Source of the DNA: a bacterium
Lineage (GTDB): Bacteria > Actinomycetota > Aquicultoria > Aquicultorales > Aquicultoraceae
Reading direction: 5' to 3'
Assembly (NCBI GenBank): GCA_902810715.1
Contig: CADDYS010000001.1
Span: 1-64,000 of the forward strand
DNA length: 64,000 nt
Position numbers and translations under genes: made by a program
The notes under the pieces: generated by a model
Told to the model about the DNA's origin: nothing
The model's input: the letters and a program-made list of their open reading frames with translations, nothing else
The model's database searches: none
Shown here: one piece after another, positions 1 through 64,000 of the stretch
Numbering within the stretch: position 1 is the stretch's first letter
Layout: the number at the start of each line of letters is the position of its first letter

Positions 1-15
1 CAGAGAATTGAAAAT

Positions 16-120
16 AGAAAATAGAGAATAGATTGAATTATTGAGGGTGAGTTTGAAGGGTGAGGGTTTTGTGGGCTCGAGCTATTTTCAATTCGGTCTA
101 TTTTCTATTCTCTATTTTCT
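16..120. repeat. inverted 16-bp repeat of simple A-rich sequence
   Basis: The 16-mer AGAAAATAGAGAATAG lies at 16-31 and its exact reverse complement at 105-120, separated by about 73 bp. A second shared piece (GAATTGAAAAT) occurs on both sides in swapped order. The right arm contains the stop codon of the four-helix-bundle reading frame. It may be the end of a small mobile cassette or only simple-sequence repeat. The second four-helix-bundle gene of the window is also bordered by A-rich inverted repeats. Confidence 0.5.
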
Positions 121-496
121 AATCCTTTAATAAGACCAGCAATCATGCGGCATATCTCATCTATATCTTCCCTTAAGCATTTATAGGTCTCGTTATCTAT
201 GTAACTACCAGCGCATAACACCTCTATGATAGGGATACATTCGTACGCTGACCCTCTGGCTATAATAAAAAACTGGCGTCTGTCAGCCTTATGCCACCGG
301 CCATTACCCTCAGCTATATTTAAGGAGATGGATAGCGAAGCTCTACGAAGTTGATCCGTGAGAAAATACTTACCGCGCGGTAGGTTATCACATACAATAT
401 CAATCTTACTAGCAAAGCTGCGTTTGTGGTCCTCACTTACTTTCCAGGACCCATAGGCAACAACGTCCCGCTCGTCCGCTCGTCCCGCTCGTCCAT
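105..496 (-). pseudogene. four-helix bundle (S23/IVP family) protein, frameshifted at its start
   Basis: The minus-strand frame ending at the TAG at 105-107 encodes a four-helix-bundle protein of the 23S rRNA intervening-sequence family; LRRASLSISLNIAEGNGR is the family signature. The frame has no usable start codon. An ATG at 494-496 is followed by a 9-bp unit (GACGAGCGG, Asp-Glu-Arg) repeated almost three times, but the tract is 26 nt instead of 27. With one more base the frame would read Met-(Asp-Glu-Arg)3 straight into the conserved body, giving about 130 residues. I infer a one-base slippage deletion, either a dead gene or a reversible on/off tract. Family members have no settled cellular function outside rRNA insertions. 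Confidence 0.7.
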
Positions 497-502
497 TGGG
501 AT

Positions 503-937
503 TTAATTAAGACTTACCGGCGATAGTCCGATATCTTTTGCTACTGAGAGCAATTCTTTATCTGAAGATAAAAACCGACCGTTTGTAAGCTTTAAAGCTG
601 CCGCCAGTTGTAGGGAGTCCAGGGTTCGTAAGTTACGACCCTTGCCATACTTCAAAATCAGGTCGGCAGCAGCCCTGAAATCGTCTTGAGATAGGTCGAT
701 CAGCTCTACGTTTTCCGCTTGTATGTCACTTAAAAACGCTTCCCAGATGAGTTGCTGCTCATGGTTCTGCAATTCATTCATCCGTATCTTTTTCATCAAA
801 GCCGAAGCAAATTCTACTAGTGAGAGCTCACATAGATATAACCGCTCTGCTCCCAGCATAACACGTTCTACTTCTTGGCTATCAACCTCAGGGTAATAAT
901 ACTTAACCAATGCGCTTGTATCTACGAACAAGTTCAA
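503..937 (-). CDS. vapC: PIN-domain toxin, VapC family
   Basis: A 144-residue protein with the PIN nuclease layout: an acidic residue right after the first strand (FVDTSALVKYY), a Glu near residue 42 (LVEFASAL) and a late acidic cluster (RTLDSLQLA, SSDKELL). VapC proteins are Mg-dependent ribonucleases that cut tRNA or rRNA when released from their antitoxin. The start is TTG at 935-937, immediately next to the TAA of the upstream antitoxin gene, so the two are translationally linked. Length is typical. The identity is firm; the RNA target cannot be inferred from sequence. Confidence 0.88.
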   Translation of the reverse strand: MNLFVDTSALVKYYYPEVDSQEVERVMLGAERLYLCELSLVEFASALMKKIRMNELQNHEQQLIWEAFLSDIQAENVELIDLSQDDFRAAADLILKYGKGRNLRTLDSLQLAAALKLTNGRFLSSDKELLSVAKDIGLSPVSLN

Positions 938-1174
938 TTAAAGGCGCTCCTCTCTGTTCTCGGCTACGACTTGCGACAGAGGGGTTCCTTGAGGCTTAAT
1001 GAGGCTTCTTAGCTGCTCGCGGCTTGATAAGGTTCTCGCTTGCTTTGGTCGAATGGGCACAATCTTGGCGATCGGCTCGTCCCTCTTAGTGATTATAACT
1101 TCTTCGCCTTTTTGCACGGAGTCAAGGTATTTTGTTAAGTTCTTTCTCATTTCTTTAATGCCGGTTCTGATCAT
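938..1174 (-). CDS. antitoxin, Phd/YefM family
   Basis: About 78 residues when started at the ATG at 1172-1174, which has a GGAGGT ribosome-binding site just upstream; the longer frame to 1207 has none. The N-terminal part (KEMRKNLTKYLDSVQKGEEVIITKR) is the Phd/YefM DNA-binding fold and the C-terminal tail would wrap the toxin. It ends directly against the PIN toxin start codon, the normal antitoxin-first order of a type II module. Autorepression is expected for the family; an 8-bp palindrome GTGTACAC lies near 1197-1204, upstream of the start, and is a candidate operator. Confidence 0.85.
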   Translation of the reverse strand: MIRTGIKEMRKNLTKYLDSVQKGEEVIITKRDEPIAKIVPIRPKQARTLSSREQLRSLIKPQGTPLSQVVAENREERL

Positions 1175-1294
1175 GGCTACCTCCTGGTTTACACCAGTGT
1201 ACACCATATAGTGGTCACGATCAATGGTCTATCGAAATGAAATATAGTACTTCCAATAGCGAGTCAGACAGTTTCAAGTTCAGAATATCAGAGT

Positions 1295-1323
1295 TTGACA
1301 GCATGTTTAGGTTAGTATATATT
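1295..1323 (+). promoter_or_regulatory. sigma70-type promoter of the cobalamin riboswitch transcript
   Basis: TTGACA at 1295-1300, a 17-bp spacer, and TATATT at 1318-1323. It lies about 30 bp before the riboswitch aptamer on the same strand. The -35 is a perfect consensus and the -10 matches five of six. Confidence 0.75.
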
Positions 1324-1351
1324 GCTGGTAAATCGAATACTTGATTATATC

Positions 1352-1516
1352 TAGGTGCCCTAACTGTTGGGAGAATAGGGAAGCCGGTGAGACTCCGGCG
1401 CGGGCCCGCCGCTGTAACGGGGGACGAAGCTTGCAATATGCCACTGTCTAAGAGTGAATACTTAGATGGGAAGGCACAGGCGGTAGAATGATCTCGGAGC
1501 CAGAAGACCTGCCTTG
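1352..1516 (+). ncRNA. cobalamin riboswitch
   Basis: The aptamer shows the standard conserved blocks: AGGTGCC at 1353, GGGAAGCCGGTGAGACTCCGGC near 1379-1400 (entered here only as the G-box core), CCCGCCGCTGTAACGG, and the B12 box GAGCCAGAAGACCTGCC ending near 1513. A terminator follows at 1579-1607 before the coding region, so adenosylcobalamin would be expected to shut off transcription of the gene at 1660. Confidence 0.93.
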
Positions 1517-1578
1517 ATATTGAGCTGTTTCTTTCGTCTGCCAAAGATACGGCAAATGAGGACTTATCTGGTTGGTAA

Positions 1579-1607
1579 CCTCAAGTCAAATAGGCTTGGG
1601 GTTTTTT
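1579..1607 (+). terminator. riboswitch-controlled intrinsic terminator
   Basis: CCTCAAG at 1579-1585 pairs with CTTGGGG at 1595-1601 across a 9-nt loop and is followed by six T residues (1602-1607). It sits between the cobalamin aptamer and the start codon, the expected place for the expression platform. Confidence 0.8.
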
Positions 1608-1659
1608 GCTTTTAGGACTTAGTTTTGGACATTTGGATGTAAGAGAAAAGGAGTAAAAG

Positions 1660-2943
1660 GTGAAAACACAACTTGAGTTAGCAAGAGATGCCCTAACTAG
1701 CGAGGAGATACACGTGATATCTAACCTTGAGCACATCGAACTAGAGGATATCCGCACCAATGTAGCTAATGGTACGGTCGTAATCATCGGCGGAAGTAGA
1801 CATGGCTCAAAACCTGTCGGGGTTGGAGAAGGTCTTACCAGCAAAGTCAATGCAAGCATCGGCACGTCAACCGACATCATCGACATCGATCTTGAAATCA
1901 AAAAGGCAAAAGCTGCCGAAGAGAGCGGGGCTGATACCTTAATGGAACTTAGCGTCGGAGGCGATTTGGATATGATCAGGCGTGAGATCATAGCAGCTAC
2001 TTCAATACCCGTAGGCACAGTGCCGCTATATCAAGCATTCCGGGAAGCAACGGTTCTCTACGGTGACCCTAACAAGTTAACCGAAGAGCTACTTTTTGAT
2101 GTAATTGAGCGCCAGTGTGCTGACGGTGTTACCTTTATGGCTATTCATTGTGGAATTAATCTTTATACAATCGAGCGTCTCAATAAACAAGGGTATCGTT
2201 TCGGGGGGTTAGTCTCTAAAGGCGGCGCGACCATGGTCGGCTGGATGCTTGCCAATAAACGGGAGAACCCATTATACGAAAAATTTGGTCGGGTTGTGGA
2301 AATTCTAAAGAAATATGACACTGTTTTAAGCCTCGGGAACGGGCTTCGTGCCGGGGCGATTGCCGATTCTCTTGACCGCGCACAGATACAAGAACTAATT
2401 ATAAACTGTGAGCTGGCAGAGGTGGCTCGCAACATGGGCTGCCAGGTAATGGTAGAAGGGCCGGGTCATGTACCGCTGGATGAAATCGAAACAAGTATTA
2501 TCCTTGAGAAAAAGATGTCCGGCGGTGCTCCCTACTATATGCTTGGCCCATTAGTGACCGATGTTGGGGCGGGCTACGATCATATTACCGCCGCAATCGG
2601 TATTGCATCATCAAGCCGCTACGGGGCCGACCTTCTTTGCTATATTACGCCATCGGAACATCTGGCGCTACCAAACGTGGAAGATGTCATTACGGGAGTA
2701 AAGGCCGCAAAGATAGCGGCTCATGCAGGTGATATCGTGAAACTCCGTGGCAAAATAGATAAACGTGACCTTGATATGTCCCTTGCCAGGCGAGATATTG
2801 ACTGGGAGAAGCAGTTCTCGATAGCGCTTTATGGTAACGACGCGCGCAAAATTCGGGAGAGCCGGACGCCGGAGTCTGAGCATAGCTGCACGATGTGCGG
2901 GAAATTCTGTGCGTTAGAGAACGCTAACCGTTATTTTCGTTAG
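1660..2943 (+). CDS. bzaF: ThiC-like radical SAM enzyme, probably 5-hydroxybenzimidazole synthase (BzaF)
   Basis: 427 residues of the ThiC/BzaF superfamily, with a C-terminal cluster motif CTMCGKFC (cysteines spaced CX2CX3C) that binds the radical SAM [4Fe-4S]. ThiC converts aminoimidazole ribotide to the thiamine pyrimidine; the paralog BzaF converts the same substrate to 5-hydroxybenzimidazole, the first step of the anaerobic route to the cobamide lower ligand. The gene stands alone under a cobalamin riboswitch, while a separate TPP riboswitch controls thi4 at 16 kb. That context favours BzaF; sequence alone does not separate it from ThiC. Start is GTG at 1660 with AAAAGGAG upstream. Confidence 0.7.
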   Translation: MKTQLELARDALTSEEIHVISNLEHIELEDIRTNVANGTVVIIGGSRHGSKPVGVGEGLTSKVNASIGTSTDIIDIDLEIKKAKAAEESGADTLMELSVGGDLDMIRREIIAATSIPVGTVPLYQAFREATVLYGDPNKLTEELLFDVIERQCADGVTFMAIHCGINLYTIERLNKQGYRFGGLVSKGGATMVGWMLANKRENPLYEKFGRVVEILKKYDTVLSLGNGLRAGAIADSLDRAQIQELIINCELAEVARNMGCQVMVEGPGHVPLDEIETSIILEKKMSGGAPYYMLGPLVTDVGAGYDHITAAIGIASSSRYGADLLCYITPSEHLALPNVEDVITGVKAAKIAAHAGDIVKLRGKIDKRDLDMSLARRDIDWEKQFSIALYGNDARKIRESRTPESEHSCTMCGKFCALENANRYFR

Positions 2944-2985
2944 AAGCAAATTGCTTTTAATCGATTCTTAATTTGTGGAGTATTG

Positions 2986-3171
2986 ATGACAAAGCGTAGT
3001 TATATAAAATTTTTAGGTATTATCAAAACTATAAAGCCGCAGAAAGCAATACTGACCCATTTTGGTATGAAAATGCTTAAAGCAAAGCCTTGGATATTAG
3101 CAAAGGAATTATCAAACGAATTAGGCCTTGAAGTTACAGCTGCGTCTGATGGCATGACCGTAATAATCTGA
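2986..3171 (+). pseudogene. C-terminal fragment of a metallo-beta-lactamase-fold hydrolase
   Basis: About 61 residues matching only the last part of MBL-fold hydrolases (a segment of the type KPQKAILTHFGMKMLKAKPW, then a Glu-rich helix and ASDGMTV). The metal-binding HxHxDH region and most of the fold are absent. A weak GTGGAG site precedes the ATG at 2986 (TTG at 2983 is alternative). Most likely a deletion remnant downstream of bzaF; it could still be expressed as a short peptide. Confidence 0.5.
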
Positions 3172-3286
3172 ACATTTTCAAAACTGTGTTACTGTCAGTA
3201 AGGCTTTGTTTGCCTTGCTTGTTTCATTGCAATGCTTTTGCTTTGTTGCTAGCCTAATATTGTTATAGCTTTATTGATACGGAACG

Positions 3287-3301
3287 TATAGTGTAGATAA
3301 T
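3287..3301 (+). promoter_or_regulatory. shared 15-bp upstream motif (copy 1)
   Basis: TATAGTGTAGATAAT about 70 bp before the agr-type kinase gene. A copy differing at one base is at 7004-7018, before the ABC exporter. A possible promoter follows it (TTGACA at 3311-3316, poor -10 GATACA at 3334-3339), and the stretch TACGTTGGG at 3323-3331 fits the generic LytTR half-site pattern. Confidence 0.35.
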
Positions 3302-3371
3302 AAGTATAAGTTGACAAGCATTTACGTTGGGTTGATACAGGGACACAATAAGCAATAGGGGCTAATTAAGA

Positions 3372-4769
3372 ATGGACAAACTATCGCTCCCGACATTACT
3401 TCTTATCTCATTTCCAGATGCCATTTTATTGGGGCTGCTTAGCCTCGCATTTCTCGGGATTAAGCCCAGATTAAGACTAATATTGCTGATAGGGTCTATC
3501 CAGGCTATCGTAAGTGGCTTAGTTCGGTTACTCCCTTTCCCTTTTGGCGTTCATGTTCTCCTTGAGCTTGCCATACTCTCATTATTACTTTTCTCGATTA
3601 TGCGGATTCCCTATATACTTGCTCTGCTAGCTGCTCTATTAAGCACTATCATTTTTGGGATTGTGGAAGCACTTATTGCACCAGTGCTTCTTACTATAAC
3701 GGGGCTTTCTTTCACATATGTTTATGACAACAGCTTACTTCGTTTTGCTTTTTTTGTGCCCGAGGCCTTAGCTCTAGGTCTCATTATCTTATTTCTATGG
3801 CGTTTTGATGATAAGATGTCAAAGTTCAGGGAGACACTGGTAGGGAAAGGGCCAAAATATTCGCGGGGAGCAAAGAGGGTCTTGTCGTTAGTTGGCTTGT
3901 TGCTTATCCAAAATCTCCTGGCTCTTATCTTGTTTTACTCGAGCTATACGTCGACAATAGCTGGGAGATACCTCTTTTCAAATGAGAATGTTTACGCACC
4001 TCTTTTGCGAGTGTCGGCAATTGTAGCCCTTTTAATAGTCATGATAATTACCGTCAAAAAAATATTAACGGTAATTCGAGATGAAATTCAGACGCGAGCC
4101 GAGCTTGAATCGCTGCGCCGCATCGAGACCTTAGTGGATACGATTCGGGCTCAGCGGCATGATTTCGGTAACCATCTGCAGGCGGCATACGGACTACTTG
4201 AGGTCGGTGCGTATCAGGAGGCGAAGGACTATATTGCACGCAGCGTTGACGAAATTGCGGTCAATTTAGATTTAGTGCGTATAGATAACTTAGGAATCGC
4301 CTCGCTATTGTATGTGAAGGCCGCTGCTGTGCAAGCAAGGGGGGTTAACCTTGAGATTAAGGTTAATACTACGCTCAAGGATTTGCCACTCTTGCCAAAT
4401 GACGCAAATACGATTCTTGGCAACTTAATTGACAACTCTCTTGAGGCCGTCTGTGACCTATCGCCAGCTCGCAAACATATTGAGTTAGCCTTATCAAGAG
4501 ATTCTGAGACCTACGTGTTTGAGATTAAAAACCCAGGATTGATTGATAGCTTAGATACTGCAATTGATATCTTTAAGCCGGAAGTCTCCACAAAGGGGGA
4601 GGGGCGAGGACTTGGCTTATTTAGTGTTAAAAAGACTGTCGAGAAATATAGAGGCACAATTAAGGCACAAAGTAACACATCGGGGCTTGCCGTTTTTACG
4701 GTACTGATACCGTCCCATGATGATTTGGCAGTGACGCCGATGAACTTTCACCGTAAATTTAGAGTGTAG
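3372..4769 (+). CDS. AgrC-like membrane sensor histidine kinase
   Basis: 465 residues. The first ~230 are strongly hydrophobic with about six or seven membrane segments and no recognised ligand domain, as in peptide-sensing AgrC kinases. The cytoplasmic part carries QRHDFGNHLQ with phospho-acceptor His263, then a GHKL-type ATPase domain (N box around NTILGNLIDNSLEA, G box GEGRGLGLFSV). It should sense the cyclic peptide made by AgrB/AgrD downstream and phosphorylate the LytTR regulator, whose ATG follows its stop by 2 nt. Start ATG at 3372 has only a weak ribosome-binding site. Confidence 0.85.
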   Translation: MDKLSLPTLLLISFPDAILLGLLSLAFLGIKPRLRLILLIGSIQAIVSGLVRLLPFPFGVHVLLELAILSLLLFSIMRIPYILALLAALLSTIIFGIVEALIAPVLLTITGLSFTYVYDNSLLRFAFFVPEALALGLIILFLWRFDDKMSKFRETLVGKGPKYSRGAKRVLSLVGLLLIQNLLALILFYSSYTSTIAGRYLFSNENVYAPLLRVSAIVALLIVMIITVKKILTVIRDEIQTRAELESLRRIETLVDTIRAQRHDFGNHLQAAYGLLEVGAYQEAKDYIARSVDEIAVNLDLVRIDNLGIASLLYVKAAAVQARGVNLEIKVNTTLKDLPLLPNDANTILGNLIDNSLEAVCDLSPARKHIELALSRDSETYVFEIKNPGLIDSLDTAIDIFKPEVSTKGEGRGLGLFSVKKTVEKYRGTIKAQSNTSGLAVFTVLIPSHDDLAVTPMNFHRKFRV

Positions 4770-4771
4770 TT

Positions 4772-5536
4772 ATGCAAGAAATGGAGTGTTCCGTGTTACG
4801 GGTTCTAGTGGCTGATGATAACCCTGTAATTCGGCTAATACTAAAAAAAGTGTTAAGCGAGATAGTGTACGTGCGGGTAATCGGCGAAGCCGAGAATGGT
4901 GTTCAGCTGATCGATCAGGTACGACGGCTTGCGCCGGACGTAGTTTTCATCGATGTTGCTATGCCGAAGATGGATGGCGTAAAGGCAGCGGAAGCAATAT
5001 TTTCGGCAAACAGTAACACGTTTCTCATTTTTGCAACAGCTCATGAGAACTATATGCATGACGCCTTTCGCGTCTATGCGTTCGATTATTTTGTAAAGCC
5101 TTTTAAGATCGAACGCATTAGGCAGACAATGGAGCGTATTCAAAAAGTAAAACAGGAAAGAGACGCGAGTTCGTGTCTCGACGAACTACTAACACATCTT
5201 GAGGACACTGGACACCGCATTGCAGTAAAATCGAATGGTAGAGATATCTATATAGGTACGCATGAAATTATTTTCATTACACGTCGTGGGCGAAAAACAG
5301 TAATTGTGACTGTGGCTACTGAGATCGAAACTACCGAACCGCTGCAAAGATTAGGTGATCGACTAAAGGATGGTAACTTCTTTCGTTGTCATAAAGGCTA
5401 CATAATCAATACAACCATGATCAAGGAGATCATGCCTTGTGGCAACAAAACCTACCTCGTTAAGTTAATTAATACCCGTGAGACCGCTTTAATGACAATA
5501 GAAAAAATAAGAGAACTTAAAGCCATGAACCGCTAA
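4772..5536 (+). CDS. LytTR-family response regulator (AgrA-like)
   Basis: 254 residues: a receiver domain (about 10-125) with acidic pocket ADDN, phospho-acceptor Asp61 (VVFIDVAMPK) and conserved Lys (YFVKPF), then a LytTR DNA-binding domain (about 150-254; FFRCHKGYIIN is typical). LytTR proteins bind two direct repeats about 21-22 bp apart near promoters. Two such candidate sites occur in this window, at 6895-6926 and 8966-8997. The start could also be the ATG four codons later or the GTG before LRVLVADDN; the first ATG is kept because it abuts the kinase gene. Confidence 0.9.
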   Translation: MQEMECSVLRVLVADDNPVIRLILKKVLSEIVYVRVIGEAENGVQLIDQVRRLAPDVVFIDVAMPKMDGVKAAEAIFSANSNTFLIFATAHENYMHDAFRVYAFDYFVKPFKIERIRQTMERIQKVKQERDASSCLDELLTHLEDTGHRIAVKSNGRDIYIGTHEIIFITRRGRKTVIVTVATEIETTEPLQRLGDRLKDGNFFRCHKGYIINTTMIKEIMPCGNKTYLVKLINTRETALMTIEKIRELKAMNR

Positions 5537-5708
5537 TTGGCTTACCCTGAGATGCTCTTAAGGCCGCTCCACCTTTCGACCCTTTCCGACAACAATCCTT
5601 CCTTTTTAAGCAAGCTCTGTATAAATGAGGGCTCTGTATGGCTACTGTAAACAAAATAGCCTTACGGCAGAACTAAGAACTGTAGCCTAATAATGTTTGA
5701 GGGTTTGA

Positions 5709-6344
5709 ATGGTTACCATAGGAAATGTTGCCTCAGCTGTTGCTTTTTACCTAAGAGACGAGCTTGGCGTAGATGAAGGAGACGTCGATGTAATCCGATT
5801 CGGGCTCGAAATTGTTCTAGGCGCCCTATTGAAGGTTGTTGCAATCACGCTTGTCTCTTACCTGCTAGGTATTATGCCTCTTGTATTGGCAGTTCTTCTG
5901 ACATCGAGTAGCTTTCGGCTGGTTTCTGGGGGCGTTCATTTCCATACCTTTGCACGTTGTACTGCGTTTAGCATCTTTTCAGCCGTGTTCATAGGGTATA
6001 TCGCCATGATGTTCGGGCCTCGTTTAAACGCAACGGAGTTGGTTCTTGTTATTGGCTGTGTAGCGTTAGTGGGCTATCACATCACGCTAAGGTGGGCTCC
6101 GGCTGATACTGAGCACAAACCTATTACTAATGAGTCTAAAAAACGGAAGCTCAAAATGCTTTCAAGGATCTATGTTTTCTTGTGGGCAGCAATTGCGACC
6201 GTTGTTGTCATGTTACTACATCAAACACCCTTTCTTCATTCCATGGTTATAGCTAGCATCGGTGGCTTTGCCTTACAGGTGATTAGCATTATTCCGTTTA
6301 CGTATCGGTGTATCGCGCATATCGAGGGTTTCAGTGCGAGATGA
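5709..6344 (+). CDS. agrB: AgrB-like peptide cyclase/protease
   Basis: 211 residues of a polytopic membrane cysteine endopeptidase. The catalytic pair of the family, His77 and Cys84 in S. aureus numbering, is present at the same residue numbers here (SGGVHFHTFARC). AgrB removes the C-terminal tail of the AgrD precursor and closes the lactone or thiolactone ring. It is followed 22 nt later by a short agrD-type gene. The 173-bp gap before it contains the direct repeat GCTCTGTAT twice (5614, 5631), so it may have its own promoter. Confidence 0.9.
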   Translation: MVTIGNVASAVAFYLRDELGVDEGDVDVIRFGLEIVLGALLKVVAITLVSYLLGIMPLVLAVLLTSSSFRLVSGGVHFHTFARCTAFSIFSAVFIGYIAMMFGPRLNATELVLVIGCVALVGYHITLRWAPADTEHKPITNESKKRKLKMLSRIYVFLWAAIATVVVMLLHQTPFLHSMVIASIGGFALQVISIIPFTYRCIAHIEGFSAR

Positions 6345-6366
6345 TTACTTTAAGGAGGTGTAGACA

Positions 6367-6504
6367 TTGTTCAAAAAAATAAGGACCAATATGTTATCTA
6401 CTATAGCGACACTGGCCATCTCCGCGGCTTTGCTGGGTGTTCAGGCTGCAAGCACATGGCTCTGGTATCAGCCAGAAGTTCCAGAGCGACTTAAAGATAA
6501 GTAA
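6367..6504 (+). CDS. agrD: AgrD-like cyclic autoinducer precursor lacking cysteine
   Basis: A 45-residue peptide from TTG at 6367 with a strong ribosome-binding site (AAGGAGGTG, 6352-6360). Layout is that of AgrD: N-terminal basic amphipathic/hydrophobic leader (FKKIRTNMLSTIATLAISAA), a short core, then the acidic recognition tail QPEVPERLKDK. The usual ring-forming Cys is absent; Ser29 (or Thr30) in ASTWLWYQP stands where Cys is found in C-x4-[HYF]-QP members, so the product should be an oxygen-ester lactone. It is cut by the adjacent AgrB and presumably read by the AgrC-like kinase. Core residues 31-34 are WLWY. Confidence 0.85.
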   Translation: MFKKIRTNMLSTIATLAISAALLGVQAASTWLWYQPEVPERLKDK

Positions 6505-6585
6505 AAGGCAATGCTCAGGGAAGAGATTTAGCTTGGATGTATAAAAGGGTTTGCCGTAAACTCAGCTATGTGTTCTTTTTGACAG

Positions 6586-6623
6586 CCAATCGTTGCTGTG
6601 ATTAGGCGCATAGCAACGATTGG
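6586..6623 (+). terminator. strong hairpin after agrD
   Basis: CCAATCGTTGCT (6586-6597) pairs perfectly over 12 bp with 6612-6623. No U run follows directly, so it may protect the 3' end or work together with the next hairpin. Confidence 0.6.
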
Positions 6624-6645
6624 TATATATCATTGCTTGTTTTAG

Positions 6646-6674
6646 AGTGCCCTCGATTGATTATTGAGGGCACT
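6646..6674 (+). terminator. second hairpin, probable end of the agr-type transcript
   Basis: AGTGCCCTC (6646-6654) pairs with GAGGGCACT (6666-6674). Together with the preceding hairpin it closes the agr locus. The remaining stretch to 6890 holds no supported gene; it contains the 12-bp palindrome ACAGTTAACTGT at 6755-6766, whose half resembles the AgrA half-site. Confidence 0.55.
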
Positions 6675-6894
6675 TCTATATGGTAAAAAGCATAAAGCTT
6701 GATGAGATCGTCGAGAAAGTCGGCATTAGAGCCAGACAGACGGTACTCAGCAGTACAGTTAACTGTTACAATCTTTGCTCTTAGAATCATCGGTATTGCA
6801 AGAATAAGCCATGCAAACCAGCTAGAGGATTTTATTCTAAGGGCTAGTCTAGGATTTCAAACTCTGCCGGTCACATTGAATTGGACGCACTTAT

Positions 6895-6926
6895 CTTTTT
6901 AGACACAAATTATTCCTTTTCAGTCA
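6895..6926 (+). promoter_or_regulatory. candidate LytTR site before the ABC exporter
   Basis: Direct repeats CTTTTTAGACA (6895-6905) and CTTTTCAGTCA (6916-6926), 9 of 11 identical, start 21 bp apart. Two half-sites on the same DNA face separated by two helical turns is the LytTR arrangement. CAAATCC and a TATATT box (6933-6938) follow, and both are also conserved at the second site (8966-8997). Confidence 0.6.
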
Positions 6927-7003
6927 AATCCCTATATTAGTTAATGGCTATTCTGGTAGCTTTGCTTTAAGCCAAATAAGGTTTACATTTTAATGGGTTA
7001 GCA

Positions 7004-7018
7004 TATAGTGTAAATAAT
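7004..7018 (+). promoter_or_regulatory. shared 15-bp upstream motif (copy 2)
   Basis: TATAGTGTAAATAAT, one base different from the copy at 3287-3301, located 24 bp before the exporter ATPase start codon. It could be a promoter element or a regulator site common to the agr operon and the exporter operon. Confidence 0.35.
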
Positions 7019-7041
7019 TCAATGTATCACCGGGCAATGAA

Positions 7042-7977
7042 ATGAAAAATATAGCAATTGAGGCATGTCATATTAGCAAGAGTTTTGGGAATATCGCTGC
7101 GCTAGACGATATTAGCTTCTCTATCCAAAAAGGTGATGTATTTGGCCTTCTCGGGCCGAACGGGGCAGGAAAGACGACCGCAGTTCGCCTTCTTAATGGT
7201 TTGATCAAGCCAACTGAAATTGAAACAATCTCTATCCTTGGCTTAGATTTGCAAAAAAATATCCAAGATATTCGTCAAAGGGTTGGGGTTTTAACAGATA
7301 CAAACCTTTATGAGAGACTTAGCGCAATAGATAACTTATTGATATTCGGTATGCTTTATGGGCTATCACATAAAGAATCGTCCCAGCGAGCCGAACATCT
7401 ACTCGAACAATTTGAATTATCCGACCGGGCCAGCAGTAAAGTGGAGACATTCAGTAAGGGGATGAAGCAAAAACTATCAATTGCGAGAGCGCTTATAAGC
7501 GACCCAGAGATCGTCTACCTGGACGAACCAACGGCAGGTCTTGATCCCGAAGCGTCTCATGAACTCCTACAATATATAATAAAAGTAAGCAGCGATAGCT
7601 CAAAGACCTTTTTTATTACCTCACACCGACTCGAAGAAATGGAATCTATATGCGATACAGTCGCGATTCTCGACAGGGGCAGAATTAAGGCATTCGGCTC
7701 GCCACATGATTTGGTGAACCAGGTCTTTAAAGACCACTGGGTTACGGTTACGCTGGGTAATGGGACAAGGCTTAATATCTCGTTACTAAAATTGGAACTG
7801 TCTTTTGTCCAGGATATTGAGCAATCGAATAATGAAGTCAAAATTAAAGTTGATGATAGGGCCTCAATCCCTAAACTCATCAGATATCTCGGGAAACTTG
7901 ATACTGATATCTACAGCATAGCCGAAGATGTGCCGAACCTTCAAGATGCTTACCTTGCGATAGTTAAGGAGAAATGA
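7042..7977 (+). CDS. ABC transporter ATP-binding protein
   Basis: 311 residues with a complete nucleotide-binding domain: Walker A GPNGAGKTTA, signature FSKGMKQKL, Walker B IVYLDEPTAGLD and the switch His (FITSHRL). The C-terminal ~80 residues are the extra domain common in DrrA/bacteriocin-type exporters. The permease gene overlaps it by 4 nt. The location between agrD and the RiPP precursor, behind a LytTR-type site, suggests export of the modified peptide or self-protection. It has only a weak ribosome-binding site. Confidence 0.9.
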   Translation: MKNIAIEACHISKSFGNIAALDDISFSIQKGDVFGLLGPNGAGKTTAVRLLNGLIKPTEIETISILGLDLQKNIQDIRQRVGVLTDTNLYERLSAIDNLLIFGMLYGLSHKESSQRAEHLLEQFELSDRASSKVETFSKGMKQKLSIARALISDPEIVYLDEPTAGLDPEASHELLQYIIKVSSDSSKTFFITSHRLEEMESICDTVAILDRGRIKAFGSPHDLVNQVFKDHWVTVTLGNGTRLNISLLKLELSFVQDIEQSNNEVKIKVDDRASIPKLIRYLGKLDTDIYSIAEDVPNLQDAYLAIVKEK

Positions 7978-8792
7978 GGATGAACTGGCAGAGGGTGTTT
8001 ACCATTACAAGAAAAGATATAAAAGAAGTTGCGAGCACTGGGCAAATTATAGCACCAATGGTGATTATACCCCTGGTATTAATAGGTATAATACCGGCGA
8101 TTGCAATCGTTAGTTTACGCTTTAGTGAGACCGGTACTATTTCGTTGCTAAAGGCAATCGAAAAACTTCCCCCAACACTTATGCAACAACTTGCAGGGTA
8201 TACTGGTAATCAAAAGGCTATCTACTTTATCACGGTTTATATCCTTGCCTCATTCTTCCTAATTATTCCCATAATGGTCTCAACGCTGATTTCGGCTAAC
8301 AGCTTTGCTGGCGAAAAAGAGAGAAAGACGCTCGAGGGAATCCTCTATACACCTATCACTGATCTAGAGTTGATAACCGGCAAGGTCCTGGCATCATTTA
8401 TACCTGCGATGGCGATATCTCTACTTAGCTTTTTTGTCTACTCGGTAGTTGTTAATGCCTTGGCATATCCTGTCTTTATGACCATATATTTTCCGACGTT
8501 TAACTGGTGGATTTTAATGCTATGGCTTGTGCCAACAGTATCTTTTCTGGTCATTAGCCTGGTTGTCTTAATATCAGCGAAGGTTCGTGGTTATCAAGAG
8601 GCCAACTCCATAGCAGGCGCTATAGTCCTTCCTATCGTTCTCGTCACTATTGGCCAAGTTACTGGCGTGATGTATCTGAGTGCCAAAATAATTCTTCTAA
8701 CTGGGCTATTATTCCTCGTCGCCGACGCATTACTGTTACGATTTATTACAAAATCCTTTCACCGGGATCGTTTAATAGTATACATAAGGTGA
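7974..8792 (+). CDS. ABC-2 type permease
   Basis: 272 residues, about six membrane segments, with the ABC-2 family pattern of a large loop after the first helix and the conserved GEKERKTLEGILYTPI segment that contacts the ATPase. It pairs with the ATPase at 7042-7977 (ATGA-type overlap). Predicted exporter of a hydrophobic peptide; the substrate is inferred only from the adjacent RiPP-like genes. No terminator is obvious directly after the stop. Confidence 0.88.
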   Translation: MRMNWQRVFTITRKDIKEVASTGQIIAPMVIIPLVLIGIIPAIAIVSLRFSETGTISLLKAIEKLPPTLMQQLAGYTGNQKAIYFITVYILASFFLIIPIMVSTLISANSFAGEKERKTLEGILYTPITDLELITGKVLASFIPAMAISLLSFFVYSVVVNALAYPVFMTIYFPTFNWWILMLWLVPTVSFLVISLVVLISAKVRGYQEANSIAGAIVLPIVLVTIGQVTGVMYLSAKIILLTGLLFLVADALLLRFITKSFHRDRLIVYIR

Positions 8793-8965
8793 TCCAACCA
8801 CGTACAAGGTTTTAAATATAAAGAGTACCAGCAGCCATAAAATCGAAATCACTCGGTGTCACGCTGAGAATGCTGATAAACCTATATATTCGACAGTTGG
8901 AAGCTGTTATCTGCTGTGTAATCTTGCCATCTGCAAAAAGAAATTTCCTTTATTGGGATTCCTTC

Positions 8966-8997
8966 CTTTTTAGACATCAGTTATTACTTTTCAGACA
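8966..8997 (+). promoter_or_regulatory. candidate LytTR site before the RiPP precursor
   Basis: Direct repeats CTTTTTAGACA (8966-8976) and CTTTTCAGACA (8987-8997), 10 of 11 identical, 21 bp apart, followed by AAATCCTATAT. The arrangement and surrounding bases match the site at 6895-6926. The rest of the 8793-9356 gap shows no supported gene; the precursor promoter must lie in it, giving a long 5' leader. Confidence 0.6.
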
Positions 8998-9356
8998 AAT
9001 CCTATATGTTCGAATCGACTGATCGAATACTATCTCGTAGTAATAGCACTATTCGGTAAATCGGCAATAGACAAACGGATAATACATTGTACCGATTTTG
9101 ATACGAACAAGAACTAACAATAGTAGGGATTTTCTCAATTACTACTTTTAGCTGGCACATGCGTTGCTTTGAAGAAGCTTTTAGGGTCTTTGTCTTTGTG
9201 CGGGGGCGCAGTGATGGGTGATTATACATCGGCCATATAAGACTTGTAGGATTTAATGATCGTGCCGAATCGGTTAACGTGTGGAAACCCTTATTGTTAC
9301 GATAATGCAGGGATGACAGTACTTAGAAAGCATATCAAATGAAGGGAGGGACAGTA

Positions 9357-9479
9357 ATGGAAGAGTATGTATCTCCAGCCATGTTAAGACTGGCCGGTTC
9401 TGATGCTGAGTCAGAATCACTCAACAACCTTGGCGCCGTAGTAGCTATCGTTATCGGGCTCCTTTGGTTGTGGTACTAG
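9357..9479 (+). CDS. RiPP precursor peptide, cysteine-free
   Basis: A 40-residue peptide from an ATG with a good ribosome-binding site (GAAGGGAGG). The N-terminal part EYVSPAMLRLAGSDAES resembles the Y-x-x-P leader that PqqD-like domains bind in lasso and related RiPPs. The C-terminal part is very hydrophobic (NNLGAVVAIVIGLLWLWY) and ends in Trp-Leu-Trp-Tyr. There is no Cys, so thioether or sactipeptide chemistry is excluded; C-C or C-O crosslinks at the aromatic end, or epimerisation of Val/Ile, are open possibilities. A PqqD-like protein and two radical SAM enzymes follow directly. Confidence 0.8.
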   Translation: MEEYVSPAMLRLAGSDAESESLNNLGAVVAIVIGLLWLWY

Positions 9480-9487
9480 AATAAGCC

Positions 9488-9516
9488 GTCGTGGGGTGGC
9501 AAAGCTACCCCACGGC
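9488..9516 (+). terminator. hairpin between precursor and modification genes
   Basis: GTGGGGTGGC (9491-9500) pairs with GCTACCCCAC (9504-9513) across AAA, and the stem extends outward to 9488/9516. There is no U tract. In RiPP operons such a hairpin commonly lets precursor mRNA outnumber the enzyme mRNA by partial termination or by protecting a processed 3' end. Confidence 0.6.
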
Positions 9517-9542
9517 ACCAATGCATAAGGAGGTTGAAAGCA

Positions 9543-9830
9543 TTGAGCGTTGTGACAGATATAATCTATCAATTAGCTGATGATATTGTACTAAGAAAAG
9601 AAAAGTTCGGTGGCCTGATTATTAGAAGGGCTAATATTGATGTGTTTGCGCTAAATAGTGTCGGCTACCATATTCTTAATCTTTGCAAACGGAGTTCGGT
9701 AGAAGAGATAACAGACGGACTCTCCACAGTCTTTAAGAATACTTCGATCTCGGCTGAACAGGTCAAAGATGATGTTCGGTCGTTCTTAAGCAGTGCAGTC
9801 TCAAATAAGCTCGTTCGGGAGGTGGTGTAG
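9543..9830 (+). CDS. PqqD-like peptide-recognition protein 1
   Basis: About 95 residues of the PqqD/RRE fold (ADDIVLRKEKFGGLIIRRANIDVFALNSVGYHILNLC in pieces), which holds the leader peptide for the modifying enzyme. The start is taken as TTG at 9543, 9 nt after AGGAGG (9528-9533); the TTG at 9534 touches that site and is unlikely. It ends 2 nt before the first radical SAM gene. A partner role for radical SAM 1 is inferred from order. Confidence 0.82.
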   Translation: MSVVTDIIYQLADDIVLRKEKFGGLIIRRANIDVFALNSVGYHILNLCKRSSVEEITDGLSTVFKNTSISAEQVKDDVRSFLSSAVSNKLVREVV

Positions 9831-9832
9831 CA

Positions 9833-10990
9833 ATGAATGCTGCTGAAGTGGTTATGTTTAAAGGCAAGGGTTTAATTGGAATGGAGCCAAATGAACTTTC
9901 TGCCCCAATCGATGTTCTCATAGAACTTACCGGTGCATGCAATTTAAAATGCATGCACTGCATGGCTAATGCAGATTATTGCTCTGAAAGAGACGATTCT
10001 TCTGAGATACAGACCGAAGGCGAACTCAGTACCGATGAGCTAAAGAGACTTATAGATGAGCTTGTTGAAATCGGCGTTGTAAACATAGATCTGTCAGGTG
10101 GCGAGCCTCTTTTGCGGCAGGATTTCTTTGAGGTCGCAGAATATGCGATAGGAAAAGGGCTCAACTGCTGTCTTCTAACAAACGCTTTGAAAATTGATGA
10201 AGAGATGGCCAAAAGGTTAAAAGAGGTCGGCATCTATAAAATCGAAACAAACCTTGATGGACCGAATGCAGAGATTTATGACAAGTTCCGAGGTGTACCG
10301 GGCTCTTTTGACCTTACCGTGCGAGCGATTAAAGCAATCAAGGCCCAGAATATACCGCTTAGAATTAACATCGCATTCTGTAAAATGTTGCTGCCATATT
10401 ATGAAGAGATAATAGATTTAGCGGTGGAATTAGGCGCAATAGAGGTTTGTCTGGCACCCTTAAGACTTGCGGGCAGGGTTTTTGATTTTTCAGACGAGCT
10501 TTGGTTTACGCCCACTGAATATGCTTCAGCATTGTCGCAAGTAATGCAGTTGAACAAGAAAACAAAAGCGAAGCACGGCGACTCGTTAATCTTAATCTTC
10601 CAGGGAAACGATGAGTTAATTCCGATTGTAAATCCCGCAAACTCGTTCGCTGCGTGCGGCGCTGGAAGGTTGCATTGCACCGTAACACCGACGGGTAAAG
10701 TAAAGCCTTGCCCGGCTTTTCCGGACGACGAGATATTTATGGCTGGCGACTTACGCAAACAAACTCTGAAGGCTATCTGGGATGCCTCGCCTGTATTTCA
10801 AGATATGCGAAACACAAATATCCCGGTCTGCGATACATGCAACGAGGAAGGGTGCATGGGCGGTTGTCGAATTCAATCGTACTGGGTTCATAAAGGCTTA
10901 CTGGCCGGTCCGGACCCTTTTTGCAACAAGGCAATTAAGAAAGAGATAAGAAAAGTAATGAAGGGGCAGGAGGAGACATGCTTGAGCTAA
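9833..10990 (+). CDS. radical SAM/SPASM peptide-modifying enzyme
   Basis: 385 residues. The radical SAM cluster motif is C36-x3-C40-x2-C43 (GACNLKCMHC), with a glycine-rich SAM segment LSGGEPLL. The C-terminal third is a cysteine-rich SPASM domain (CGAGRLHC, KPCPAFP, CDTCNEEGCMGGC), which binds auxiliary [4Fe-4S] clusters in peptide-modifying members such as AlbA, PqqE and MftC. It starts at an ATG after GAGGTGG and overlaps the second radical SAM gene by 13 nt. The substrate is presumably the precursor at 9357; the reaction is unknown. Confidence 0.9.
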   Translation: MNAAEVVMFKGKGLIGMEPNELSAPIDVLIELTGACNLKCMHCMANADYCSERDDSSEIQTEGELSTDELKRLIDELVEIGVVNIDLSGGEPLLRQDFFEVAEYAIGKGLNCCLLTNALKIDEEMAKRLKEVGIYKIETNLDGPNAEIYDKFRGVPGSFDLTVRAIKAIKAQNIPLRINIAFCKMLLPYYEEIIDLAVELGAIEVCLAPLRLAGRVFDFSDELWFTPTEYASALSQVMQLNKKTKAKHGDSLILIFQGNDELIPIVNPANSFAACGAGRLHCTVTPTGKVKPCPAFPDDEIFMAGDLRKQTLKAIWDASPVFQDMRNTNIPVCDTCNEEGCMGGCRIQSYWVHKGLLAGPDPFCNKAIKKEIRKVMKGQEETCLS

Positions 10991-12021
10991 TGCCTGATGT
11001 ATTTAGCCCGGATTTTACGGTTTATCGGGATGATTACGAGGATTTCTTTACCTATATCGATGAACTTAATCAGCATAATTTACTTCCAAAGTATTTTACG
11101 GCGCCTGTCTTTATCCTATGGGAAATCACCTCGAAGTGCCCGCTTAACTGTTTATATTGCTACAATAACTCACCAAAAAAAGTAGATGAGTTAACGACCG
11201 AGCAGTTACTACAAATCGCGGAGGAGATCGGTAAGCTAAAAGTGTTTGCCGTTTGTCTGAGCGGAGGGGAACCCTCAGCAAGACCTGACTTTTTTACTAT
11301 TGCAGAGCGGTTACTTGACCTAAAAATACCAACATCAACAATAACAAACGGCTGGAATATTGATAGCGATAAGGCGAAAAACTACGCAAAGTATTTCCAG
11401 TCCGTTCAAGTGAGCCTTGATGGGCCGAATGCTGAGATTCATGATAAGGTCCGGCGTAGGGAAGGCTCTTTCGATCGGGCGGTTAGGGCTATTAAACTGT
11501 TTAAAGAGAGCGGTATTGACAGGATTAGTGTCTCTTTTGCGGCAACAGTTCATAATATCGACTCCTTTCCTTCGGTAGTAGAGCTTTGCCAGGACCTCGG
11601 TGTTAGCTCTTTAAGAACCCAGCCGCTAGTTATCATTGGAAGAGCAGGCATTAATCACCAGGAAGTACCAACGAAAGAACAATTTGAAAAGTTGAGGGAG
11701 TATATTCGTAATACTAAGAAAGAAGGCCAAAAAGGTTGCCTGGAACTCGAATGGGGGGACCCAGTTTCGCATATACGAACCGGCCTTCGCCTTGGCTTCT
11801 CTTTGTCGATGAGAATTACGGCTGAAGGGTTTTTATCGCTTACGCCGTATGCACCTTATATTATGGGCCATGTACTAAAAGGGGGTATCCAGCAAGGTTG
11901 GGAGAAGGGGCTAAGAACTGGCTGGTTGCATCCGAGAGTGAAGGAAGAGATGTCAAAGATAAGCTCTATCTATGATATTCAGTATCTTGATGATAAAGCC
12001 TTAAGCTACGTGCATTTATAG
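10978..12021 (+). CDS. second radical SAM enzyme, without SPASM cysteines
   Basis: 347 residues with C54-x3-C58-x2-C61 (KCPLNCLYC) and LSGGEPSARPD. Unlike the preceding enzyme it has no C-terminal cysteine cluster; that region keeps only a single isolated Cys before a hydrophilic tail. It either makes a modification that needs no auxiliary cluster or has lost it. The gene starts inside radical SAM 1 (13-nt overlap) behind AGGAGGAG and is followed by a second PqqD-like gene, suggesting two enzyme/recognition-domain pairs acting in sequence. Confidence 0.88.
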   Translation: MLELMPDVFSPDFTVYRDDYEDFFTYIDELNQHNLLPKYFTAPVFILWEITSKCPLNCLYCYNNSPKKVDELTTEQLLQIAEEIGKLKVFAVCLSGGEPSARPDFFTIAERLLDLKIPTSTITNGWNIDSDKAKNYAKYFQSVQVSLDGPNAEIHDKVRRREGSFDRAVRAIKLFKESGIDRISVSFAATVHNIDSFPSVVELCQDLGVSSLRTQPLVIIGRAGINHQEVPTKEQFEKLREYIRNTKKEGQKGCLELEWGDPVSHIRTGLRLGFSLSMRITAEGFLSLTPYAPYIMGHVLKGGIQQGWEKGLRTGWLHPRVKEEMSKISSIYDIQYLDDKALSYVHL

Positions 12022-12033
12022 TGGGGTGAAAAC

Positions 12034-12336
12034 ATGATCGGTTATCCAAAGAGAATGCCTACCCTGTGGCGTTGGGATGGCGAAGATGAAAAGCATATTA
12101 CATTAATTGTGCAAAAGACTATGAGCGTTCAGCTGCTAAATCCAACCGCCGCGTATATCTATTATTGTTGTGATGGCGAGAAGACGTTGGATGATATAAT
12201 TGAGCTATTCCTAAAGAAATACAACGTGGAAAAGGGGCGCATTACGCAAGACGTAAAGGAGTTCCTCAACTTCTTAATAAGCATTGGTGCGGTTTGCTAT
12301 GAGCATAACGGGCATTCGGTGAACAAATTAACTTAG
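12034..12336 (+). CDS. PqqD-like peptide-recognition protein 2
   Basis: 100 residues of the PqqD family (VQKTMSVQLLNPTAAYIYYCC, then EKTLDDIIELFLKKY and a C-terminal helix DVKEFLNFLISIGAV). It follows radical SAM 2 by 12 nt behind GTGGGGTG. It is clearly diverged from PqqD-like protein 1, so two leader-binding proteins in the cluster likely serve different enzymes or different peptides. Confidence 0.82.
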   Translation: MIGYPKRMPTLWRWDGEDEKHITLIVQKTMSVQLLNPTAAYIYYCCDGEKTLDDIIELFLKKYNVEKGRITQDVKEFLNFLISIGAVCYEHNGHSVNKLT

Positions 12337-12535
12337 CAAAAGCAAGACCTTGCCGCTGCTAACTAGGATTGGAAAAATGTTAAAGCTTGCGGCTTTAATG
12401 ATGACGATTGAGAGTTACTTTTGCGTTGTAGGCAATGGCCGTATATGGTGGCAGCCTTAAGGTAGAATCGGTGGCATAGGCCGGTTTGCGTGAGGTTGCA
12501 ATGAGGACTTAACCAGAGCTAGAGGGGCGAAGGTC

Positions 12536-12607
12536 ATGTCTCTGGTCACATTTACCAAGCCCGCGATGGCCAACACGGTTAAGATTAATAATTTGGTCGT
12601 AACTTAA
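12536..12607 (+). CDS. possible small peptide gene upstream of tldD
   Basis: An ATG behind GAGGGGCGAAGG opens a 23-residue frame (starts MSLVTFTKPAMANTV, ends NNLVVT) that stops 10 nt before the chosen tldD start. It could be a second, shorter substrate of the cluster, a leader peptide, or chance. It has no Cys and no resemblance to the 40-residue precursor. The stretch 12337-12535 shows nothing else that can be supported. Confidence 0.25.
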   Translation: MSLVTFTKPAMANTVKINNLVVT

Positions 12608-12617
12608 AGGAATGCTT

Positions 12618-13997
12618 ATGATGGGTAATTTTGATTCGATTGTTGAGTTGATCAGCGATTGTTTAGAAAAGATTAAATCGCAAGCCGATTATATTGAGGT
12701 TAGGGCCGAACGATCGGTTGCAACAAGGATTGAGATGCGAAATAAGGAACTATCGGATTGCTCTGAGTGCAACCAGTCCGGTTGGAGTGTCCGCGTTTTT
12801 AAGGACGATGGCCGGAGTTTTGCGGCCTTTGATTCGTTTGATGACTTTGATTCAAAGATGAAAAGCGCGATTGATATGGCCCGGTACGGTCAACAGCCCG
12901 GCGGAAAAGCGCCTATTGTCCACTTGACGGCTGTAGAAGTATTCGAATCGGGGAAGGCAGAGACAGTAACCCTGCGCGATAAAGTAAATGTTGTGCAGCG
13001 TTATAACGAGATAATGCTGTTCTCACCATCGATCGTATCAACCCAAATTGAGTACAGGGATTTCGCTAAAGAGAAACTATTTGCGAGTAGCATGGGAAGC
13101 AGGATTAAAACCTATTCGGATGCCATCATTGCAATGCTTATTCCTATCGCGAAGCATAAAGCAAACATCGAGCGCGATATTGAGATTTACTGTTCAGACA
13201 TTAACTTCTCCGGGTTCAACAATTTGGATCAGCGGGTCGAGAGATCCGCGAGGTTGGCAAAGGATTTGACCCATGCTAAGAGAATCGAGCCCTTTGTTGG
13301 AGATGTGTTGCTGGACCAAGCTGCAACCGGCACGTTATTTCATGAAGTTTTCGGCCATCTATCTGAAGCCGACCTTATCATTGAACATCCTCTCTTGGAA
13401 GAAAAGTTGCGTCATGGTAGTAAACTGGGTTCGGATAATTTAACCATCATTGATAACGGGACAATCGAAGGTTGGGCTGGAAGCTTCAGATATGACGACG
13501 AGGGAGTCCAGGCAAAAGAAACCTTTCTCATGCAAGATGGCGTTGTTCGGGGCCACATGCACTCGCTCGATACAGCAATACAAATAAGAGAGGAGCCCAC
13601 CGGTAATGCCAGAACAACTAGCTATAGGTTTCCTCCTATCGTGAGGATGTCTAATACATATGTTGACAATGGGGGAAATTCGTTTCAGGAAATGCTTTCT
13701 GACATAGAAACAGGAGTTTATGTTAGGGGTAGTTGCCCAGCACGGAATACCCTGGGTAAATATGTCCTTTATCCTAGAGAAGTATATAGGGTGGAACGTG
13801 GGGAAGTAAAAGAGCTCTTATCTGGAGCCGTTATTTATGGCGATATCTTCGAGACGCTGAAAAATGTTTCTGGGGTAGGCGACGATTTACAATTTTGTAA
13901 TACGGCATGTACGAAAGGCAGCCAATTGTGGTTGCCGGTAGGGACAGGCGGACCGCATGTTTTAATAAATGGCCTACAGATTGGTGGTTATAGATGA
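12618..13997 (+). CDS. tldD: TldD metalloprotease
   Basis: About 459 residues of the TldD/PmbA family with the zinc-binding motif HEVFGH near residue 242 and the conserved C-terminal glycine-rich region. TldD with TldE forms a heterodimeric protease that removes leader peptides, as for microcin B17. Start at the ATG at 12618 (7 nt after AAAGG) is preferred to 12612. It overlaps tldE by 4 nt. Location after the radical SAM genes points to maturation of the modified precursor; TldDE also has general roles, so a housekeeping function is not excluded. Confidence 0.9.
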   Translation: MMGNFDSIVELISDCLEKIKSQADYIEVRAERSVATRIEMRNKELSDCSECNQSGWSVRVFKDDGRSFAAFDSFDDFDSKMKSAIDMARYGQQPGGKAPIVHLTAVEVFESGKAETVTLRDKVNVVQRYNEIMLFSPSIVSTQIEYRDFAKEKLFASSMGSRIKTYSDAIIAMLIPIAKHKANIERDIEIYCSDINFSGFNNLDQRVERSARLAKDLTHAKRIEPFVGDVLLDQAATGTLFHEVFGHLSEADLIIEHPLLEEKLRHGSKLGSDNLTIIDNGTIEGWAGSFRYDDEGVQAKETFLMQDGVVRGHMHSLDTAIQIREEPTGNARTTSYRFPPIVRMSNTYVDNGGNSFQEMLSDIETGVYVRGSCPARNTLGKYVLYPREVYRVERGEVKELLSGAVIYGDIFETLKNVSGVGDDLQFCNTACTKGSQLWLPVGTGGPHVLINGLQIGGYR

Positions 13998-15298
13998 ATG
14001 AGATTCTATGTGACATTGTTGATCTGGCAGAAAAGAACCGCATAAAAGCCGAGATCTTTTCCAACCGTGTTAGAAGTAAAGCTTTAACTTTTAACAATGA
14101 CAAAGTTGAAGAGATCAACTATGAAGAAAGAACAGATTATTACATTAGAGTGATCAAGGATGGAAAGATTGGATTCTACTCCGCAATGAATTTCTTAGAT
14201 ATTGAATCAGCGATCAAGAAGTCTTTAAACTCGAGTGAGTTTGGCGAGAAGGTACGATTTGATTTTCCGATGGTGGACGAATTTATCTATCCGAAAACGT
14301 ACGATACACGATTAATGCAGCTCATGGATCAAGAAACAGCTAAATTAGCGGGTATATGTGAGGGTTTTGTCCACACCCTCCGGCTTTTAAACCGACAGAT
14401 TTCCTGCAACTTATCGCTTGAGATCGGTGAAACGGTAACCAGCATTGCAAATACAAGCGGTTTTTTTTGCAGCTACAAAAAGAGTGGATTTTACCTTGCC
14501 AGCTGGGTAAAAGGATTCATCGACGATAGGCTGGTCCAGCATTTTGACCTGTTGAGATCAAGGAAACAAGAAGATCTATCCCGGTTTGCTGAGCAGATAG
14601 TCAAAGAACTATATTGGTCTGAAAACTTAGTTAATGTTAAAACCGGTGACTATAAGATGCTGTTTATGCCAAGCGTTTCCAAGGTTCTTTTCCAAGGTTT
14701 TTTGGCAATGGTTAATGGGGGCGCAGTTCTAAAACAAGAATCGCTTCTCGAGAATCGCCTCGGGGAAAAGATATTTGACAATCGGTTATCCATTACCGAC
14801 GATTGTTCGGCTGACTGGCTATTAGGATCGATTCCTTTCGACGACGAAGGTGTAAAGGCGAGTAGCAAGCCAATTATTGAAGAAGGGTTATTTAATAATT
14901 TCTTGTATGATTTAAAGACCGGCGCCCTGGCGGGTACCGGCAGCACTGGAAATGGGAAAAGATACGAGGGCAAAATCAGGATCGCAGCAAACAACCTGCT
15001 TGTTGGTGAGGGTTGTCTTACGCTGGATGATTTGATCAAAGAGATTGATGAAGGCATTCTTGTTGGAACTGGTATGGGATCGCTTGATATGAATGGTAAT
15101 TTCAACATTGTTGTCGAAAATGGTTACTTGATAAGTGGTGGAGAAATTGCTGGTAAGATAGATAATAATCTGCAGGTGATAGGAAATATTTTCAATGCTT
15201 TTAATAGCATAATGAACATTAGTAAGGAGAGAATCTCGAGCGGGAGCATGTTATTGCCGTACATAGGCTTTGAAAGACTTTCTCTGCAAGCAAATTAG
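13994..15298 (+). CDS. tldE: TldE/PmbA-like protease subunit
   Basis: 434 residues, homologous to TldD over the whole length but without the HExxxH motif, the normal state for the TldE partner. Conserved family pieces include the N-terminal strand VRSKALTFNNDKVEEINYEE and a C-terminal region with GSLDMNGNFNIVVENGYL. The ATGA overlap with tldD implies equal production of both subunits. No terminator is clear after it. Confidence 0.88.
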   Translation: MNEILCDIVDLAEKNRIKAEIFSNRVRSKALTFNNDKVEEINYEERTDYYIRVIKDGKIGFYSAMNFLDIESAIKKSLNSSEFGEKVRFDFPMVDEFIYPKTYDTRLMQLMDQETAKLAGICEGFVHTLRLLNRQISCNLSLEIGETVTSIANTSGFFCSYKKSGFYLASWVKGFIDDRLVQHFDLLRSRKQEDLSRFAEQIVKELYWSENLVNVKTGDYKMLFMPSVSKVLFQGFLAMVNGGAVLKQESLLENRLGEKIFDNRLSITDDCSADWLLGSIPFDDEGVKASSKPIIEEGLFNNFLYDLKTGALAGTGSTGNGKRYEGKIRIAANNLLVGEGCLTLDDLIKEIDEGILVGTGMGSLDMNGNFNIVVENGYLISGGEIAGKIDNNLQVIGNIFNAFNSIMNISKERISSGSMLLPYIGFERLSLQAN

Positions 15299-15393
15299 AA
15301 AATGGTAGTAAAGTTTTACAATTTACACAGTACTAATAATGTAATTATAATAGCGTAAACACAGTAAGAAATGGTTTGTAAGAGGGGAGAGCA

Positions 15394-15591
15394 ATGAGCA
15401 AAACTGAATTGTTGAAGGTCTTTTGGCCATTGATTCTGTCGCAGATTGTTCTAGCGGCATGGGCAGTTATTGATATTAGCAAACGAAAGAAGACAAAAAT
15501 TTTACCAAGACCTGCCTGGATTATTCTATCGATTGTTTTTGCCAATATCGGACCTATTGCTTACTTTCTCCTAGGAAGAGAAGAGCGATAG
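15394..15591 (+). CDS. small PLDc_N-domain membrane protein
   Basis: 65 residues with two membrane segments and the PLDc_N pattern (WPLILSQIVLAAWAVIDI, then AWIILSIVFANIGPIAYFLLGR). Such stand-alone proteins often sit beside bacteriocin or lantibiotic ABC transporters and are suspected immunity or transporter partners. Ribosome-binding site AGGGGAGAG. The stop codon overlaps the start of the truncated ATPase gene by one base. Confidence 0.75.
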   Translation: MSKTELLKVFWPLILSQIVLAAWAVIDISKRKKTKILPRPAWIILSIVFANIGPIAYFLLGREER

Positions 15592-15866
15592 TGGATTGCA
15601 TAAATATACGCAACTTGGTCAAAAGCTTTAATAACAAAGGAGCACTAAAAGGAATAGAATTATCTGTTCCTACTGGTAGCATCTATGGTTTCCTAGGACC
15701 AAATGGGGCGGGAAAAACCACAACTATCAAGATTTTAATAGGATTAATTACAAAAGATGAGGGCAAAGTGTCAATTCTTGGACACGCACTTGAAGATATA
15801 TCCATTGATGTTAGGTGCTTTTCAATCTTTCATGACAGGCACCTATGCCCAGGCACCTATGCCTAG
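15591..15866 (+). pseudogene. ABC transporter ATPase, truncated after Walker A
   Basis: 91 residues from a GTG start that match the first third of an exporter ATPase: Walker A LGPNGAGKTTTIK and the following helix. The signature and Walker B regions are gone; the frame runs into a tandem repeat (15837-15877) and stops. No permease follows. With the PLDc_N gene it looks like the remains of a second ABC system (immunity or export) cut off by a deletion or small insertion. Confidence 0.8.
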
Positions 15867-15877
15867 GCACCTATGCC
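15837..15877. repeat. three copies of a 14-bp repeat with palindromic character
   Basis: AGGCACCTATGCC occurs at 15837, 15851 and 15865 (14-bp period). The junctions form TAGGCA-CCTA-TGCCTA dyads. It coincides with the break point of the truncated ATPase gene and may mark a deletion or a small mobile repeat. Confidence 0.7.
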
Positions 15878-15960
15878 TATGCTTCACCCCTTTCAAATAG
15901 ATTTTTAGGTGAGGCAACGATTTCATTTGGAGTAGATTTTTGATGAGGCAATTCGTTTAA

Positions 15961-15989
15961 TTGACATTCTTTGTTTTTATCATTAGTGT
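15961..15989 (+). promoter_or_regulatory. promoter of the TPP riboswitch transcript
   Basis: TTGACA at 15961-15966, 17-bp spacer, TAGTGT at 15984-15989. It lies about 20 bp upstream of the aptamer. Confidence 0.6.
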
Positions 15990-16010
15990 ATGAGAAAAAG
16001 TATATGTATG

Positions 16011-16100
16011 TACGGGAGCCACTGTTGGTGGCTGAGAGGCTGGGTGTAACCCGGCGACCGTCTGAACCTGATCTGGGCAATACCAGCGAAGGGAACGTGT
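16011..16100 (+). ncRNA. TPP riboswitch (THI box)
   Basis: The conserved parts are all present: GGGAGCC, GGCTGAGAGG, ACCCGGCGACC, GAACCTGATCTGG and the 3' block CAGCGAAGGGAACGTG. A terminator follows at 16108-16141, then the thi4 gene, so thiamine pyrophosphate should switch off transcription. Confidence 0.95.
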
Positions 16101-16107
16101 TAGGTTG

Positions 16108-16141
16108 AAAAACCGTATCGTTTTGCTGGTACGGTTTTTTT
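16108..16141 (+). terminator. TPP riboswitch terminator
   Basis: AAAAACCGTATC pairs with GGTACGGTTTTT over about 12 bp and runs into T residues at 16135-16141. Expression platform of the upstream aptamer. Confidence 0.85.
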
Positions 16142-16197
16142 GTTTCGCGAGCGGATTAAAAATGAGTACGAAAAGTAATCAGGGGAGGTTATGAAAG

Positions 16198-17025
16198 ATG
16201 GAACGCAAGGCAATATTTGCTCCGGTAGGTGAAGCCTCTGTAACAAGGGCTATCGTCAGTGAATTTTTAGGTGAGTTTTTAGACTATATCGAAAGCGATG
16301 TAATTGTGGTAGGAGCTGGGCCGAGTGGATTAATGGCAGCAAGAGATATGGCCAAATCAGGCTTAAAGACAGTCGTCATAGAAAGCCATAATTACTTAGG
16401 TGGCGGTTTTTGGGCTGGTGGGTACTTAATGAATAAGGTTACCTTCAGGGCACCTACTGAAGACATATTAGAAGAACTAAGCATACCCTACAAAGAAATA
16501 GAGCCCGGCCATTTTGTATCTGACTCACCGCATGCGTGTTCCAAGTTAATTGCGGCTGCTTGTGATGCAGGGGCAAAAATAATTAATACAACCCGGGTTG
16601 AAGACTTGGTAGTGCGCGAGGATGCGGTATGTGGTGTTGTCATGAATTGGAGCGCGGTATCGTACATGCCAAAAGCAATTGGCTGTGTAGATCCGGTTAT
16701 GCTCCAGTCGAAATTAGTAATGGATGCGACCGGACACCACGCGCGAATCGTTGGACACTTGGAGAGACGCGGCATTTTGACCATGCCAGGCGAGGCAAAT
16801 ATGTGGGTCGATAGATCCGAAGATGGTGTAGTCGAAAAAACAGGTTTCGTGTATCCCGGTCTTCTTGTTATAGGTATGGCCGTTGCGACAGTTTATGGCC
16901 TTCCCAGAATGGGCCCAACCTTTGGCGGGATGCTTCTATCTGGTCGAAAGGCCGCTAGAATAGCCATCGGGTGTATAAAAGATATGGAGGCAAACTCGGC
17001 AGAGACGTTTGAATCAAAAGCATAG
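16198..17025 (+). CDS. thi4: Thi4-type thiamine thiazole synthase
   Basis: 275 residues of the Thi4 family: N-terminal dinucleotide fold VIVVGAGPSGLMAARDMA, GGGFWAGG, the IGCVDP segment, ATGHHARIV and a C-terminal RMGPTFGGMLLSG motif. The family makes the thiazole half of thiamine from NAD and glycine. Cys163 stands in the place of the sulfur-donating Cys205 of yeast Thi4; methanogen enzymes that use free sulfide have His there. By that residue this would be a single-turnover enzyme, notable in a sulfidogenic organism. Control by the TPP riboswitch supports the assignment. Confidence 0.88.
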   Translation: MERKAIFAPVGEASVTRAIVSEFLGEFLDYIESDVIVVGAGPSGLMAARDMAKSGLKTVVIESHNYLGGGFWAGGYLMNKVTFRAPTEDILEELSIPYKEIEPGHFVSDSPHACSKLIAAACDAGAKIINTTRVEDLVVREDAVCGVVMNWSAVSYMPKAIGCVDPVMLQSKLVMDATGHHARIVGHLERRGILTMPGEANMWVDRSEDGVVEKTGFVYPGLLVIGMAVATVYGLPRMGPTFGGMLLSGRKAARIAIGCIKDMEANSAETFESKA

Positions 17026-17121
17026 CTTAAGCTATTCTAAGAACTCAAGCTCGAATAGATACACACCAGGAGGAGTTGGTTTATACCAGTGCGCATCTTA
17101 GACAGGTCTAAACCAACTCCT
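17022..17121. repeat. palindromes and 13-bp inverted repeat after thi4
   Basis: ATAGCTTAAGCTAT (17022-17035) is a 14-bp palindrome covering the thi4 stop codon. AGGAGTTGGTTTA (17071-17083) pairs exactly with 17109-17121, and inside it TTAGAC-AG-GTCTAA (17098-17111) is another palindrome. The stems could terminate thi4 transcription, but no U tract is present. Confidence 0.6.
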
Positions 17122-17240
17122 ACTCAATTTAATCGGCTGTGTTAAAATTGTTCCAGCATCGCAGGCAAAAAGCATCGCAGAAAAAAGCCGGCGGTTCTTC
17201 TAACGCGAAATAACGTCCCCAAAGGTCAAAGGTTAAAAGT

Positions 17241-19583
17241 ATGACAGAAGGTAATCATACTCAGCCAAGAGGTCTCACAGAGGCTGAAGTAAAAGCACGA
17301 ATCGATCGCGGCGAGGTCAATAAGGTCGTCGAAACGACCGGTCGCACGTATATTGAGATTATCAGGTCAAATATCTTCACGCTTTTTAATGCAATCCTCG
17401 GTGTCTTGTTTGTTGTTATTCTTTTGTTTGGCTCGGCGCGGGATGCCCTGTTTGGATTTGTACTGATAAGCAATGCTCTCATCGGCATCGTTCAGGAGGT
17501 CCGCGCGAAATGGACTCTCGACCGCTTAACATTACTGAGTGCACCAAAGGCAAGGGTTATCCGTGACGGGAAGAAGCGAGAGATTCCTATGGGAGAAGTA
17601 GTACTTGATGATCTTCTTGCACTCCAACCCGGCGATCAAATTGTAGCAGATGGCGCGCTCGTTACACCTGAGGCTCTCTCTGTAGATGAGTCCATGCTTA
17701 CCGGTGAATCAGAGCCGGTTAATAAGGCCGATGGTGATACGGTGCTCTCAGGAAGTCTTGTAATTGCGGGGACGGGTATAATGCGGGCGACGAAAATCGG
17801 TGAGCAAGCATACGCCCGCAAACTTGCATTAGAGGCACGTCGTTTTAGCCCCGTGCGCTCAGAGCTTCAAGATGGCATTAATATCATCCTTCGCTATATA
17901 ACCTGGATAATGCCGCCGGCCGCATTTATCTTGATTGTAAGCCAGCTCCGCACGCATATTTCGTTGACGAATGCGGTTTCCGGCTCGGCAGCCGGCATTG
18001 TTGGAATGATACCTCAAGGGTTAGTGCTTCTTACCAGCGCGGCTTTTGCTGTTAGTATTATTTCTCTTGGTCGGCGTAATGTTCTCATACAGCAACTCCC
18101 GGCCGTTGAGGTTTTGGCAAGAGTGGACACACTCTGTCTCGATAAGACCGGCACCATCACAGAGGGAGCACTTGTTTTTGACCGTATCGAACCGTTTGAT
18201 TTTGGGAACGGCGCTATGGATGCGCTTGGTGCACTTGCGGCAGAATCCTCTTACCAAAACCCCACCCTTGCCGCGATTGCCGCGAAAGTACCTGCGCCAA
18301 AAGGATGGCATGTGACGAGCGCGGTTCCATTTTCATCAGCCCGAAAGTGGAGCGGGGCCAGCTTTGAAGAACGGGGCACCTGGATACTTGGTGCCCCAGA
18401 GGTGCTGCTTGGCGGGACGCCGCCCGGCAACACCATTCTCGCTCGCGTTAATGAGCAGGCTGAATTGGGTTCGCGGGTACTTCTACTTATGCGTGGCGAC
18501 GGCGCACTAAAAGACGAAATGCTTCCGGACAACGCCGCTCCAGCCGCTCTTGTCGTGCTCACCGAAAAGATACGCCCAGATGCAGCCCCGACACTCCATT
18601 ACTTCGAAGAGCAAGGTGTTACGGTTAAGGTGATATCGGGAGATAACCCTACGACAGTCGGCACAGTCGCTAAGCGTGCCGGCGTAAAGGTTACCGATGA
18701 GCCGGTTGATGCCCGCTCGCTGCCAACAGCAATCATCGACCTCGCTCGTGTCATGGAAGAGCACACAGTCTTTGGACGAGTATCGCCGCAGCAAAAACAA
18801 GCTATGGTAAAAGCTCTTCAGTCGAAAGGGCACACGGTTGCCATGACTGGAGATGGGGTAAATGATATCCTGGCCTTAAAGGATGCAGATCTTGGTATTG
18901 CAATGGGATCGGGTACATCAGCTACAAAATCTATTGCCGAGGTCGTTCTTCTAAACGGTGAGTTTTCGACTCTGCCCAGCGTAGTTGCCGAGGGGCGTCG
19001 TGTTATCGCCAACATAGAGCGTGTTGCCAACCTTTTTGTTACCAAAACCGTCTACGCCACCCTTATTACGGTCGCAATAGCCATCATCGGTGGGTCGTAT
19101 CCATTTTTACCTAGGCATATGACGCTGATTGATGCGTTAACTATCGGCACGCCGGCGTTCTTGCTATCATTCGCTCCAAGCAAAAAACGGTATCGTCCAG
19201 GCTTTATAGCCCGAGTACTCCGCTTCGCAATTCCTGCCGGAACGGTGGCAACATTGGCATTGCTGATATCGTATGAAATCGCGCTTCTGTATTATAAGGT
19301 AAGCCTTGTTCAGGCGCGCACTATTGCAGTTCTGGTTCTTGTATTAATCGGGTTTTGGGTGCTTGCACTCATATCTCGTCCTATTACTATGTGGAGAGCG
19401 GTTCTTATTATAGCGTTGGTCGGTGCTCTAGGGATTGTAATTGGCACCCCTGATATCCGCCAATTTCTTGCCCTTAGTTTTCCGGGGCCGGTTGAACTGG
19501 GCATGCTGGGAATTATTACAGGTGTTGCTATTATCCTGATAACCATTGCGATGCATTTTGTCGGCAGAGATAGTTTCGCTTGA
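17241..19583 (+). CDS. cation-transporting P-type ATPase (CtpE-like)
   Basis: 780 residues with all P-type landmarks: TGES actuator loop (DESMLTGESEP), phosphorylation motif DKTGT at Asp301, and hinge TGDGVNDILALKDADLGIAMGSG. Eight to ten membrane helices, no N-terminal metal-binding domain and no CPC motif, so not a heavy-metal pump of the P1B type. Overall form and segments such as TLDRLTLLSAPKARVIRDG recall mycobacterial CtpE, a calcium-uptake ATPase; ion specificity is inferred only from that likeness. The gene stands alone. Confidence 0.85.
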   Translation: MTEGNHTQPRGLTEAEVKARIDRGEVNKVVETTGRTYIEIIRSNIFTLFNAILGVLFVVILLFGSARDALFGFVLISNALIGIVQEVRAKWTLDRLTLLSAPKARVIRDGKKREIPMGEVVLDDLLALQPGDQIVADGALVTPEALSVDESMLTGESEPVNKADGDTVLSGSLVIAGTGIMRATKIGEQAYARKLALEARRFSPVRSELQDGINIILRYITWIMPPAAFILIVSQLRTHISLTNAVSGSAAGIVGMIPQGLVLLTSAAFAVSIISLGRRNVLIQQLPAVEVLARVDTLCLDKTGTITEGALVFDRIEPFDFGNGAMDALGALAAESSYQNPTLAAIAAKVPAPKGWHVTSAVPFSSARKWSGASFEERGTWILGAPEVLLGGTPPGNTILARVNEQAELGSRVLLLMRGDGALKDEMLPDNAAPAALVVLTEKIRPDAAPTLHYFEEQGVTVKVISGDNPTTVGTVAKRAGVKVTDEPVDARSLPTAIIDLARVMEEHTVFGRVSPQQKQAMVKALQSKGHTVAMTGDGVNDILALKDADLGIAMGSGTSATKSIAEVVLLNGEFSTLPSVVAEGRRVIANIERVANLFVTKTVYATLITVAIAIIGGSYPFLPRHMTLIDALTIGTPAFLLSFAPSKKRYRPGFIARVLRFAIPAGTVATLALLISYEIALLYYKVSLVQARTIAVLVLVLIGFWVLALISRPITMWRAVLIIALVGALGIVIGTPDIRQFLALSFPGPVELGMLGIITGVAIILITIAMHFVGRDSFA

Positions 19584-19731
19584 TAACTTCGCGTTTCACT
19601 CCTCCTAATGACAGTGAGAGAGGTTTGTCAGCATTCTCATAGCTTTGGTTATAATCATAAAGTAGATGAATATAGACTGAAGGGCAAGAAGGGTAAATAC
19701 GTATCGAATATCTAACCGGGGAGACCCATGA

Positions 19732-21378
19732 TTGGCGATGGATAAAGCAAGCGAGATCAAGATGGTCGGCCGCTTTACAGCCGAAGAGCTCGAGAAGGCG
19801 CGAGGAGCCATCTTCGATACAGCAATTGACATTATGTATATTTTTGATATCGATAGCTTGAAAATCCTTGATATGAACAGGCAGGGTTTACAAGAACTCG
19901 GCTATACAATAAAGGAAATACGACAGAAAGACTTCTATGATCTTCATGCCATCGAAGAGCGAGCACGGGCCATCGAGATAGTCGATATATACAGGAGAGA
20001 GGGCGAGATTCACAATATCCGCGACCTTCATCTTAGAAGAAAAAACGGAAGCCTTATCCCTGTTGAAAAAAACGGAAGGATTACAGAGGTTAATGGAAAG
20101 CCGATTGCCCACTGAATTTGCCGCGATATAACCCAGCGGATCGAGACAGAGCTTGAGATCCGTAAGAGGGTTGGGGACCTGGAGGCCCTAAAGTCATTTG
20201 CTCTTGATATATCATCTGGCCGGGATAAAAACGAGCTTTTCTATACGATAATTTCTGATACGGCGGATCTTCTTGAGGCTGATGTTGGAGGCATAGGTAT
20301 ACTTAATGAAGAAAGACAGATTATTTCTATCCCCGTTGTATATAACCTGCCGGATGCTCTTATCGGCACTAGTTTTAAGCTTAACTCGGATATTTTTAGT
20401 TTTGCTATTCGTACCGGCCAGGCGCAGCGTGTAGATAATTATCAGGAGGCTCATCTACAGGTAAAAGAATTTGCCGATGCCGGGCTGCTGGCAATGGCCG
20501 TTATACCGCTAAGGGCAAGAGGAAAGATATTAGGAGTCCTTTGGGCCTCCATGTTAAAACCCAAGCGTGTATTCTCCGATTATGATATGACGCTCTTTGA
20601 GTCCATTGGAGGCCAAGCTGCCGTGGCAATAGACAATATTAATCTTTTTGAGGAACAAAGATACATTTCAGAAACGCTTCAACGCGGTTTTCTTCCGAAG
20701 CGGTTACCCGAGTTAAAGAATACCGATATTGGTATATTTTACGCATCGGCAACCGAAGCAGCGGTAGTTGGCGGCGATTTCTATGATATTTTGCAGTCGC
20801 CTAATGATCAAGCAAGCATTTTTGTTGGAGATGTATCCGGCCAAGGGGTTGAAGCAACCACAGACGCAGCGATGGTGAAATATACGCTTAGAGCGGTTTC
20901 TTTTCAAAACCCCGATCCATCACATATATTAACTAAAGCTAACGCCGTTATCGCTAATCAACTTGCAGGCGGACATTTTATTACGCTCGTATATGGTTCT
21001 TATTATCCAGAAAGTGGGCAATTACTTTTGGGTATAGCAGGCCATCCATATCCGCTCTTATACTCGGCAGTTGACAAGCAGGTTACTCCGGTAGTCGGCA
21101 AGGATCCTGCGCTTGCTCTTATCCCGACCTATGAGTACACGAAAACAGAGCTTCGCCTGTCGTCTGGCGATATCCTTGTTTTTTATACAGACGGTATTAT
21201 TGAGCTGCGTCGGGAAAAAGAGTTCTTTGGGATGGAGAGGCTGGGCGATCTTATTATCAAATATTCAGGATTAAAGGCACAAGATATCACCAACAAGATT
21301 ATGGATGATGCCAGGGAGTTTGCGGAAGGTCGTCTAGCCGATGATATCGTTCTTATGGTTATTAAAAGGACAGGTTAA
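19732..21378 (+). pseudogene. PAS-GAF-PP2C (RsbU/SpoIIE-type) phosphatase with an in-frame TGA
   Basis: One continuous frame of 549 codons interrupted by TGA at 20113-20115 (codon 128). Before it is a PAS domain (FDTAIDIMYIFDIDSL); after it come the end of the PAS motif (CRDITQRIE), a GAF domain (about 150-310) and a PP2C phosphatase domain with metal-binding GGDFYDI and GDVSGQGVEA. Such proteins act on anti-anti-sigma factors. The part from the ATG at 20494 could be made as a PAS-less phosphatase. A nonsense mutation is simplest; no Cys is expected at that position, so selenocysteine is unlikely. Start TTG at 19732 or ATG at 19738. Confidence 0.8.
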
Positions 21379-21481
21379 GGGCTGCCTTTAGCCAAATTTA
21401 GACCATATATTGTATTACTGGTAATATTTAAGTAATCACTATACGTAAGTTCAGCGTTACGTCTAAATGGAGGTAGCATAA

Positions 21482-22168
21482 ATGGGAGCCGTCGTACTGT
21501 TATCTGGCGGTCTTGACTCAACAGTCTGCGCACTTCTCGCCGCCCGCAGCTTCCAAGCCGATCGGGTAGCTGCGCTGAATATCCTCTATGGGCAAAAACA
21601 CTCTAAAGAAGCTCAAGCCGCAAGGAAAATTGCCGGTTATCTTGGTTTAGGAAGCTATGAGCAACTTAAGCTTTCCGAGGGACTGTTTGGGGGAGCAGGA
21701 TCAACCCTCATTGATGCGGGTAAAGAGATTCCTTCGGGCCCCTATCCCGAGGAACCAGGACCGGTATCGACGTATGTCCCGTTTAGAAACGGAACCTTCA
21801 TATCAGTTGCTGCCGCCTACGCATTAAAAATCAATGCTGAGGCAATATATTTTGGAGCTCATGCCGAAGATGCGCTAAACTGGGCTTATCCAGATTGCAC
21901 TCCCGAGTTTCTTGGCGCAATGAAAAATGCGGTTTGGGTTGGGACATATCATAAGGTGCGCCTGATCACCCCTCTCGAATGGCTTACCAAAGCTGATATA
22001 GTAAAACTTGGTCGGGGGTTAGGTGCACCATTTGAGCTTACATGGTCATGCTACCAAGGCGGGGAAGAAGCATGCGGCAGATGTGCAACCTGCATATCTC
22101 GGCTTGAGGCATTTCGGGTAAATGGATTGATCGACCCAATTAAATACCGGGTAGTAAACGAGGGCTAA
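21482..22168 (+). CDS. queC: 7-cyano-7-deazaguanine synthase QueC
   Basis: 228 residues. N-terminal PP-loop LLSGGLDST, central HAEDALNWAYPDC and C-terminal zinc-binding cysteines (CYQGGEEACGRCATC). QueC converts carboxydeazaguanine to preQ0 with ATP and ammonia. First gene of a queCDEF operon for queuosine; ribosome-binding site GGAGGTAG. The upstream 100 bp carry an inverted repeat (ACGTAA/TTACGT near 21444-21463), but I do not recognise a preQ1 riboswitch. Confidence 0.95.
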   Translation: MGAVVLLSGGLDSTVCALLAARSFQADRVAALNILYGQKHSKEAQAARKIAGYLGLGSYEQLKLSEGLFGGAGSTLIDAGKEIPSGPYPEEPGPVSTYVPFRNGTFISVAAAYALKINAEAIYFGAHAEDALNWAYPDCTPEFLGAMKNAVWVGTYHKVRLITPLEWLTKADIVKLGRGLGAPFELTWSCYQGGEEACGRCATCISRLEAFRVNGLIDPIKYRVVNEG

Positions 22169-22169
22169 T

Positions 22170-22508
22170 ATGTTTGAAATTTATGTTCGTGAAGAAATCG
22201 CTGCAGCCCATTTCTTGCCGGAGCACGCCGGAAAATGTGCTAATTTACATGGCCATACATGGCTTATAGAAGTTACGATACGCTCAAGTGACTTAAAGGC
22301 CGGTATGGTAACCGACTTTACCGATGTCAAGGCAACATTAAGAGAACTTTTGCCCGACCATTCGCTCTTAAACGATATTATCGGCAATCCAACCGCCGAG
22401 AACTTGGCACAACATTTTTTCGGCGCATTGAAGCAAAGAATTCCGGGTGTGTTTAAGGTAACCGTTTGGGAATCGCGCAGCTCGGGGGCTGCTTACTTTG
22501 AAGATTAA
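22170..22508 (+). CDS. queD: 6-carboxytetrahydropterin synthase QueD
   Basis: 112 residues. Zinc-binding histidines in AAHFL and HGHTW and the catalytic Cys in GKCANLHGH are present; a C-terminal Glu (TVWES) binds the pterin. It converts dihydroneopterin triphosphate to carboxytetrahydropterin, the step before QueE. It begins 2 nt after the queC stop and overlaps queE by 11 nt, so the three are translationally coupled. Confidence 0.94.
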   Translation: MFEIYVREEIAAAHFLPEHAGKCANLHGHTWLIEVTIRSSDLKAGMVTDFTDVKATLRELLPDHSLLNDIIGNPTAENLAQHFFGALKQRIPGVFKVTVWESRSSGAAYFED

Positions 22509-23070
22509 TGAGATATTTTACTCTATCCAGGGGGAAGGCGTTAATACCGGGATTCCAACGGTGTTCGTGCGTCTTGCAGGGTGTAATTTGCGCTGTGAGT
22601 TTTGCGACACGACTTATACCTTCGATTCGGGATATGAGTTGAGCGAGCTTGATATTGTTAATGAGGTGAAGAGTCATACCTCAAAATGGGTTTGTATAAC
22701 CGGCGGGGAGCCTTTTATGCAGGATTTAAGGGCATTAACAGATCGACTTAAGACCGAGGGGTTCAACATTCAAATCGAGACCAACGGCACGATTTACCGG
22801 CCCGCTGCCTGCGATTGGTTAGTGCTAAGCCCTAAAAACGAGAAGAAACCGGATAACCGCATGTTAAATAAAGCAAATGAGATTAAAATAGTTGTCGATT
22901 CTCAAGACACCCTTGAAAAAGCTTCTACATTCGAAAAATGGGGAGAATATCACTCGGTTCAGCCGGTAAACAATAGAGAAGACATGATGGAGCTCTGCAT
23001 AAATTTCGTTAAGGCAAACCCTAATTGGCGATTAAGCACGCAGCTCCATAAATTTATAGGCATCAAGTAA
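22498..23070 (+). CDS. queE: 7-carboxy-7-deazaguanine synthase QueE
   Basis: 190 residues, a small radical SAM enzyme with CNLRCEFC (C-x3-C-x2-C), SIQGEGVNTG at the N terminus and the CITGGEPFMQ segment. It rearranges carboxytetrahydropterin to carboxydeazaguanine. The start TTG at 22498 lies inside queD. Length fits the short Gram-positive type. Confidence 0.94.
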   Translation: MKINEIFYSIQGEGVNTGIPTVFVRLAGCNLRCEFCDTTYTFDSGYELSELDIVNEVKSHTSKWVCITGGEPFMQDLRALTDRLKTEGFNIQIETNGTIYRPAACDWLVLSPKNEKKPDNRMLNKANEIKIVVDSQDTLEKASTFEKWGEYHSVQPVNNREDMMELCINFVKANPNWRLSTQLHKFIGIK

Positions 23071-23103
23071 GGATGAAAGCCAAAAAGTATTGTTGGAGGA
23101 TTT

Positions 23104-23478
23104 ATGGAGTTTAATATTCTTGGCAAAACAGCACAGGGGCCGTTGAGGGCCCTTGAAACATTTGAAAAACCGCCGAGCGTTCAAACGGTAGTGTTGAAAA
23201 GCGATGAGGTTACGAGCCTTTGCCCGGTGACAGGGCAACCCGATTGGGAAACAGTTGCAATCGAGTATGCTCCCGACAAGCTGTGTGTAGAAAGTAAGAG
23301 TCTCAAACTTTACCTGTGGAGTTTCAGAGAAGAGGGCTGTTTCTGCGAGTCTCTTGCCGACAGGATAGCAAATGACTTTTTTAATGCGTGCGGGCCGTTC
23401 TGGTGCAAGGCAACTGTAACGCAGAAGTCCCGAGGCGGAATCGAAATCACATCGGTTGCAGAAGTTAGAAGAGATTAA
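23104..23478 (+). CDS. queF: NADPH-dependent preQ0 reductase QueF (type I)
   Basis: 124 residues of the single-domain form. The catalytic Cys is in SLCPVTGQPD and the substrate Glu in CVESKSLKLY. It reduces the nitrile of preQ0 to preQ1, finishing the route encoded by this operon. Ribosome-binding site GGAGG 5 nt before the ATG. Presence of queF shows that preQ1 and then queuosine, not only preQ0, is the product. Confidence 0.95.
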   Translation: MEFNILGKTAQGPLRALETFEKPPSVQTVVLKSDEVTSLCPVTGQPDWETVAIEYAPDKLCVESKSLKLYLWSFREEGCFCESLADRIANDFFNACGPFWCKATVTQKSRGGIEITSVAEVRRD

Positions 23479-23530
23479 AAAAACAAATTGGGTATATGAT
23501 GAACCATATTAAATTTTTTGGGGTGGGCGG

Positions 23531-24460
23531 ATGTTTCCTGCTAGGGGTAGAATGTTATGGTATCGTCATGTTATTGTGTCACTTGCCGTGCTCGCAATTC
23601 TGATATTTACCTATCCTCAACCCGCCTGCGCGCAGGCGGGGCCTATTTCCCGTTTGCCCACCGACGAGAAAGTAGTGGCGCTTACGTTTGACGATATACC
23701 GCTACCCGGTACGACCGAGAAGCTTGTAAATATACTAAAAGAGGAGAGCGTCACAGCTACTTTCTTCCTTGAAGGCAAGGGGATTGCTGCATATCCCGCT
23801 CAGGCTCGCTATATAAGGGACAACGGGTTTGCGATAGGCAATCACACATATAGCCATCCGGTCCTACCCAGACTGACCGATGCGAGAATAATAGAAGAAG
23901 CCAGCGCAACGAGAAAGTGCGCTATAGACATCCTTGGGGTGGATACGGCGCCGTTTTTCAGATTGCCGTACGGCTCATACAACAGCAGAGTGATCTCGGC
24001 TCTTAATGGGGCGGGTTACACTGATATAATCGGTTGGACTATCGATACGAATGATTGGAAAGGCAGTATACCGGCCGGGAGTATAATACAAGTGGTGGAG
24101 AGCGGACTAAGACCTGGATCAATAATATTGATGCATGTAAGTTGTGATAATACGGTTCAGGCGTTGCCTACAATCATCCGGTTTATCAAGAGCCAGGGAT
24201 ATGGATTTACAGATATACCCACCTTTTATGGAATGCCCCAGCCTCAGCAACGTTCGCACGAGCAAACCGGTACCGGCGAAACCGACCAAAATGCAAAGCA
24301 GGCTAATCCATTGTCAACCGAGGATACTGCAACAAGTCCTGCGGATAAAGGGTATAGCCCGACCGAGGTTGTCGTCCAGGAAGAAGTTATTGAGCAAAAT
24401 ATTAGACCGAAGGTGCCCTATATTAAGACCACTCTACCTATTAACCCGCTAAGCCCATAG
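23531..24460 (+). CDS. secreted polysaccharide deacetylase
   Basis: 309 residues: N-terminal signal sequence ending near ACAQA, then a NodB/CE4 domain (about 45-230) with the catalytic TFDDIP and metal-binding HTYSHP motifs and RLPYGSYN, then a low-complexity Gln/Thr-rich tail of about 75 residues. It probably removes acetyl groups from cell-wall glycans outside the membrane. The codons for the signal-peptide end contain a perfect 20-bp palindrome (23621-23640). Confidence 0.88.
   Translation: MFPARGRMLWYRHVIVSLAVLAILIFTYPQPACAQAGPISRLPTDEKVVALTFDDIPLPGTTEKLVNILKEESVTATFFLEGKGIAAYPAQARYIRDNGFAIGNHTYSHPVLPRLTDARIIEEASATRKCAIDILGVDTAPFFRLPYGSYNSRVISALNGAGYTDIIGWTIDTNDWKGSIPAGSIIQVVESGLRPGSIILMHVSCDNTVQALPTIIRFIKSQGYGFTDIPTFYGMPQPQQRSHEQTGTGETDQNAKQANPLSTEDTATSPADKGYSPTEVVVQEEVIEQNIRPKVPYIKTTLPINPLSP
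23621..23640. repeat. perfect 20-bp GC palindrome inside the deacetylase gene
   Basis: CCCGCCTGCG followed by its reverse complement CGCAGGCGGG, with no loop. It encodes the region around the signal-peptidase site. Possibly a protein-binding site or the remnant of a palindromic repeat used as coding sequence. Confidence 0.9.
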
Positions 24461-24580
24461 TATGTTTCTACACCAAAAAGTCGCTTTCAATGCAGGTAGT
24501 AATATTAATTATAAGATATCCTGTATATCACTGATATATCTATAGATATAATGATTGATTAAATTAACAACAATTTGGAT

Positions 24581-24598
24581 TATAATAGGGTCACTATG
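24581..24598 (+). promoter_or_regulatory. TATAAT box 9 nt before the start codon (leaderless start)
   Basis: A perfect TATAAT at 24581-24586 is followed by nine bases and the ATG at 24596. Transcription would begin at or next to the start codon. The paralogous regulator gene at 42916 has exactly the same spacing. No good -35 is visible here. Confidence 0.6.
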
Positions 24599-25249
24599 AA
24601 AAGAATAAAAATTTTGCTAGCTGAAGATCATGTATTAGTAAGGCAAAGTCTCAGGGATTACCTCGAAAAAGAAGATGACTTAGAGGTAATCGGCGAGGCC
24701 GGCGACGGGGAAGAACTGGTGGCATTAGCCCAGCAGCTAAACCCAGACATCATTATTATGGATGTGGCCATGCCTAAGCTCAATGGGATCAAAGCCACGA
24801 AGAAAATAAAGGCGATGAATCTTCCCGTGCCGATACTTATACTTACGGCTTACGATATAGACCAATACATATTCTCGCTAATAGAGGCCGGTGCGGCAGG
24901 TTATTTGCTAAAAGATATTGATGGGGAAGAGCTCAAGGAAGGCATCCGTCGCGTAAGCAAGGGCGATTCCGTGCTTCACCCAACAGTGGCCCGCAAGCTG
25001 ATGGAGAGATTCAGAACTAACAGTAAAAGCCAGGACATGCGATCTTTTGAAATACTCACCGATCGAGAAATCGAGACCCTTGAGCTGGCTGCGCAAGGCA
25101 AGAGCAATAAGGAAATTGCTGATCATCTAAATGTAACCGTCCACACGGTCGAATCGCATCTTGGGCACATTTTCAACAAGCTGGGTGTCGGCTCTCGTAC
25201 CGAGGCGGTAGTTCTCGCTCTTAAAAAAGGCTGGATAGGCTTAGATTAG
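24596..25249 (+). CDS. NarL/LuxR-type response regulator
   Basis: 217 residues from the ATG at 24596: receiver domain (acidic pair AEDH, phospho-acceptor Asp56 in IIIMDVAMP, Lys in LLKDI) and a C-terminal LuxR helix-turn-helix (LTDREIETLELAAQGKSNKEIADHL). It forms a pair with the kinase 10 nt downstream. The pair is duplicated at 42916-45555; the receiver and HTH are nearly the same. No ribosome-binding site precedes the ATG, consistent with a leaderless message. Confidence 0.93.
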   Translation: MKRIKILLAEDHVLVRQSLRDYLEKEDDLEVIGEAGDGEELVALAQQLNPDIIIMDVAMPKLNGIKATKKIKAMNLPVPILILTAYDIDQYIFSLIEAGAAGYLLKDIDGEELKEGIRRVSKGDSVLHPTVARKLMERFRTNSKSQDMRSFEILTDREIETLELAAQGKSNKEIADHLNVTVHTVESHLGHIFNKLGVGSRTEAVVLALKKGWIGLD

Positions 25250-25259
25250 CCGATGTGAA

Positions 25260-26717
25260 ATGGTAAAAAATTTATACAAACGCGTCAAAGATAAGAGCGA
25301 AAAGCGTAACCATATTATCAGCGACCCGCAGTTCTGGTCGGTTGTAATCGTATTTTTTCTTATAACGCTTCATCATTACGACAACCTAACTAGTTTCAGG
25401 TTATTTGCGGGGCCTGATTTGCCGCTTGGCATAACCAGGCATACAATCGATCGAATACTTTATCTTGTACCCATTACCCTCAGCAGTCTTATCTTCGGCC
25501 CAAGGGGCGGAAAAATAACAGTTGTAGCTGCTTTCTTGGCGATGCTCCCACGGGCTCTTTTTATTTCACCTTATGCAACTACGACCCTCTGGGAAGTCAT
25601 TGCAATTACCCTCATAGGAAGTATCGTACCGCTTGGTTTAAGCCATTACAAAAACCAGGAAGTGCAACTTGAGGTAACAAAGGAAAAGCTCGAGTTATCA
25701 GAGAAAAAGTACCGCCAGATTTTTGAAAATGCGCATGATGCTATTTGGGTGCAGAACCTATCCGGCAAGGTTATTGCAGCCAACCAGGCATCCGCAGATC
25801 TTTTCGGATACGACTTAAATGGACTGGTCGGTATGGATAGTCAGCAGTTTTTCTCACATGAGGACTTTGCTTTATCCAAGATCATACAAACGAATCTTTT
25901 AAACGGGCAGGATAGATACCAGCCTTATAGACAAGAGATCGTCAAGAAAGATGGGACCAAAGCTTATGTTATGCTGACTACCAACCTAGTCTCGAGCAAC
26001 GGTCAAGCCGACGGTATCCAATTCATCGGGAGAGACATAACCAACGAGGTAAGGATGCAGGAGAACCAGGGTTTTTACCTCCAGCAAGTTACCAGAGCCC
26101 ACGAAGAGGAGAGGCAACGTATCTCGCGAGACCTTCACGACAGCACGGCCCAAAGTCTAATCGCAATGTTGCGCTCGTTAGAGAAGTTCTGCGAGGAAGA
26201 CAATGAGCTGTCACCGGAAAGGTTGGATGTGTTATGCAACTTCCGCCTGGAACTAAAAGATGTGCTACGGGAGATACGCCAGATAAGCCGCGATCTACGA
26301 CCATCTATTATCGACGATCTGGGCCTTATCCCGGCAGTCGAGTGGTTGGCGGACCAGCTTCAAACCGAACACGGGTTGGCAGTTAAGCTGGTTGTATTAG
26401 GAGAAGAGAGACAGTTTTCACCGGAGGTAGAGGTTACCCTATTTCGCATTATTCAAGAGGCGTTAAGGAACGTTGAAAAGCATGCCGAGGCCACTAAGGT
26501 TAGAATTACCATAGATTTCGAGGAAAAAGAGACAATCGTAAATATTGTCGATAATGGCAAAGGGTTCGAGTTGCCGCCAAGCTTAGGAGAACTATCTCGC
26601 ATCGGTAAATTAGGCGTGGACGGCATGCAGACGAGAGCCAGGCTTGTAGGCGGAACTTTTGATATACAATCCAGTCCAGGAGACGGCACGGCCGTTGTCG
26701 TTATAATCCCCAATTAA
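25260..26717 (+). CDS. NarX/DegS-type sensor histidine kinase
   Basis: 485 residues: four to five membrane segments in the first ~135, a short coiled coil, a PAS domain (about 148-262), a HisKA_3 dimerisation domain with phospho-acceptor His293 (ISRDLHDSTAQ) and an HATPase domain ending in GDGTAVVVIIP. The membrane part (LHHYDNLTSFRLF, GITRHTIDRILYLVPI) is nearly identical to that of the kinase at 43573, which has an extra GAF domain. The signal is unknown. Confidence 0.9.
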   Translation: MVKNLYKRVKDKSEKRNHIISDPQFWSVVIVFFLITLHHYDNLTSFRLFAGPDLPLGITRHTIDRILYLVPITLSSLIFGPRGGKITVVAAFLAMLPRALFISPYATTTLWEVIAITLIGSIVPLGLSHYKNQEVQLEVTKEKLELSEKKYRQIFENAHDAIWVQNLSGKVIAANQASADLFGYDLNGLVGMDSQQFFSHEDFALSKIIQTNLLNGQDRYQPYRQEIVKKDGTKAYVMLTTNLVSSNGQADGIQFIGRDITNEVRMQENQGFYLQQVTRAHEEERQRISRDLHDSTAQSLIAMLRSLEKFCEEDNELSPERLDVLCNFRLELKDVLREIRQISRDLRPSIIDDLGLIPAVEWLADQLQTEHGLAVKLVVLGEERQFSPEVEVTLFRIIQEALRNVEKHAEATKVRITIDFEEKETIVNIVDNGKGFELPPSLGELSRIGKLGVDGMQTRARLVGGTFDIQSSPGDGTAVVVIIPN

Positions 26718-26954
26718 ATCTACATCTAAAAACTACGTAAATTTAATGATATCCCCATTATTCAATACCCTATGTTATTGCTAAAGATTTAGCATGTTTG
26801 TTGGCAGTTATTAGTGAACCTTCGGCATTAATTTTTATACCCCACAAATAGTAACCGTACCGATGTAACTCCCCTGATAACGTGGTCAAATTAAATTGAT
26901 AAATTTTTAACTTAAAGCGGTAGCCGATCTAGCGCATATATAAAAGGAGGAAAA

Positions 26955-27155
26955 ATGAAGAGAATCAAGGACTTTTTCAAAAGACTTGATGACGAGATGG
27001 CGGCCTATGCGTTTGCAGAGGCGGGAGAGCTAGAGATGGCAAAGCAAATCTTGGCCGAGTCGGATCATATGGCAGAAAAAGAACCGGTCGATGATAACGA
27101 TTACGACGATGACAGCTTTGGCGTTGTTGTGCCATTAAAGCATAACGTCCGTTAA
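26955..27155 (+). CDS. small hypothetical acidic protein
   Basis: 66 residues, basic start (MKRIKDFFKRLDD), Ala/Glu-rich middle and an Asp-rich stretch (DDNDYDDDSFG). No family recognised. A strong ribosome-binding site AAAGGAGG precedes it. It lies directly upstream of the TauE-type exporter and may be co-transcribed with it. The 237 bp before it contain its promoter region but no clear consensus boxes. Confidence 0.6.
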   Translation: MKRIKDFFKRLDDEMAAYAFAEAGELEMAKQILAESDHMAEKEPVDDNDYDDDSFGVVVPLKHNVR

Positions 27156-27224
27156 TTGTTCTATTTAAAAGAAATACCAACGGAACTTGTTAGTATACGG
27201 TTGTTTGGGAGGGTGATCGAAGAC

Positions 27225-28136
27225 TTGTTTCTATATCTACCGGTTGCATTAACCAGCGTAAGCATATTGATTATTCTAGGAATAGGATTGAGCATAGGGC
27301 TACTATCGGGGTTGTTTGGAGTCGGCGGCGGTTTCTTGATAACCCCGATTCTTATGATGCTGGGCATCCCGCCCACTGTGGCGGCGGCATCTGGAGCCAA
27401 CCAGATGGTGGCCGCATCGGCTTCCGGCACCTATACCCACTGGAAGCTGGGAAATGTCGATTTCAAAATGGGTATCTACCTGTTGGTAGGAAGCTTCATA
27501 GGCGGTGTACTTGGGGTTTATACCATTGCATTTCTTAAGTTGCTTGGAAACGCAGATTTCATAATAAAGCTCACCTATGTTGTGATACCGCTAACTGTAG
27601 GGGGCTACATGGTATTCGAGAGCCTGCAGAGCATGAGAAAGGCAAGGGCGGGTGTAACTGATGAATTGACTAAAGAGGAATCAGGCTTTAAAAAATTCCT
27701 TAAAACCCTGCCTTTTCAGACTGATTTTAAAAAGTCGGGGGTCAGGCATTCCGCCTTGCTACCCGTGATTATCGGTATACTTGTTGGAATATTGGCCGCT
27801 ATCATGGGAGTTGGCGGTGGCTTTATTATGGTGCCGATAATGTTATACATCCTTGATATGCCTATACTGGTCGTTGTCGGTACGAGTTTGTTCCAGATAC
27901 TGTTTACGGTAATCGAGGTAACCTTCCTATCAGCTTATACCAACCACACGGTTGACTTTACTCTCGCACTGCTCATGCTGATAGGCTCCAGTATTGGCGC
28001 GCAATTGGGAACAATACTCAGCAAAAAAATGGATGCCGAGCAATTAAAGATATTGTTGGCCCTCTTGATTCTTGCAGTAGGCATAAAAATCCTATCCGAG
28101 CTTACTTTGAGCCCGGCAATACATCTGACGGTTTAG
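27225..28136 (+). CDS. TauE/SafE family sulfite/organosulfonate exporter
   Basis: About 304 residues, eight membrane helices in two repeats, each with the family GxxGxGGG motif (GLFGVGGGFLITPIL and AIMGVGGGFIMVPIML). The best start is TTG at 27225, 11 nt after GGGAGGG; GTG at 27213 and TTG at 27156 are alternatives. TauE proteins move sulfite, thiosulfate or sulfonates across the membrane. It forms an operon with a TIGR02186-type protein and a Usp protein. This window has three TauE paralogs. Confidence 0.85.
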   Translation: MFLYLPVALTSVSILIILGIGLSIGLLSGLFGVGGGFLITPILMMLGIPPTVAAASGANQMVAASASGTYTHWKLGNVDFKMGIYLLVGSFIGGVLGVYTIAFLKLLGNADFIIKLTYVVIPLTVGGYMVFESLQSMRKARAGVTDELTKEESGFKKFLKTLPFQTDFKKSGVRHSALLPVIIGILVGILAAIMGVGGGFIMVPIMLYILDMPILVVVGTSLFQILFTVIEVTFLSAYTNHTVDFTLALLMLIGSSIGAQLGTILSKKMDAEQLKILLALLILAVGIKILSELTLSPAIHLTV

Positions 28137-28149
28137 AAGGGTATTAGAA

Positions 28150-28926
28150 ATGAGGACTAAAGCATATTTAAAAGTTATAGCGGTTACCGTCTTAATAACG
28201 CTGTCTGTTTTAGCGATGTTCTCAAGCGTTGCTTTTGCCCAGCTTAAGCTAGACACAGACCAAAATAGCGTGAAAATAGATGTGTTTTACCATGGCAGCA
28301 CCATAAGCTTAAGCGGTGCGACGGACCCTGGCGCGGATCTGGTCATTAAAATAACATCACCCGAGGGAGAGAGCAAATTAAGGGAAAAGGGCAAGGTCGG
28401 GTTTTTCTGGATGAACACCGGGGAGTTGAAGTTCAAACATGTACCGAACCTGTACTTTCTTTACAGCACAAAGGATACAAAGGATATCCTTAGCCCGGAG
28501 GAAATGAATAAACACGTCATCGGCTATTCCTCATTGAAGGAGCAGGTAGAGATATCTCCCATTAAAAAGGACAGCGAGAGGACAAAATGGTTCACTGAAT
28601 TTGTGAAGTTTAAGGAAGAATCGGGCCTGTACGGCGTTTCCCCGAAGAGTATCTCTGTGACTAAAAAGGGAAGCGAAGAGCGGTATAATATAAATATCGA
28701 CTGGCCGTTTCAGGCGCCTCCCGGTCATTACACAGCGACCGTTTACGAGATTAAGAACAAGAAGATTGTTGATAAAGCCGAAACAAGCATATCAGTTAGT
28801 CAGGCCGGCCTTGTAAAAACAATTGCGAATATGGCAAGTAAAAACGGGGCTTTATATGGTATAGTATCTATAGTTATTGCACTGCTTGTGGGTTTTGGCA
28901 TCAGCTTGATATTTAAGAAGTCTTAA
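28150..28926 (+). CDS. TIGR02186-type membrane-anchored protein
   Basis: 258 residues: N-terminal signal peptide (ending AFAQ), an extracytoplasmic beta-rich body with FYHGSTISLSG and FWMNTGELKF, and a single C-terminal membrane helix followed by KKS. The pattern matches the TIGR02186 family, which commonly sits next to TauE-type transporters; its function is unknown. It is 13 nt downstream of the exporter gene. Confidence 0.75.
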   Translation: MRTKAYLKVIAVTVLITLSVLAMFSSVAFAQLKLDTDQNSVKIDVFYHGSTISLSGATDPGADLVIKITSPEGESKLREKGKVGFFWMNTGELKFKHVPNLYFLYSTKDTKDILSPEEMNKHVIGYSSLKEQVEISPIKKDSERTKWFTEFVKFKEESGLYGVSPKSISVTKKGSEERYNINIDWPFQAPPGHYTATVYEIKNKKIVDKAETSISVSQAGLVKTIANMASKNGALYGIVSIVIALLVGFGISLIFKKS

Positions 28927-28943
28927 TAAGGAAGTTTTTAACT

Positions 28944-29819
28944 ATGGAAAAATCATCAACTACGGGAGTGGATAGAAACATTTTAATAGCGATCGATGGG
29001 TCGGATTCCAGTAAAAACGCGCTTAGACAGACCATTGAGTACTCAAAAAAGGTCAACTGCAGGATAACAGTCTTGACCGTTCTGCCTCCCTACGAGTGGG
29101 AGTTAGAGATCGGCATAGTTAAAAACATTAAGGGGATTTATAGGGAGCTGGGTGAGAAAATCCTATCCGGCGCTAAAGAGATCGCCGAAAAGGAAGGCGT
29201 CCAGATCGAAACGGTTCTTGAGGAAGGTGGCATCCACGAGGCTATCATTAATGTTGCCGAGTCAAGAGCGTGCGACTTGATAGTTATGGGGAGAAGAGGC
29301 CTTTCCAATCTTGACAGGGCTTTTATGGGTAGTGTTACGGCGCGGGTTATAGGCTATAGCCCGATAGATGTACTTGTTATACCGGGCAAAGGTGTTATCA
29401 AGTGCGATAACATCCTGCTTGCGGTAGACGGTTCAAAATATAGCGATGTTGCCGTGGATAGGGCGATAAGTATGGCTCAGGCCTACGGCAGTTCGCTTAA
29501 GGTGCTCTCGGTTGTTGATGTGCCTGCAGAGGCTTATGCCGAGGCTCCAGATGCGGTTGATAAGTTAGTCGAAGAAGCGCGAAAACTTACCCAAAAAGTT
29601 GAGGACCAGGCGAGGTCATCAGGCATCAAGACCGAGTCTTTCGTAAAAGTGGGCGACCCGCATGAGAAGATTGTCGATACGGCAAAAGAGCTTGGGGCGG
29701 ATACCATTTGCATGGGAAGCCACGGCCGCACGGGCTTAAAGCGCCTTCTCATGGGAAGCGTTACCGAAAAAGTGATAGGTAATACACCATGCCCTGTTCT
29801 TGTTGTTAAGTCTTATTAA
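28944..29819 (+). CDS. tandem universal stress protein (UspA x2)
   Basis: 291 residues made of two Usp domains (about 10-150 and 155-291), both with the ATP-binding signature G-x2-G-x9-G-S/T (MGRRGLSNLDRAFMGSV and GSHGRTGLKRLLMGSV). The role is stress signalling with no defined target. It ends the TauE operon. Two close paralogs lie at 51024 and 52014; the start of the coding DNA (GGGTCGGATTCCAG) is nearly identical in all three, pointing to recent duplication. Confidence 0.9.
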   Translation: MEKSSTTGVDRNILIAIDGSDSSKNALRQTIEYSKKVNCRITVLTVLPPYEWELEIGIVKNIKGIYRELGEKILSGAKEIAEKEGVQIETVLEEGGIHEAIINVAESRACDLIVMGRRGLSNLDRAFMGSVTARVIGYSPIDVLVIPGKGVIKCDNILLAVDGSKYSDVAVDRAISMAQAYGSSLKVLSVVDVPAEAYAEAPDAVDKLVEEARKLTQKVEDQARSSGIKTESFVKVGDPHEKIVDTAKELGADTICMGSHGRTGLKRLLMGSVTEKVIGNTPCPVLVVKSY

Positions 29820-29895
29820 ACACTACTTTAGCCTTACCTGTTGAAGTAACACTTAATCCTTTCATTCATTTACCGCTTAATTTACTCATCTTTAC

Positions 29896-30273
29896 ATGGA
29901 TAGTTCTCTTACTGGCTCAAAGGCCGCCAACCTGTCGGTTCTGATACATAATAGATTTCCCGTCCCCAAGGGTTATGCGGTAACAACAGAGGCTTTTAAA
30001 GATTTCTGCATCTTCAACGGGATATCCATAAGGGATGATGTTTCGGCGCAGGAATTAGCCGAAGCGATAACCAACGGGATATTTTCACCTGATCTGGCGA
30101 ACGATATCGGGCGATCTTTAAATGGGCTGAACGGTACCAGTTTCGCTATCCGGTCATCAGCCATTGGTGAGGATGGGTTTACTGACTCAATGGGGGAACA
30201 ACTGCAAACATTTCTTTGCGTACCTAAAGAGCAGGCTCAAGAGAAAATAAAGGCATGCTGGTCGAGCTTTTAA
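29896..30273 (+). pseudogene. N-terminal fragment of a PEP synthase/PPDK-type enzyme
   Basis: 125 residues matching the start of the PEP/pyruvate-binding domain (GSKAANLSVLI, FPVPKGYAVTTEAF, FAIRSSAIGEDG), ending before the rest of the ATP-grasp fold and without the phospho-His and PEP domains. The full enzymes are 800 residues or more. The stop is followed by unrelated sequence and the dsrE promoter, so the gene was cut off. No ribosome-binding site is obvious. Confidence 0.75.
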
Positions 30274-30350
30274 TACGTAGAATTTTAGATTAGACTATCT
30301 AAGTGATAGGGTTTTTACTTTGCCTAGCCACCGGAATGTAGTTTTAGCTA

Positions 30351-30379
30351 TTGACAATATACCATACGGGGTATACCAT
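30351..30379 (+). promoter_or_regulatory. dsrEFH promoter with CsoR/CstR-like operator
   Basis: TTGACA at 30351-30356, 17-bp spacer, TACCAT at 30374-30379. The spacer holds ATACCATACGGGGTAT (30359-30374), an ATAC-N8-GTAT dyad with a G run. The same dyad in the same position occurs in the tusA promoter (34576-34591). Dyads of this kind are typical operators of CsoR-family repressors, including the persulfide sensor CstR. Confidence 0.6.
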
Positions 30380-30490
30380 AGTTTTAGATTTACCATTTTC
30401 GAATTATTATTAGTAAAACTATTCTGCTTATTCTTACAGCTAAAGCAATCATTTTATAAGAATAACTGGTTACTTACAAAGGAAGGAGCG

Positions 30491-30853
30491 ATGAGTGTGA
30501 AATTTGGGGTATTGGTTCAAGAAGGACCTTATCACCACCAGTCTTCTGACAGTGCCTATCAGTTTGTAAAGGCTGCCATGGACAAAGGTCATGAAATCGT
30601 GGGAGTGTTTTTCTACCACGATGGAGTTATAAACTCGACTAAATTGACCGATCCACAGCAAGACGATAGGCACATTCAGAAAAGATGGTCTGAGATTGCG
30701 GAGAAAGGTGTCGACCTTGTGGTCTGCATTGCTGCCGCTAAACGCAGGGGGATAAACGACGATGTCCTTGCCCCCGGGTTTAGGATCTCAGGCCTCGGAC
30801 AATTGACTGAAATGGCTATTAAAGCAGATAGATTTGTCAGTTTTGGAGCTTAA
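30491..30853 (+). CDS. dsrE: sulfurtransferase subunit DsrE
   Basis: 120 residues from the ATG behind GGAAGGAG (a longer frame upstream lacks any support). The active-site Cys is in VVCIAAAKRRGI, the DsrE signature. DsrE, with DsrF and DsrH, forms a hexamer that passes persulfide sulfur to DsrC. The set is best known from sulfur oxidisers using reverse Dsr; here it shares the genome with sat, aprBA, qmoABC and dsrMKJOP. Confidence 0.92.
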   Translation: MSVKFGVLVQEGPYHHQSSDSAYQFVKAAMDKGHEIVGVFFYHDGVINSTKLTDPQQDDRHIQKRWSEIAEKGVDLVVCIAAAKRRGINDDVLAPGFRISGLGQLTEMAIKADRFVSFGA

Positions 30854-30873
30854 TTGAAAGGGTGGATAACCTA

Positions 30874-31239
30874 GTGAGTGAACCGACTAAGATGATGTTT
30901 ATGATGCGCAAAGCACCATACGGAACTATCTATTCCTTTGAGGGTCTTGAAGCCGTATTGGTCATGGGCGCATATGAGCAGGATATAAGCCTTCTTTTTG
31001 TAGACGATGGCGTGTATGCGATAAAGAAGGGAATGGATACGTCCCCACTCGGCATCAAGGACTTCTCACCTACGTTTAGGGTTCTTGATGGATATGATAT
31101 CGATAAACTCTACATCGATAAGGAGTCAATGGAGGCGAGGGGTCTTACGCTGGATGACTTTGTTGTTGAGCCTGAGGTTTTAGACAAAGAGCAGATAGCC
31201 AAACTGATGGAAGAGCAGGACGTTGTATTCCCATTCTAG
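30874..31239 (+). CDS. dsrF: sulfurtransferase complex subunit DsrF
   Basis: About 121 residues. Start GTG at 30874 lies 8 nt after AAAGGGTGG; GTG at 30862 overlaps that site. The FMMRKAPYGTIYSFEGLEAVLVM segment (quoted in part) and DGVYAIKKGMD mark the DsrF/TusC family, which has a structural role and no catalytic Cys. Second gene of dsrEFH, 20 nt after dsrE. Confidence 0.9.
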   Translation: MSEPTKMMFMMRKAPYGTIYSFEGLEAVLVMGAYEQDISLLFVDDGVYAIKKGMDTSPLGIKDFSPTFRVLDGYDIDKLYIDKESMEARGLTLDDFVVEPEVLDKEQIAKLMEEQDVVFPF

Positions 31240-31260
31240 AGAAGATTAGAGGAGATAAGA

Positions 31261-31554
31261 ATGCTTCATTTAGTAAATAAATCACCTTATAGCTCAAGCA
31301 GTCTGGATAGTTGCCTGAAATTTGCCACAAAAGGCGCGCCGATTATACTTTTCGAGGATGCCATTTACGGTGCAATGGCCGGCACGTCCCTTGAGTCAAA
31401 GATGATCGAGGTTATGAAAGACCATCCGGTATACGCTATTAAAGAAGATCTGATGGCAAGAGGTGTTAATAATATTATACCGGGCGTGAGGGAAATTGAC
31501 TATACAGGCTTTGTAGAGCTCGTTGAGCAGCACAGACCGTGCACCTGGTCATAA
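31261..31554 (+). CDS. dsrH: sulfurtransferase complex subunit DsrH
   Basis: 97 residues of the DsrH/TusB family with the conserved Cys18 (SLDSCLKFATKGAPIILFED in part), which is kept in true DsrH proteins. Last gene of the operon, with AGAGGAG before the ATG. A bidirectional hairpin follows at 31579-31628. Confidence 0.92.
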   Translation: MLHLVNKSPYSSSSLDSCLKFATKGAPIILFEDAIYGAMAGTSLESKMIEVMKDHPVYAIKEDLMARGVNNIIPGVREIDYTGFVELVEQHRPCTWS

Positions 31555-31578
31555 TAGCTCACAGTTAATTAGCTCATA

Positions 31579-31628
31579 GCTCACAGGAAGAAATTTATAC
31601 CCACACCTCTTACTCTCACCCTGTGAGC
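31579..31628. terminator. hairpin between convergent dsrH and the BPL_N gene
   Basis: GCTCACAGG (31579-31587) pairs with CCTGTGAGC (31620-31628). The same words (AGCTCACAGCTGACAGCT) recur at 52874-52891, also at a convergent gene junction, so it is a small dispersed repeat serving as terminator. Confidence 0.55.
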
Positions 31629-31630
31629 TG

Positions 31631-32896
31631 TCAGCTGTGAGCTTTTAGCATTGGCAGAAGTATTGCGTCGATCGTATCGATTATCTGCTTGAAATAACCG
31701 CCGAAGCTCTTAGAGTTTGAAAAAAGCTCGTCTCGCATACGCTGGATATTTTCGTCATCGCTTTTTAGCGGGCTGATCGGGCCACGGTTCATTGCAAAAC
31801 GCTCCAGCATTAAGAGCTGTTTCGCCTTTTCAAAGAAAGGAAAACAGAATTCCTTAAGGTCGGTTAACTGTCCAATAAGGCCTATGTCGTCGCTGATTTG
31901 CGGTGCAAGCAAAGAGAGTCGCTTAAGAAGCGAGTATATCGTGCAGTACTCGATGCCCCTTACGCCGCGTCGCCACTGAATTATCCAGGGGTTTCTCCAG
32001 TGCCAGAGAAAGTTGCTCTCACCGAAAGAGATTAAACTAGAAGCCGCAGCTTCGAGATCGCCGGTCAGTTCAGCCAGCTCTTTGTCGGCCTCAGAGCCAT
32101 CGGCGGTTATCAGCTGTGTGCTTTTGAGCCGGGGTTTATGCCCCGCCTGTACCCCTTTGCCTGCCAGGTACTCGAAAATATTAAGCAAAACTTTATGACC
32201 CAGCACGTCGCCGGGAGTCTCAAAGTGCAGGTAGGATAAAAAAACCTTACCCTTTCCAAAGTTTGTCTCAATAATTGCGGGCTCACCCTTAACACGCTTC
32301 GGGTTCAGGTTGGTGTTGTAACTTTGCTCCCACCGAGCCCAATCTATCATTGGGCCGACCGGCAAGTCTGCAACGTAAGAGCCGTCTTCCGGCACGTCGT
32401 AAGTGGCAAGCACCTTGACTTTGCCATGCTCGATAATGGAAAATTGCCCCGGCCACCAGGCATGAAACGCCTCTTTATCCTTAATGCCTTCCCACATGGG
32501 ATGACCGGGGTCGCTCTGGTTAAGCCTTATCTTTCCGCTAAAACTCGGAACACGCTCCGTCGTAGGTTTTCTGGTCACAGGCACTAGCGAGATACCGTCT
32601 TTGTGCGCGAGTGCGAGCCCGGCTCCGCCGCAAAAACCAAGGTAGTTGCCGCCATTTTCAACAAACCGGCGGATATTTTCCTTGCCGCGCTCGCCCAGCG
32701 CCCTAATTTTGTTGCTGGCCCATCCCCCGGGGACAAAAAGGACATCGTATGTCTCCAGAGCTCCCTCGTGTATATCGGTAGATGTTACAATCCCAAAGTT
32801 GATGGAAAGCAGGGTAAAGACATCATATGCGATAAGTCCCCACAAAAACGACTCATCCCAAAAGAGGGCAATTTTTCCTATGTTAGGTGATTCCAT
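31631..32896 (-). CDS. BPL_N-domain (glutamine-amidotransferase-like) protein
   Basis: About 421 residues. The first ~250 form a class I amidotransferase-like domain annotated as biotin-protein-ligase N-terminal (LFVPGGWASNKI, nucleophile-elbow GFCGGAGLALAH with the Cys present, YLHFETPGD). The rest is helical and unrecognised; no biotin ligase domain is present. Substrate unknown. The ATG at 32894-32896 is only 6 nt after a TATAAT box (32903-32908), so the transcript may be leaderless; an in-frame ATG at 32929 is the alternative. Confidence 0.7.
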   Translation of the reverse strand: MESPNIGKIALFWDESFLWGLIAYDVFTLLSINFGIVTSTDIHEGALETYDVLFVPGGWASNKIRALGERGKENIRRFVENGGNYLGFCGGAGLALAHKDGISLVPVTRKPTTERVPSFSGKIRLNQSDPGHPMWEGIKDKEAFHAWWPGQFSIIEHGKVKVLATYDVPEDGSYVADLPVGPMIDWARWEQSYNTNLNPKRVKGEPAIIETNFGKGKVFLSYLHFETPGDVLGHKVLLNIFEYLAGKGVQAGHKPRLKSTQLITADGSEADKELAELTGDLEAAASSLISFGESNFLWHWRNPWIIQWRRGVRGIEYCTIYSLLKRLSLLAPQISDDIGLIGQLTDLKEFCFPFFEKAKQLLMLERFAMNRGPISPLKSDDENIQRMRDELFSNSKSFGGYFKQIIDTIDAILLPMLKAHS

Positions 32897-32984
32897 ATTC
32901 GTATTATAGCAAAAGCAAGGGTGACCCATCTTATTATCAACAGGTCACCCAAAATTACTGCCTCTTATTAGCTTATTATTATAG

Positions 32985-34238
32985 CTAAGCGCCGAGCGTC
33001 GGATCTTTGTCGACGTACTTGCCGCAGAAAGGCATGGTTGAATCGCCAAGATGCCTGCCCGGAAGCAGAGCGTTCCAGTACAGCCAACCGAATGCCTTCT
33101 TGCCGTACCAGTTCATCTTGGTGTCTTTAAGTAGCGACATCGGGCCCCACTCATATGGGAATTTGCCATGCTGAGGTTCAACTTTGTAGTTGAAATCGAT
33201 CAAAACGGAGCTTCCAGCCCCGGTAACGATAAATCAGGTTGCATGGCCATCGTAGAGCGGCATCGCCACACCACCGCAGATCTCGCTCAGGATATTGTAG
33301 AGCACGACCTCTACCTCGTAATGGACGACAGAACCGGCCTTTGAGGTAGGAACGTTTGTTGCATCTCCCAACACATAGACGCGCTCATGTTTTTTGGCCT
33401 GCAAGGTGTTATGGTCTGTTGGAACATAACCCATACCATCATCTATACCTGAATCACTGATGGCCTTATCGCCAACAATTGTTGGAATCGAGACCAGCAG
33501 GTCGTAGTTAATTCTGTCACTGGCCTGCATGTTTTCGATCCATTTTTCCTTGGCATTTACGGTACCTAAACCCCAGTTGGCAGTTATATTGATGTTCTTC
33601 TGCTCTGCAATCTTGTTCAGAACCGCGGTAGCTTTTGGCTTCGTGAAAGCACCCGGGCCCGGGGTTATAAAGTGGATGTCTACCTTGTTGCGAATTCCTC
33701 TCTTCTTAAAGTACCAGTCCGCCAGGAACGAGAACTCAAGAGGTGCAACAGGGCACTTAATAGGCAAGGCGGAGATATCAACAACCAGTTTACCGCCCTG
33801 GAATTGCTTTAAGGCCTTACCAAGCTCGATAGAGCTCTCAAGGTTGTAGAACGTGAAAGCGTTTTTACCCATTGCCTCCGGGAGTCCCTCGTCCTCGTTT
33901 GGATCCGGGTTGCAACCGGTGCTGATAACTAAAAAGTCGTAAGGGAATACCTTACCGCTCTTAGTCGTAACCTTCTTGTTCTCGGTGTCGATGTTTGCAA
34001 CCTCGTCTTGGACGAAGTTTATGCCAGGTTTGAAAAACTTGTTCCTGGGCTTAACGATTTTTTTGGGGTTATCGAGACCAAAAGGCACCAGAAGCATGCT
34101 TGGCTGGTAGATGTGCCGGTTGTCTCTGTCGATTACAGTGATATTCCATTTCTCCTTCGAAAGCTCATGCCTGAGCTTGTTGGAGAGCATGGTACCGCCG
34201 TTGCCACCCCCTAGAATAAGAATGTTTTTTGTTGCCAT
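32985..34238 (-). CDS. sulfide:quinone-oxidoreductase-like flavoprotein with in-frame TGA (possible selenocysteine 335)
   Basis: A 417-codon frame. The N-terminal FAD fold (ILILGGGNGGTMLSNKL), STGCNPDP with Cys109, and IKCPVAPLEF with Cys162 match SQR-type enzymes that oxidise sulfide and pass electrons to quinone at the membrane. Codon 335 is TGA (33234-33236), then the frame continues with the normal SQR ending (FIVTGAGSSVLIDFNYKVEP ... LYWNALLPGR). The TGA replaces the third redox Cys of the family (Cys350 in Acidianus SQR as I recall; spacing from the second Cys 172 there, 173 here). A hairpin follows the TGA. Selenocysteine is likelier than a nonsense mutation. Ribosome-binding site AGGAG; sulfur-regulon promoter upstream. 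Confidence 0.75.
33206..33222 (-). promoter_or_regulatory. candidate bacterial SECIS hairpin
   Basis: Starting 11 nt after the UGA, CGGGGCU pairs with AGCUCCG (seven pairs, one G-U) around a GGA loop; the GG lies 19-20 nt after the UGA. Bacterial SECIS elements are short hairpins with G in the apical loop at about this distance. It also encodes protein, as expected. Confidence 0.5.
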
Positions 34239-34411
34239 CTCATCGCTCCTTCTAGTTTCCTTCTTCCGCGGTAGACCTGTCCACCTCCATTCCTAAGGAT
34301 TAGTTTTATTTTTACCATTATATTGGTTATTTTGCATATGATAACAGGTAAATGGAAGGGAATAAACCGGGTAAGGATCATTCTATTCTACGTCACCTCG
34401 AAGAAAAAGTA

Positions 34412-34459
34412 TGTAACAATTGTTACAACTATCATACCAGTTACTAATGTCTTTGTCAA
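34412..34459 (-). promoter_or_regulatory. sulfur-regulon promoter/operator of the SQR-like gene
   Basis: On the minus strand: TTGACA (34459-34454), 17-bp spacer, TATGAT (34436-34431), 3 bp, then the perfect 16-bp palindrome TGTAACAATTGTTACA (34427-34412). The operator covers the expected transcription start. The leader to the start codon is about 185 nt. The same arrangement occurs before aprB, sat and dsrC. Confidence 0.8.
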
Positions 34460-34570
34460 GAGCTAAAATGCCAGGTACGCGTAAGTATTAAGGGTAGCAT
34501 GGGTTGTTACTTGGGGGCGTATATTTTCGCAACCCCGGCATGAAATATCGAAGGTATTTTTCATTTTATA

Positions 34571-34599
34571 TCGATATACTAAGGGGGGTATGTTATAAT
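34571..34599 (+). promoter_or_regulatory. tusA promoter with CsoR/CstR-like operator
   Basis: TCGATA (34571-34576), 17-bp spacer, TATAAT (34594-34599). The spacer contains ATACTAAGGGGGGTAT (34576-34591), ATAC-N8-GTAT, matching the dsrE promoter dyad. The 34239-34670 gap holds this and the divergent SQR promoter, no gene. Confidence 0.6.
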
Positions 34600-34670
34600 A
34601 AGTTAAAAAGAGGTTGTTTTTTTCAAATTTTATTATTAACCTGTAAGGAGACTAATAAGGAGGTTGAAGG

Positions 34671-34907
34671 ATGTCAAATATAAAGGCTGATCAGGTTCTA
34701 GACTGCAAGGGTGATGTCTGCCCGATGCCTATTCTGAAGACCAAGAAGGCCATGGATACTCTCTCATCCGGCCAGGTATTGCAGATGATGAGCACCGACC
34801 CAGGTTCTCACAATGATCTTCTTTCATGGTGTGAGCGTACGGGAAACGAGCTTCTTGAAAAAGAAGAGGGCAGCGGTGTTTACACCTACTACGTAAAGAA
34901 AAAATAA
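34671..34907 (+). CDS. tusA: TusA-family sulfur carrier protein
   Basis: 78 residues with the active-site motif DVCPMPILKTKKAM; the Cys carries persulfide sulfur. The C-terminal half (DPGSHNDLLSWCERTGNELL) fits the family. TusA exchanges sulfur with DsrEFH-type complexes. Good ribosome-binding site AAGGAGG. Terminator at 34918. Confidence 0.93.
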   Translation: MSNIKADQVLDCKGDVCPMPILKTKKAMDTLSSGQVLQMMSTDPGSHNDLLSWCERTGNELLEKEEGSGVYTYYVKKK

Positions 34908-34917
34908 GTAAAGATAG

Positions 34918-34944
34918 AGAAAAGCGGCTTACGGCCGCTTTTCT
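34918..34944 (+). terminator. tusA terminator
   Basis: AGAAAAGCGGC pairs with GCCGCTTTTCT around a 5-nt loop, with the T-rich strand at the 3' side. Confidence 0.85.
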
Positions 34945-35004
34945 GTCCCAAATCTAAATAACCTTAGTGGTATTAGAGTAACCGAAATTTTGTTTGATAG
35001 GCTC

Positions 35005-35052
35005 TTGACAAAGACAACGGGAATTGGTATTATCCACGTAACAATTGGTACA
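35005..35052 (+). promoter_or_regulatory. sulfur-regulon promoter/operator of aprBA
   Basis: TTGACA (35005-35010), 17-bp spacer, TATTAT (35028-35033), 3 bp, then CGTAACAATTGGTACA (35037-35052). The dyad covers the start site. It leaves a leader of about 385 nt before aprB; 35053-35427 has no supported gene but contains small hairpins (CACGC-N6-GCGTG near 35267-35282) and a GTAACA half-site at 35341. Confidence 0.8.
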
Positions 35053-35427
35053 TGACCATTGTAAAGTCTCTTTCCCGGAAATTCTGAATAGTGTTTTAGG
35101 TGATTGCCGCCGGACACCATCGTTTTAAGGCAGTTATGGCTTAAAATCCCCGAAGCATTAGATATCGATAGTGCCCTAAATTAATATCGGCTAACCAAGC
35201 CTTGTGGGAGCTTTTTTTGGGAGCTTTAATAACTTATGTAAGACACGTGTGCCGATCCGAATGCGTCACGCGCGTTAGCGTGTCTAGAGTAGTTGGGAAG
35301 GGGGTCTGCGATAGGTTAAATAAAATAGAAGGGGGAATTTGTAACAAGGAGTATCTAGCTAGCTAAGTATTCTAAGGTTACTAAAGAGAAGTTTTGAGAT
35401 TCTCACAACAATGTAGGGAGGTAAGGT

Positions 35428-35856
35428 ATGCCCAGTTTTGTAATCAGAGAAAAATGTGATGGTTGTAAAGGGCAGGACAAGACGGCCTGTATGTATATAT
35501 GCCCGAACGACCTGATGCTGCTCGACAAAGAGATGATGAAGGCTTATAACCAAGAGCCTGAGCAGTGCTGGGAGTGCTACAACTGTGTAAAGATCTGCCC
35601 ACAGCAGGCTATTGAGGTAAGAACCTATGCGGACTTTGCTCCTCTTGGTGCAAGCACCATCCCGATGAGGGGTACTGACTCCATTATGTGGACCATCAAG
35701 TTCAGGAATGGCGTCATTAAGAGATTCAAATTCCCAATCAGGTTAGTACCTGAAGGTTCAGTTGACCCGTATGCAGGGAAGCCAGAGCCGAATTACGATG
35801 ATATAAAGAAACCCGGTCTGTTTACCCAGACGGCTGACCAAGTACTAGTAAAGTAA
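35428..35856 (+). CDS. aprB: adenylylsulfate reductase beta subunit AprB
   Basis: 142 residues, an electron-transfer subunit with two [4Fe-4S] clusters: CDGCKGQDKTACMYICP and CWECYNCVKICP. The C-terminal half wraps around AprA. It receives electrons (from Qmo) and passes them to the AprA flavin for reduction of APS to sulfite and AMP in the cytoplasm. Ribosome-binding site GGGAGG. aprA follows after 12 nt. Confidence 0.96.
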   Translation: MPSFVIREKCDGCKGQDKTACMYICPNDLMLLDKEMMKAYNQEPEQCWECYNCVKICPQQAIEVRTYADFAPLGASTIPMRGTDSIMWTIKFRNGVIKRFKFPIRLVPEGSVDPYAGKPEPNYDDIKKPGLFTQTADQVLVK

Positions 35857-35868
35857 GGGGGAGAGACC

Positions 35869-37854
35869 ATGGAGAAAGAAGTAAACAATTTTCAGTTTGT
35901 CGAAAAGCCGGAAGTTGTAGAAATTGATGCCGATATCTTGATTATCGGTGGCGGTATGTCTGGCTGCGGTACTGCTTTTGAGGCAGCCCGCTGGGCAAAC
36001 CCAAAGGGCTTAAAGGTCGTTATGTTTGATAAAGCAGCGATTGATAGAAGTGGTTCTGTCGCAATGGGTCTTTCAGCCATCAATACCTACATTGGCGAAA
36101 ACGATGTTCAGGATTACGTAAGATACGTAAGAAGCGACCTGATGGGTATCATCAGGGAGGACCTGGTTTGGGACCTTGGTAGGATAGTAGACGACTCCGT
36201 ACAGCTCTTTGAAGAGTGGGGTCTTCCGATTTGGAAGAAAGGCGACGACGGTTTCTCACTCGACGGTTTCCAGGCACGCGATGCCGGTAAGCCATTGTTG
36301 AAAGATGGCGGCGTACCGGTAAGGTCGGGTAAGTGGCAGATCATGATCAACGGTGAGTCCTACAAGGCAATCGTTGCTGAAGCTGCAAAGAAAGCTCTTG
36401 AGACCAACAGGGTAGCAACCGGTATGGACCAGAACCTTTACGAGAGGGTTTTCACCACAAGGTTACTGCTTGATGCAAATGAGCCGAACAGAGTTGCCGG
36501 CGCAATCGCTTTTAGCGTAAGAGAGAACAAAGTCTATGTTGCCAGGGCAAATTCTGTTCTAATTGCAACGGGCGGTGCCGTGAACGTATTTAGGCCAAGG
36601 TCGGTCGGTGAAGGTATCGGCCGTACATGGTTTGGTGTATGGAACGCGGGTTCTGGTTATGCAATGGGTACCCAAGCTGGTGCCGAGCTAACCCTCATGG
36701 AGAACCGCTTCGTCCCAATGAGGTTTAAAGATGGCTATGGTCCGGTAGGTGCATGGTTCCTCTTCTTCAAGGCCAAAGCAACAAACGCTCTTGGTGAGGA
36801 TTACTGTGTGACACATGCTGCTGAAATCAAAGAGATGTATGCTCCGTATGATGAGCCGATGGGGACCGCTCTTAGAAACCACGCTGCAATGCTTGATATG
36901 AAAGCCGGTAAAGGCCCGATCTACATGCATACCGACGTGGCTATGCAAGAGCTTGCAAAGACAATGGATCCAAAGAGGATCAAACACCTTGAGGCAGAGG
37001 CATGGGAAGATTTCCTCGATATGAGTATTTCACAGGCCGGTCTCTGGGCTGCAGATGATGTCGAGCCGGACAAAGTCAAATCCGAGATTATGCCTTCTGA
37101 GCCTTATCTTCTTGGCTCACATGCCGGCTGCGCAGGCTTCTGGGTAAGTGGCCCCGGCGATATCCCGGGTACTCCTGCTGAGTGGTCATGGGGTTACAAC
37201 AGAATGTCAACAGTTAACGGCCTCTTCATGGCCGGCGACAATGTTGGCGCATCCGGACATAAGTTCTCATCAGGCTCACATGCTGAGGGAAGAGCCGCCG
37301 GTAAGGCCATGGTAGCATGGTGTCTCGATCATCCGGATTACAAGCCGACTATCAAAGAGAGCGTCGATGAGCTTGTTGCCGAGATGTATGCTCCAAGAGA
37401 ACTTTACGAGAAGTATCATAACTACACCACTGCTCCGCAAAATGTTGATATTAACCCGCACTACATCGGCCCAAGGATGCTTCAGTTCAGGCTCATGAAG
37501 ATTATGGACGAATATGTAGGCGGCGTTTCAACCTGGTACACAACCAGCAAGACAATGCTGGATGAGGGTCTCAAGAAACTGGCGGTCCTCAAAGAGGATG
37601 CTCAGAGGATGGCCGCAAAAGACCTCCATGAACTTCTCCGTTGCTGGGAGAATTACCACAGGATTTGGGCTGCAGAGGCTCACGCACGTCATATCTACTT
37701 CAGGGAAGAGACAAGGTACCCTGGATACTACTACAGGGGCGATTACCCGAAGATCAACGATGCCGAGTGGAAGTGCTTCAACAACTCGAAGTACGATCCT
37801 GCTACCGGCGAGTGGGTCAACTTCAAGAGGGATTATGTCCAGCTAGTGGACTAG
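35869..37854 (+). CDS. aprA: adenylylsulfate reductase alpha subunit AprA
   Basis: 661 residues of the fumarate-reductase-type flavoprotein family: FAD fold ILIIGGGMSGCGTAFEA, the FDKAAIDRSGSVAMGLSAIN active region, LMENRFVPMRFKDGYGPVGAW and SGSHAEGRAAGKAM near the C-terminal cap. It carries the APS-reducing FAD. Length is as usual for the enzyme. Codons and composition fit the surrounding sulfur genes. A strong terminator follows. Confidence 0.97.
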   Translation: MEKEVNNFQFVEKPEVVEIDADILIIGGGMSGCGTAFEAARWANPKGLKVVMFDKAAIDRSGSVAMGLSAINTYIGENDVQDYVRYVRSDLMGIIREDLVWDLGRIVDDSVQLFEEWGLPIWKKGDDGFSLDGFQARDAGKPLLKDGGVPVRSGKWQIMINGESYKAIVAEAAKKALETNRVATGMDQNLYERVFTTRLLLDANEPNRVAGAIAFSVRENKVYVARANSVLIATGGAVNVFRPRSVGEGIGRTWFGVWNAGSGYAMGTQAGAELTLMENRFVPMRFKDGYGPVGAWFLFFKAKATNALGEDYCVTHAAEIKEMYAPYDEPMGTALRNHAAMLDMKAGKGPIYMHTDVAMQELAKTMDPKRIKHLEAEAWEDFLDMSISQAGLWAADDVEPDKVKSEIMPSEPYLLGSHAGCAGFWVSGPGDIPGTPAEWSWGYNRMSTVNGLFMAGDNVGASGHKFSSGSHAEGRAAGKAMVAWCLDHPDYKPTIKESVDELVAEMYAPRELYEKYHNYTTAPQNVDINPHYIGPRMLQFRLMKIMDEYVGGVSTWYTTSKTMLDEGLKKLAVLKEDAQRMAAKDLHELLRCWENYHRIWAAEAHARHIYFREETRYPGYYYRGDYPKINDAEWKCFNNSKYDPATGEWVNFKRDYVQLVD

Positions 37855-37868
37855 TAAGACAAAAATTC

Positions 37869-37900
37869 TCCAGGCGCCAATCAGGCGCCTGGAGAAACTT
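37869..37900 (+). terminator. aprBA terminator
   Basis: CTCCAGGCGCC pairs with GGCGCCTGGAG (11 bp) around AATCA, followed by AAACTTTTAT. The qmo genes downstream have their own operator, so the two operons are at least partly separate. Confidence 0.8.
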
Positions 37901-37945
37901 TTATATTTCAAACGGTGCTTCGATACCATTTTTTTACATGTATAT

Positions 37946-37985
37946 TGTAACAAATCTTACATTTGTCCGCGAGTTATTGTATAAT
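37946..37985 (+). promoter_or_regulatory. sulfur-regulon operator before qmoABC
   Basis: TGTAACAAATCTTACA (37946-37961) differs from the SQR palindrome at two positions. A TATATT box ends at 37946; alternatively the dyad overlaps a -35 (CTTACA) with TATAAT at 37980-37985, 18 bp on. The geometry thus differs from the other four. The leader also has an 8-bp stem (TGGAGCAT/ATGCTCCA, 38015-38054). Confidence 0.6.
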
Positions 37986-38138
37986 TTGCTTGGCTTAGAG
38001 ATTGGCTTTAAGTTGGAGCATGGATTATAGATGACCTCAGACTCTATGCTCCAGTTAGAACATAGATTCTTAGATTGATGAGTCATTACTTGTTGTTGTG
38101 ATGCATGCCTTGATACTAGTCACAACTGGGAGGAACAG

Positions 38139-39404
38139 ATGACAGAAGAAAAAAGCTTAGGAAGTATTCTAGTTGTCGGAGGGGGGATAAGTGGTTTAAC
38201 GACCGCGATAGAAGCTGCGGAGACAGGCTACGATGTCTACCTTATAGAAAAGACTCCTTCGATGGGTGGAAGAGTAGCTCAGCTAAACCAGTATTTCCCG
38301 AAGCTCTGTCCACCGACATGCGGTCTGGAGATTAACTACCAGAGAATCCGCAAAAACCAAAAGGTTAAATACCTAACCCTGTCTGAGGTAGAAAGTATCT
38401 CAGGCCAGCCGGGGGACTACGAAGTTACCGTCAAGGTTAACCCCCGCTACGTTAACGAAAACTGCACGAACTGCAATGCGTGCACTGAAGTATGCCCGGT
38501 TGAAAGGCCAAATGACTTTAACTTTGGCATGGACACCACAAAGGCAGTCTACCTACCGCATCAGATGGCTTTCCCGATGAGATATGTGATTGACGGAAAA
38601 GCCTGTAAGGGGGCCGATTGCGGAAAGTGCGTCGAGGCATGTAAATACAACGCTATTGATTTAAATATGCAACCCGAGACGATCACCTTAAAGGTCGGCT
38701 CGGTGGTTTATGCAACCGGTTGGGACCCGTACAACCCCGCCAAAATGGATAACCTGGGGTATGGCAGAGTAAGCAACGTCATCACAAACATGATGATGGA
38801 AAGGTATGCTGCCAAGAATGGGCCCACGGGTGGCCAAATTGTAAAACCATCCAACGGTGAGGCCCCACAGAGCATAGCGTTCATTCAGTGCGCAGGCTCA
38901 AGGGATGAAAATCACCTCTCCTATTGCTCATATATCTGCTGCATGGCTTCGTTTAAGCAGGCGACCTATATCAGAGAGCAATACCCGGATGCAAAAATTT
39001 ACGTATACTACATCGATCTCCGTGCTCCAGGCAGGTATGAGAAATTCCTTAACAAAGTGGAGAGCGATGAGAATATCGAATTCATAAAAGGTAAGGTAGC
39101 CAGGATCGAAGAGGACCCCGAGACCGGACAAGTGATCGTCGAGGCTGAAGATATATTTGGCGGTGGGAAAATACACCAAAAGGTCGATCTTGCAGTGCTG
39201 GCTACCGGAATGCAGCCAACAACCGCTGAGTCAAAGTTGCCCGGCGATCTCAAGTATGATGAGAACGGGTTAATATTGGAAGACGAAAGTACGGTAGGGG
39301 TTTATGCCGCCGGTTGTGCTAAGAAGCCGGCCGATGTTACCACCAGCGTAAAGGACGCTACCGGATCGGCGCTGAAGGCTATTCAAACTATGGTGAGGAG
39401 GTAG
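38139..39404 (+). CDS. qmoA: quinone-interacting oxidoreductase subunit QmoA
   Basis: 421 residues, an HdrA-like flavoprotein with FAD fold ILVVGGGISGLTTAIEAAE, the GRVAQLNQYFPKLCPPTCGLE segment, and cysteine clusters CTNCNACTEVCPVE and CKGADCGKCVEACKY. With QmoB and QmoC it moves electrons from the quinone pool to AprBA, possibly by flavin-based confurcation. It is separated from qmoB by 4 nt. Ribosome-binding site GGGAGGAA. Confidence 0.94.
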   Translation: MTEEKSLGSILVVGGGISGLTTAIEAAETGYDVYLIEKTPSMGGRVAQLNQYFPKLCPPTCGLEINYQRIRKNQKVKYLTLSEVESISGQPGDYEVTVKVNPRYVNENCTNCNACTEVCPVERPNDFNFGMDTTKAVYLPHQMAFPMRYVIDGKACKGADCGKCVEACKYNAIDLNMQPETITLKVGSVVYATGWDPYNPAKMDNLGYGRVSNVITNMMMERYAAKNGPTGGQIVKPSNGEAPQSIAFIQCAGSRDENHLSYCSYICCMASFKQATYIREQYPDAKIYVYYIDLRAPGRYEKFLNKVESDENIEFIKGKVARIEEDPETGQVIVEAEDIFGGGKIHQKVDLAVLATGMQPTTAESKLPGDLKYDENGLILEDESTVGVYAAGCAKKPADVTTSVKDATGSALKAIQTMVRR

Positions 39405-39408
39405 CGCT

Positions 39409-41553
39409 GTGGAGAAGAAGTTTGGTTTATATATCTGCACAGGCTGTGGTATAGGGGAAGCCTTAGATATCGAGAAACTAGCAAATATGGGCCCGCAACT
39501 GGGAGCTGCGGTCGTTAAAACCCACGAGTTTCTATGCGGCGACCAGGGCGCTCAGATGATAAAGAGCGACATCCAAAATGAAGGGGTTAACACTGTAGCC
39601 ATAGCGGCCTGCTCACCCAGGGTAAACTTTGACGTATTTAACCTCCCCGGTGTTATTACCGAGAGGATAAACCTAAGGGAGCATGTAGTATGGTCCCACA
39701 CCCCGAATGACGAAGACACCCAGATGCTCGCCGCGGATTATATCAGGATGGGTTCGGCGAAGGTTAAGAAGATGGAACTGCCCGAGCCGCATGTCGAAGA
39801 CGATATTTCAAGGACCGTGCTTGTTATCGGCGGCGGTATTACAGGCATAACCGCCGCGCTGGGGGTAGCAAAAGCCGGCTACGAGGCGGTAATCGTTGAG
39901 AAAGAGCCCCAACTTGGCGGCTTCATGAACAAGATGTATAAGAAACTCCCTACTAGTTGGCCGTTTGAAAAGGTTGAGGAGACCGGCATTGATGCTAAGG
40001 TTCAAGAGGTAACAAGCAACCCGAATATCAAGGTCTACACATCGGCCACCGTCGAGGCAATCGCCGGCCAGCCGGGTAAGTTTGACGTAACCATCGGCAC
40101 GAACGGCGGGCCGGTTGAGACACAAATCGGCTCGGTAGTTTTGGCGACCGGCTGGAAGCCATACGACGCATCGAAGCTCGAATCCTATGGGTACGGGCAA
40201 TATCCAAACGTAGTAACCAACGTGATGTTTGAGGAAATGGCGAAAAACGGCCAGTTGACACGCCCATCAGACGGCAGGCCGGCCAAGAACGTCGCGTTTA
40301 TACAGTGCGCGGGGCAAAGAGATGAAAACCATCTGCCGTACTGCTCATCGGTCTGCTGCGCGACATCGCTCAAGCAGGCGACATACGTGCGTGAGAAGGA
40401 CCCAAACGCCAAGGCGTACATATTCTATAAGGACATGAGAACACCCGGCCAGTACGAGCTCTTCTATAAGAGCGCGCAAAATGACACGGGTATCTTCCTT
40501 ACAAAAGGAAACGTTACCAATATAGCCGAGGACGCCTCAAACAATCTGCTTCTTGAGGTTGAGGATACGTTACTTGGGGGTCCGCTAAGTGTGTCCGCAG
40601 ACTTACTGGTTCTGGCAACCGGTATGGTCCCGACGACGGCGGATGAGGCGATTCTAAATCTGCAATACAGGCAAGGCCCGGGATTACCTGACCTTGAGCT
40701 TTTCAACGGGTTTGCCGATTCAAACTTTATCTGCTTCCCGTATGAGACAAGAAGGACCGGCGTATACTCAGCGGGTGTTGTTAAGATGCCGCAGACCATT
40801 GCCGAGAGCGTCGATGACGCAACCGGCGCTGCGCTTAAGGCAATCCAGGTAATCGAGTCCGTTGCGGTCGGTAGGGCGGTTCACCCAAGAGCCGGAGACG
40901 AGACCTATCCCGAGTTCTTCCTCCAGAGATGTACACAATGTAAGAGGTGTACTGAAGAGTGCCCGTTTGGGACTCTTGATGAGGATGAGAAGGGCACGCC
41001 GAAACCAAATCCGAACCGTTGCAGAAGATGCGGTATCTGCTTGGGAGCCTGCCCGGAGAGGATCATCTCGTTCAAGAACTACAGCATCGATATCGTGGCC
41101 TCGGCAGTCAAATCAATCGATGTGCCGGGCGAGGAAGAGAACAAGCCAAGGGTTTTAGCATTTGTTTGCGAAAACGATGCGTATCCGGCGTTTGATATGG
41201 CCGGAATCAACCATGTTACTTATGACCCGAACATAAGGATGATTCCTGTAAGATGCCTTGGCTCGGTCAACACGGTGTGGGTCGCAGACTCGCTCTCAAA
41301 CGGTATTGACGGAATCCTTATGATAGGTTGCAAGTACGGCGATGATTACCAGTGCCACTTTGCTAAAGGTAGCGAGCTTGCAAGCTACAGAATGAGCAAG
41401 GTTCAGGAAACACTTAACAGACTTGTGCTGGAGTCTGACAGGGTTCAGATTATACAGCTTGCTATAAATGAGTACGATCAGATACCGAGCATCGTGAACG
41501 GGTTTATGGAAAAAATCCAGGAGATTGGTCTCAATCCCTATAAAGGCTTCTAG
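39409..41553 (+). CDS. qmoB: quinone-interacting oxidoreductase subunit QmoB
   Basis: 714 residues from GTG at 39409. HdrA-like FAD domain (VLVIGGGITGITAALGVAKAG), then two [4Fe-4S] motifs (CTQCKRCTEECPF, CRRCGICLGACPE), then an MvhD-like C-terminal domain (from about 585; FVCENDAYPAFDMAG, RCLGSV, IGCKYGDDYQCHF). This fusion is typical of QmoB. qmoC follows after 5 nt. Confidence 0.94.
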   Translation: MEKKFGLYICTGCGIGEALDIEKLANMGPQLGAAVVKTHEFLCGDQGAQMIKSDIQNEGVNTVAIAACSPRVNFDVFNLPGVITERINLREHVVWSHTPNDEDTQMLAADYIRMGSAKVKKMELPEPHVEDDISRTVLVIGGGITGITAALGVAKAGYEAVIVEKEPQLGGFMNKMYKKLPTSWPFEKVEETGIDAKVQEVTSNPNIKVYTSATVEAIAGQPGKFDVTIGTNGGPVETQIGSVVLATGWKPYDASKLESYGYGQYPNVVTNVMFEEMAKNGQLTRPSDGRPAKNVAFIQCAGQRDENHLPYCSSVCCATSLKQATYVREKDPNAKAYIFYKDMRTPGQYELFYKSAQNDTGIFLTKGNVTNIAEDASNNLLLEVEDTLLGGPLSVSADLLVLATGMVPTTADEAILNLQYRQGPGLPDLELFNGFADSNFICFPYETRRTGVYSAGVVKMPQTIAESVDDATGAALKAIQVIESVAVGRAVHPRAGDETYPEFFLQRCTQCKRCTEECPFGTLDEDEKGTPKPNPNRCRRCGICLGACPERIISFKNYSIDIVASAVKSIDVPGEEENKPRVLAFVCENDAYPAFDMAGINHVTYDPNIRMIPVRCLGSVNTVWVADSLSNGIDGILMIGCKYGDDYQCHFAKGSELASYRMSKVQETLNRLVLESDRVQIIQLAINEYDQIPSIVNGFMEKIQEIGLNPYKGF

Positions 41554-41558
41554 GGGGT

Positions 41559-42779
41559 ATGAAGATGTCAGAACAAGAGTTCTTTGTTGAACCTGATTTA
41601 AATTTTATAAAGGATGTACAAAGGGCGGGAGGCGGCGATCTTAAGAAATGCTTCCAGTGTGCGACATGCTCGGTTGTTTGCAACGTAACGCCCGATGATA
41701 GTCCATTTCCAAGAAAAGAAATGATCTGGGCTCAGTGGGGTCAGAAAGAGAAGCTCATGAGCGACCCCGATGTATGGCTTTGCCACCAGTGCAACGACTG
41801 CACGGCAAACTGCCCAAGGGGCGCAAAACCCGGCGATGTTTTTGCCGGAATAAGAAGCGCGTCTATAAAGGCATTTGCATTCCCGAAGTTTATGGGTACA
41901 TTGCTTAGCAGCCCGGGTATGGCGATATTCGCCTGGGCCATACCGATAGTTATATTGCTTATCATGATAAGCTTATTCCCGACAATCTATTCAATCTTGC
42001 CGCACAATCTAGACCCGCATAGCTTCTTCGGAGAACTCGTCAACGAATTTAAGGTCGCTGGCTGGGGTAATATGCCTGCCGGTCCGATAAAATGGACGAA
42101 TTTCTATCCCGAGCTTGGTATCGATATGACGTTTATAACCTTGCTAACTTTAGGGATAATATCTTTAGCCGTAGGTCTTTATAGGTTTTGGAACACCATG
42201 AAGGAGAACCATGGTGAGATGGGTCTAATGGGGGCTCCAGTTCCTAACCTGCTGGCGGCGGTGCCGACCATTTTCGCACACAAAAAATTTATGGAGTGCG
42301 ACGAGAGCAAAAACAGGTACTACGGTCATCTTGGTGTTTTCTACGGATTTGTTGGTGCTTTTGTAACCACTGCTTTTGTTGCAAGCCAGTTCTGGCTTCT
42401 TGGTATGAAGACCCCATATGGGCAAATAAGCCACGTTAAGTTTCTTGGAAACTTAAGTGCGGCGGCGATTATTATAGGCGGCCTCGTGCTCCTGGTTCAA
42501 AGAGCTACCTATAAAAAGAGCGTAAGCAGCTACTTTGATTGGACACTCATAGTGCTGGTGCTGGGCCTTGGCGTAACCGGTCTTGGCACCGAGCTGGTCA
42601 GGTTGGCTGATCTAAAGTCTATAGCTTATCCAACATACTTTATCCACCTGACCTTTGTAGCCTACTTGTTTCTGTATTTGCCGTTCTCAAAGATGGCACA
42701 CCTGGCGTATAGAAGTGTAGCCATGACATTTGCAAGGCAAGCGCAGAGGGATTTAGTATCGGCGGAGGAAATAGCTTAG
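41559..42779 (+). CDS. qmoC: quinone-interacting oxidoreductase subunit QmoC
   Basis: 406 residues. The N-terminal ~120 are HdrC-like with two [4Fe-4S] motifs (CFQCATCSVVCNVTP, CHQCNDCTANCPRG); the remainder is a NarI-like membrane part of about six helices with conserved histidines for b hemes. It takes electrons from menaquinol. Many Gram-positive sulfate reducers replace QmoC by HdrBC, so a full QmoC is informative. A GGGGG-type site precedes the ATG. Confidence 0.94.
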   Translation: MKMSEQEFFVEPDLNFIKDVQRAGGGDLKKCFQCATCSVVCNVTPDDSPFPRKEMIWAQWGQKEKLMSDPDVWLCHQCNDCTANCPRGAKPGDVFAGIRSASIKAFAFPKFMGTLLSSPGMAIFAWAIPIVILLIMISLFPTIYSILPHNLDPHSFFGELVNEFKVAGWGNMPAGPIKWTNFYPELGIDMTFITLLTLGIISLAVGLYRFWNTMKENHGEMGLMGAPVPNLLAAVPTIFAHKKFMECDESKNRYYGHLGVFYGFVGAFVTTAFVASQFWLLGMKTPYGQISHVKFLGNLSAAAIIIGGLVLLVQRATYKKSVSSYFDWTLIVLVLGLGVTGLGTELVRLADLKSIAYPTYFIHLTFVAYLFLYLPFSKMAHLAYRSVAMTFARQAQRDLVSAEEIA

Positions 42780-42822
42780 TAAGTGCTGCTGTGCTGCAGT
42801 GCCGCAATAATGTCTAGAATGT

Positions 42823-42848
42823 AGGCGGACCTTGTGTCCGCCTCTTTT
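42823..42848 (+). terminator. qmoABC terminator
   Basis: GGCGGAC pairs with GTCCGCC around CTTGT, then CTCTTTTAT. Confidence 0.85.
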
Positions 42849-42877
42849 ATACTATACTAATAAGTAATATCCCTAGT

Positions 42878-42918
42878 TTGAATTAATCTACTAACGGGTT
42901 TATAATAATATCATTATG
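42878..42918 (+). promoter_or_regulatory. leaderless promoter of the second NarL-type regulator
   Basis: TTGAAT (42878-42883), 17-bp spacer, TATAAT (42901-42906), nine bases, ATG at 42916. The start codon falls at or beside the transcription start, with no ribosome-binding site. Same TATAAT-N9-ATG spacing as at 24581. Confidence 0.65.
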
Positions 42919-43569
42919 GCAAATATACGGATTTTGTTGGCAGAAGACCACGTACTTGTAAGGGAAAGCCTGCGCCAATATCTTGAAAAGGACCCGAGCT
43001 TGAAGGTAGTTGGTGAGGCGGGCGATGGTGAGGAAATGGTGGCCTTAGCGGCTCAGCTAAAGCCGGACATTATCATCGCAGATATTGCCATGCCCAAGCT
43101 TAACGGCATCGAAGCCACTAAACAAATAAAAGAAATGAACTTGCCGATTCCGGTTCTTATTCTTACAGCCTACGACCTTGACCAGTATATATTTCCACTT
43201 CTTGAGGCCGGTGCGGCAGGTTACTTATTAAAAGATATCAGCGGCCAGGAATTGGTAGATAGCATTTACCGTGTAAATAGGGGGGACTCGGTGCTTCACC
43301 CGACGATAATGCGCAAGGTGATGCAGAGGTTTAGAAATACCGGTGGCGGACAGGATTATCCATCTTTTGAGTTGCTTACCGACCGCGAAGTGGAGGTACT
43401 GACACTGGCGGCCCGTGGAAAAAGCAATAAAGAAATAGCTGAAGAGCTAAGTGTGAGCGTACGCACTGTTGAGGCACATTTAGGGCATATTTTTACCAAG
43501 CTGGATGTAAGCTCACGCACGGAAGCCGTTATTCTTGCTCTTAAGAAAGGCTGGGTTGGCCTGGAATAG
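42916..43569 (+). CDS. NarL/LuxR-type response regulator, paralog 2
   Basis: 217 residues, colinear with the regulator at 24596: phospho-acceptor Asp56 (IIIADIAMP), LLKDISG and LuxR helix-turn-helix LTDREVEVLTLAARGKSNKEIAEEL. Lies between qmoABC and the convergent sat gene, with its kinase 3 nt downstream. Its position suggests control of sulfur or electron-acceptor genes; this is inference. Confidence 0.93.
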   Translation: MANIRILLAEDHVLVRESLRQYLEKDPSLKVVGEAGDGEEMVALAAQLKPDIIIADIAMPKLNGIEATKQIKEMNLPIPVLILTAYDLDQYIFPLLEAGAAGYLLKDISGQELVDSIYRVNRGDSVLHPTIMRKVMQRFRNTGGGQDYPSFELLTDREVEVLTLAARGKSNKEIAEELSVSVRTVEAHLGHIFTKLDVSSRTEAVILALKKGWVGLE

Positions 43570-43572
43570 CCA

Positions 43573-45555
43573 ATGGAAACAATGGATACTAAATTGGCTC
43601 GAGATGAACGCGCCGCGGGGCAGGCGGAAGAGCAAAACCTTCTGATCGCCAACCCACAATTTTGGTCAATCGTAATCATCTTTTTCCTCATCACACTTCA
43701 TCATTACGATAACTTAACGAGCTTCAGGATGTTCGCAGAGCTTGATTTGCCGTTGGGTATAACCAGGCACACAATCGACCGGGTACTTTATCTTGTGCCC
43801 ATAATCCTTAGCAGTTTCTCTTTTGGCCCGAGGGGTGGAAAGATAGCCGTAGTTTTCGCCGCCCTGGCCATGCTCCCACGGATCTTTTTTATTTCAGAGT
43901 ATTCAATCACTGCCTTATGGGAGACTGCAGTAGTTACTCTAATCGGGAGCCTTGCCCCGCTTGGGCTTGGCCACTACAGAAAACAAAGCGAGCAACTTGA
44001 AGCCACAATGGAAAAGCTCGAGTCGACTGAGCGCGAGCTTCACACAACCGTCCAGCTCACAATGGAGCAGGAGCGGCAGCTATCTGTTATCAATACATTC
44101 TCCAGGATGCTTAGCCAGTCCCTAGCGTTAGATCAGGTTTTAAGGGCCGCTATGGATATAGTTATCGGCATAATCGATGTTGAGGTGGTTCAGGTATTCT
44201 CGATAGACTCCTCACGTGGGGCATTGAGACTGATAGCCCATAAGGGGATTAGCGAAGAATCCGCCATTGCTCTTGATGGGACAAGAATCGGAGAAGGTCT
44301 TTGCGGGCGTGTGGCCGAGACGGGGGAGCCGATAGTAATGGGGGATATGCTAAGCGTGCCGCTTACCGCGCGCAGTGTAACTGTGGGCACGCTCTGTGTG
44401 GCATCGCGTGAGGACAGACAATTTAAAGAGCCGGAAGTAAAGCTTCTATCAGCCCTGGGAAATTTAATCGGTATCGCAATAAACAACTCTGTTTTATACC
44501 ACGAGAGGGAGATAGCAACAGAACAGCTCGAGGTATCGGAGAAAAGGTACCGCCAAGTTTTCGAGAACGCCCATGATGCAATCTGGGTGCAGGACTTATC
44601 CGGCAGGGTCACCGCTGCAAACCAGGCGGCGGCCGAGCTTTTCGGCTATGATTTATCCGAGCTTATTGGGGCCGATAGTGAGCAGTTCTTTGTCTCGGAT
44701 TCACCTATACTTTCTGAGACGAGGCGTGATGCGATCCTGAAAGGCGAGGAAGACCAGGCCCCGTACAGACGAAAGATCATCAAGAAAGATGGTTCAGAAG
44801 CTTTTGTTACTCTGACTGCAAACCTGATAACTAAAGACGATAGCCCCGAGGGCGTACAGTTTATTGGTTGCGATATTACGAAAGAGGTCAGGATGCAGGA
44901 AAACCAGGCCTTCTACCTTCAGCAAGTCACCAAAGGACACGAGGAGGAGCGCCAGCGTATATCCCGCGACCTGCACGACTCAACAGCCCAGAATCTTATC
45001 GCTACGCTTCGCCAACTTGAGCAGTTTAACGAAGAAAATACACAGCTTCCGGAAGAAAAGCAGAAGTTCTTGTGGAGCCTTCATGGGCAGCTTAAAAGTT
45101 CGCTGCATGAAATACGGCAACTAAGCCGCGACCTGAGACCATCAGTTCTCGACAATTTGGGACTTCTCCCCGCAGTGGAATGGTTGGTAGAGCAACTGGA
45201 AACCGAACATCAAGTAGAGTCGAAGCTGACCGTATCGGGTAAGGAGAAGCGATTCTCGCAAGAGATTGAAATAACGCTCTTTCGCATTATACAGGAGGCG
45301 ATAAGAAATATCGCTAAGCACGCCGAGGCCACGGAGGCCCAGGTAACCATCGAGTTTAAGGATAATGAGACCAGAGTTGTTATAAGCGACAACGGCAAAG
45401 GGTTTGAGTTACCGGCAAACATCGGCGACCTATCCCGTCGCGGCAAGCTCGGGATAGACGGCATGCAGACACGGGCAAGGCTCGCCGGCGGCACCTTTGA
45501 TATCCGATCGGAGCCCGGCAAGGGAACAAAGATAACATTTTCTTTACCAGCATGA
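43573..45555 (+). CDS. NarX/DegS-type sensor kinase with GAF and PAS domains
   Basis: 660 residues: membrane region like that of the kinase at 25260 (about 30-140), coiled coil, a GAF domain (about 165-310; GEGLCGRVAETGEPIVMGD), a PAS domain (about 325-435), HisKA_3 with phospho-acceptor His468 (ISRDLHDSTAQ) and HATPase. The GAF domain is the main difference from its paralog and adds a second cytoplasmic input. Ends at a bidirectional terminator shared with sat. Confidence 0.92.
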   Translation: METMDTKLARDERAAGQAEEQNLLIANPQFWSIVIIFFLITLHHYDNLTSFRMFAELDLPLGITRHTIDRVLYLVPIILSSFSFGPRGGKIAVVFAALAMLPRIFFISEYSITALWETAVVTLIGSLAPLGLGHYRKQSEQLEATMEKLESTERELHTTVQLTMEQERQLSVINTFSRMLSQSLALDQVLRAAMDIVIGIIDVEVVQVFSIDSSRGALRLIAHKGISEESAIALDGTRIGEGLCGRVAETGEPIVMGDMLSVPLTARSVTVGTLCVASREDRQFKEPEVKLLSALGNLIGIAINNSVLYHEREIATEQLEVSEKRYRQVFENAHDAIWVQDLSGRVTAANQAAAELFGYDLSELIGADSEQFFVSDSPILSETRRDAILKGEEDQAPYRRKIIKKDGSEAFVTLTANLITKDDSPEGVQFIGCDITKEVRMQENQAFYLQQVTKGHEEERQRISRDLHDSTAQNLIATLRQLEQFNEENTQLPEEKQKFLWSLHGQLKSSLHEIRQLSRDLRPSVLDNLGLLPAVEWLVEQLETEHQVESKLTVSGKEKRFSQEIEITLFRIIQEAIRNIAKHAEATEAQVTIEFKDNETRVVISDNGKGFELPANIGDLSRRGKLGIDGMQTRARLAGGTFDIRSEPGKGTKITFSLPA

Positions 45556-45585
45556 AAAAGCGGGTCTTAGATCTCTTAAACAAAA

Positions 45586-45612
45586 ACGCGCCTTTCCAGT
45601 GGAAAGGCGCGT
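45586..45612. terminator. bidirectional terminator between kinase and sat
   Basis: ACGCGCCTTTCC pairs perfectly over 12 bp with GGAAAGGCGCGT around AGT, with A-rich sequence on the left and CTTTTAAT on the right, so it can work in both directions. Confidence 0.9.
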
Positions 45613-45629
45613 AGCTTTTAATATAAAAA

Positions 45630-46850
45630 TTACTTCTCGCCCTCAGCATACTTATGAAGCTTAACTTCTACTTTTTCTGTGAGGCCGGCATAGTATTCTC
45701 TTAGGATTTCTAGAACCTCTGCGCGGCTGAAGTGATCCGGTACCTCTTCGCCCTCGGAGAGCATCTTTCTTAGCTTGGTACCGCTGAGAAGCAGCCTGTC
45801 CTCTTTGCCGTGCGGGCAGGTTCTCATTGAAGCCATACCATCGCACTTGGTGCAGTAGAAGGTCCAGTCGATCTTAAGCGGCTTTGTAATGAGAGCGTCT
45901 TTCGGAATCTCATCAAAGATGTGCTGTGCATCGAACGGGCCGTAGTACTCGCCAACACCGGCATGGTCGCGGCCAACGATGAGGTGGCTGCAACCGTAAT
46001 TCTGACGGAACGTTGCGTGAAGGAGTGCCTCGCGCGGTCCGGCATAACGCATCTCCGCCGGGTATCCTGCCTGGATAACGGTGTTCGGCACAAAGTAAAG
46101 TTCAACGAGTTTATCGATAGCTTTTACCCTGACCTCCGCCGGGATATCGCCTGGTTTTAGTTTACCGACCAGCTGGTGGATAAGAACACCATCGGTTACC
46201 TCGATAGCGATTTTTGTGAGGAACTCGTGGGAGCGGTGCATCGGATTCCTGAGCTGCATCGCGGCAACGGTGCTCCATCCCCTCTCCTCGAAAGCCTTCC
46301 TGGTCTCTGCCGGGCGCATGTAGACGCTTTTGAACATCTCCGGGAAGTAGCTCTCGCTAAACACCTTAACATTACCTGCGAGGTTCACATCACCCTGTGC
46401 CATAACTTTCTGTACACCCGGGTGACCTTCCATGTCATCGGTTCTAAATACCTGTTTGCACTCATGAACTTTGTCGATCTCATATTTCTCGGTAATCTCC
46501 ATCATACCCATGAGTTCGTTGGTTTCACTGTCAACTAATGCGACTTCTTGACCTTCTTTAAGGTTATTGGCTTGCTCTTTTGAAGTGGAAAGGGTAATCG
46601 GGATTGGCCAGAAGATGCCGTTTGACATTGTGTACTCATCGACTACGCCTTTCCAATCCGCCTTAGTCATGAATCCATCCAGCGGGGTAAAGGCTCCGAT
46701 ACCCATCATGATGAGGTCGCCCGTCTCACGGGAGCTCATCATAACCTTCTCTAATGTCTGTGCTTTTTCCCATGATTCTTTGAGCGCGTCGCCTTCGAGT
46801 AGAAGCGGTTTCAAATCACCGCCACCATGGGGGGGAACTAATTTTGACAT
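45630..46850 (-). CDS. sat: sulfate adenylyltransferase Sat
   Basis: 406 residues of the dissimilatory homo-oligomeric Sat family: [16 protein letters not shown] (phosphate-binding RNP/HxxH region), [19 protein letters not shown], and the C-terminal zinc-type cysteines ([15 protein letters not shown]). It activates sulfate with ATP to APS for AprBA. Transcribed alone on the minus strand; AAGGAGG precedes the ATG. Expression is linked to apr and dsrC by the shared operator upstream. Confidence 0.97.
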
Positions 46851-46924
46851 AATACCTCCTTAAGTTGTCTTTGATTTCTATATCGAACCGAAGTTCGTAT
46901 CTGAAGGGTATTGTCTTAATGGAT

Positions 46925-46972
46925 TGTAACAATTGTTCCAATAAGCGTAGCATTGCTGCAGGTATTTGTCAA
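46925..46972 (-). promoter_or_regulatory. sulfur-regulon promoter/operator of sat
   Basis: On the minus strand: TTGACA (46972-46967), 17-bp spacer, TACGCT (46949-46944), 3 bp, then the dyad at 46940-46925 (plus-strand reading TGTAACAATTGTTCCA). The rest of the gap to 47131 is purine-rich simple sequence (AGAGAACAGATAACAGAAAC type) without a gene. Confidence 0.8.
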
Positions 46973-47131
46973 GTAAATAGCAAATAGTTCAAAGATCGGA
47001 AATAAGAGAACAGATAACAGAAACAAGAGACAAGAGAATAGAAACCAGGAAGAAGGCTAAACTGAGCAGTTATCGGGAAGGAACTGGATAAGGAGCTAGA
47101 GGCAAAAAGCAGAAACCACTAAGTTTCTGCT

Positions 47132-47527
47132 TTAGTGACCGCCGGCCGCTATGATGCCGGAGGCTGCCCCTACGAGAATCAGCACTTCAAGAATTGCAAG
47201 GATTGCATAGATCGTATCCTTTTTCTTGATGAGTGTTGGGATGATCGCTATATAGCACATTATTGTTGTAGCTGCCAAGAACGCGATAGGGAAGAAGTTT
47301 AGGAAATCACTATGGCGATACATTCCTAACCAGGTCCAGCCTGTCTTTATGCCGGTTGTTTCAAGGTATTTGTGGCTCTTCATGCCCCAGAAATTGGATA
47401 CTTGATCGAGAGGGATTTTAGGCTCCAAGATGCCGAAGATATAGACTAATATAATGATGGGGTAAATTGGGATTAAAATATAAGGTGAAAGTGGAGGCCG
47501 GGGAAAAAGATGCGTAGGCGGTACCAT
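47132..47527 (-). CDS. hypothetical membrane protein, paralog of 47610-48119
   Basis: 131 residues, three to four membrane helices. From residue ~35 it aligns with the neighbour at 47610 (LEPKIP, GWTWLGMYRHSDFLNFF, IKKKD, AASGI). Its N terminus (PPTHLFPRPPLSPYILIP) is unlike the neighbour and probably does not represent the ancestral start: the 33-bp fragment at 47551-47583 lies just upstream. Probably part of the TauE operon on the minus strand; function unknown. Confidence 0.6.
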   Translation of the reverse strand: MVPPTHLFPRPPLSPYILIPIYPIIILVYIFGILEPKIPLDQVSNFWGMKSHKYLETTGIKTGWTWLGMYRHSDFLNFFPIAFLAATTIMCYIAIIPTLIKKKDTIYAILAILEVLILVGAASGIIAAGGH

Positions 47528-47550
47528 AAAAACCTTATAAACAGATCATT

Positions 47551-47583
47551 TGCGGTGTTCTTGTTTATTGTTGGTCTTATAGG
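47551..47583. repeat. 33-bp copy of a tauE-type gene segment
   Basis: The 33 bp match 49917-49949 (inside the TauE gene at 49777) at all but one base, and similarity stops abruptly on both sides. It lies between the two paralogous membrane-protein genes and may explain the altered N terminus of the shorter one. Confidence 0.75.
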
Positions 47584-47609
47584 CTGCCTACGCATATCTA
47601 GAAAAACAG

Positions 47610-48119
47610 TTACTCGCCGATATGTACGATACCGGATGCTGCAAACAATAGAACAGCTACCTCTGCCAAAGCAATAACAGCAAAAGCTATATCCTTTTTA
47701 CGAAGTAGCTTTGGTAGTATCGCAAGATAGCAAACTATACTAACTAACCCCAGAGCCGCGACACCGAAGAAGTTAAGCATATCTCCGTAATGATACATTC
47801 CAATCCATGCCCAACCCTGCTTCAGACCCGCAACATCCATAAACTGGCCTGAGGGCAGATGCCAGTATTTTGGGATTTCAGAAACCGGTATTTTTGGCTC
47901 TACGATACCAGTTAAATATATTACGAATGCGACTATAATTCCAGCCAATCCCATCTGCCGACCTGCTCCAAGAATACTTGAGTAGATAAGCTGCTCTTCG
48001 GTAGCCTTTGGACGTTGCTTTTCAATATTTTCAGCCGGTGTTACTTGATCATCTAACCTAGTTAACCTACCGTTTTTTGTTGGAGAAACAGCCATACCAA
48101 CCTCCTTATCTTTTGCCAT
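47610..48119 (-). CDS. hypothetical membrane protein next to TauE exporter
   Basis: 169 residues: hydrophilic N-terminal ~55, then four membrane helices with VEPKIPVSEIPKYW, GWAWIGMYHYGDMLNFFG and LLRKKDIAFAVIALAEVAVL. I do not recognise a named family. It starts directly after the TauE gene (adjacent codons) and is paralogous to the next gene, so both are likely partners of that exporter. AAGGAGGT before the ATG. Confidence 0.7.
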   Translation of the reverse strand: MAKDKEVGMAVSPTKNGRLTRLDDQVTPAENIEKQRPKATEEQLIYSSILGAGRQMGLAGIIVAFVIYLTGIVEPKIPVSEIPKYWHLPSGQFMDVAGLKQGWAWIGMYHYGDMLNFFGVAALGLVSIVCYLAILPKLLRKKDIAFAVIALAEVAVLLFAASGIVHIGE

Positions 48120-49076
48120 TTAAATGCCGAAGCCTTTCAGGATTGCCCTAAATCCGGACAAGAAAAGCATAACTATAACGAAATATCTGATCGCGGACGG
48201 TTTTGCTTTAGTAAGCAGCTTGGCTCCGACAAACGCACCCAACATCATTCCGATTATTGATGGGGCAACAATCAATGGAATAATCGCTCCTTTATTTATA
48301 TAGACCCATGCGGCAGATGTATCAGTTATTGAAAGCAAGAAACTGCTGGTTGCAACCGATAACTTAAGTGGTGCGCCCATGACCAGGTTTAAAACCGGCA
48401 CATTGGCCCAGCCCGCGCCAAGCCCGAACATACCGGCCATAAAACCTATAAACGCAAATAGGACTAACCCTACCGGGGTACGATGAATTTTCCAATCAAC
48501 GTTCTGCTGTGTTGAATCCTCATGGTAAATACCGCTGATTCTTAACGCGGTCGATAGGGAATCGGGCACTTTAACTGTGGGATACTCAGATTTTTTAGCG
48601 ATAATCATAACCACAACTATGGCTAGAATGACGCCACCAAGCCCGAATTGCACGATGTTTTTTGGAAGTGCCAGCCCGACCGCCGCACCTAGAATTGAAA
48701 ATACAGATGCGATTAACGCGACGGGCATCGAAAGCCTGAGGTCGGCCAGGCCTCTCCTAAGAAGTCCCGGGCCTGCGGCCAATGATCCCGACAGGGCTAT
48801 CATCAAGCCCGCACCTCTCACAAAGTCAAGGTTAAACGGAAAGAAACTACTTACAATTGGGACAAAAAGAACCCCACCCCCAACCCCTGCGGGTATCGCC
48901 ACAATTCCCATGACGAAGGTAAGTAGAAATAATGATAGGGGCCAGACCCACCATGGGGTCCCGCTAGCTGCGCTGGCGGTTGGCTGGCCCGTAGCCATAA
49001 CAGGACTTACAGCTAAAAGAACTAAAACAATGATGATACCGAAAACAATAAAAGATTTTTTTAGCAAATTATACAC
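48120..49076 (-). CDS. TauE/SafE family exporter, paralog 2
   Basis: 318 residues, about eight membrane helices, with family motifs PAGVGGGVLFVPIV and GMFGLGAGWANVPVLNLVMG. An N-terminal hydrophobic segment may be a signal anchor. First gene of a three-gene minus-strand operon beside sat. Sulfite or a related sulfur anion is the likely substrate by family and context. Divergent from the exporter at 49777. The gap 49077-49489 carries both promoters but no clear boxes. Confidence 0.85.
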   Translation of the reverse strand: MYNLLKKSFIVFGIIIVLVLLAVSPVMATGQPTASAASGTPWWVWPLSLFLLTFVMGIVAIPAGVGGGVLFVPIVSSFFPFNLDFVRGAGLMIALSGSLAAGPGLLRRGLADLRLSMPVALIASVFSILGAAVGLALPKNIVQFGLGGVILAIVVVMIIAKKSEYPTVKVPDSLSTALRISGIYHEDSTQQNVDWKIHRTPVGLVLFAFIGFMAGMFGLGAGWANVPVLNLVMGAPLKLSVATSSFLLSITDTSAAWVYINKGAIIPLIVAPSIIGMMLGAFVGAKLLTKAKPSAIRYFVIVMLFLSGFRAILKGFGI

Positions 49077-49489
49077 CTTCCTCCTCTCCGACTAATCTCG
49101 CGAAATTAGCTTTAACTTCCATTCCATCACGGAGATAGATGATATGCATCGGGGCGATTGCTAATTGTTTAGCATAAATATCACCTAGCCATAACCGCTT
49201 TTAATATAGTGGTTTGGCTTAAATTACTTAGGAGATACAACTTTAGTTAATTGTGGTAACTAGTTATATATAGCAAAGTGACATAACACATCACAATCAA
49301 GAGGATAAACTGCTAAATAGCATGATGAAAACATTGCTAATAAATAACTGGTTTTTACTTAGCATGTTGACGTAAATACCCATAGTGATAATATGAGATT
49401 AGGCTTGCATGCTGAAGAAAACCAAGAGATTTAAACCTTAGGTTAAGGAGGTGCAAAATACTAATACAGTAGCAAAGGAGGTTGAATTT

Positions 49490-49732
49490 ATGGCGAAGCC
49501 CAATGCCAAGAAAGGCAAAAAGCCCTATCTAAAAGCCCTATTGTTCGGAATAGTTTCTTTAGTCTTATATGTACTAGTATTTACTAACGAGCAGTTTGTA
49601 AGAGAGACCTGGGCCAAAGGTGGAGTATATGCAGTGTTGCCGCTAGCCACCGTCTTTGTTTTTTCGTTTATTCACGGAAATTTTGCAGATGGTCTTATGT
49701 ATTTGTTTGGTCTCACAGCGAAGAAGAAGTAA
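49490..49732 (+). CDS. small two-helix membrane protein
   Basis: 80 residues from the ATG at 49490 behind AAGGAGG; a longer GTG frame at 49451 is less likely. Basic N terminus (AKPNAKKGKKPYLK), two membrane segments separated by a short loop (TNEQFVRETWAKGG), and a basic end AKKK. No family recognised. It precedes a TauE gene by 44 nt and is likely co-transcribed. Confidence 0.7.
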   Translation: MAKPNAKKGKKPYLKALLFGIVSLVLYVLVFTNEQFVRETWAKGGVYAVLPLATVFVFSFIHGNFADGLMYLFGLTAKKK

Positions 49733-49776
49733 CCGAAATGATCTTTAAAAATCCTATACGAAAAGAAGGGTGATTT

Positions 49777-50946
49777 ATGTCACGAAGTAAGATCATCACC
49801 CCTGCGCTGTTGGCAATTGTATTGCTATTGCTGCTATCAGCCGGCCCAGCACTGGCAACCGGTGAAGCAGTTGCAGCGTTTAAGGGAAATAAGTTTATTG
49901 AACTTTCAGTTTTTAATGCGGTGTTCTTGTTTATTGTTGGTTTTATAGGTGGAATGGTTAGTGGTTTTATAGGTTCAGGAGGCGCTTTTGTTTTGACTCC
50001 TGCAATGATGAGTATCGGTGTTCCTGGGCTGGTTGCGGTCGCAAGCAACATGTGCCACAAGTTTCCAAAGGCGCTGGTCGGTGCGATCAAACGCCATAAA
50101 TATGGTCAAGTTGACTTAAAGCTAGGCTTAACTTTAGGTATTTCGGCATCGATTGGCGTGGAAATCGGCATTAAAATTCAAAAGTATATACAACACATGT
50201 GGGGCGAGGCGGGCTCAAACCTTTATGTAAGCTTCGCATTTCTCGTTATACTTATAACGGTAGGCGGTTATGTCTTCTACGATGCGTGGAAAAGCAAGAA
50301 CCACACAGGTCCTGCTGCTCCTCCTCGTCTAGCTCTGGCTTTGCAAAAGATAAACATTCCCCCAATGATGACCTTTAAGACAGCGGGTCTGAGGATATCT
50401 ATGTGGATTACAATACCTGTAGGTCTTGCAACGGGCCTTCTTGCCGCGACGATTGCGGTTGGAGGATTTATAGGTGTTCCGGGAATGATGTATGTAATCG
50501 GCGCATCAAGCCTGGTGGCATCAGCATCAGAGCTGGTTATTGCCTTCGTCATGGGATTTGTCGGCTCAACGGAATGGGCGCTGGTTGGCAATATCGATAT
50601 CAGGTTGGTCCTCCTGATTCTTGCCGGCTCACTAGCTGGTGTTCAAATCGGCGCTTTAGGAACAACCTATGTAAAAGAGCATCTGATAAAAGTTGTTATG
50701 GGAAGCATCATGTTAATTGTTGCCTTCAGTAGGGGCTTTGCAATCCCAAAGTATACCAATCAGCTCGGCTTAACTCATGTGGCAAAAGGATTAATACCTG
50801 TTCTAAACACTATAAGCTTTTATATAATGGCATTCGCTCTTATATTAGGGGCTGCGATAATTCTAGGCAGCATGATAAAAGCCATGCGACATAAACCCGC
50901 TGAGGCTTATGAAAAAGTTTCTAGTCTTGAAAAAGCCGTCAATTAA
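49777..50946 (+). CDS. TauE/SafE family exporter, paralog 3
   Basis: 389 residues: signal-like first helix, then the TauE repeats (GFIGSGGAFVLTPAMM and AVGGFIGVPGMMYVIG), a cytoplasmic loop, and an additional C-terminal membrane helix with a hydrophilic tail. Longer than its two paralogs. The pattern NMCHKFPKALVGAIKRHKYG is typical of a TauE subset found in sulfate reducers. Operon with the small protein upstream and probably two Usp genes downstream. Confidence 0.85.
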   Translation: MSRSKIITPALLAIVLLLLLSAGPALATGEAVAAFKGNKFIELSVFNAVFLFIVGFIGGMVSGFIGSGGAFVLTPAMMSIGVPGLVAVASNMCHKFPKALVGAIKRHKYGQVDLKLGLTLGISASIGVEIGIKIQKYIQHMWGEAGSNLYVSFAFLVILITVGGYVFYDAWKSKNHTGPAAPPRLALALQKINIPPMMTFKTAGLRISMWITIPVGLATGLLAATIAVGGFIGVPGMMYVIGASSLVASASELVIAFVMGFVGSTEWALVGNIDIRLVLLILAGSLAGVQIGALGTTYVKEHLIKVVMGSIMLIVAFSRGFAIPKYTNQLGLTHVAKGLIPVLNTISFYIMAFALILGAAIILGSMIKAMRHKPAEAYEKVSSLEKAVN

Positions 50947-51023
50947 GGTGCAGGTTATTTACTTCAAACTGGGTAACGCGAGCTGCGTTATGCCGGCCAT
51001 TATGTAAAAGGAAGCTGATAGCT

Positions 51024-51902
51024 ATGGGTAAATTAGTATCGATGCGGAAGGTCAGGAATATTCTGATTTTAGTCGCTGTTGACGGCTCAGATTCCAGCAA
51101 AAACGCGCTTAGGCAGGCCATCAAATTTGCTCGTAATGAGCATTGCGGAGTAACGGCTGTAACAGTTCTACCTCCATACGAGGGAGAGTTGGATCTTACC
51201 GGGTTCCAAAACATGAGAGAATCTTTCAGAGAACCGGGCGAAAAAATTCTGGCCGAGGCTGAAAAGATAGCAACCGAGGAAGGCATCCAAATCAATACGA
51301 TTCTGGAGGAGGGCAATATCCATGAGGCGATCATTGATATTGCCGTGGCCAATGAATGCGACTTGATTGTCATGGGCCGAAGAGGTCTTTCAAGTATTGA
51401 GAGGGCTTTCATGGGAAGCGTTACTGCAAGAGTTATCGGGTACAGCCCGATCGACGTGCTCGTTATGCCGCAGGATAGCGTTATCAAGTGGAATAACGTG
51501 CTTCTTGCAGTTGACGGATCGCGGTATAGCGAGGTGGCCTCGAATAGGGCGATATCTTTAGCCCAAACCTATGGGCAAGAGTTAAACGTTTTATCGGTTG
51601 TCGATGTACCTGCCGAGGCTTATGCGGAAGCCCCTGATTTTATCGAGAAGATGATTGCCAACGCAAGGGAGACAGCGGAGGTTGTAGAAAATATGGCGAA
51701 GGCAGCGGGGCTTAGATCTCGGTCGTTTGTAAGAGAAGGAGAGGCTTATAAAAAGATAATCGATTTAGCCAGGGAACTTGAGTCGAGCATTATCTGCATG
51801 GGAAGCCATGGTCGCACGGGCTTAAGGCGCCTTCTTATGGGAAGCGTTACTGAAAAAGTAATAGGAAGCGCACCGTGTCCGGTACTCGTTGTTAAAACTT
51901 AA
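51024..51902 (+). CDS. tandem universal stress protein, paralog 2
   Basis: 292 residues, two Usp domains with ATP-binding motifs (MGRRGLSSIERAFMGSV, GSHGRTGLRRLLMGSV). Closest to the Usp at 28944, which also follows a TauE gene, so exporter and Usp seem to have been duplicated as a unit. The start could also be the Met seven codons in. Confidence 0.9.
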   Translation: MGKLVSMRKVRNILILVAVDGSDSSKNALRQAIKFARNEHCGVTAVTVLPPYEGELDLTGFQNMRESFREPGEKILAEAEKIATEEGIQINTILEEGNIHEAIIDIAVANECDLIVMGRRGLSSIERAFMGSVTARVIGYSPIDVLVMPQDSVIKWNNVLLAVDGSRYSEVASNRAISLAQTYGQELNVLSVVDVPAEAYAEAPDFIEKMIANARETAEVVENMAKAAGLRSRSFVREGEAYKKIIDLARELESSIICMGSHGRTGLRRLLMGSVTEKVIGSAPCPVLVVKT

Positions 51903-52013
51903 TAGCGGCAACGCAATCAAAAAATTTTTTTGCTGCCGGTAGTAATACGTATTGATTTTACCGCCGAAATGAAGGACGATTTTCTTTGAGACGATTTAAG
52001 GAGATCGCGATTT

Positions 52014-52874
52014 ATGAGTCGGTACAGAAATATCCTGGTTGCATTCGACGGGTCGGATTCCAGCAAAAACGCGCTTAAGCAAATCCTAAGGCTTGCAAAG
52101 AAGGAAAACTTCAGGGCGACAGCCGTAACTGTTCTTAAAAATAATGAGAGCGAGGCGGATGTTAACCGGGCCAAGAACGCACAAGAAGCTTCCAGAATGC
52201 CCGGCGAGCCGATTGTTACCAACTCGGTAAAGATGGTTGTTAAAGAAAACGGTGATGAAGTGCAGATGATACTCGAAGAAGGTGTTGTCCATAAGGCGAT
52301 CATAGATGTGGCCGAGAAGCGGTCCTGCGATCTTATAGTCATGGGAAGGCGAAGCCTGACAAGACTTGAGAGAGCCCTGGCCGGTAGCTTTTCCGCGCAG
52401 GTTATGAGACATAGCCCGCTGGATGTTCTTGTCATGCAAAACACAACGAGTCTTGGATGGAAGAGCGTTCTTCTTGCAACCGACGGGTCGAGGTTTAGCG
52501 AGGCCGCCTCGCAGAGGGCTATAGAAATCGCTCAGGAGCATGGTGGCGAGCTAAAAGTCGTCTCTGTAGTCGACACCACGGATAACATTCTCAATGAGAT
52601 GCCCGGCAATATAAATAGAATGAGCAGGCACGCGGGGGAGAACATAGAGTCGGTCAGACAAAAGGCAAAACCCTTTGACGTAAAGGTCGAGGGTTTTATC
52701 AGGTCGGGGCATCCGCACCTGGAGATTGTAAAGCTTGCCAAAGAGCTGAAAATCGATGTCCTGTGCATGGGGACCCACGGCAGGACCGGTCTTAACCGCC
52801 TTCTCATGGGAAGCGTGACTGAACAAGTTCTGGAGAACGCCCCTTGCTCGGTGTTGGTTGTGAAAGCTAGTTAG
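52014..52874 (+). CDS. tandem universal stress protein, paralog 3
   Basis: 286 residues, two Usp domains (MGRRSLTRLERALAGSF and GTHGRTGLNRLLMGSV). More diverged in the first domain than the paralogs at 28944 and 51024. Ribosome-binding site AAGGAGA. It ends 2 nt from the convergent RACo-like gene; the shared dispersed repeat AGCTCACAGCTGACAGCT (52874-52891) sits at the junction. Confidence 0.88.
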   Translation: MSRYRNILVAFDGSDSSKNALKQILRLAKKENFRATAVTVLKNNESEADVNRAKNAQEASRMPGEPIVTNSVKMVVKENGDEVQMILEEGVVHKAIIDVAEKRSCDLIVMGRRSLTRLERALAGSFSAQVMRHSPLDVLVMQNTTSLGWKSVLLATDGSRFSEAASQRAIEIAQEHGGELKVVSVVDTTDNILNEMPGNINRMSRHAGENIESVRQKAKPFDVKVEGFIRSGHPHLEIVKLAKELKIDVLCMGTHGRTGLNRLLMGSVTEQVLENAPCSVLVVKAS

Positions 52875-52875
52875 C

Positions 52876-54381
52876 TCACAGCTGACAGCTAATATATTTC
52901 GCCGATCTAAATATCCCCATAAACGCCGGATGGATGTTTAGCTCAAGGTATGTAATCTTACCGGCGATCCGGTTGGCGCCGGCAATCTTGCCCGAATCCA
53001 GAAGTATTTCTTTTGCTCCTCTCAACGAACCGTTACCCAGCGGGACAAAACGCTCGGCGGGAAGTTTGGGGTAAAGCCCAATCGCGGTTGATGAGTCGAC
53101 CGATAAATGTATCCCAAAAGAGCCTGCGGTGTAGATGCGAGAGATCGAGCCAATATCCAAACCCACGCTGTCTAGAAGTATCGTAAGTGCCGCGACCATT
53201 GCAGCCTTTGTCCTCAGCACGTTTTGGATGTCTTTTTCGGTTATGTAAACGATGGGGCCTTCAGCTTTTTTATCGCCGTCAACCAGCATGTAGGTATCCC
53301 GTCCGTTTACTGTGCGCCAACGGGAAGTCTTTTTCTCAAGGACAAACCTCCCTGTGGAGTCAAGAAGACCGGCTAAATAGAGTTCGGCGATTGTATCGAT
53401 AAGGCCCGACCCGCAAAGCCCGGCCGGAGGAGCATCCCCAATGACGCTGTAGGACGGCTCGAAGGTTAACGGGTCGATTTTGACACGATCGATGGCCCCG
53501 GTTTCGGCTCTTTTTGCGCACTCGGCGACACCGCCCTCAAGTGCGGGGCCTGCAGCACCCGCGCCGGCCAGGAGCCAGTCCTTGTTGCCCAGGATCATCT
53601 CGCCGTTGGTGCCGATGTCGAGGAGCAAAGATATCTCATCTTTCTCGTCGATACCCGCCGCAAGCGCACCGGCAATAAGGTCGCCTCCCAAGAAACTGCC
53701 TACGCTCGGGAAAATATAACACGCCGCGTTGGGAAGGATATTTATCCCGATGTCTTTAGCGAAAAGCTCCGGCACGTGGGTCAGGATGGGGGCGTAAGGC
53801 TCTCTGCGTATAGTAGATGGGTCTAAACCGAGCAAGAAGTGGGTCATCGACGTATTGCCGGCGGCACAAAAAGCGGATATCTGATAAGGTGATACCCCCG
53901 GGGCGGCACAAACTTTATCGACCAGCGAGTTGATTGTGTCAAGAACCGCTGCGTGAAGCTTGCCAAGACCGCCTTGGGCCGAGAAGTGAAGGCGAGTAAG
54001 TAAGTCCTCGCCATACTGGACCTGCCTGTTGAGGTCCCCCGCCGCCGCTAAACTCTTGCCCGTATTAAAATCAATCAATTCGACCGCGACCACGGTTGTT
54101 CCTATATCAACCGCCAAACCGAAATGAGAACCGGTTGTGTCCCCGGGCTCTATTGCAAGCACATGTAGGTGGTCATCTTTTGCCTTTGCTGTGACCGTGA
54201 CCGATCCATCAGAAGACCGGAGAGTATTAGATAAAATCTTTAACAGGTCAAGCGGCCAGCTTATCTGCTGGATGCCAAAGTTGTTTCTAAGAGACATGTT
54301 GATCCTGTCCATGTCGCTTAAGTTGTTGTCCAGGGATGGTGCGACAACCTCTATGTGCTTTTTAATCGTTAGTGTCTGCAT
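52876..54381 (-). CDS. RACo/RamA-like ASKHA ATPase lacking the ferredoxin domain
   Basis: About 501 residues from the ATG at 54379-54381. The body is the ASKHA-type domain of corrinoid-activating proteins (AVDIGTTVVAVELID, SAFCAAGNTSMTHFLLG, LLLDIGTNGEMILG, GLCGSGLIDTIAELY, YTAGSFGIHL). These use ATP to reduce inactive cob(II)amide in methyltransferase systems. The usual N-terminal [2Fe-2S] domain is missing, so a separate electron donor is needed. The start overlaps the end of the upstream MFS gene by 20 nt. Confidence 0.8.
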   Translation of the reverse strand: MQTLTIKKHIEVVAPSLDNNLSDMDRINMSLRNNFGIQQISWPLDLLKILSNTLRSSDGSVTVTAKAKDDHLHVLAIEPGDTTGSHFGLAVDIGTTVVAVELIDFNTGKSLAAAGDLNRQVQYGEDLLTRLHFSAQGGLGKLHAAVLDTINSLVDKVCAAPGVSPYQISAFCAAGNTSMTHFLLGLDPSTIRREPYAPILTHVPELFAKDIGINILPNAACYIFPSVGSFLGGDLIAGALAAGIDEKDEISLLLDIGTNGEMILGNKDWLLAGAGAAGPALEGGVAECAKRAETGAIDRVKIDPLTFEPSYSVIGDAPPAGLCGSGLIDTIAELYLAGLLDSTGRFVLEKKTSRWRTVNGRDTYMLVDGDKKAEGPIVYITEKDIQNVLRTKAAMVAALTILLDSVGLDIGSISRIYTAGSFGIHLSVDSSTAIGLYPKLPAERFVPLGNGSLRGAKEILLDSGKIAGANRIAGKITYLELNIHPAFMGIFRSAKYISCQL

Positions 54382-55603
54382 ACTCAACCATATCCTCAAT
54401 ACCCTTGGTTTTAAATCCAAGCCAAAATTTTCCCGGCAATCCGAGAGCGAAGGCCGCGGCTATAATAGGAAGCACGCTTACGATACCGATAGCTTGAGGT
54501 AACCCGATAGCAGATGCCATATAGCCGACGATACCGACACCGATACCGCCAAGACCCAGACCAAAGCCCATCGACATACTTGAAGCTGTCGCTTTGCTGT
54601 TAGGGAATATTTCTTGAGCCGCAACGACTGTTACCGAAAACGGTGCGAGAAGACAAAATCCGGCTAACGCCATCCATAAAGCTTTGACAAAGCCCCCCGA
54701 GACAAGGAATAGCCACAAGAAGGGGACTGAGGCCGCAAGCGATCCCGCAATGATAAGCTTACGCCCAAATCTATCAGACAAGAACCCGCCGATAAGTCCG
54801 CCAACGGCACCGGCAAACATAAGGATTGAAACAAACCCCCCGGCAGCAACAGGCGAGAATCCCTGGTCGTGAAGAAGCTTTGGCAGATATGTTGTAAGGC
54901 TGAAAAACGCAAACGACCGAAATGCGACTGTCCCGAGAAGGCTCATAAACGCAAACGGATTTGCTTTTACAGTTGCGCTGAATGACTCAGACTTGATAGG
55001 CTTCTTGGCCTTAAGCGGCGGCACCATAATAAATAATAGGATTGAGGCGATAACCCCCGGTATTGCTAGAACGGGAGTGGCGGAGAGGCCGAACGCGAGC
55101 ACGAGCGGGACAGCCACAAGCGGCATGACTGAAATACCGAGATTACCGCCAAGAACGAAGATCGACATAACGGCCCCACGTCGCTCTGCCTTTACCGTTC
55201 CCGCGGTAGAAGAGGCGGGCGGGTGAAAGGCCGCAACACCGAGGCCCGAGAGAGCAATGAAAATAGCGAGCACCGTATAGTTATTAGTAAGACCAATCGC
55301 CGACATGAATACCCCTGCGATAAGAGGACCGAGAAATATAAAGAAGCGACCCCCGATACGGTCGGTTAGTAGGCCGAATACAAGCTGTGAAAGCGATGAT
55401 GTTACCGAGAATATAGTCGCTAGCCATCCCGCCTGGGCGATATTCATCCCAATGATAGGCATCATAAGAGGCAAAAGCGGTGGATAAAGGCTCATATATG
55501 AGTCGTTAACTATATGACTTGCTGTAAGTAGCGCAATAACCTTGTTATCCGTGTGGACCCGGGATTCACCCGTTGCCGTGTCAGTATCCAATAGATCGCC
55601 CAT
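54362..55603 (-). CDS. MFS transporter, fosmidomycin-resistance (Fsr) type
   Basis: 413 residues, twelve membrane helices. The start of helix 1 (ASHIVNDSYMSLYPPLLPLMM) and the loop LTDRIGGR match the Fsr-like subfamily. The first gene of a two-gene minus-strand operon with the RACo-like gene, so it may carry a methylated or corrinoid-linked substrate rather than a drug; this is inference. Confidence 0.8.
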   Translation of the reverse strand: MGDLLDTDTATGESRVHTDNKVIALLTASHIVNDSYMSLYPPLLPLMMPIIGMNIAQAGWLATIFSVTSSLSQLVFGLLTDRIGGRFFIFLGPLIAGVFMSAIGLTNNYTVLAIFIALSGLGVAAFHPPASSTAGTVKAERRGAVMSIFVLGGNLGISVMPLVAVPLVLAFGLSATPVLAIPGVIASILLFIMVPPLKAKKPIKSESFSATVKANPFAFMSLLGTVAFRSFAFFSLTTYLPKLLHDQGFSPVAAGGFVSILMFAGAVGGLIGGFLSDRFGRKLIIAGSLAASVPFLWLFLVSGGFVKALWMALAGFCLLAPFSVTVVAAQEIFPNSKATASSMSMGFGLGLGGIGVGIVGYMASAIGLPQAIGIVSVLPIIAAAFALGLPGKFWLGFKTKGIEDMVEYADTND

Positions 55604-55738
55604 CCCTAAAACATAAAGATAGATAGAGTTTAGCGAGACTATTAATTATTGTCCATGCCGGAAACTATGGTATATCGTCCCTTATATTCATATAATAGTA
55701 GAGTAAGTCGCCAACGAAACGAGGGTCGAGAATGAGGG

Positions 55739-56207
55739 AAGGCCAAAAGGCGAAAAGGCGAAAAGGCGAGAAGGTGAATAAATAGCTAATGAGGATGAGA
55801 TGAGAATAAGCTCATATAAAGACTTGGAGGTCTGGCAGGTATCGGTAGGAATGACTTCAAAGATATATGAAGTCACGCGGTCCTTTCCAAAAGAAGAAAT
55901 TTATTCGTTAACAAGCTAAATTAGAAGAGCAGCTATCTCAATCCCAGCAAACATTGCGGAAGGCTGGGGTCGCAAAATGACAAAAGAGTATATTCAGTTT
56001 TTAAGGATAGCCAGGGGCTCACTCGCAGAGCTGGACACTCACCTGATAGTAGCGAAGAATTTAAACTATATAGACGATAATGCCCTAGATGCTTTATCCA
56101 ATACTATCAGAAGAATAAGCAGTATGATCAACTCAATGATTGATAGCTTAAATAAGAAAGCTAAGTTATGACATGATTTATTTTTATCACCTTTTGGCCT
56201 TTTGGCG
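55739..56207. repeat. A-rich inverted repeats bordering the second four-helix-bundle gene
   Basis: Left arm 55739-55770 contains three AAAAGGCG units after GGCC; the right arm 56189-56207 (CACCTTTTGGCCTTTTGGC) is their near complement, and a further GGCCTTTTGGCC lies at 56238-56249. The same kind of cassette border is seen around the four-helix-bundle gene at 105-496. Confidence 0.55.
55800..56171 (+). pseudogene. four-helix bundle (S23/IVP family) protein with internal stop
   Basis: A 123-codon frame with the family signatures YKDLEVWQVS and IRRAAISIPANIAEGWGR. Codon 40 is TAA (55917-55919) where relatives have CAA for Gln (S-Q-I-R-R), so a single C-to-T change broke the gene. A shorter product could start at the Met before TKEYIQ (55977). 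Flanked by A-rich inverted repeats. Confidence 0.85.
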
Positions 56208-56268
56208 GACCCACATATCTAGACCTTCATCTCAGTGGCCTTTTGGCCTTAAATAGGGGGAGGATGTT

Positions 56269-57651
56269 TTGATTTTACCACGTGTGGTAATCTCAGCTCC
56301 GCACAGGAGTTCAGGTAAGACTACTTTAAGCATAGGATTGTGTGCCGCCCTAACCGAATCAGGCCTAAAAGTACAGCCTTTCAAAAAAGGCCCCGACTAT
56401 ATCGACCCGATGTGGCTTACAACGGCAACCGGGAGGAACTGCCGCAATCTCGACTTCTTTATCATGGGAAACGATAACATTCTAAGCTCGTTCCAGCGGG
56501 CGGCAGCCGGAGCCGATATCAGCGTTATAGAGGGAAACATGGGTCTTTACGATGGGATGGAGGTGGACGGCAAAGGCAGTACAGCCGACCTGGCCCGCCT
56601 GCTAAAAGCCCCGGTAATCCTTATCGTAGATGCAAGCAACATGACCCGAAGTATCGCCCCGTTGATTCTGGGTTTTAAAAACTTCGAGCCCGACGTATCG
56701 GTCGCCGGGATAATTTTAAACAAGGTCTCGGGCTCTCGGCATGAGTCCAAGCTAAGGGCGGCCATCGAGAAATATACCGATATCGGGGTGGTCGGAGCTA
56801 TCCCAAAAACGCCGAGAATCGGGCTTATCCAACGGCATCTCGGATTAAAGCCGGCGAGGGAAGATGAGCAGGCCGTATCAATAATTGAGTCGGTATCAAG
56901 CGTTATTAAAGAACATGTCGATTTAGAAAAGTTGGTTGGAATTGCAAAGGCAAGTTCAGGCATGCCGGAGGTTGCGATCCGGCAGAAGGTAAGTCGCGGG
57001 CCATTTGTGAGGATAGGCGTGGCGATGGATAGGGCATTTACATTCTATTATCCGGAAAACCTGGAGGCCCTTAAAACCGCCGGGGCCGAGCTGGTTCCGT
57101 TTAGCCCCATATCGGATAGCCGGCTGCCGGATGTAAACGGTCTATATATCGGTGGAGGTTTCCCCGAAGTCTTTATGAAAGAGCTTGAGGAGAACAAGCC
57201 CGTTCGTGAAGAAATCCGTGCGGCTATAGAAAATGGTATGCCTGTTTATGCGGAATGCGGTGGCTTGATGTACCTTGCTAGAGTAATATCATGGGATGGG
57301 ATAACCAGGGAGATGGTCGGCGGGCTACCTTGCGATATCATTATGCATGAAAAACCAAGAGGCCACGGCTATATAAAGTTAGTGGCGGCGGGGAAGAGTT
57401 GGCTTGGCAGTAAGACCGAGATTAAAGGGCACGAATTCCACTACTCAGAGGTCACCAACCTGGGCGACGTGGATTTTGCCTACAAGGTTCTTCGGGGTAA
57501 GGGAGTAGATGGTGAACATGACGGAATCATGTATAAAAACACGCTTGCATCCTACGCACACCTTCACAGTTTGGGCACCCCGGAGTGGGCAGAACGGTTT
57601 GTAGCGTTTGTTAAAGATTTGAGCTATAGCTTAGTGCGTGTCGCAGACTAA
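56269..57651 (+). CDS. dsrN: DsrN, CobB/CbiA-type amidase for siroheme
   Basis: 460 residues of the cobyrinate a,c-diamide synthase family: N-terminal ATP-binding P-loop (SAPHRSSGKTTLSIGL), DVSVAGIILNKV, and a C-terminal class I amidotransferase-like domain with the nucleophile in YAECGGLMYL and GHEFHYSE. In dsr clusters this homolog is DsrN, thought to amidate siroheme for DsrAB. No other cobalamin-synthesis gene is nearby and dsrC follows, favouring DsrN over CbiA. Start TTG behind AGGGGGAGG. Confidence 0.8.
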   Translation: MILPRVVISAPHRSSGKTTLSIGLCAALTESGLKVQPFKKGPDYIDPMWLTTATGRNCRNLDFFIMGNDNILSSFQRAAAGADISVIEGNMGLYDGMEVDGKGSTADLARLLKAPVILIVDASNMTRSIAPLILGFKNFEPDVSVAGIILNKVSGSRHESKLRAAIEKYTDIGVVGAIPKTPRIGLIQRHLGLKPAREDEQAVSIIESVSSVIKEHVDLEKLVGIAKASSGMPEVAIRQKVSRGPFVRIGVAMDRAFTFYYPENLEALKTAGAELVPFSPISDSRLPDVNGLYIGGGFPEVFMKELEENKPVREEIRAAIENGMPVYAECGGLMYLARVISWDGITREMVGGLPCDIIMHEKPRGHGYIKLVAAGKSWLGSKTEIKGHEFHYSEVTNLGDVDFAYKVLRGKGVDGEHDGIMYKNTLASYAHLHSLGTPEWAERFVAFVKDLSYSLVRVAD

Positions 57652-57717
57652 TGCAAAAGTCGTGCTAAATGGCTATGTTTTGTCCGGCAAAAACTTGAAA
57701 AATTATTTGCTACAGAC

Positions 57718-57765
57718 TTGACAAAAGGTAGTATAACTGTTAAGCTCATCGTAACAATTGGTACG
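57718..57765 (+). promoter_or_regulatory. sulfur-regulon promoter/operator of dsrC
   Basis: TTGACA (57718-57723), 17-bp spacer, TAAGCT (57741-57746), 3 bp, then CGTAACAATTGGTACG (57750-57765). Same geometry as the SQR, aprBA and sat promoters. Confidence 0.8.
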
Positions 57766-57846
57766 TACTTCTTTCCTTATAAAGCGAGGTAAACCCCGCT
57801 ATTGAACAGTATTAAAAGCGTGTAAATAAAATGAGGAGGTATCTTT

Positions 57847-58179
57847 ATGGGCTTCGAGTTTAATGGGAAGTTTTACGAGACAGATGATGACGGCTACTTA
57901 ACAAATCTTGATGATTGGAATCAAGAGGTAGCCAACTACATCGCACAGCAAGAGGGCATCGAGATGACGGAGTCACACTGGGAGGTTGTCAACTTCCTAA
58001 GGGACTACTATAGTGAGTACAAAATTGCCCCAATGATCAAGATATTGATCAAAGAAATGAAGAAAATGTTCGGTCCTGAGAAGGGCAACAACGCTTATCT
58101 CTATCAGCTCTATCCAGCCGGCCCAGCGTTGCAGGCTTGCAAGATAGCAGGGCTTCCGAAACCGACTGGCTGCGTATAA
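57847..58179 (+). CDS. dsrC: DsrC sulfur-carrier protein
   Basis: 110 residues with the complete C-terminal swinging arm ending ACKIAGLPKPTGCV: both conserved cysteines, ten residues apart, the last being penultimate. DsrC takes sulfur from sulfite at DsrAB as a trisulfide, which DsrMKJOP reduces. The two cysteines distinguish it from TusE. AGGAGGT before the ATG. Confidence 0.97.
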   Translation: MGFEFNGKFYETDDDGYLTNLDDWNQEVANYIAQQEGIEMTESHWEVVNFLRDYYSEYKIAPMIKILIKEMKKMFGPEKGNNAYLYQLYPAGPALQACKIAGLPKPTGCV

Positions 58180-58446
58180 GCATTAAACTCTCATTAGGGA
58201 TGCAGATCCCCTCGGGTATAAGCAATGGAACCCGCCTTTAGCAGGAAACGATTATTAATCTGCTAAAAAGGGTGTGACAACCCTGAAATACTAAATAGGT
58301 GAGCGCTAAAGGGAGAATAAATATATCTCCCATCTAGCAATGTTTACTTATTTAAGAGGGTGGCCTTCGGAGTTCGGCTAAAGGCGGCTGTTTTTCTAGA
58401 CAAAATCAGTAGGACGAAATGTTCTTCAAAATAAAAGGGAAAAGAT
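58180..58446 (+). other. structured intergenic region between dsrC and dsrM
   Basis: 267 bp without a gene. It has several small stems: GGGAT-GCAG-ATCCC (58198-58211), AGCAG.../CTGCT around 58242-58265, and a possible terminator near 58362-58398 (GCCTT/AAGGC followed by TTTTT). It may let dsrC be made in excess over dsrMKJOP. I recognise no known riboswitch. Confidence 0.4.
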
Positions 58447-59169
58447 ATGAACGGTATTTCATTGTTCTATATTGCGTTTGCATATGTGGCAGTAGCCATA
58501 TTTATAATTGGTTTCCTTGCGAGAGTTTGGAAATACGCTAAAACGCCTTCACCTTTGAATATCACCCTGACTCCTGGGCCAACGAGTACAACCGGTGTAG
58601 TATACAGAATGGTTCAAGAGGTAGGTTTCTTTAAAAGTCTTTTTTACAGCAATAGAATTATTTGGCTAGGTGGGTATATAATGCATCTTGGCCTAGCACT
58701 TGTCTTGATAAAGCATTTTAGATTTTTTTTCACACCGGCCCCTGCTTCACTTGCCTGGATTACAACTTTCGAAGCCTACGCGGGCTTTATTTTCTTAGCA
58801 CCTCTACTTTTCCTGTTCGCGTTGAGGTTAATTACGGATAGGACCTACTATATATCATTGATAACGGATTATGGAATCCTGGCGCTGCTAATGCTCATTG
58901 CGGCGACCGGTATCCTTACAAAATATTATGTAAGGACAGATATAATTGATGTTAAGGCGTTTGTAATGGGAATAGTAAGCTTCAGTCCAGCCGCCATGCC
59001 GATGGATTTTATCTTTATCCTTCATTTTACGTTGGTGATGCTGCTACTTATCTATTTTCCGTTTAGCAAGCTTATGCATGCGGGCGGAATATTCTTTAGC
59101 CCAACGAGGAATCAAGCTGATGACCCCAGAGAAGTAAGACATGTTACCCCTTGGGCTGTGAAAGGATAG
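58447..59169 (+). CDS. dsrM: DsrM, membrane cytochrome b subunit
   Basis: 240 residues with five to six membrane helices and histidines in helices (IMHLGLALVLIKHFRFFF, FILHFTLVMLLL) for two b hemes; NarI-like. It oxidises menaquinol and passes electrons to DsrK. Length is somewhat short but within the range for the family. First gene of dsrMKJOP; dsrK begins 6 nt on. Confidence 0.92.
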   Translation: MNGISLFYIAFAYVAVAIFIIGFLARVWKYAKTPSPLNITLTPGPTSTTGVVYRMVQEVGFFKSLFYSNRIIWLGGYIMHLGLALVLIKHFRFFFTPAPASLAWITTFEAYAGFIFLAPLLFLFALRLITDRTYYISLITDYGILALLMLIAATGILTKYYVRTDIIDVKAFVMGIVSFSPAAMPMDFIFILHFTLVMLLLIYFPFSKLMHAGGIFFSPTRNQADDPREVRHVTPWAVKG

Positions 59170-59175
59170 TGTGAG

Positions 59176-60714
59176 ATGGCAGAAATAACAAAAGAAGAAT
59201 TGATGACTTCTGCGCCAAAGAAAAAAGAGCCGGATAAAGCGCCCAAGCTTACAGGTAAAATAGTAAAGCCTAAAATTGTGCGGGGAGCGGCGGGCCATAA
59301 TAAACCGTATACGGCAAAGCCCGAACTGATGGAAAAGCTGGGCTTTCCTGGACAGCTAGTCGACAATTGGCAGGAAGCTGCAATTCGCAAGATGGGCGAG
59401 CTTCTCGAGAAGTACAAATCGCTCCAGGTATATATGGACATATGCGTAAGGTGTGGAGCTTGCACAGATAAGTGCCAGTATTTTTTGAGCACAAAAGACC
59501 CAAACAATATGCCGGTTGGAAGGGCGGAGTTGTTTAGAAAAGTATACCGCAGGTATTTTACGAGAGAAGGTAAGATACTCGGTAAAATTGCAGGAGCTGT
59601 AGATTTTGATCTAGAGCTGCTTGCAGAATGGTATAGCTACTTTCACCAGTGCTCCCAGTGCCGTAGATGCTCGGTGTTTTGCCCGTACGGCATAGATACA
59701 GCCGAGATATCAATGGCGGCAAGGGAGATAATGGACTCTATCGGACTGGGAGAAAAATACGTAGTCGAGGTCCTTGGGAAGGTTCATGACATAGGAAATA
59801 ACCTGGGAATGAACCCAAAAGCTCTCGAGAATGCCCTAGAGTTCGTCGAGGAAGAAATCGAAGAGGAAACTGGGATACCGGTTAAATTACCGTTAGATGT
59901 GGAGGACGCCGAAGTCCTTCTCGTAACACCATCAGCGGATTTCTTTGCCTCACCGCATATGGAGTCGTTGGTAGGCTACGCAAAGGTATTCCACCAGGCG
60001 GGAATAAACTGGACCTTTAGCACGAAAGCATCTGAGGCTGGTAACTTCGGAATGTTTATCGGCAACTACGGTCAGATGAAAAAAGTTGCGTCACGTATTA
60101 ATGATGCGATCCATGAACTCAGGCCCAAGCGACTGGTTGTTGGGGAATGCGGCCATGCATGGAGAGTCGCATACCAATTCTGGAATACACTCATCGGCCC
60201 ATTTGACACCCTAAATCCAAAATATCCAAGGCCCCAGCATATAGTTGAGTTTACACTTGATCTAATAAACCGTGGTGCGCTGGTAATCGATAAGTCCGCA
60301 AACGATGAGTTCACAGTCACGTTCCATGACTCGTGCAACGTAGCTCGTGCAACAAGGATGGGCGATAAGCCCGGTGGTCAATTCGAGCTTCCACGGGAGT
60401 TGATCAAAGCGGTTGCCAACAATTATGTGGAAATGGATGCCGAGACCATCAAAGCAAAAACATTCTGCTGCGGCGGAGGCGGCGGGCTTCTTACGGATGA
60501 GATCATGGAAGTACGTATAAATGGAGCCATGCCGAGGATGCAGGCACTGCATAATGTCATGGAAACACATGGAGTAAACTTCATGGCTCTGATTTGCGCT
60601 ATATGTAAGGCGCAGTTCACCGCAGTATTCCCGAAATACGGAGTTCCAAGAGAAGTGGCGGGTGGTATCCACCAGCTTGTTGGAAGGGCTTTAGTACTGG
60701 GGGCAAAGGAATGA
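59176..60714 (+). CDS. dsrK: DsrK, HdrD-like iron-sulfur subunit
   Basis: 512 residues: two ferredoxin-like [4Fe-4S] motifs (CVRCGACTDKCQY, CSQCRRCSVFCPYG) and a catalytic CCG-type region (HDSCNVARATRMG, FCCGGGGGLLTDE, CAICKAQF). It is the site that reduces DsrC trisulfide at the cytoplasmic face. It overlaps dsrJ by ATGA. Confidence 0.95.
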   Translation: MAEITKEELMTSAPKKKEPDKAPKLTGKIVKPKIVRGAAGHNKPYTAKPELMEKLGFPGQLVDNWQEAAIRKMGELLEKYKSLQVYMDICVRCGACTDKCQYFLSTKDPNNMPVGRAELFRKVYRRYFTREGKILGKIAGAVDFDLELLAEWYSYFHQCSQCRRCSVFCPYGIDTAEISMAAREIMDSIGLGEKYVVEVLGKVHDIGNNLGMNPKALENALEFVEEEIEEETGIPVKLPLDVEDAEVLLVTPSADFFASPHMESLVGYAKVFHQAGINWTFSTKASEAGNFGMFIGNYGQMKKVASRINDAIHELRPKRLVVGECGHAWRVAYQFWNTLIGPFDTLNPKYPRPQHIVEFTLDLINRGALVIDKSANDEFTVTFHDSCNVARATRMGDKPGGQFELPRELIKAVANNYVEMDAETIKAKTFCCGGGGGLLTDEIMEVRINGAMPRMQALHNVMETHGVNFMALICAICKAQFTAVFPKYGVPREVAGGIHQLVGRALVLGAKE

Positions 60715-61088
60715 AAATAAAAGCAATAGGTGCATTTCTAATTTTTGCTATCGTTTTGGCGTCGCCGTTCTTGGTAGCGCTTGCCAATGGAGAAATATTA
60801 AAAGGGGCTCCGCAGCCCAAGCTTGAGCTTCCGAAGAATGCAACTAAATGCGTGGAAGACACTGAATACATGGCTGCAAACCACATGAACATTCTAAAGG
60901 AAGAGAGAGAGCAGGCTGTAAGACGTGGGATTAGAACTAAAAAGCACAGTCTAAAGAATTGTTTTACCTGCCACACCGATAAGTCAAAGTTCTGTGATCG
61001 GTGCCATACATATGCAGGCGTACAGCCTACTTGTTTTGCAGAAGTTGGCGGATGCCATTATGCGCCAACCTCGAAGAAGCAGGAATAG
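60711..61088 (+). CDS. dsrJ: DsrJ, multiheme cytochrome c subunit
   Basis: 125 residues with a signal peptide (to about residue 27). Two standard heme motifs, CFTCH and CDRCH, are clear. The place of the third heme motif reads CFAEVGGCH (C-x6-CH) instead of C-x2-CH. The early ligand region KCVEDTEYMAANHM is present. DsrJ is the periplasmic (outer face) subunit of DsrMKJOP; its reaction is not established. Confidence 0.9.
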   Translation: MKIKAIGAFLIFAIVLASPFLVALANGEILKGAPQPKLELPKNATKCVEDTEYMAANHMNILKEEREQAVRRGIRTKKHSLKNCFTCHTDKSKFCDRCHTYAGVQPTCFAEVGGCHYAPTSKKQE

Positions 61089-61153
61089 GGTAAGGCAAGA
61101 CTCCTTTGAGAGACTATAAAAAGTGCTTGAAAGATTAAGGAGAAGATCAAGCG

Positions 61154-61891
61154 ATGGGAATGGACAGAAGGACATTTCTTAAATTAGGTGGAGCGTTTGC
61201 CGTAGGCTCCATTCTTGCCCCTGGTACACAATACTTGGTCATGGCGCAAGACGAGAATTCGAAAGATAAATCTAAGTCTAAAACTAGATGGGCTATGGCG
61301 GTAGACCTAGATAAGTGCACGGGCTGCAAGGTATGCGAGAATGTGTGCAGGGAAGAGAATAACGTACCCTTCTACGGCGATTCAGCCGATGAAAAAAGGT
61401 ATAATGCTTACTGGCTAAGGGTGGCAGATATAGAGTCGGAACTACCAGGCGCAGAAACGAGGCATATGCCAATAATGTGCCAGCATTGCGATGACGCACC
61501 CTGCATAGAAGTTTGCGTAACAAAAGCCTCGTTTAAGCGCGACGATGGAATCGTTCTCGTAGACGAGCACAGGTGTATCGGTTGCAGGTACTGCGTATAT
61601 GCATGTCCATATAAGGCCAGGTCTATCATCTTTAAGAAGAACGAGAATGTAACGAATCCGAATGTTCCGGCAATGATGGTGGGCGTTGCCACGAAATGCT
61701 CATTCTGCGTACAGAGAATCGATCAAGGCAAGAAGCCGGCATGTGTAGAAAAGTGCCCGCATGAGGCGCTTACATTCGGAAATATGAACGATCCGAATAG
61801 CGAGGTAGCTAAGATAATCGCTACCGGAAACGTAAAAGTTCTAAGGCCTGAGAAGCGTGTAGGCCCTGGAGTATTCTACAAAGGACTATAG
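61154..61891 (+). CDS. dsrO: DsrO, Tat-exported iron-sulfur subunit
   Basis: 245 residues: twin-arginine signal (DRRTFLKLGG), then four [4Fe-4S] motifs (CTGCKVCENVC, CQHCDDAPCIEVC, CIGCRYCVYACPYKA, CSFCVQ...CVEKCPHEA). It lies outside the membrane and connects DsrJ and DsrP electronically. The AAGGAGA site precedes the ATG. Confidence 0.95.
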   Translation: MGMDRRTFLKLGGAFAVGSILAPGTQYLVMAQDENSKDKSKSKTRWAMAVDLDKCTGCKVCENVCREENNVPFYGDSADEKRYNAYWLRVADIESELPGAETRHMPIMCQHCDDAPCIEVCVTKASFKRDDGIVLVDEHRCIGCRYCVYACPYKARSIIFKKNENVTNPNVPAMMVGVATKCSFCVQRIDQGKKPACVEKCPHEALTFGNMNDPNSEVAKIIATGNVKVLRPEKRVGPGVFYKGL

Positions 61892-61906
61892 GATTGAGAG
61901 GCGGGT

Positions 61907-63178
61907 ATGGCTAAGTATTATTTCGCACCGGTACAAGCTAAAGGAGCCAAATATTATTGGGCGGTAGGTATCTCAGGAGCCCTAGCGCTAGCCTGGCTCG
62001 TAGCTTCTTACATAAGATTTATAGGTGGCCCATATCTTACCGGATTAAATCATCAGGTAACCTGGGCCGGTCCAAAGGTAGTCTTCGTACTCTTTGTTGG
62101 CTTAAGCGCAGGTTCGTTGATTTTATCAGCACTTGCTTCTGTGTTCGGCCAGAAAGAGTATAAGGTGCTGTCAAGAATCGGAGGATTTTTTTCAGTTTTG
62201 TTTATATTGGCTGCATTATTACTCCTTATAACTGATTGGGGTAGGCCGGACCGGATTTTTCTTGTATTTAATCCAAGCAATATGAACCCGACATCGATGC
62301 TATCGCTAAATGCTGTCTTCTACACAACATATATGATTATCGGTATCTTTTATCTATGGGCGCAGTTTAAAGAGCATGATAAGGCTATGACGGGGCTCGC
62401 GATAGCGGCGGTCATCGCGGCTGTTTTTGTGCATACGGGTACGGGGTTCATTTTCGCGATCGCCAACGCAAGAGAGATGCTCTTTACGCCGGTTGTCCCG
62501 ATTGCATTTGTTGTTGCAGCTCTCTCGTCCGGAACCGGATTGATCATGAACATCTTGTATTTCACATTTAAACTAACGGGAAGGCCGATCGATGTTCGCT
62601 TCTTCAGGCAACTAGGTAAGGTAATGCTTGGATTGATCATCTTTGTCATATATCTAATGGCGGTTGAGCACTTAATACATCTATATGTACCAGAGCACCG
62701 GGAAGCTGAGCTCTTCGTGCTGTTTGGTAAGGATGGCGGAGCATTCTTCACCTGGGCATTCTGGGGCGGCCTTATCGGGCTCGGCGGCATAGTGCCGATC
62801 TTCTTGCTGCTATATAAGCGTACAAGAGACAACTTGAAGTGGATACTTACGGCGGGCGGCTTGCACGTATTTGGGATTCTCTGCGAGAGGATGCTTATTA
62901 TCCTGCCGGGCCAGATGCTCCCGATTAATATACTACCTGGATATACGATGAGCAGTGCATTTGCTGATGGTAAGATAGCGACTTACCTCCCATCTGGATG
63001 GGAGTGGATGCAGCTAATAGGTATTTTTGGGTTCGTTGTATTTGTCTATTTGATGGGGTTGAGAATGCTACCTCTCTTGCCGGTTGAAGGTAGGTACGTA
63101 AAGAAAGGCAAACCGGAGGTTACCGAGTTAGATGAATTGGTTAAAGCAGAGTTAGTTACTACTAGTATTACAACTTAA
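61907..63178 (+). CDS. dsrP: DsrP, NrfD-like membrane subunit
   Basis: 423 residues, about ten membrane helices of the NrfD/PsrC family (TWAGPKVVFVLFVGLSAGSLI in part, then GRPDRIFLVFNPSNMNP, HTGTGFIFAIANAR). It exchanges electrons with quinone and pairs with DsrO. Last gene before the dsrA leader. Confidence 0.94.
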   Translation: MAKYYFAPVQAKGAKYYWAVGISGALALAWLVASYIRFIGGPYLTGLNHQVTWAGPKVVFVLFVGLSAGSLILSALASVFGQKEYKVLSRIGGFFSVLFILAALLLLITDWGRPDRIFLVFNPSNMNPTSMLSLNAVFYTTYMIIGIFYLWAQFKEHDKAMTGLAIAAVIAAVFVHTGTGFIFAIANAREMLFTPVVPIAFVVAALSSGTGLIMNILYFTFKLTGRPIDVRFFRQLGKVMLGLIIFVIYLMAVEHLIHLYVPEHREAELFVLFGKDGGAFFTWAFWGGLIGLGGIVPIFLLLYKRTRDNLKWILTAGGLHVFGILCERMLIILPGQMLPINILPGYTMSSAFADGKIATYLPSGWEWMQLIGIFGFVVFVYLMGLRMLPLLPVEGRYVKKGKPEVTELDELVKAELVTTSITT

Positions 63179-63183
63179 TTTAC

Positions 63184-63292
63184 GTGTCATTGCGAGCACC
63201 CGACCCACTGAAAGTGGGTAATTTAAGAAAGAAAACACTTTGGCAGAAGAAGTGTTTTCTTAGGAGGAGCGATAGCGACGTGGCAATCTCGC
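63184..63292. repeat. REP-like dispersed repeat split by two hairpins
   Basis: The ends GTCATTGCGAG (63185-63195) and GAGCGATAGCGACGTGGCAATCTCG (63266-63291, named by its ends only) together make a repeat type seen scattered in many bacterial genomes. Between them are ACCCACT-GAA-AGTGGGT (63203-63219) and a 12-bp stem AAGAAAACACTT (63229-63240) with 63250-63261. It lies in the dsrP-dsrA gap. Confidence 0.6.
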
Positions 63293-63356
63293 TAAGACTA
63301 TAAGTTAACCGGTAAAGCAATTAAATTTGCTGCAACAAAGAAAAGGAGGCTAAGTA

Positions 63357-64000
63357 ATGTCAGACGACCTAAAGACTCCACTCTTGGATGAGTTGGAAAA
63401 AGGACCATGGCCAAGTTTCGTCAAGGACCTGAAACAGATGGCTTCAAAGAAACCCATGGTCAAGGACCTACTGCGCCAGTTGGAAAAGTCGTATCGTGAC
63501 AAAAGGGGCTACTGGAAGCACGGCGGTTTGGTCGGTATCATGGGTTACGGTGGAGGTGTTATCGGTAGGTATACGGCACTACCGGACGAATTCCCAGGTG
63601 TCTCTCACTTCCACACACTCAGGGTTAACCAACCATCGGGTTGGTTCTACACCTCGAAGGCGCTAAATGAGCTAATGGATATTTGGGATGCACACGGCTC
63701 AGGCCTTCTCAATGTACATGGCTCCACCGGTGACCTGGTTTTCTTAGGCACCGTAACGGATGAGCTCGAGCCAACATTTAGGGATCTAACCGCGAAGGAT
63801 TGGGATCTTGGTGGTTCCGGTTCAGACCTGAGAACACCAAGCTGCTGTGTAGGCCCAGCAAGGTGTGAAAACGCATGCTATGATACTTTGGCTCTAACCT
63901 ATGATTTGACCCATAAGTATCAGGACGAGCTGCACAGGCCAATGTTTAACTATAAGTATAAGATTAAAATGTCTGGATGCCCGAATGATTGCACAGCCGC
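63357..64000 (+). CDS. dsrA: dissimilatory sulfite reductase alpha subunit DsrA (5' part)
   Basis: The first ~214 codons, cut by the window edge. Features of Dsr[23 protein letters not shown] region (in part), [28 protein letters not shown], the siroheme/cluster region [14 protein letters not shown] and SGCPNDC. AAAAGGAGG before the ATG. DsrAB reduces sulfite with DsrC. Whether the sequence is of the reductive or oxidative type needs a tree. Confidence 0.96.

Follow-up and report, generated by a model that had tools for sequence, protein, structure and literature searches.

The locus and its genes

The window analysed here, a 64-kb stretch of DNA from a member of the Aquicultoraceae (Actinomycetota), harbours a gene termed SQR1 that encodes a type III sulfide:quinone oxidoreductase (SQR)-like flavoprotein. 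The frame of SQR1 contains a single in-frame TGA, codon 335, which lies in the context DGHAT-TGA-FIVTGAGSS, and is terminated by TAG; a ribosome binding site precedes the ATG start (Table 1). Divergently oriented aprB, aprA and qmoA, qmoB, qmoC-like genes, the latter named according to their domain make-up and order, and two DsrE/DsrF-like genes are found in the neighbourhood. The window also includes a gene for a PAS-GAF-SpoIIE phosphatase with an in-frame TGA of its own, as well as two riboswitches, and a divergent SQR paralog, SQR2, is encoded on another contig of the same genome.

The frame of SQR1, its TGA and the flanking residues, Cys109, Cys162 and the spacing of 173 residues between positions 162 and 335 all agree with the original prediction, which was made from this sequence and proposed that the UGA encodes selenocysteine (Sec).

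Table 1. Genes, codons and RNA elements discussed in the text. Positions refer to the window unless another contig or locus is given.
Feature	Position	Strand	Remarks
SQR1, type III SQR-like flavoprotein gene	32985..34238	-	417 codons including one predicted Sec codon
TGA codon 335, predicted Sec	33234..33236	-	corresponds to the catalytic Cys379 of human SQOR (339 in the chain, plus 40)
Cys162 codon	33753..33755	-	counterpart of Cys201 in human SQOR; proposed to pair with Sec335
SQR1 ribosome binding site AAGGAG	34246..34251	-	7 nt upstream of the ATG start
Putative bacterial SECIS hairpin	33206..33222	-	7 pairs, GGA loop, begins 11 nt after the TGA
aprB, aprA, qmoA, qmoB, qmoC-like genes	35428..42779	+	Pfam matches; divergent from SQR1
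Two DsrE/DsrF-like genes	30320..31239	+	Pfam PF02635
PAS-GAF-SpoIIE (PP2C/RsbU-type) phosphatase gene	19738-21378	+	in-frame TGA at 20113-20115
Cobalamin riboswitch	1336-1530	+	over the Rfam gathering score
TPP riboswitch	16002-16111	+	over the Rfam gathering score
SQR2, divergent SQR paralog	G000:C44:9638-10687 (locus L049, 1495-2646)	+	383 codons

Family assignment and redox residues of SQR1

SQR1 matches the NCBIfam model NF049943 (type III sulfide quinone reductase, selenoprotein subtype) over its full length with 613.8 bits, the curated cut-off being 525 bits. This score is not diagnostic for Sec, since Cys-containing homologs also exceed the cut-off (about 595-680 bits). The GHAT-TGA sequence fits the HxxU motif of the family, where an in-frame UGA occupies the column of the catalytic Cys. 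At the N-terminus, ILGGGNGG represents a GGGxGG dinucleotide motif, and the protein matches the Pfam family Pyr_redox_2, which stands for the FAD/NAD(P) fold with two dinucleotide-binding domains. The best relatives in the PDB are chains of human SQOR, aligned with an E-value of 2.7e-48 over residues 5-396 (approximately 390 residues). In this alignment Cys162 and residue 335 correspond to chain residues 161 and 339, which a construct offset of 40 turns into Cys201 and Cys379, the redox pair of the human enzyme.

Cys162 is invariant among all SQR homologs examined. Cys109 is kept in the Chlorobiaceae, the Deferribacteres and many Desulfobacterota forms, and other homologs have V, S, T, N or A in its place. 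The original prediction had built on three cysteines in SQR enzymes; the TGA is indeed found at the column of the catalytic C-terminal Cys, but the argument from three cysteines is dispensable. Cys109 is not a general third SQR cysteine, and the relevant pair is predicted to comprise Cys162 and Sec335.

Conservation of the TGA codon

An alignment of homologs, suggested along with the original prediction, revealed TGA in the SQR1 genes of all eight Aquicultoraceae genomes whose copy extends to codon 335, the window genome included. Seven of these copies are complete, and for them the position at the same codon was confirmed; the eighth is a C-terminal fragment (genome G004). In the sister lineages Chlorobiaceae and Deferribacteres the column is Cys, encoded by TGC or TGT, and most Desulfobacterota have Cys there as well; the sequence on either side of the column is conserved. 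The orthologs carrying TGA stem from independent assemblies, show 64-94% identity and belong to several genera. The genome is a metagenome-like assembly of 153 contigs, where a sequencing or assembly error might have turned TGC or TGT into TGA, a concern raised with the original prediction; the identical codon in independent genomes of such divergence effectively rules this out and leaves a negligible probability.

According to the standard code the open reading frame ends at codon 334, and the TGA might be a true stop codon, yielding a 334-residue protein and leaving the downstream similarity as a relic. However, purifying selection persists for about 80 codons past the TGA in five pairwise comparisons (dN/dS 0.06-0.11 where estimable), the TGA is fixed in several genera without any other stop codon or frameshift downstream, and a truncated protein would lack its C-terminal part along with the catalytic residue. 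We therefore consider a true stop very improbable. A slightly smaller probability still is assigned to the reading of UGA as one of the standard amino acids, for instance Trp or Cys, by suppression or a change of the code, which would likewise account for the open frame past the TGA. UGA is the normal stop of 9 of the 39 long genes in the window, where TGG is used 153 times; moreover, the TGA coincides precisely with the position of a redox cysteine, and the genome encodes SelA, SelB and a dedicated tRNA-Sec. A global reassignment of UGA was rejected, since the codon is in use as a stop.

The putative SECIS hairpin

The hairpin downstream of codon 335 has the seven pairs, the GGA loop and the position that were originally described. 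Considered alone it offers weak evidence (z about -1.8 to -2.0), and it was rejected as sole proof of Sec, since a perfect stem of at least seven pairs follows 8% of the TGA triplets found in the window. The hairpin goes beyond chance because it is kept in the TGA-carrying orthologs and not in the Cys homologs. Six distinct Aquicultoraceae TGA sequences retain 5-7 of the seven pairs, corresponding to 90.5% of pair cells, compared to 43-50% in a control where the partner strand was slid, and two pairs show compensatory changes among the TGA carriers. The Cys homologs of the Chlorobiaceae and Deferribacteres form 0-1 of the seven pairs.

The Sec decoding machinery

A search for the Sec decoding genes, also suggested with the original prediction, identified selA (621 bits), selB (399 bits) and selC, the gene for tRNA-Sec (76 bits, anticodon TCA), together on contig C119 of the same genome, but nothing over the cut-off for selD in this assembly, where the top match lies in a 356-residue ThiL-like gene beside thiamine genes. 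The missing selD likely reflects an assembly gap at the edge of contig C119, since selD is located just upstream of selA in relatives such as G007, and the contig starts 41 nt before selA. In most relatives selD itself contains an in-frame TGA, an indication that the class routinely decodes Sec. Searching the relatives by pattern for SECIS elements of selD returned spurious frames only. One related genome, G006 (locus L020/L055), keeps the TGA in SQR1 and in the PAS-GAF-SpoIIE gene; neither selB nor selD was found in this assembly of 97% completeness, probably due to a missing contig.

The originally predicted Sec at position 335 is strongly supported by the Cys column, the family-wide TGA, the presence of selA, selB and selC, the conserved coding sequence after the TGA and the kept hairpin. 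From this evidence we infer, with a probability of roughly 0.93, that the UGA at codon 335 of SQR1 is decoded as Sec, which replaces the catalytic Cys. Decoding would be carried out by SelA, SelB and tRNA-Sec in concert with the downstream hairpin.

A second SQR paralog with a predicted Sec

SQR2 carries a TGA in the same catalytic column as SQR1 (GHVI-TGA-PVL) and is followed by a DUF1641 gene. Its score against NF049943, 356.8 bits, is below the cut-off. The TGA is found in five genomes (G000, G001, G003, G004 and G007), and Cys versions occur in G006 (TGC) and in a second copy of G007. The downstream hairpin retains 6-7 of seven pairs in the TGA carriers versus 4-5 in the Cys versions, a weaker contrast than for SQR1. 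This paralog is undescribed.

Within one genus, the TGC form of SQR2 at locus L079 (G006, contig C25) and the TGA form at locus L049 share 90% protein identity, and two hairpin pairs are broken in the TGC form. The comparison of the two genes points to a recent exchange of Sec for Cys, or the reverse, in SQR2.

Relation to known selenoproteins and probable independent origin

The original prediction held that no Sec-containing SQR had been described. This is incorrect: NF049943 is a selenoprotein SQR family, which a 2026 review lists with the motif HxxU (PMC13188914). The review also cites the deep-Sep prediction of a Sec-containing NAD(P)/FAD-dependent oxidoreductase in Desulfosediminicola (PMC12013277). 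Sec-SQR is thus already described computationally, and SQR1 joins a known selenoprotein family as a new member, matching it over the full length and with the same Sec position (HxxU; GHATU in SQR1). Another Sec flavoprotein of the Pyr_redox_2 superfamily, the CoA-disulfide-reductase-like selenoprotein (TIGR03385, UGxP motif; Table 1 of PMC13188914), represents a different family with a different Sec motif, and SQR1 reaches 39.8 bits against its cut-off of 578.8.

Among 395 genomes of the Desulfobacterota, 28 contain NF049943 matches over the cut-off; about one third of these matches have one TGA, which occupies the same column as in SQR1 where checked. Compared to these Sec-SQRs, SQR1 derives from a different phylum and falls into a separate clade. 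The hairpins differ as well: in the Desulfobacterota Sec forms they start about 17 nt after the UGA and have a GGUC-type loop, whereas the SQR1 hairpin starts after 11 nt and has a GGA loop.

On a tree of 74 SQR proteins, Cys and Sec must have been exchanged at least five times, and well-supported branches force at least four of these changes. The Sec forms fall into three separate groups, namely Aquicultoraceae SQR1, a Desulfobacterota clade and the second Aquicultoraceae paralog, and the SQR1 clade is sister to the Cys forms of the Chlorobiaceae and Deferribacteres. A single clade of SQR1 and the Desulfobacterota Sec forms was rejected in the AU test (p 5e-23), and so was a single clade of SQR1 and the second Aquicultoraceae Sec paralog (p 3e-41). 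The Sec form of Aquicultoraceae SQR1 probably originated independently from those of the Desulfobacterota. The tree might also be explained by an old Sec-containing ancestor of the SQRs followed by repeated losses of Sec, an explanation that is disfavoured, as the hairpin positions differ between the Aquicultoraceae and the Desulfobacterota forms.

Genomic context and proposed function of SQR1

The association of SQR1 with sulfur genes recurs in related genomes: aprBA and/or qmoA are also found near SQR1 in the loci L020, L024, L028 and L029, and DsrE/DsrF-like genes in L020, L021 and L029. Aquicultoria are reported to encode a full Dsr pathway and to be probably strict anaerobes (PMC10591310). 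Given its aprBA, qmoABC-like and DsrE-like neighbours, SQR1 appears to belong to dissimilatory sulfur metabolism, where it may contribute to sulfide disposal or to balancing of the quinone pool.

Could SQR1 be a selenoenzyme of the same fold with another activity, such as a persulfide or CoA-disulfide reductase? The breadth of Pyr_redox_2, weak matches to CoA-disulfide reductases and the adjoining sulfate-reduction genes would allow for this. Yet SQOR, the best structural relative, aligns along 390 residues including both redox positions, and NF049943 carries the name SQR III. Furthermore, the Sec is immediately followed by Phe336, the counterpart of Phe357 in A. ferrooxidans SQR, a residue of the quinone site (PMC9666304). 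Another activity thus seems unlikely, albeit clearly less so than any of the alternatives to Sec decoding discussed above. SQR1 is most probably a type III sulfide:quinone oxidoreductase, predicted to be membrane-associated.

The reaction of SQOR starts with the attack of sulfide on the sulfur bridge of the redox pair, after which a persulfide is formed on one residue, and the thiolate of the other reduces FAD and, subsequently, quinone is reduced. By analogy, sulfide would attack a sulfur-bridged Cys162/Sec335 pair, the sulfane sulfur would stay on selenium, and electrons would pass via the Cys162 thiolate to FAD and then to quinone. Selenium at position 335 may serve as a sulfur acceptor and donor of lower pKa and higher speed. 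The archaeal type III enzyme SqrC from Caldivirga maquilingensis, which has been characterised biochemically (cited in PMC9666304), presumably has Cys where SQR1 is predicted to have Sec. SqrC is an FAD enzyme whose conserved C-terminal redox residue lies beside a quinone-site Phe (Phe337), an arrangement also predicted for SQR1. In human mitochondrial SQOR (PDB 6oi5, 8dhk) both redox residues are Cys, in contrast to the C162/U335 pair of SQR1.

A candidate selenoprotein of the PAS-GAF-SpoIIE type

A scan of the window for TGA codons flanked in both directions by long open frames identified the PAS-GAF-SpoIIE phosphatase gene. Its TGA is located at the same codon in 10 of 10 orthologs from nine genomes (including the window copy, to which the others are 53-82% identical) and lies inside an invariant H-U-I-C motif (HUICRD). 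The corresponding column is Cys in the nearest PAS homologs (QCTCRDIS, QCICRDVS) and mostly Ser in more distant ones. The window copy has no in-frame start for 126 codons after the TGA, and the sequence past the TGA is under purifying selection (pN/pS about 0.2-0.4). AlphaFold predicts a PAS fold, where the Sec would be placed in the last strand, immediately ahead of the signalling helix; the mean pLDDT is 82, the other four models being much less confident. The closest folds are LOV and FixL PAS domains. A search of viral contigs for relatives of the gene found none.

No PAS or SpoIIE selenoprotein is listed in the review catalogue (PMC13188914). The nearest report concerns a peroxiredoxin-PP2C fusion in ocean metagenomes, the selenoprotein part of which is the peroxiredoxin (PMC2398784). 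On the basis of its sequence, the PAS-GAF-SpoIIE gene probably codes for an undescribed selenoprotein, and it is likely more novel than SQR1 within the window. Perhaps the protein is a UxC redox sensor that controls the phosphatase.

Implications

SQR1 extends NF049943, a selenoprotein family known by computation only, to a new phylum. The Sec enzyme of the Aquicultoraceae and its Cys-containing sister of the Chlorobiaceae are about 60% identical and provide a pair for measuring the effect of selenium on sulfide oxidation. We regard the chances as even that the catalytic Sec of type III SQRs was gained at least three times, once in the Desulfobacterota and twice in the Aquicultoraceae, and may be paired with a Sec-containing redox sensor. 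Should one catalytic residue indeed have switched repeatedly from Cys to Sec, this would offer a clear example of convergent chemistry. If confirmed, the Sec-PAS phosphatase would represent a kind of signalling selenoprotein absent from the current catalogue, and this sulfur-metabolising lineage may then use selenium both in its sulfide enzymes and in a redox sensor.
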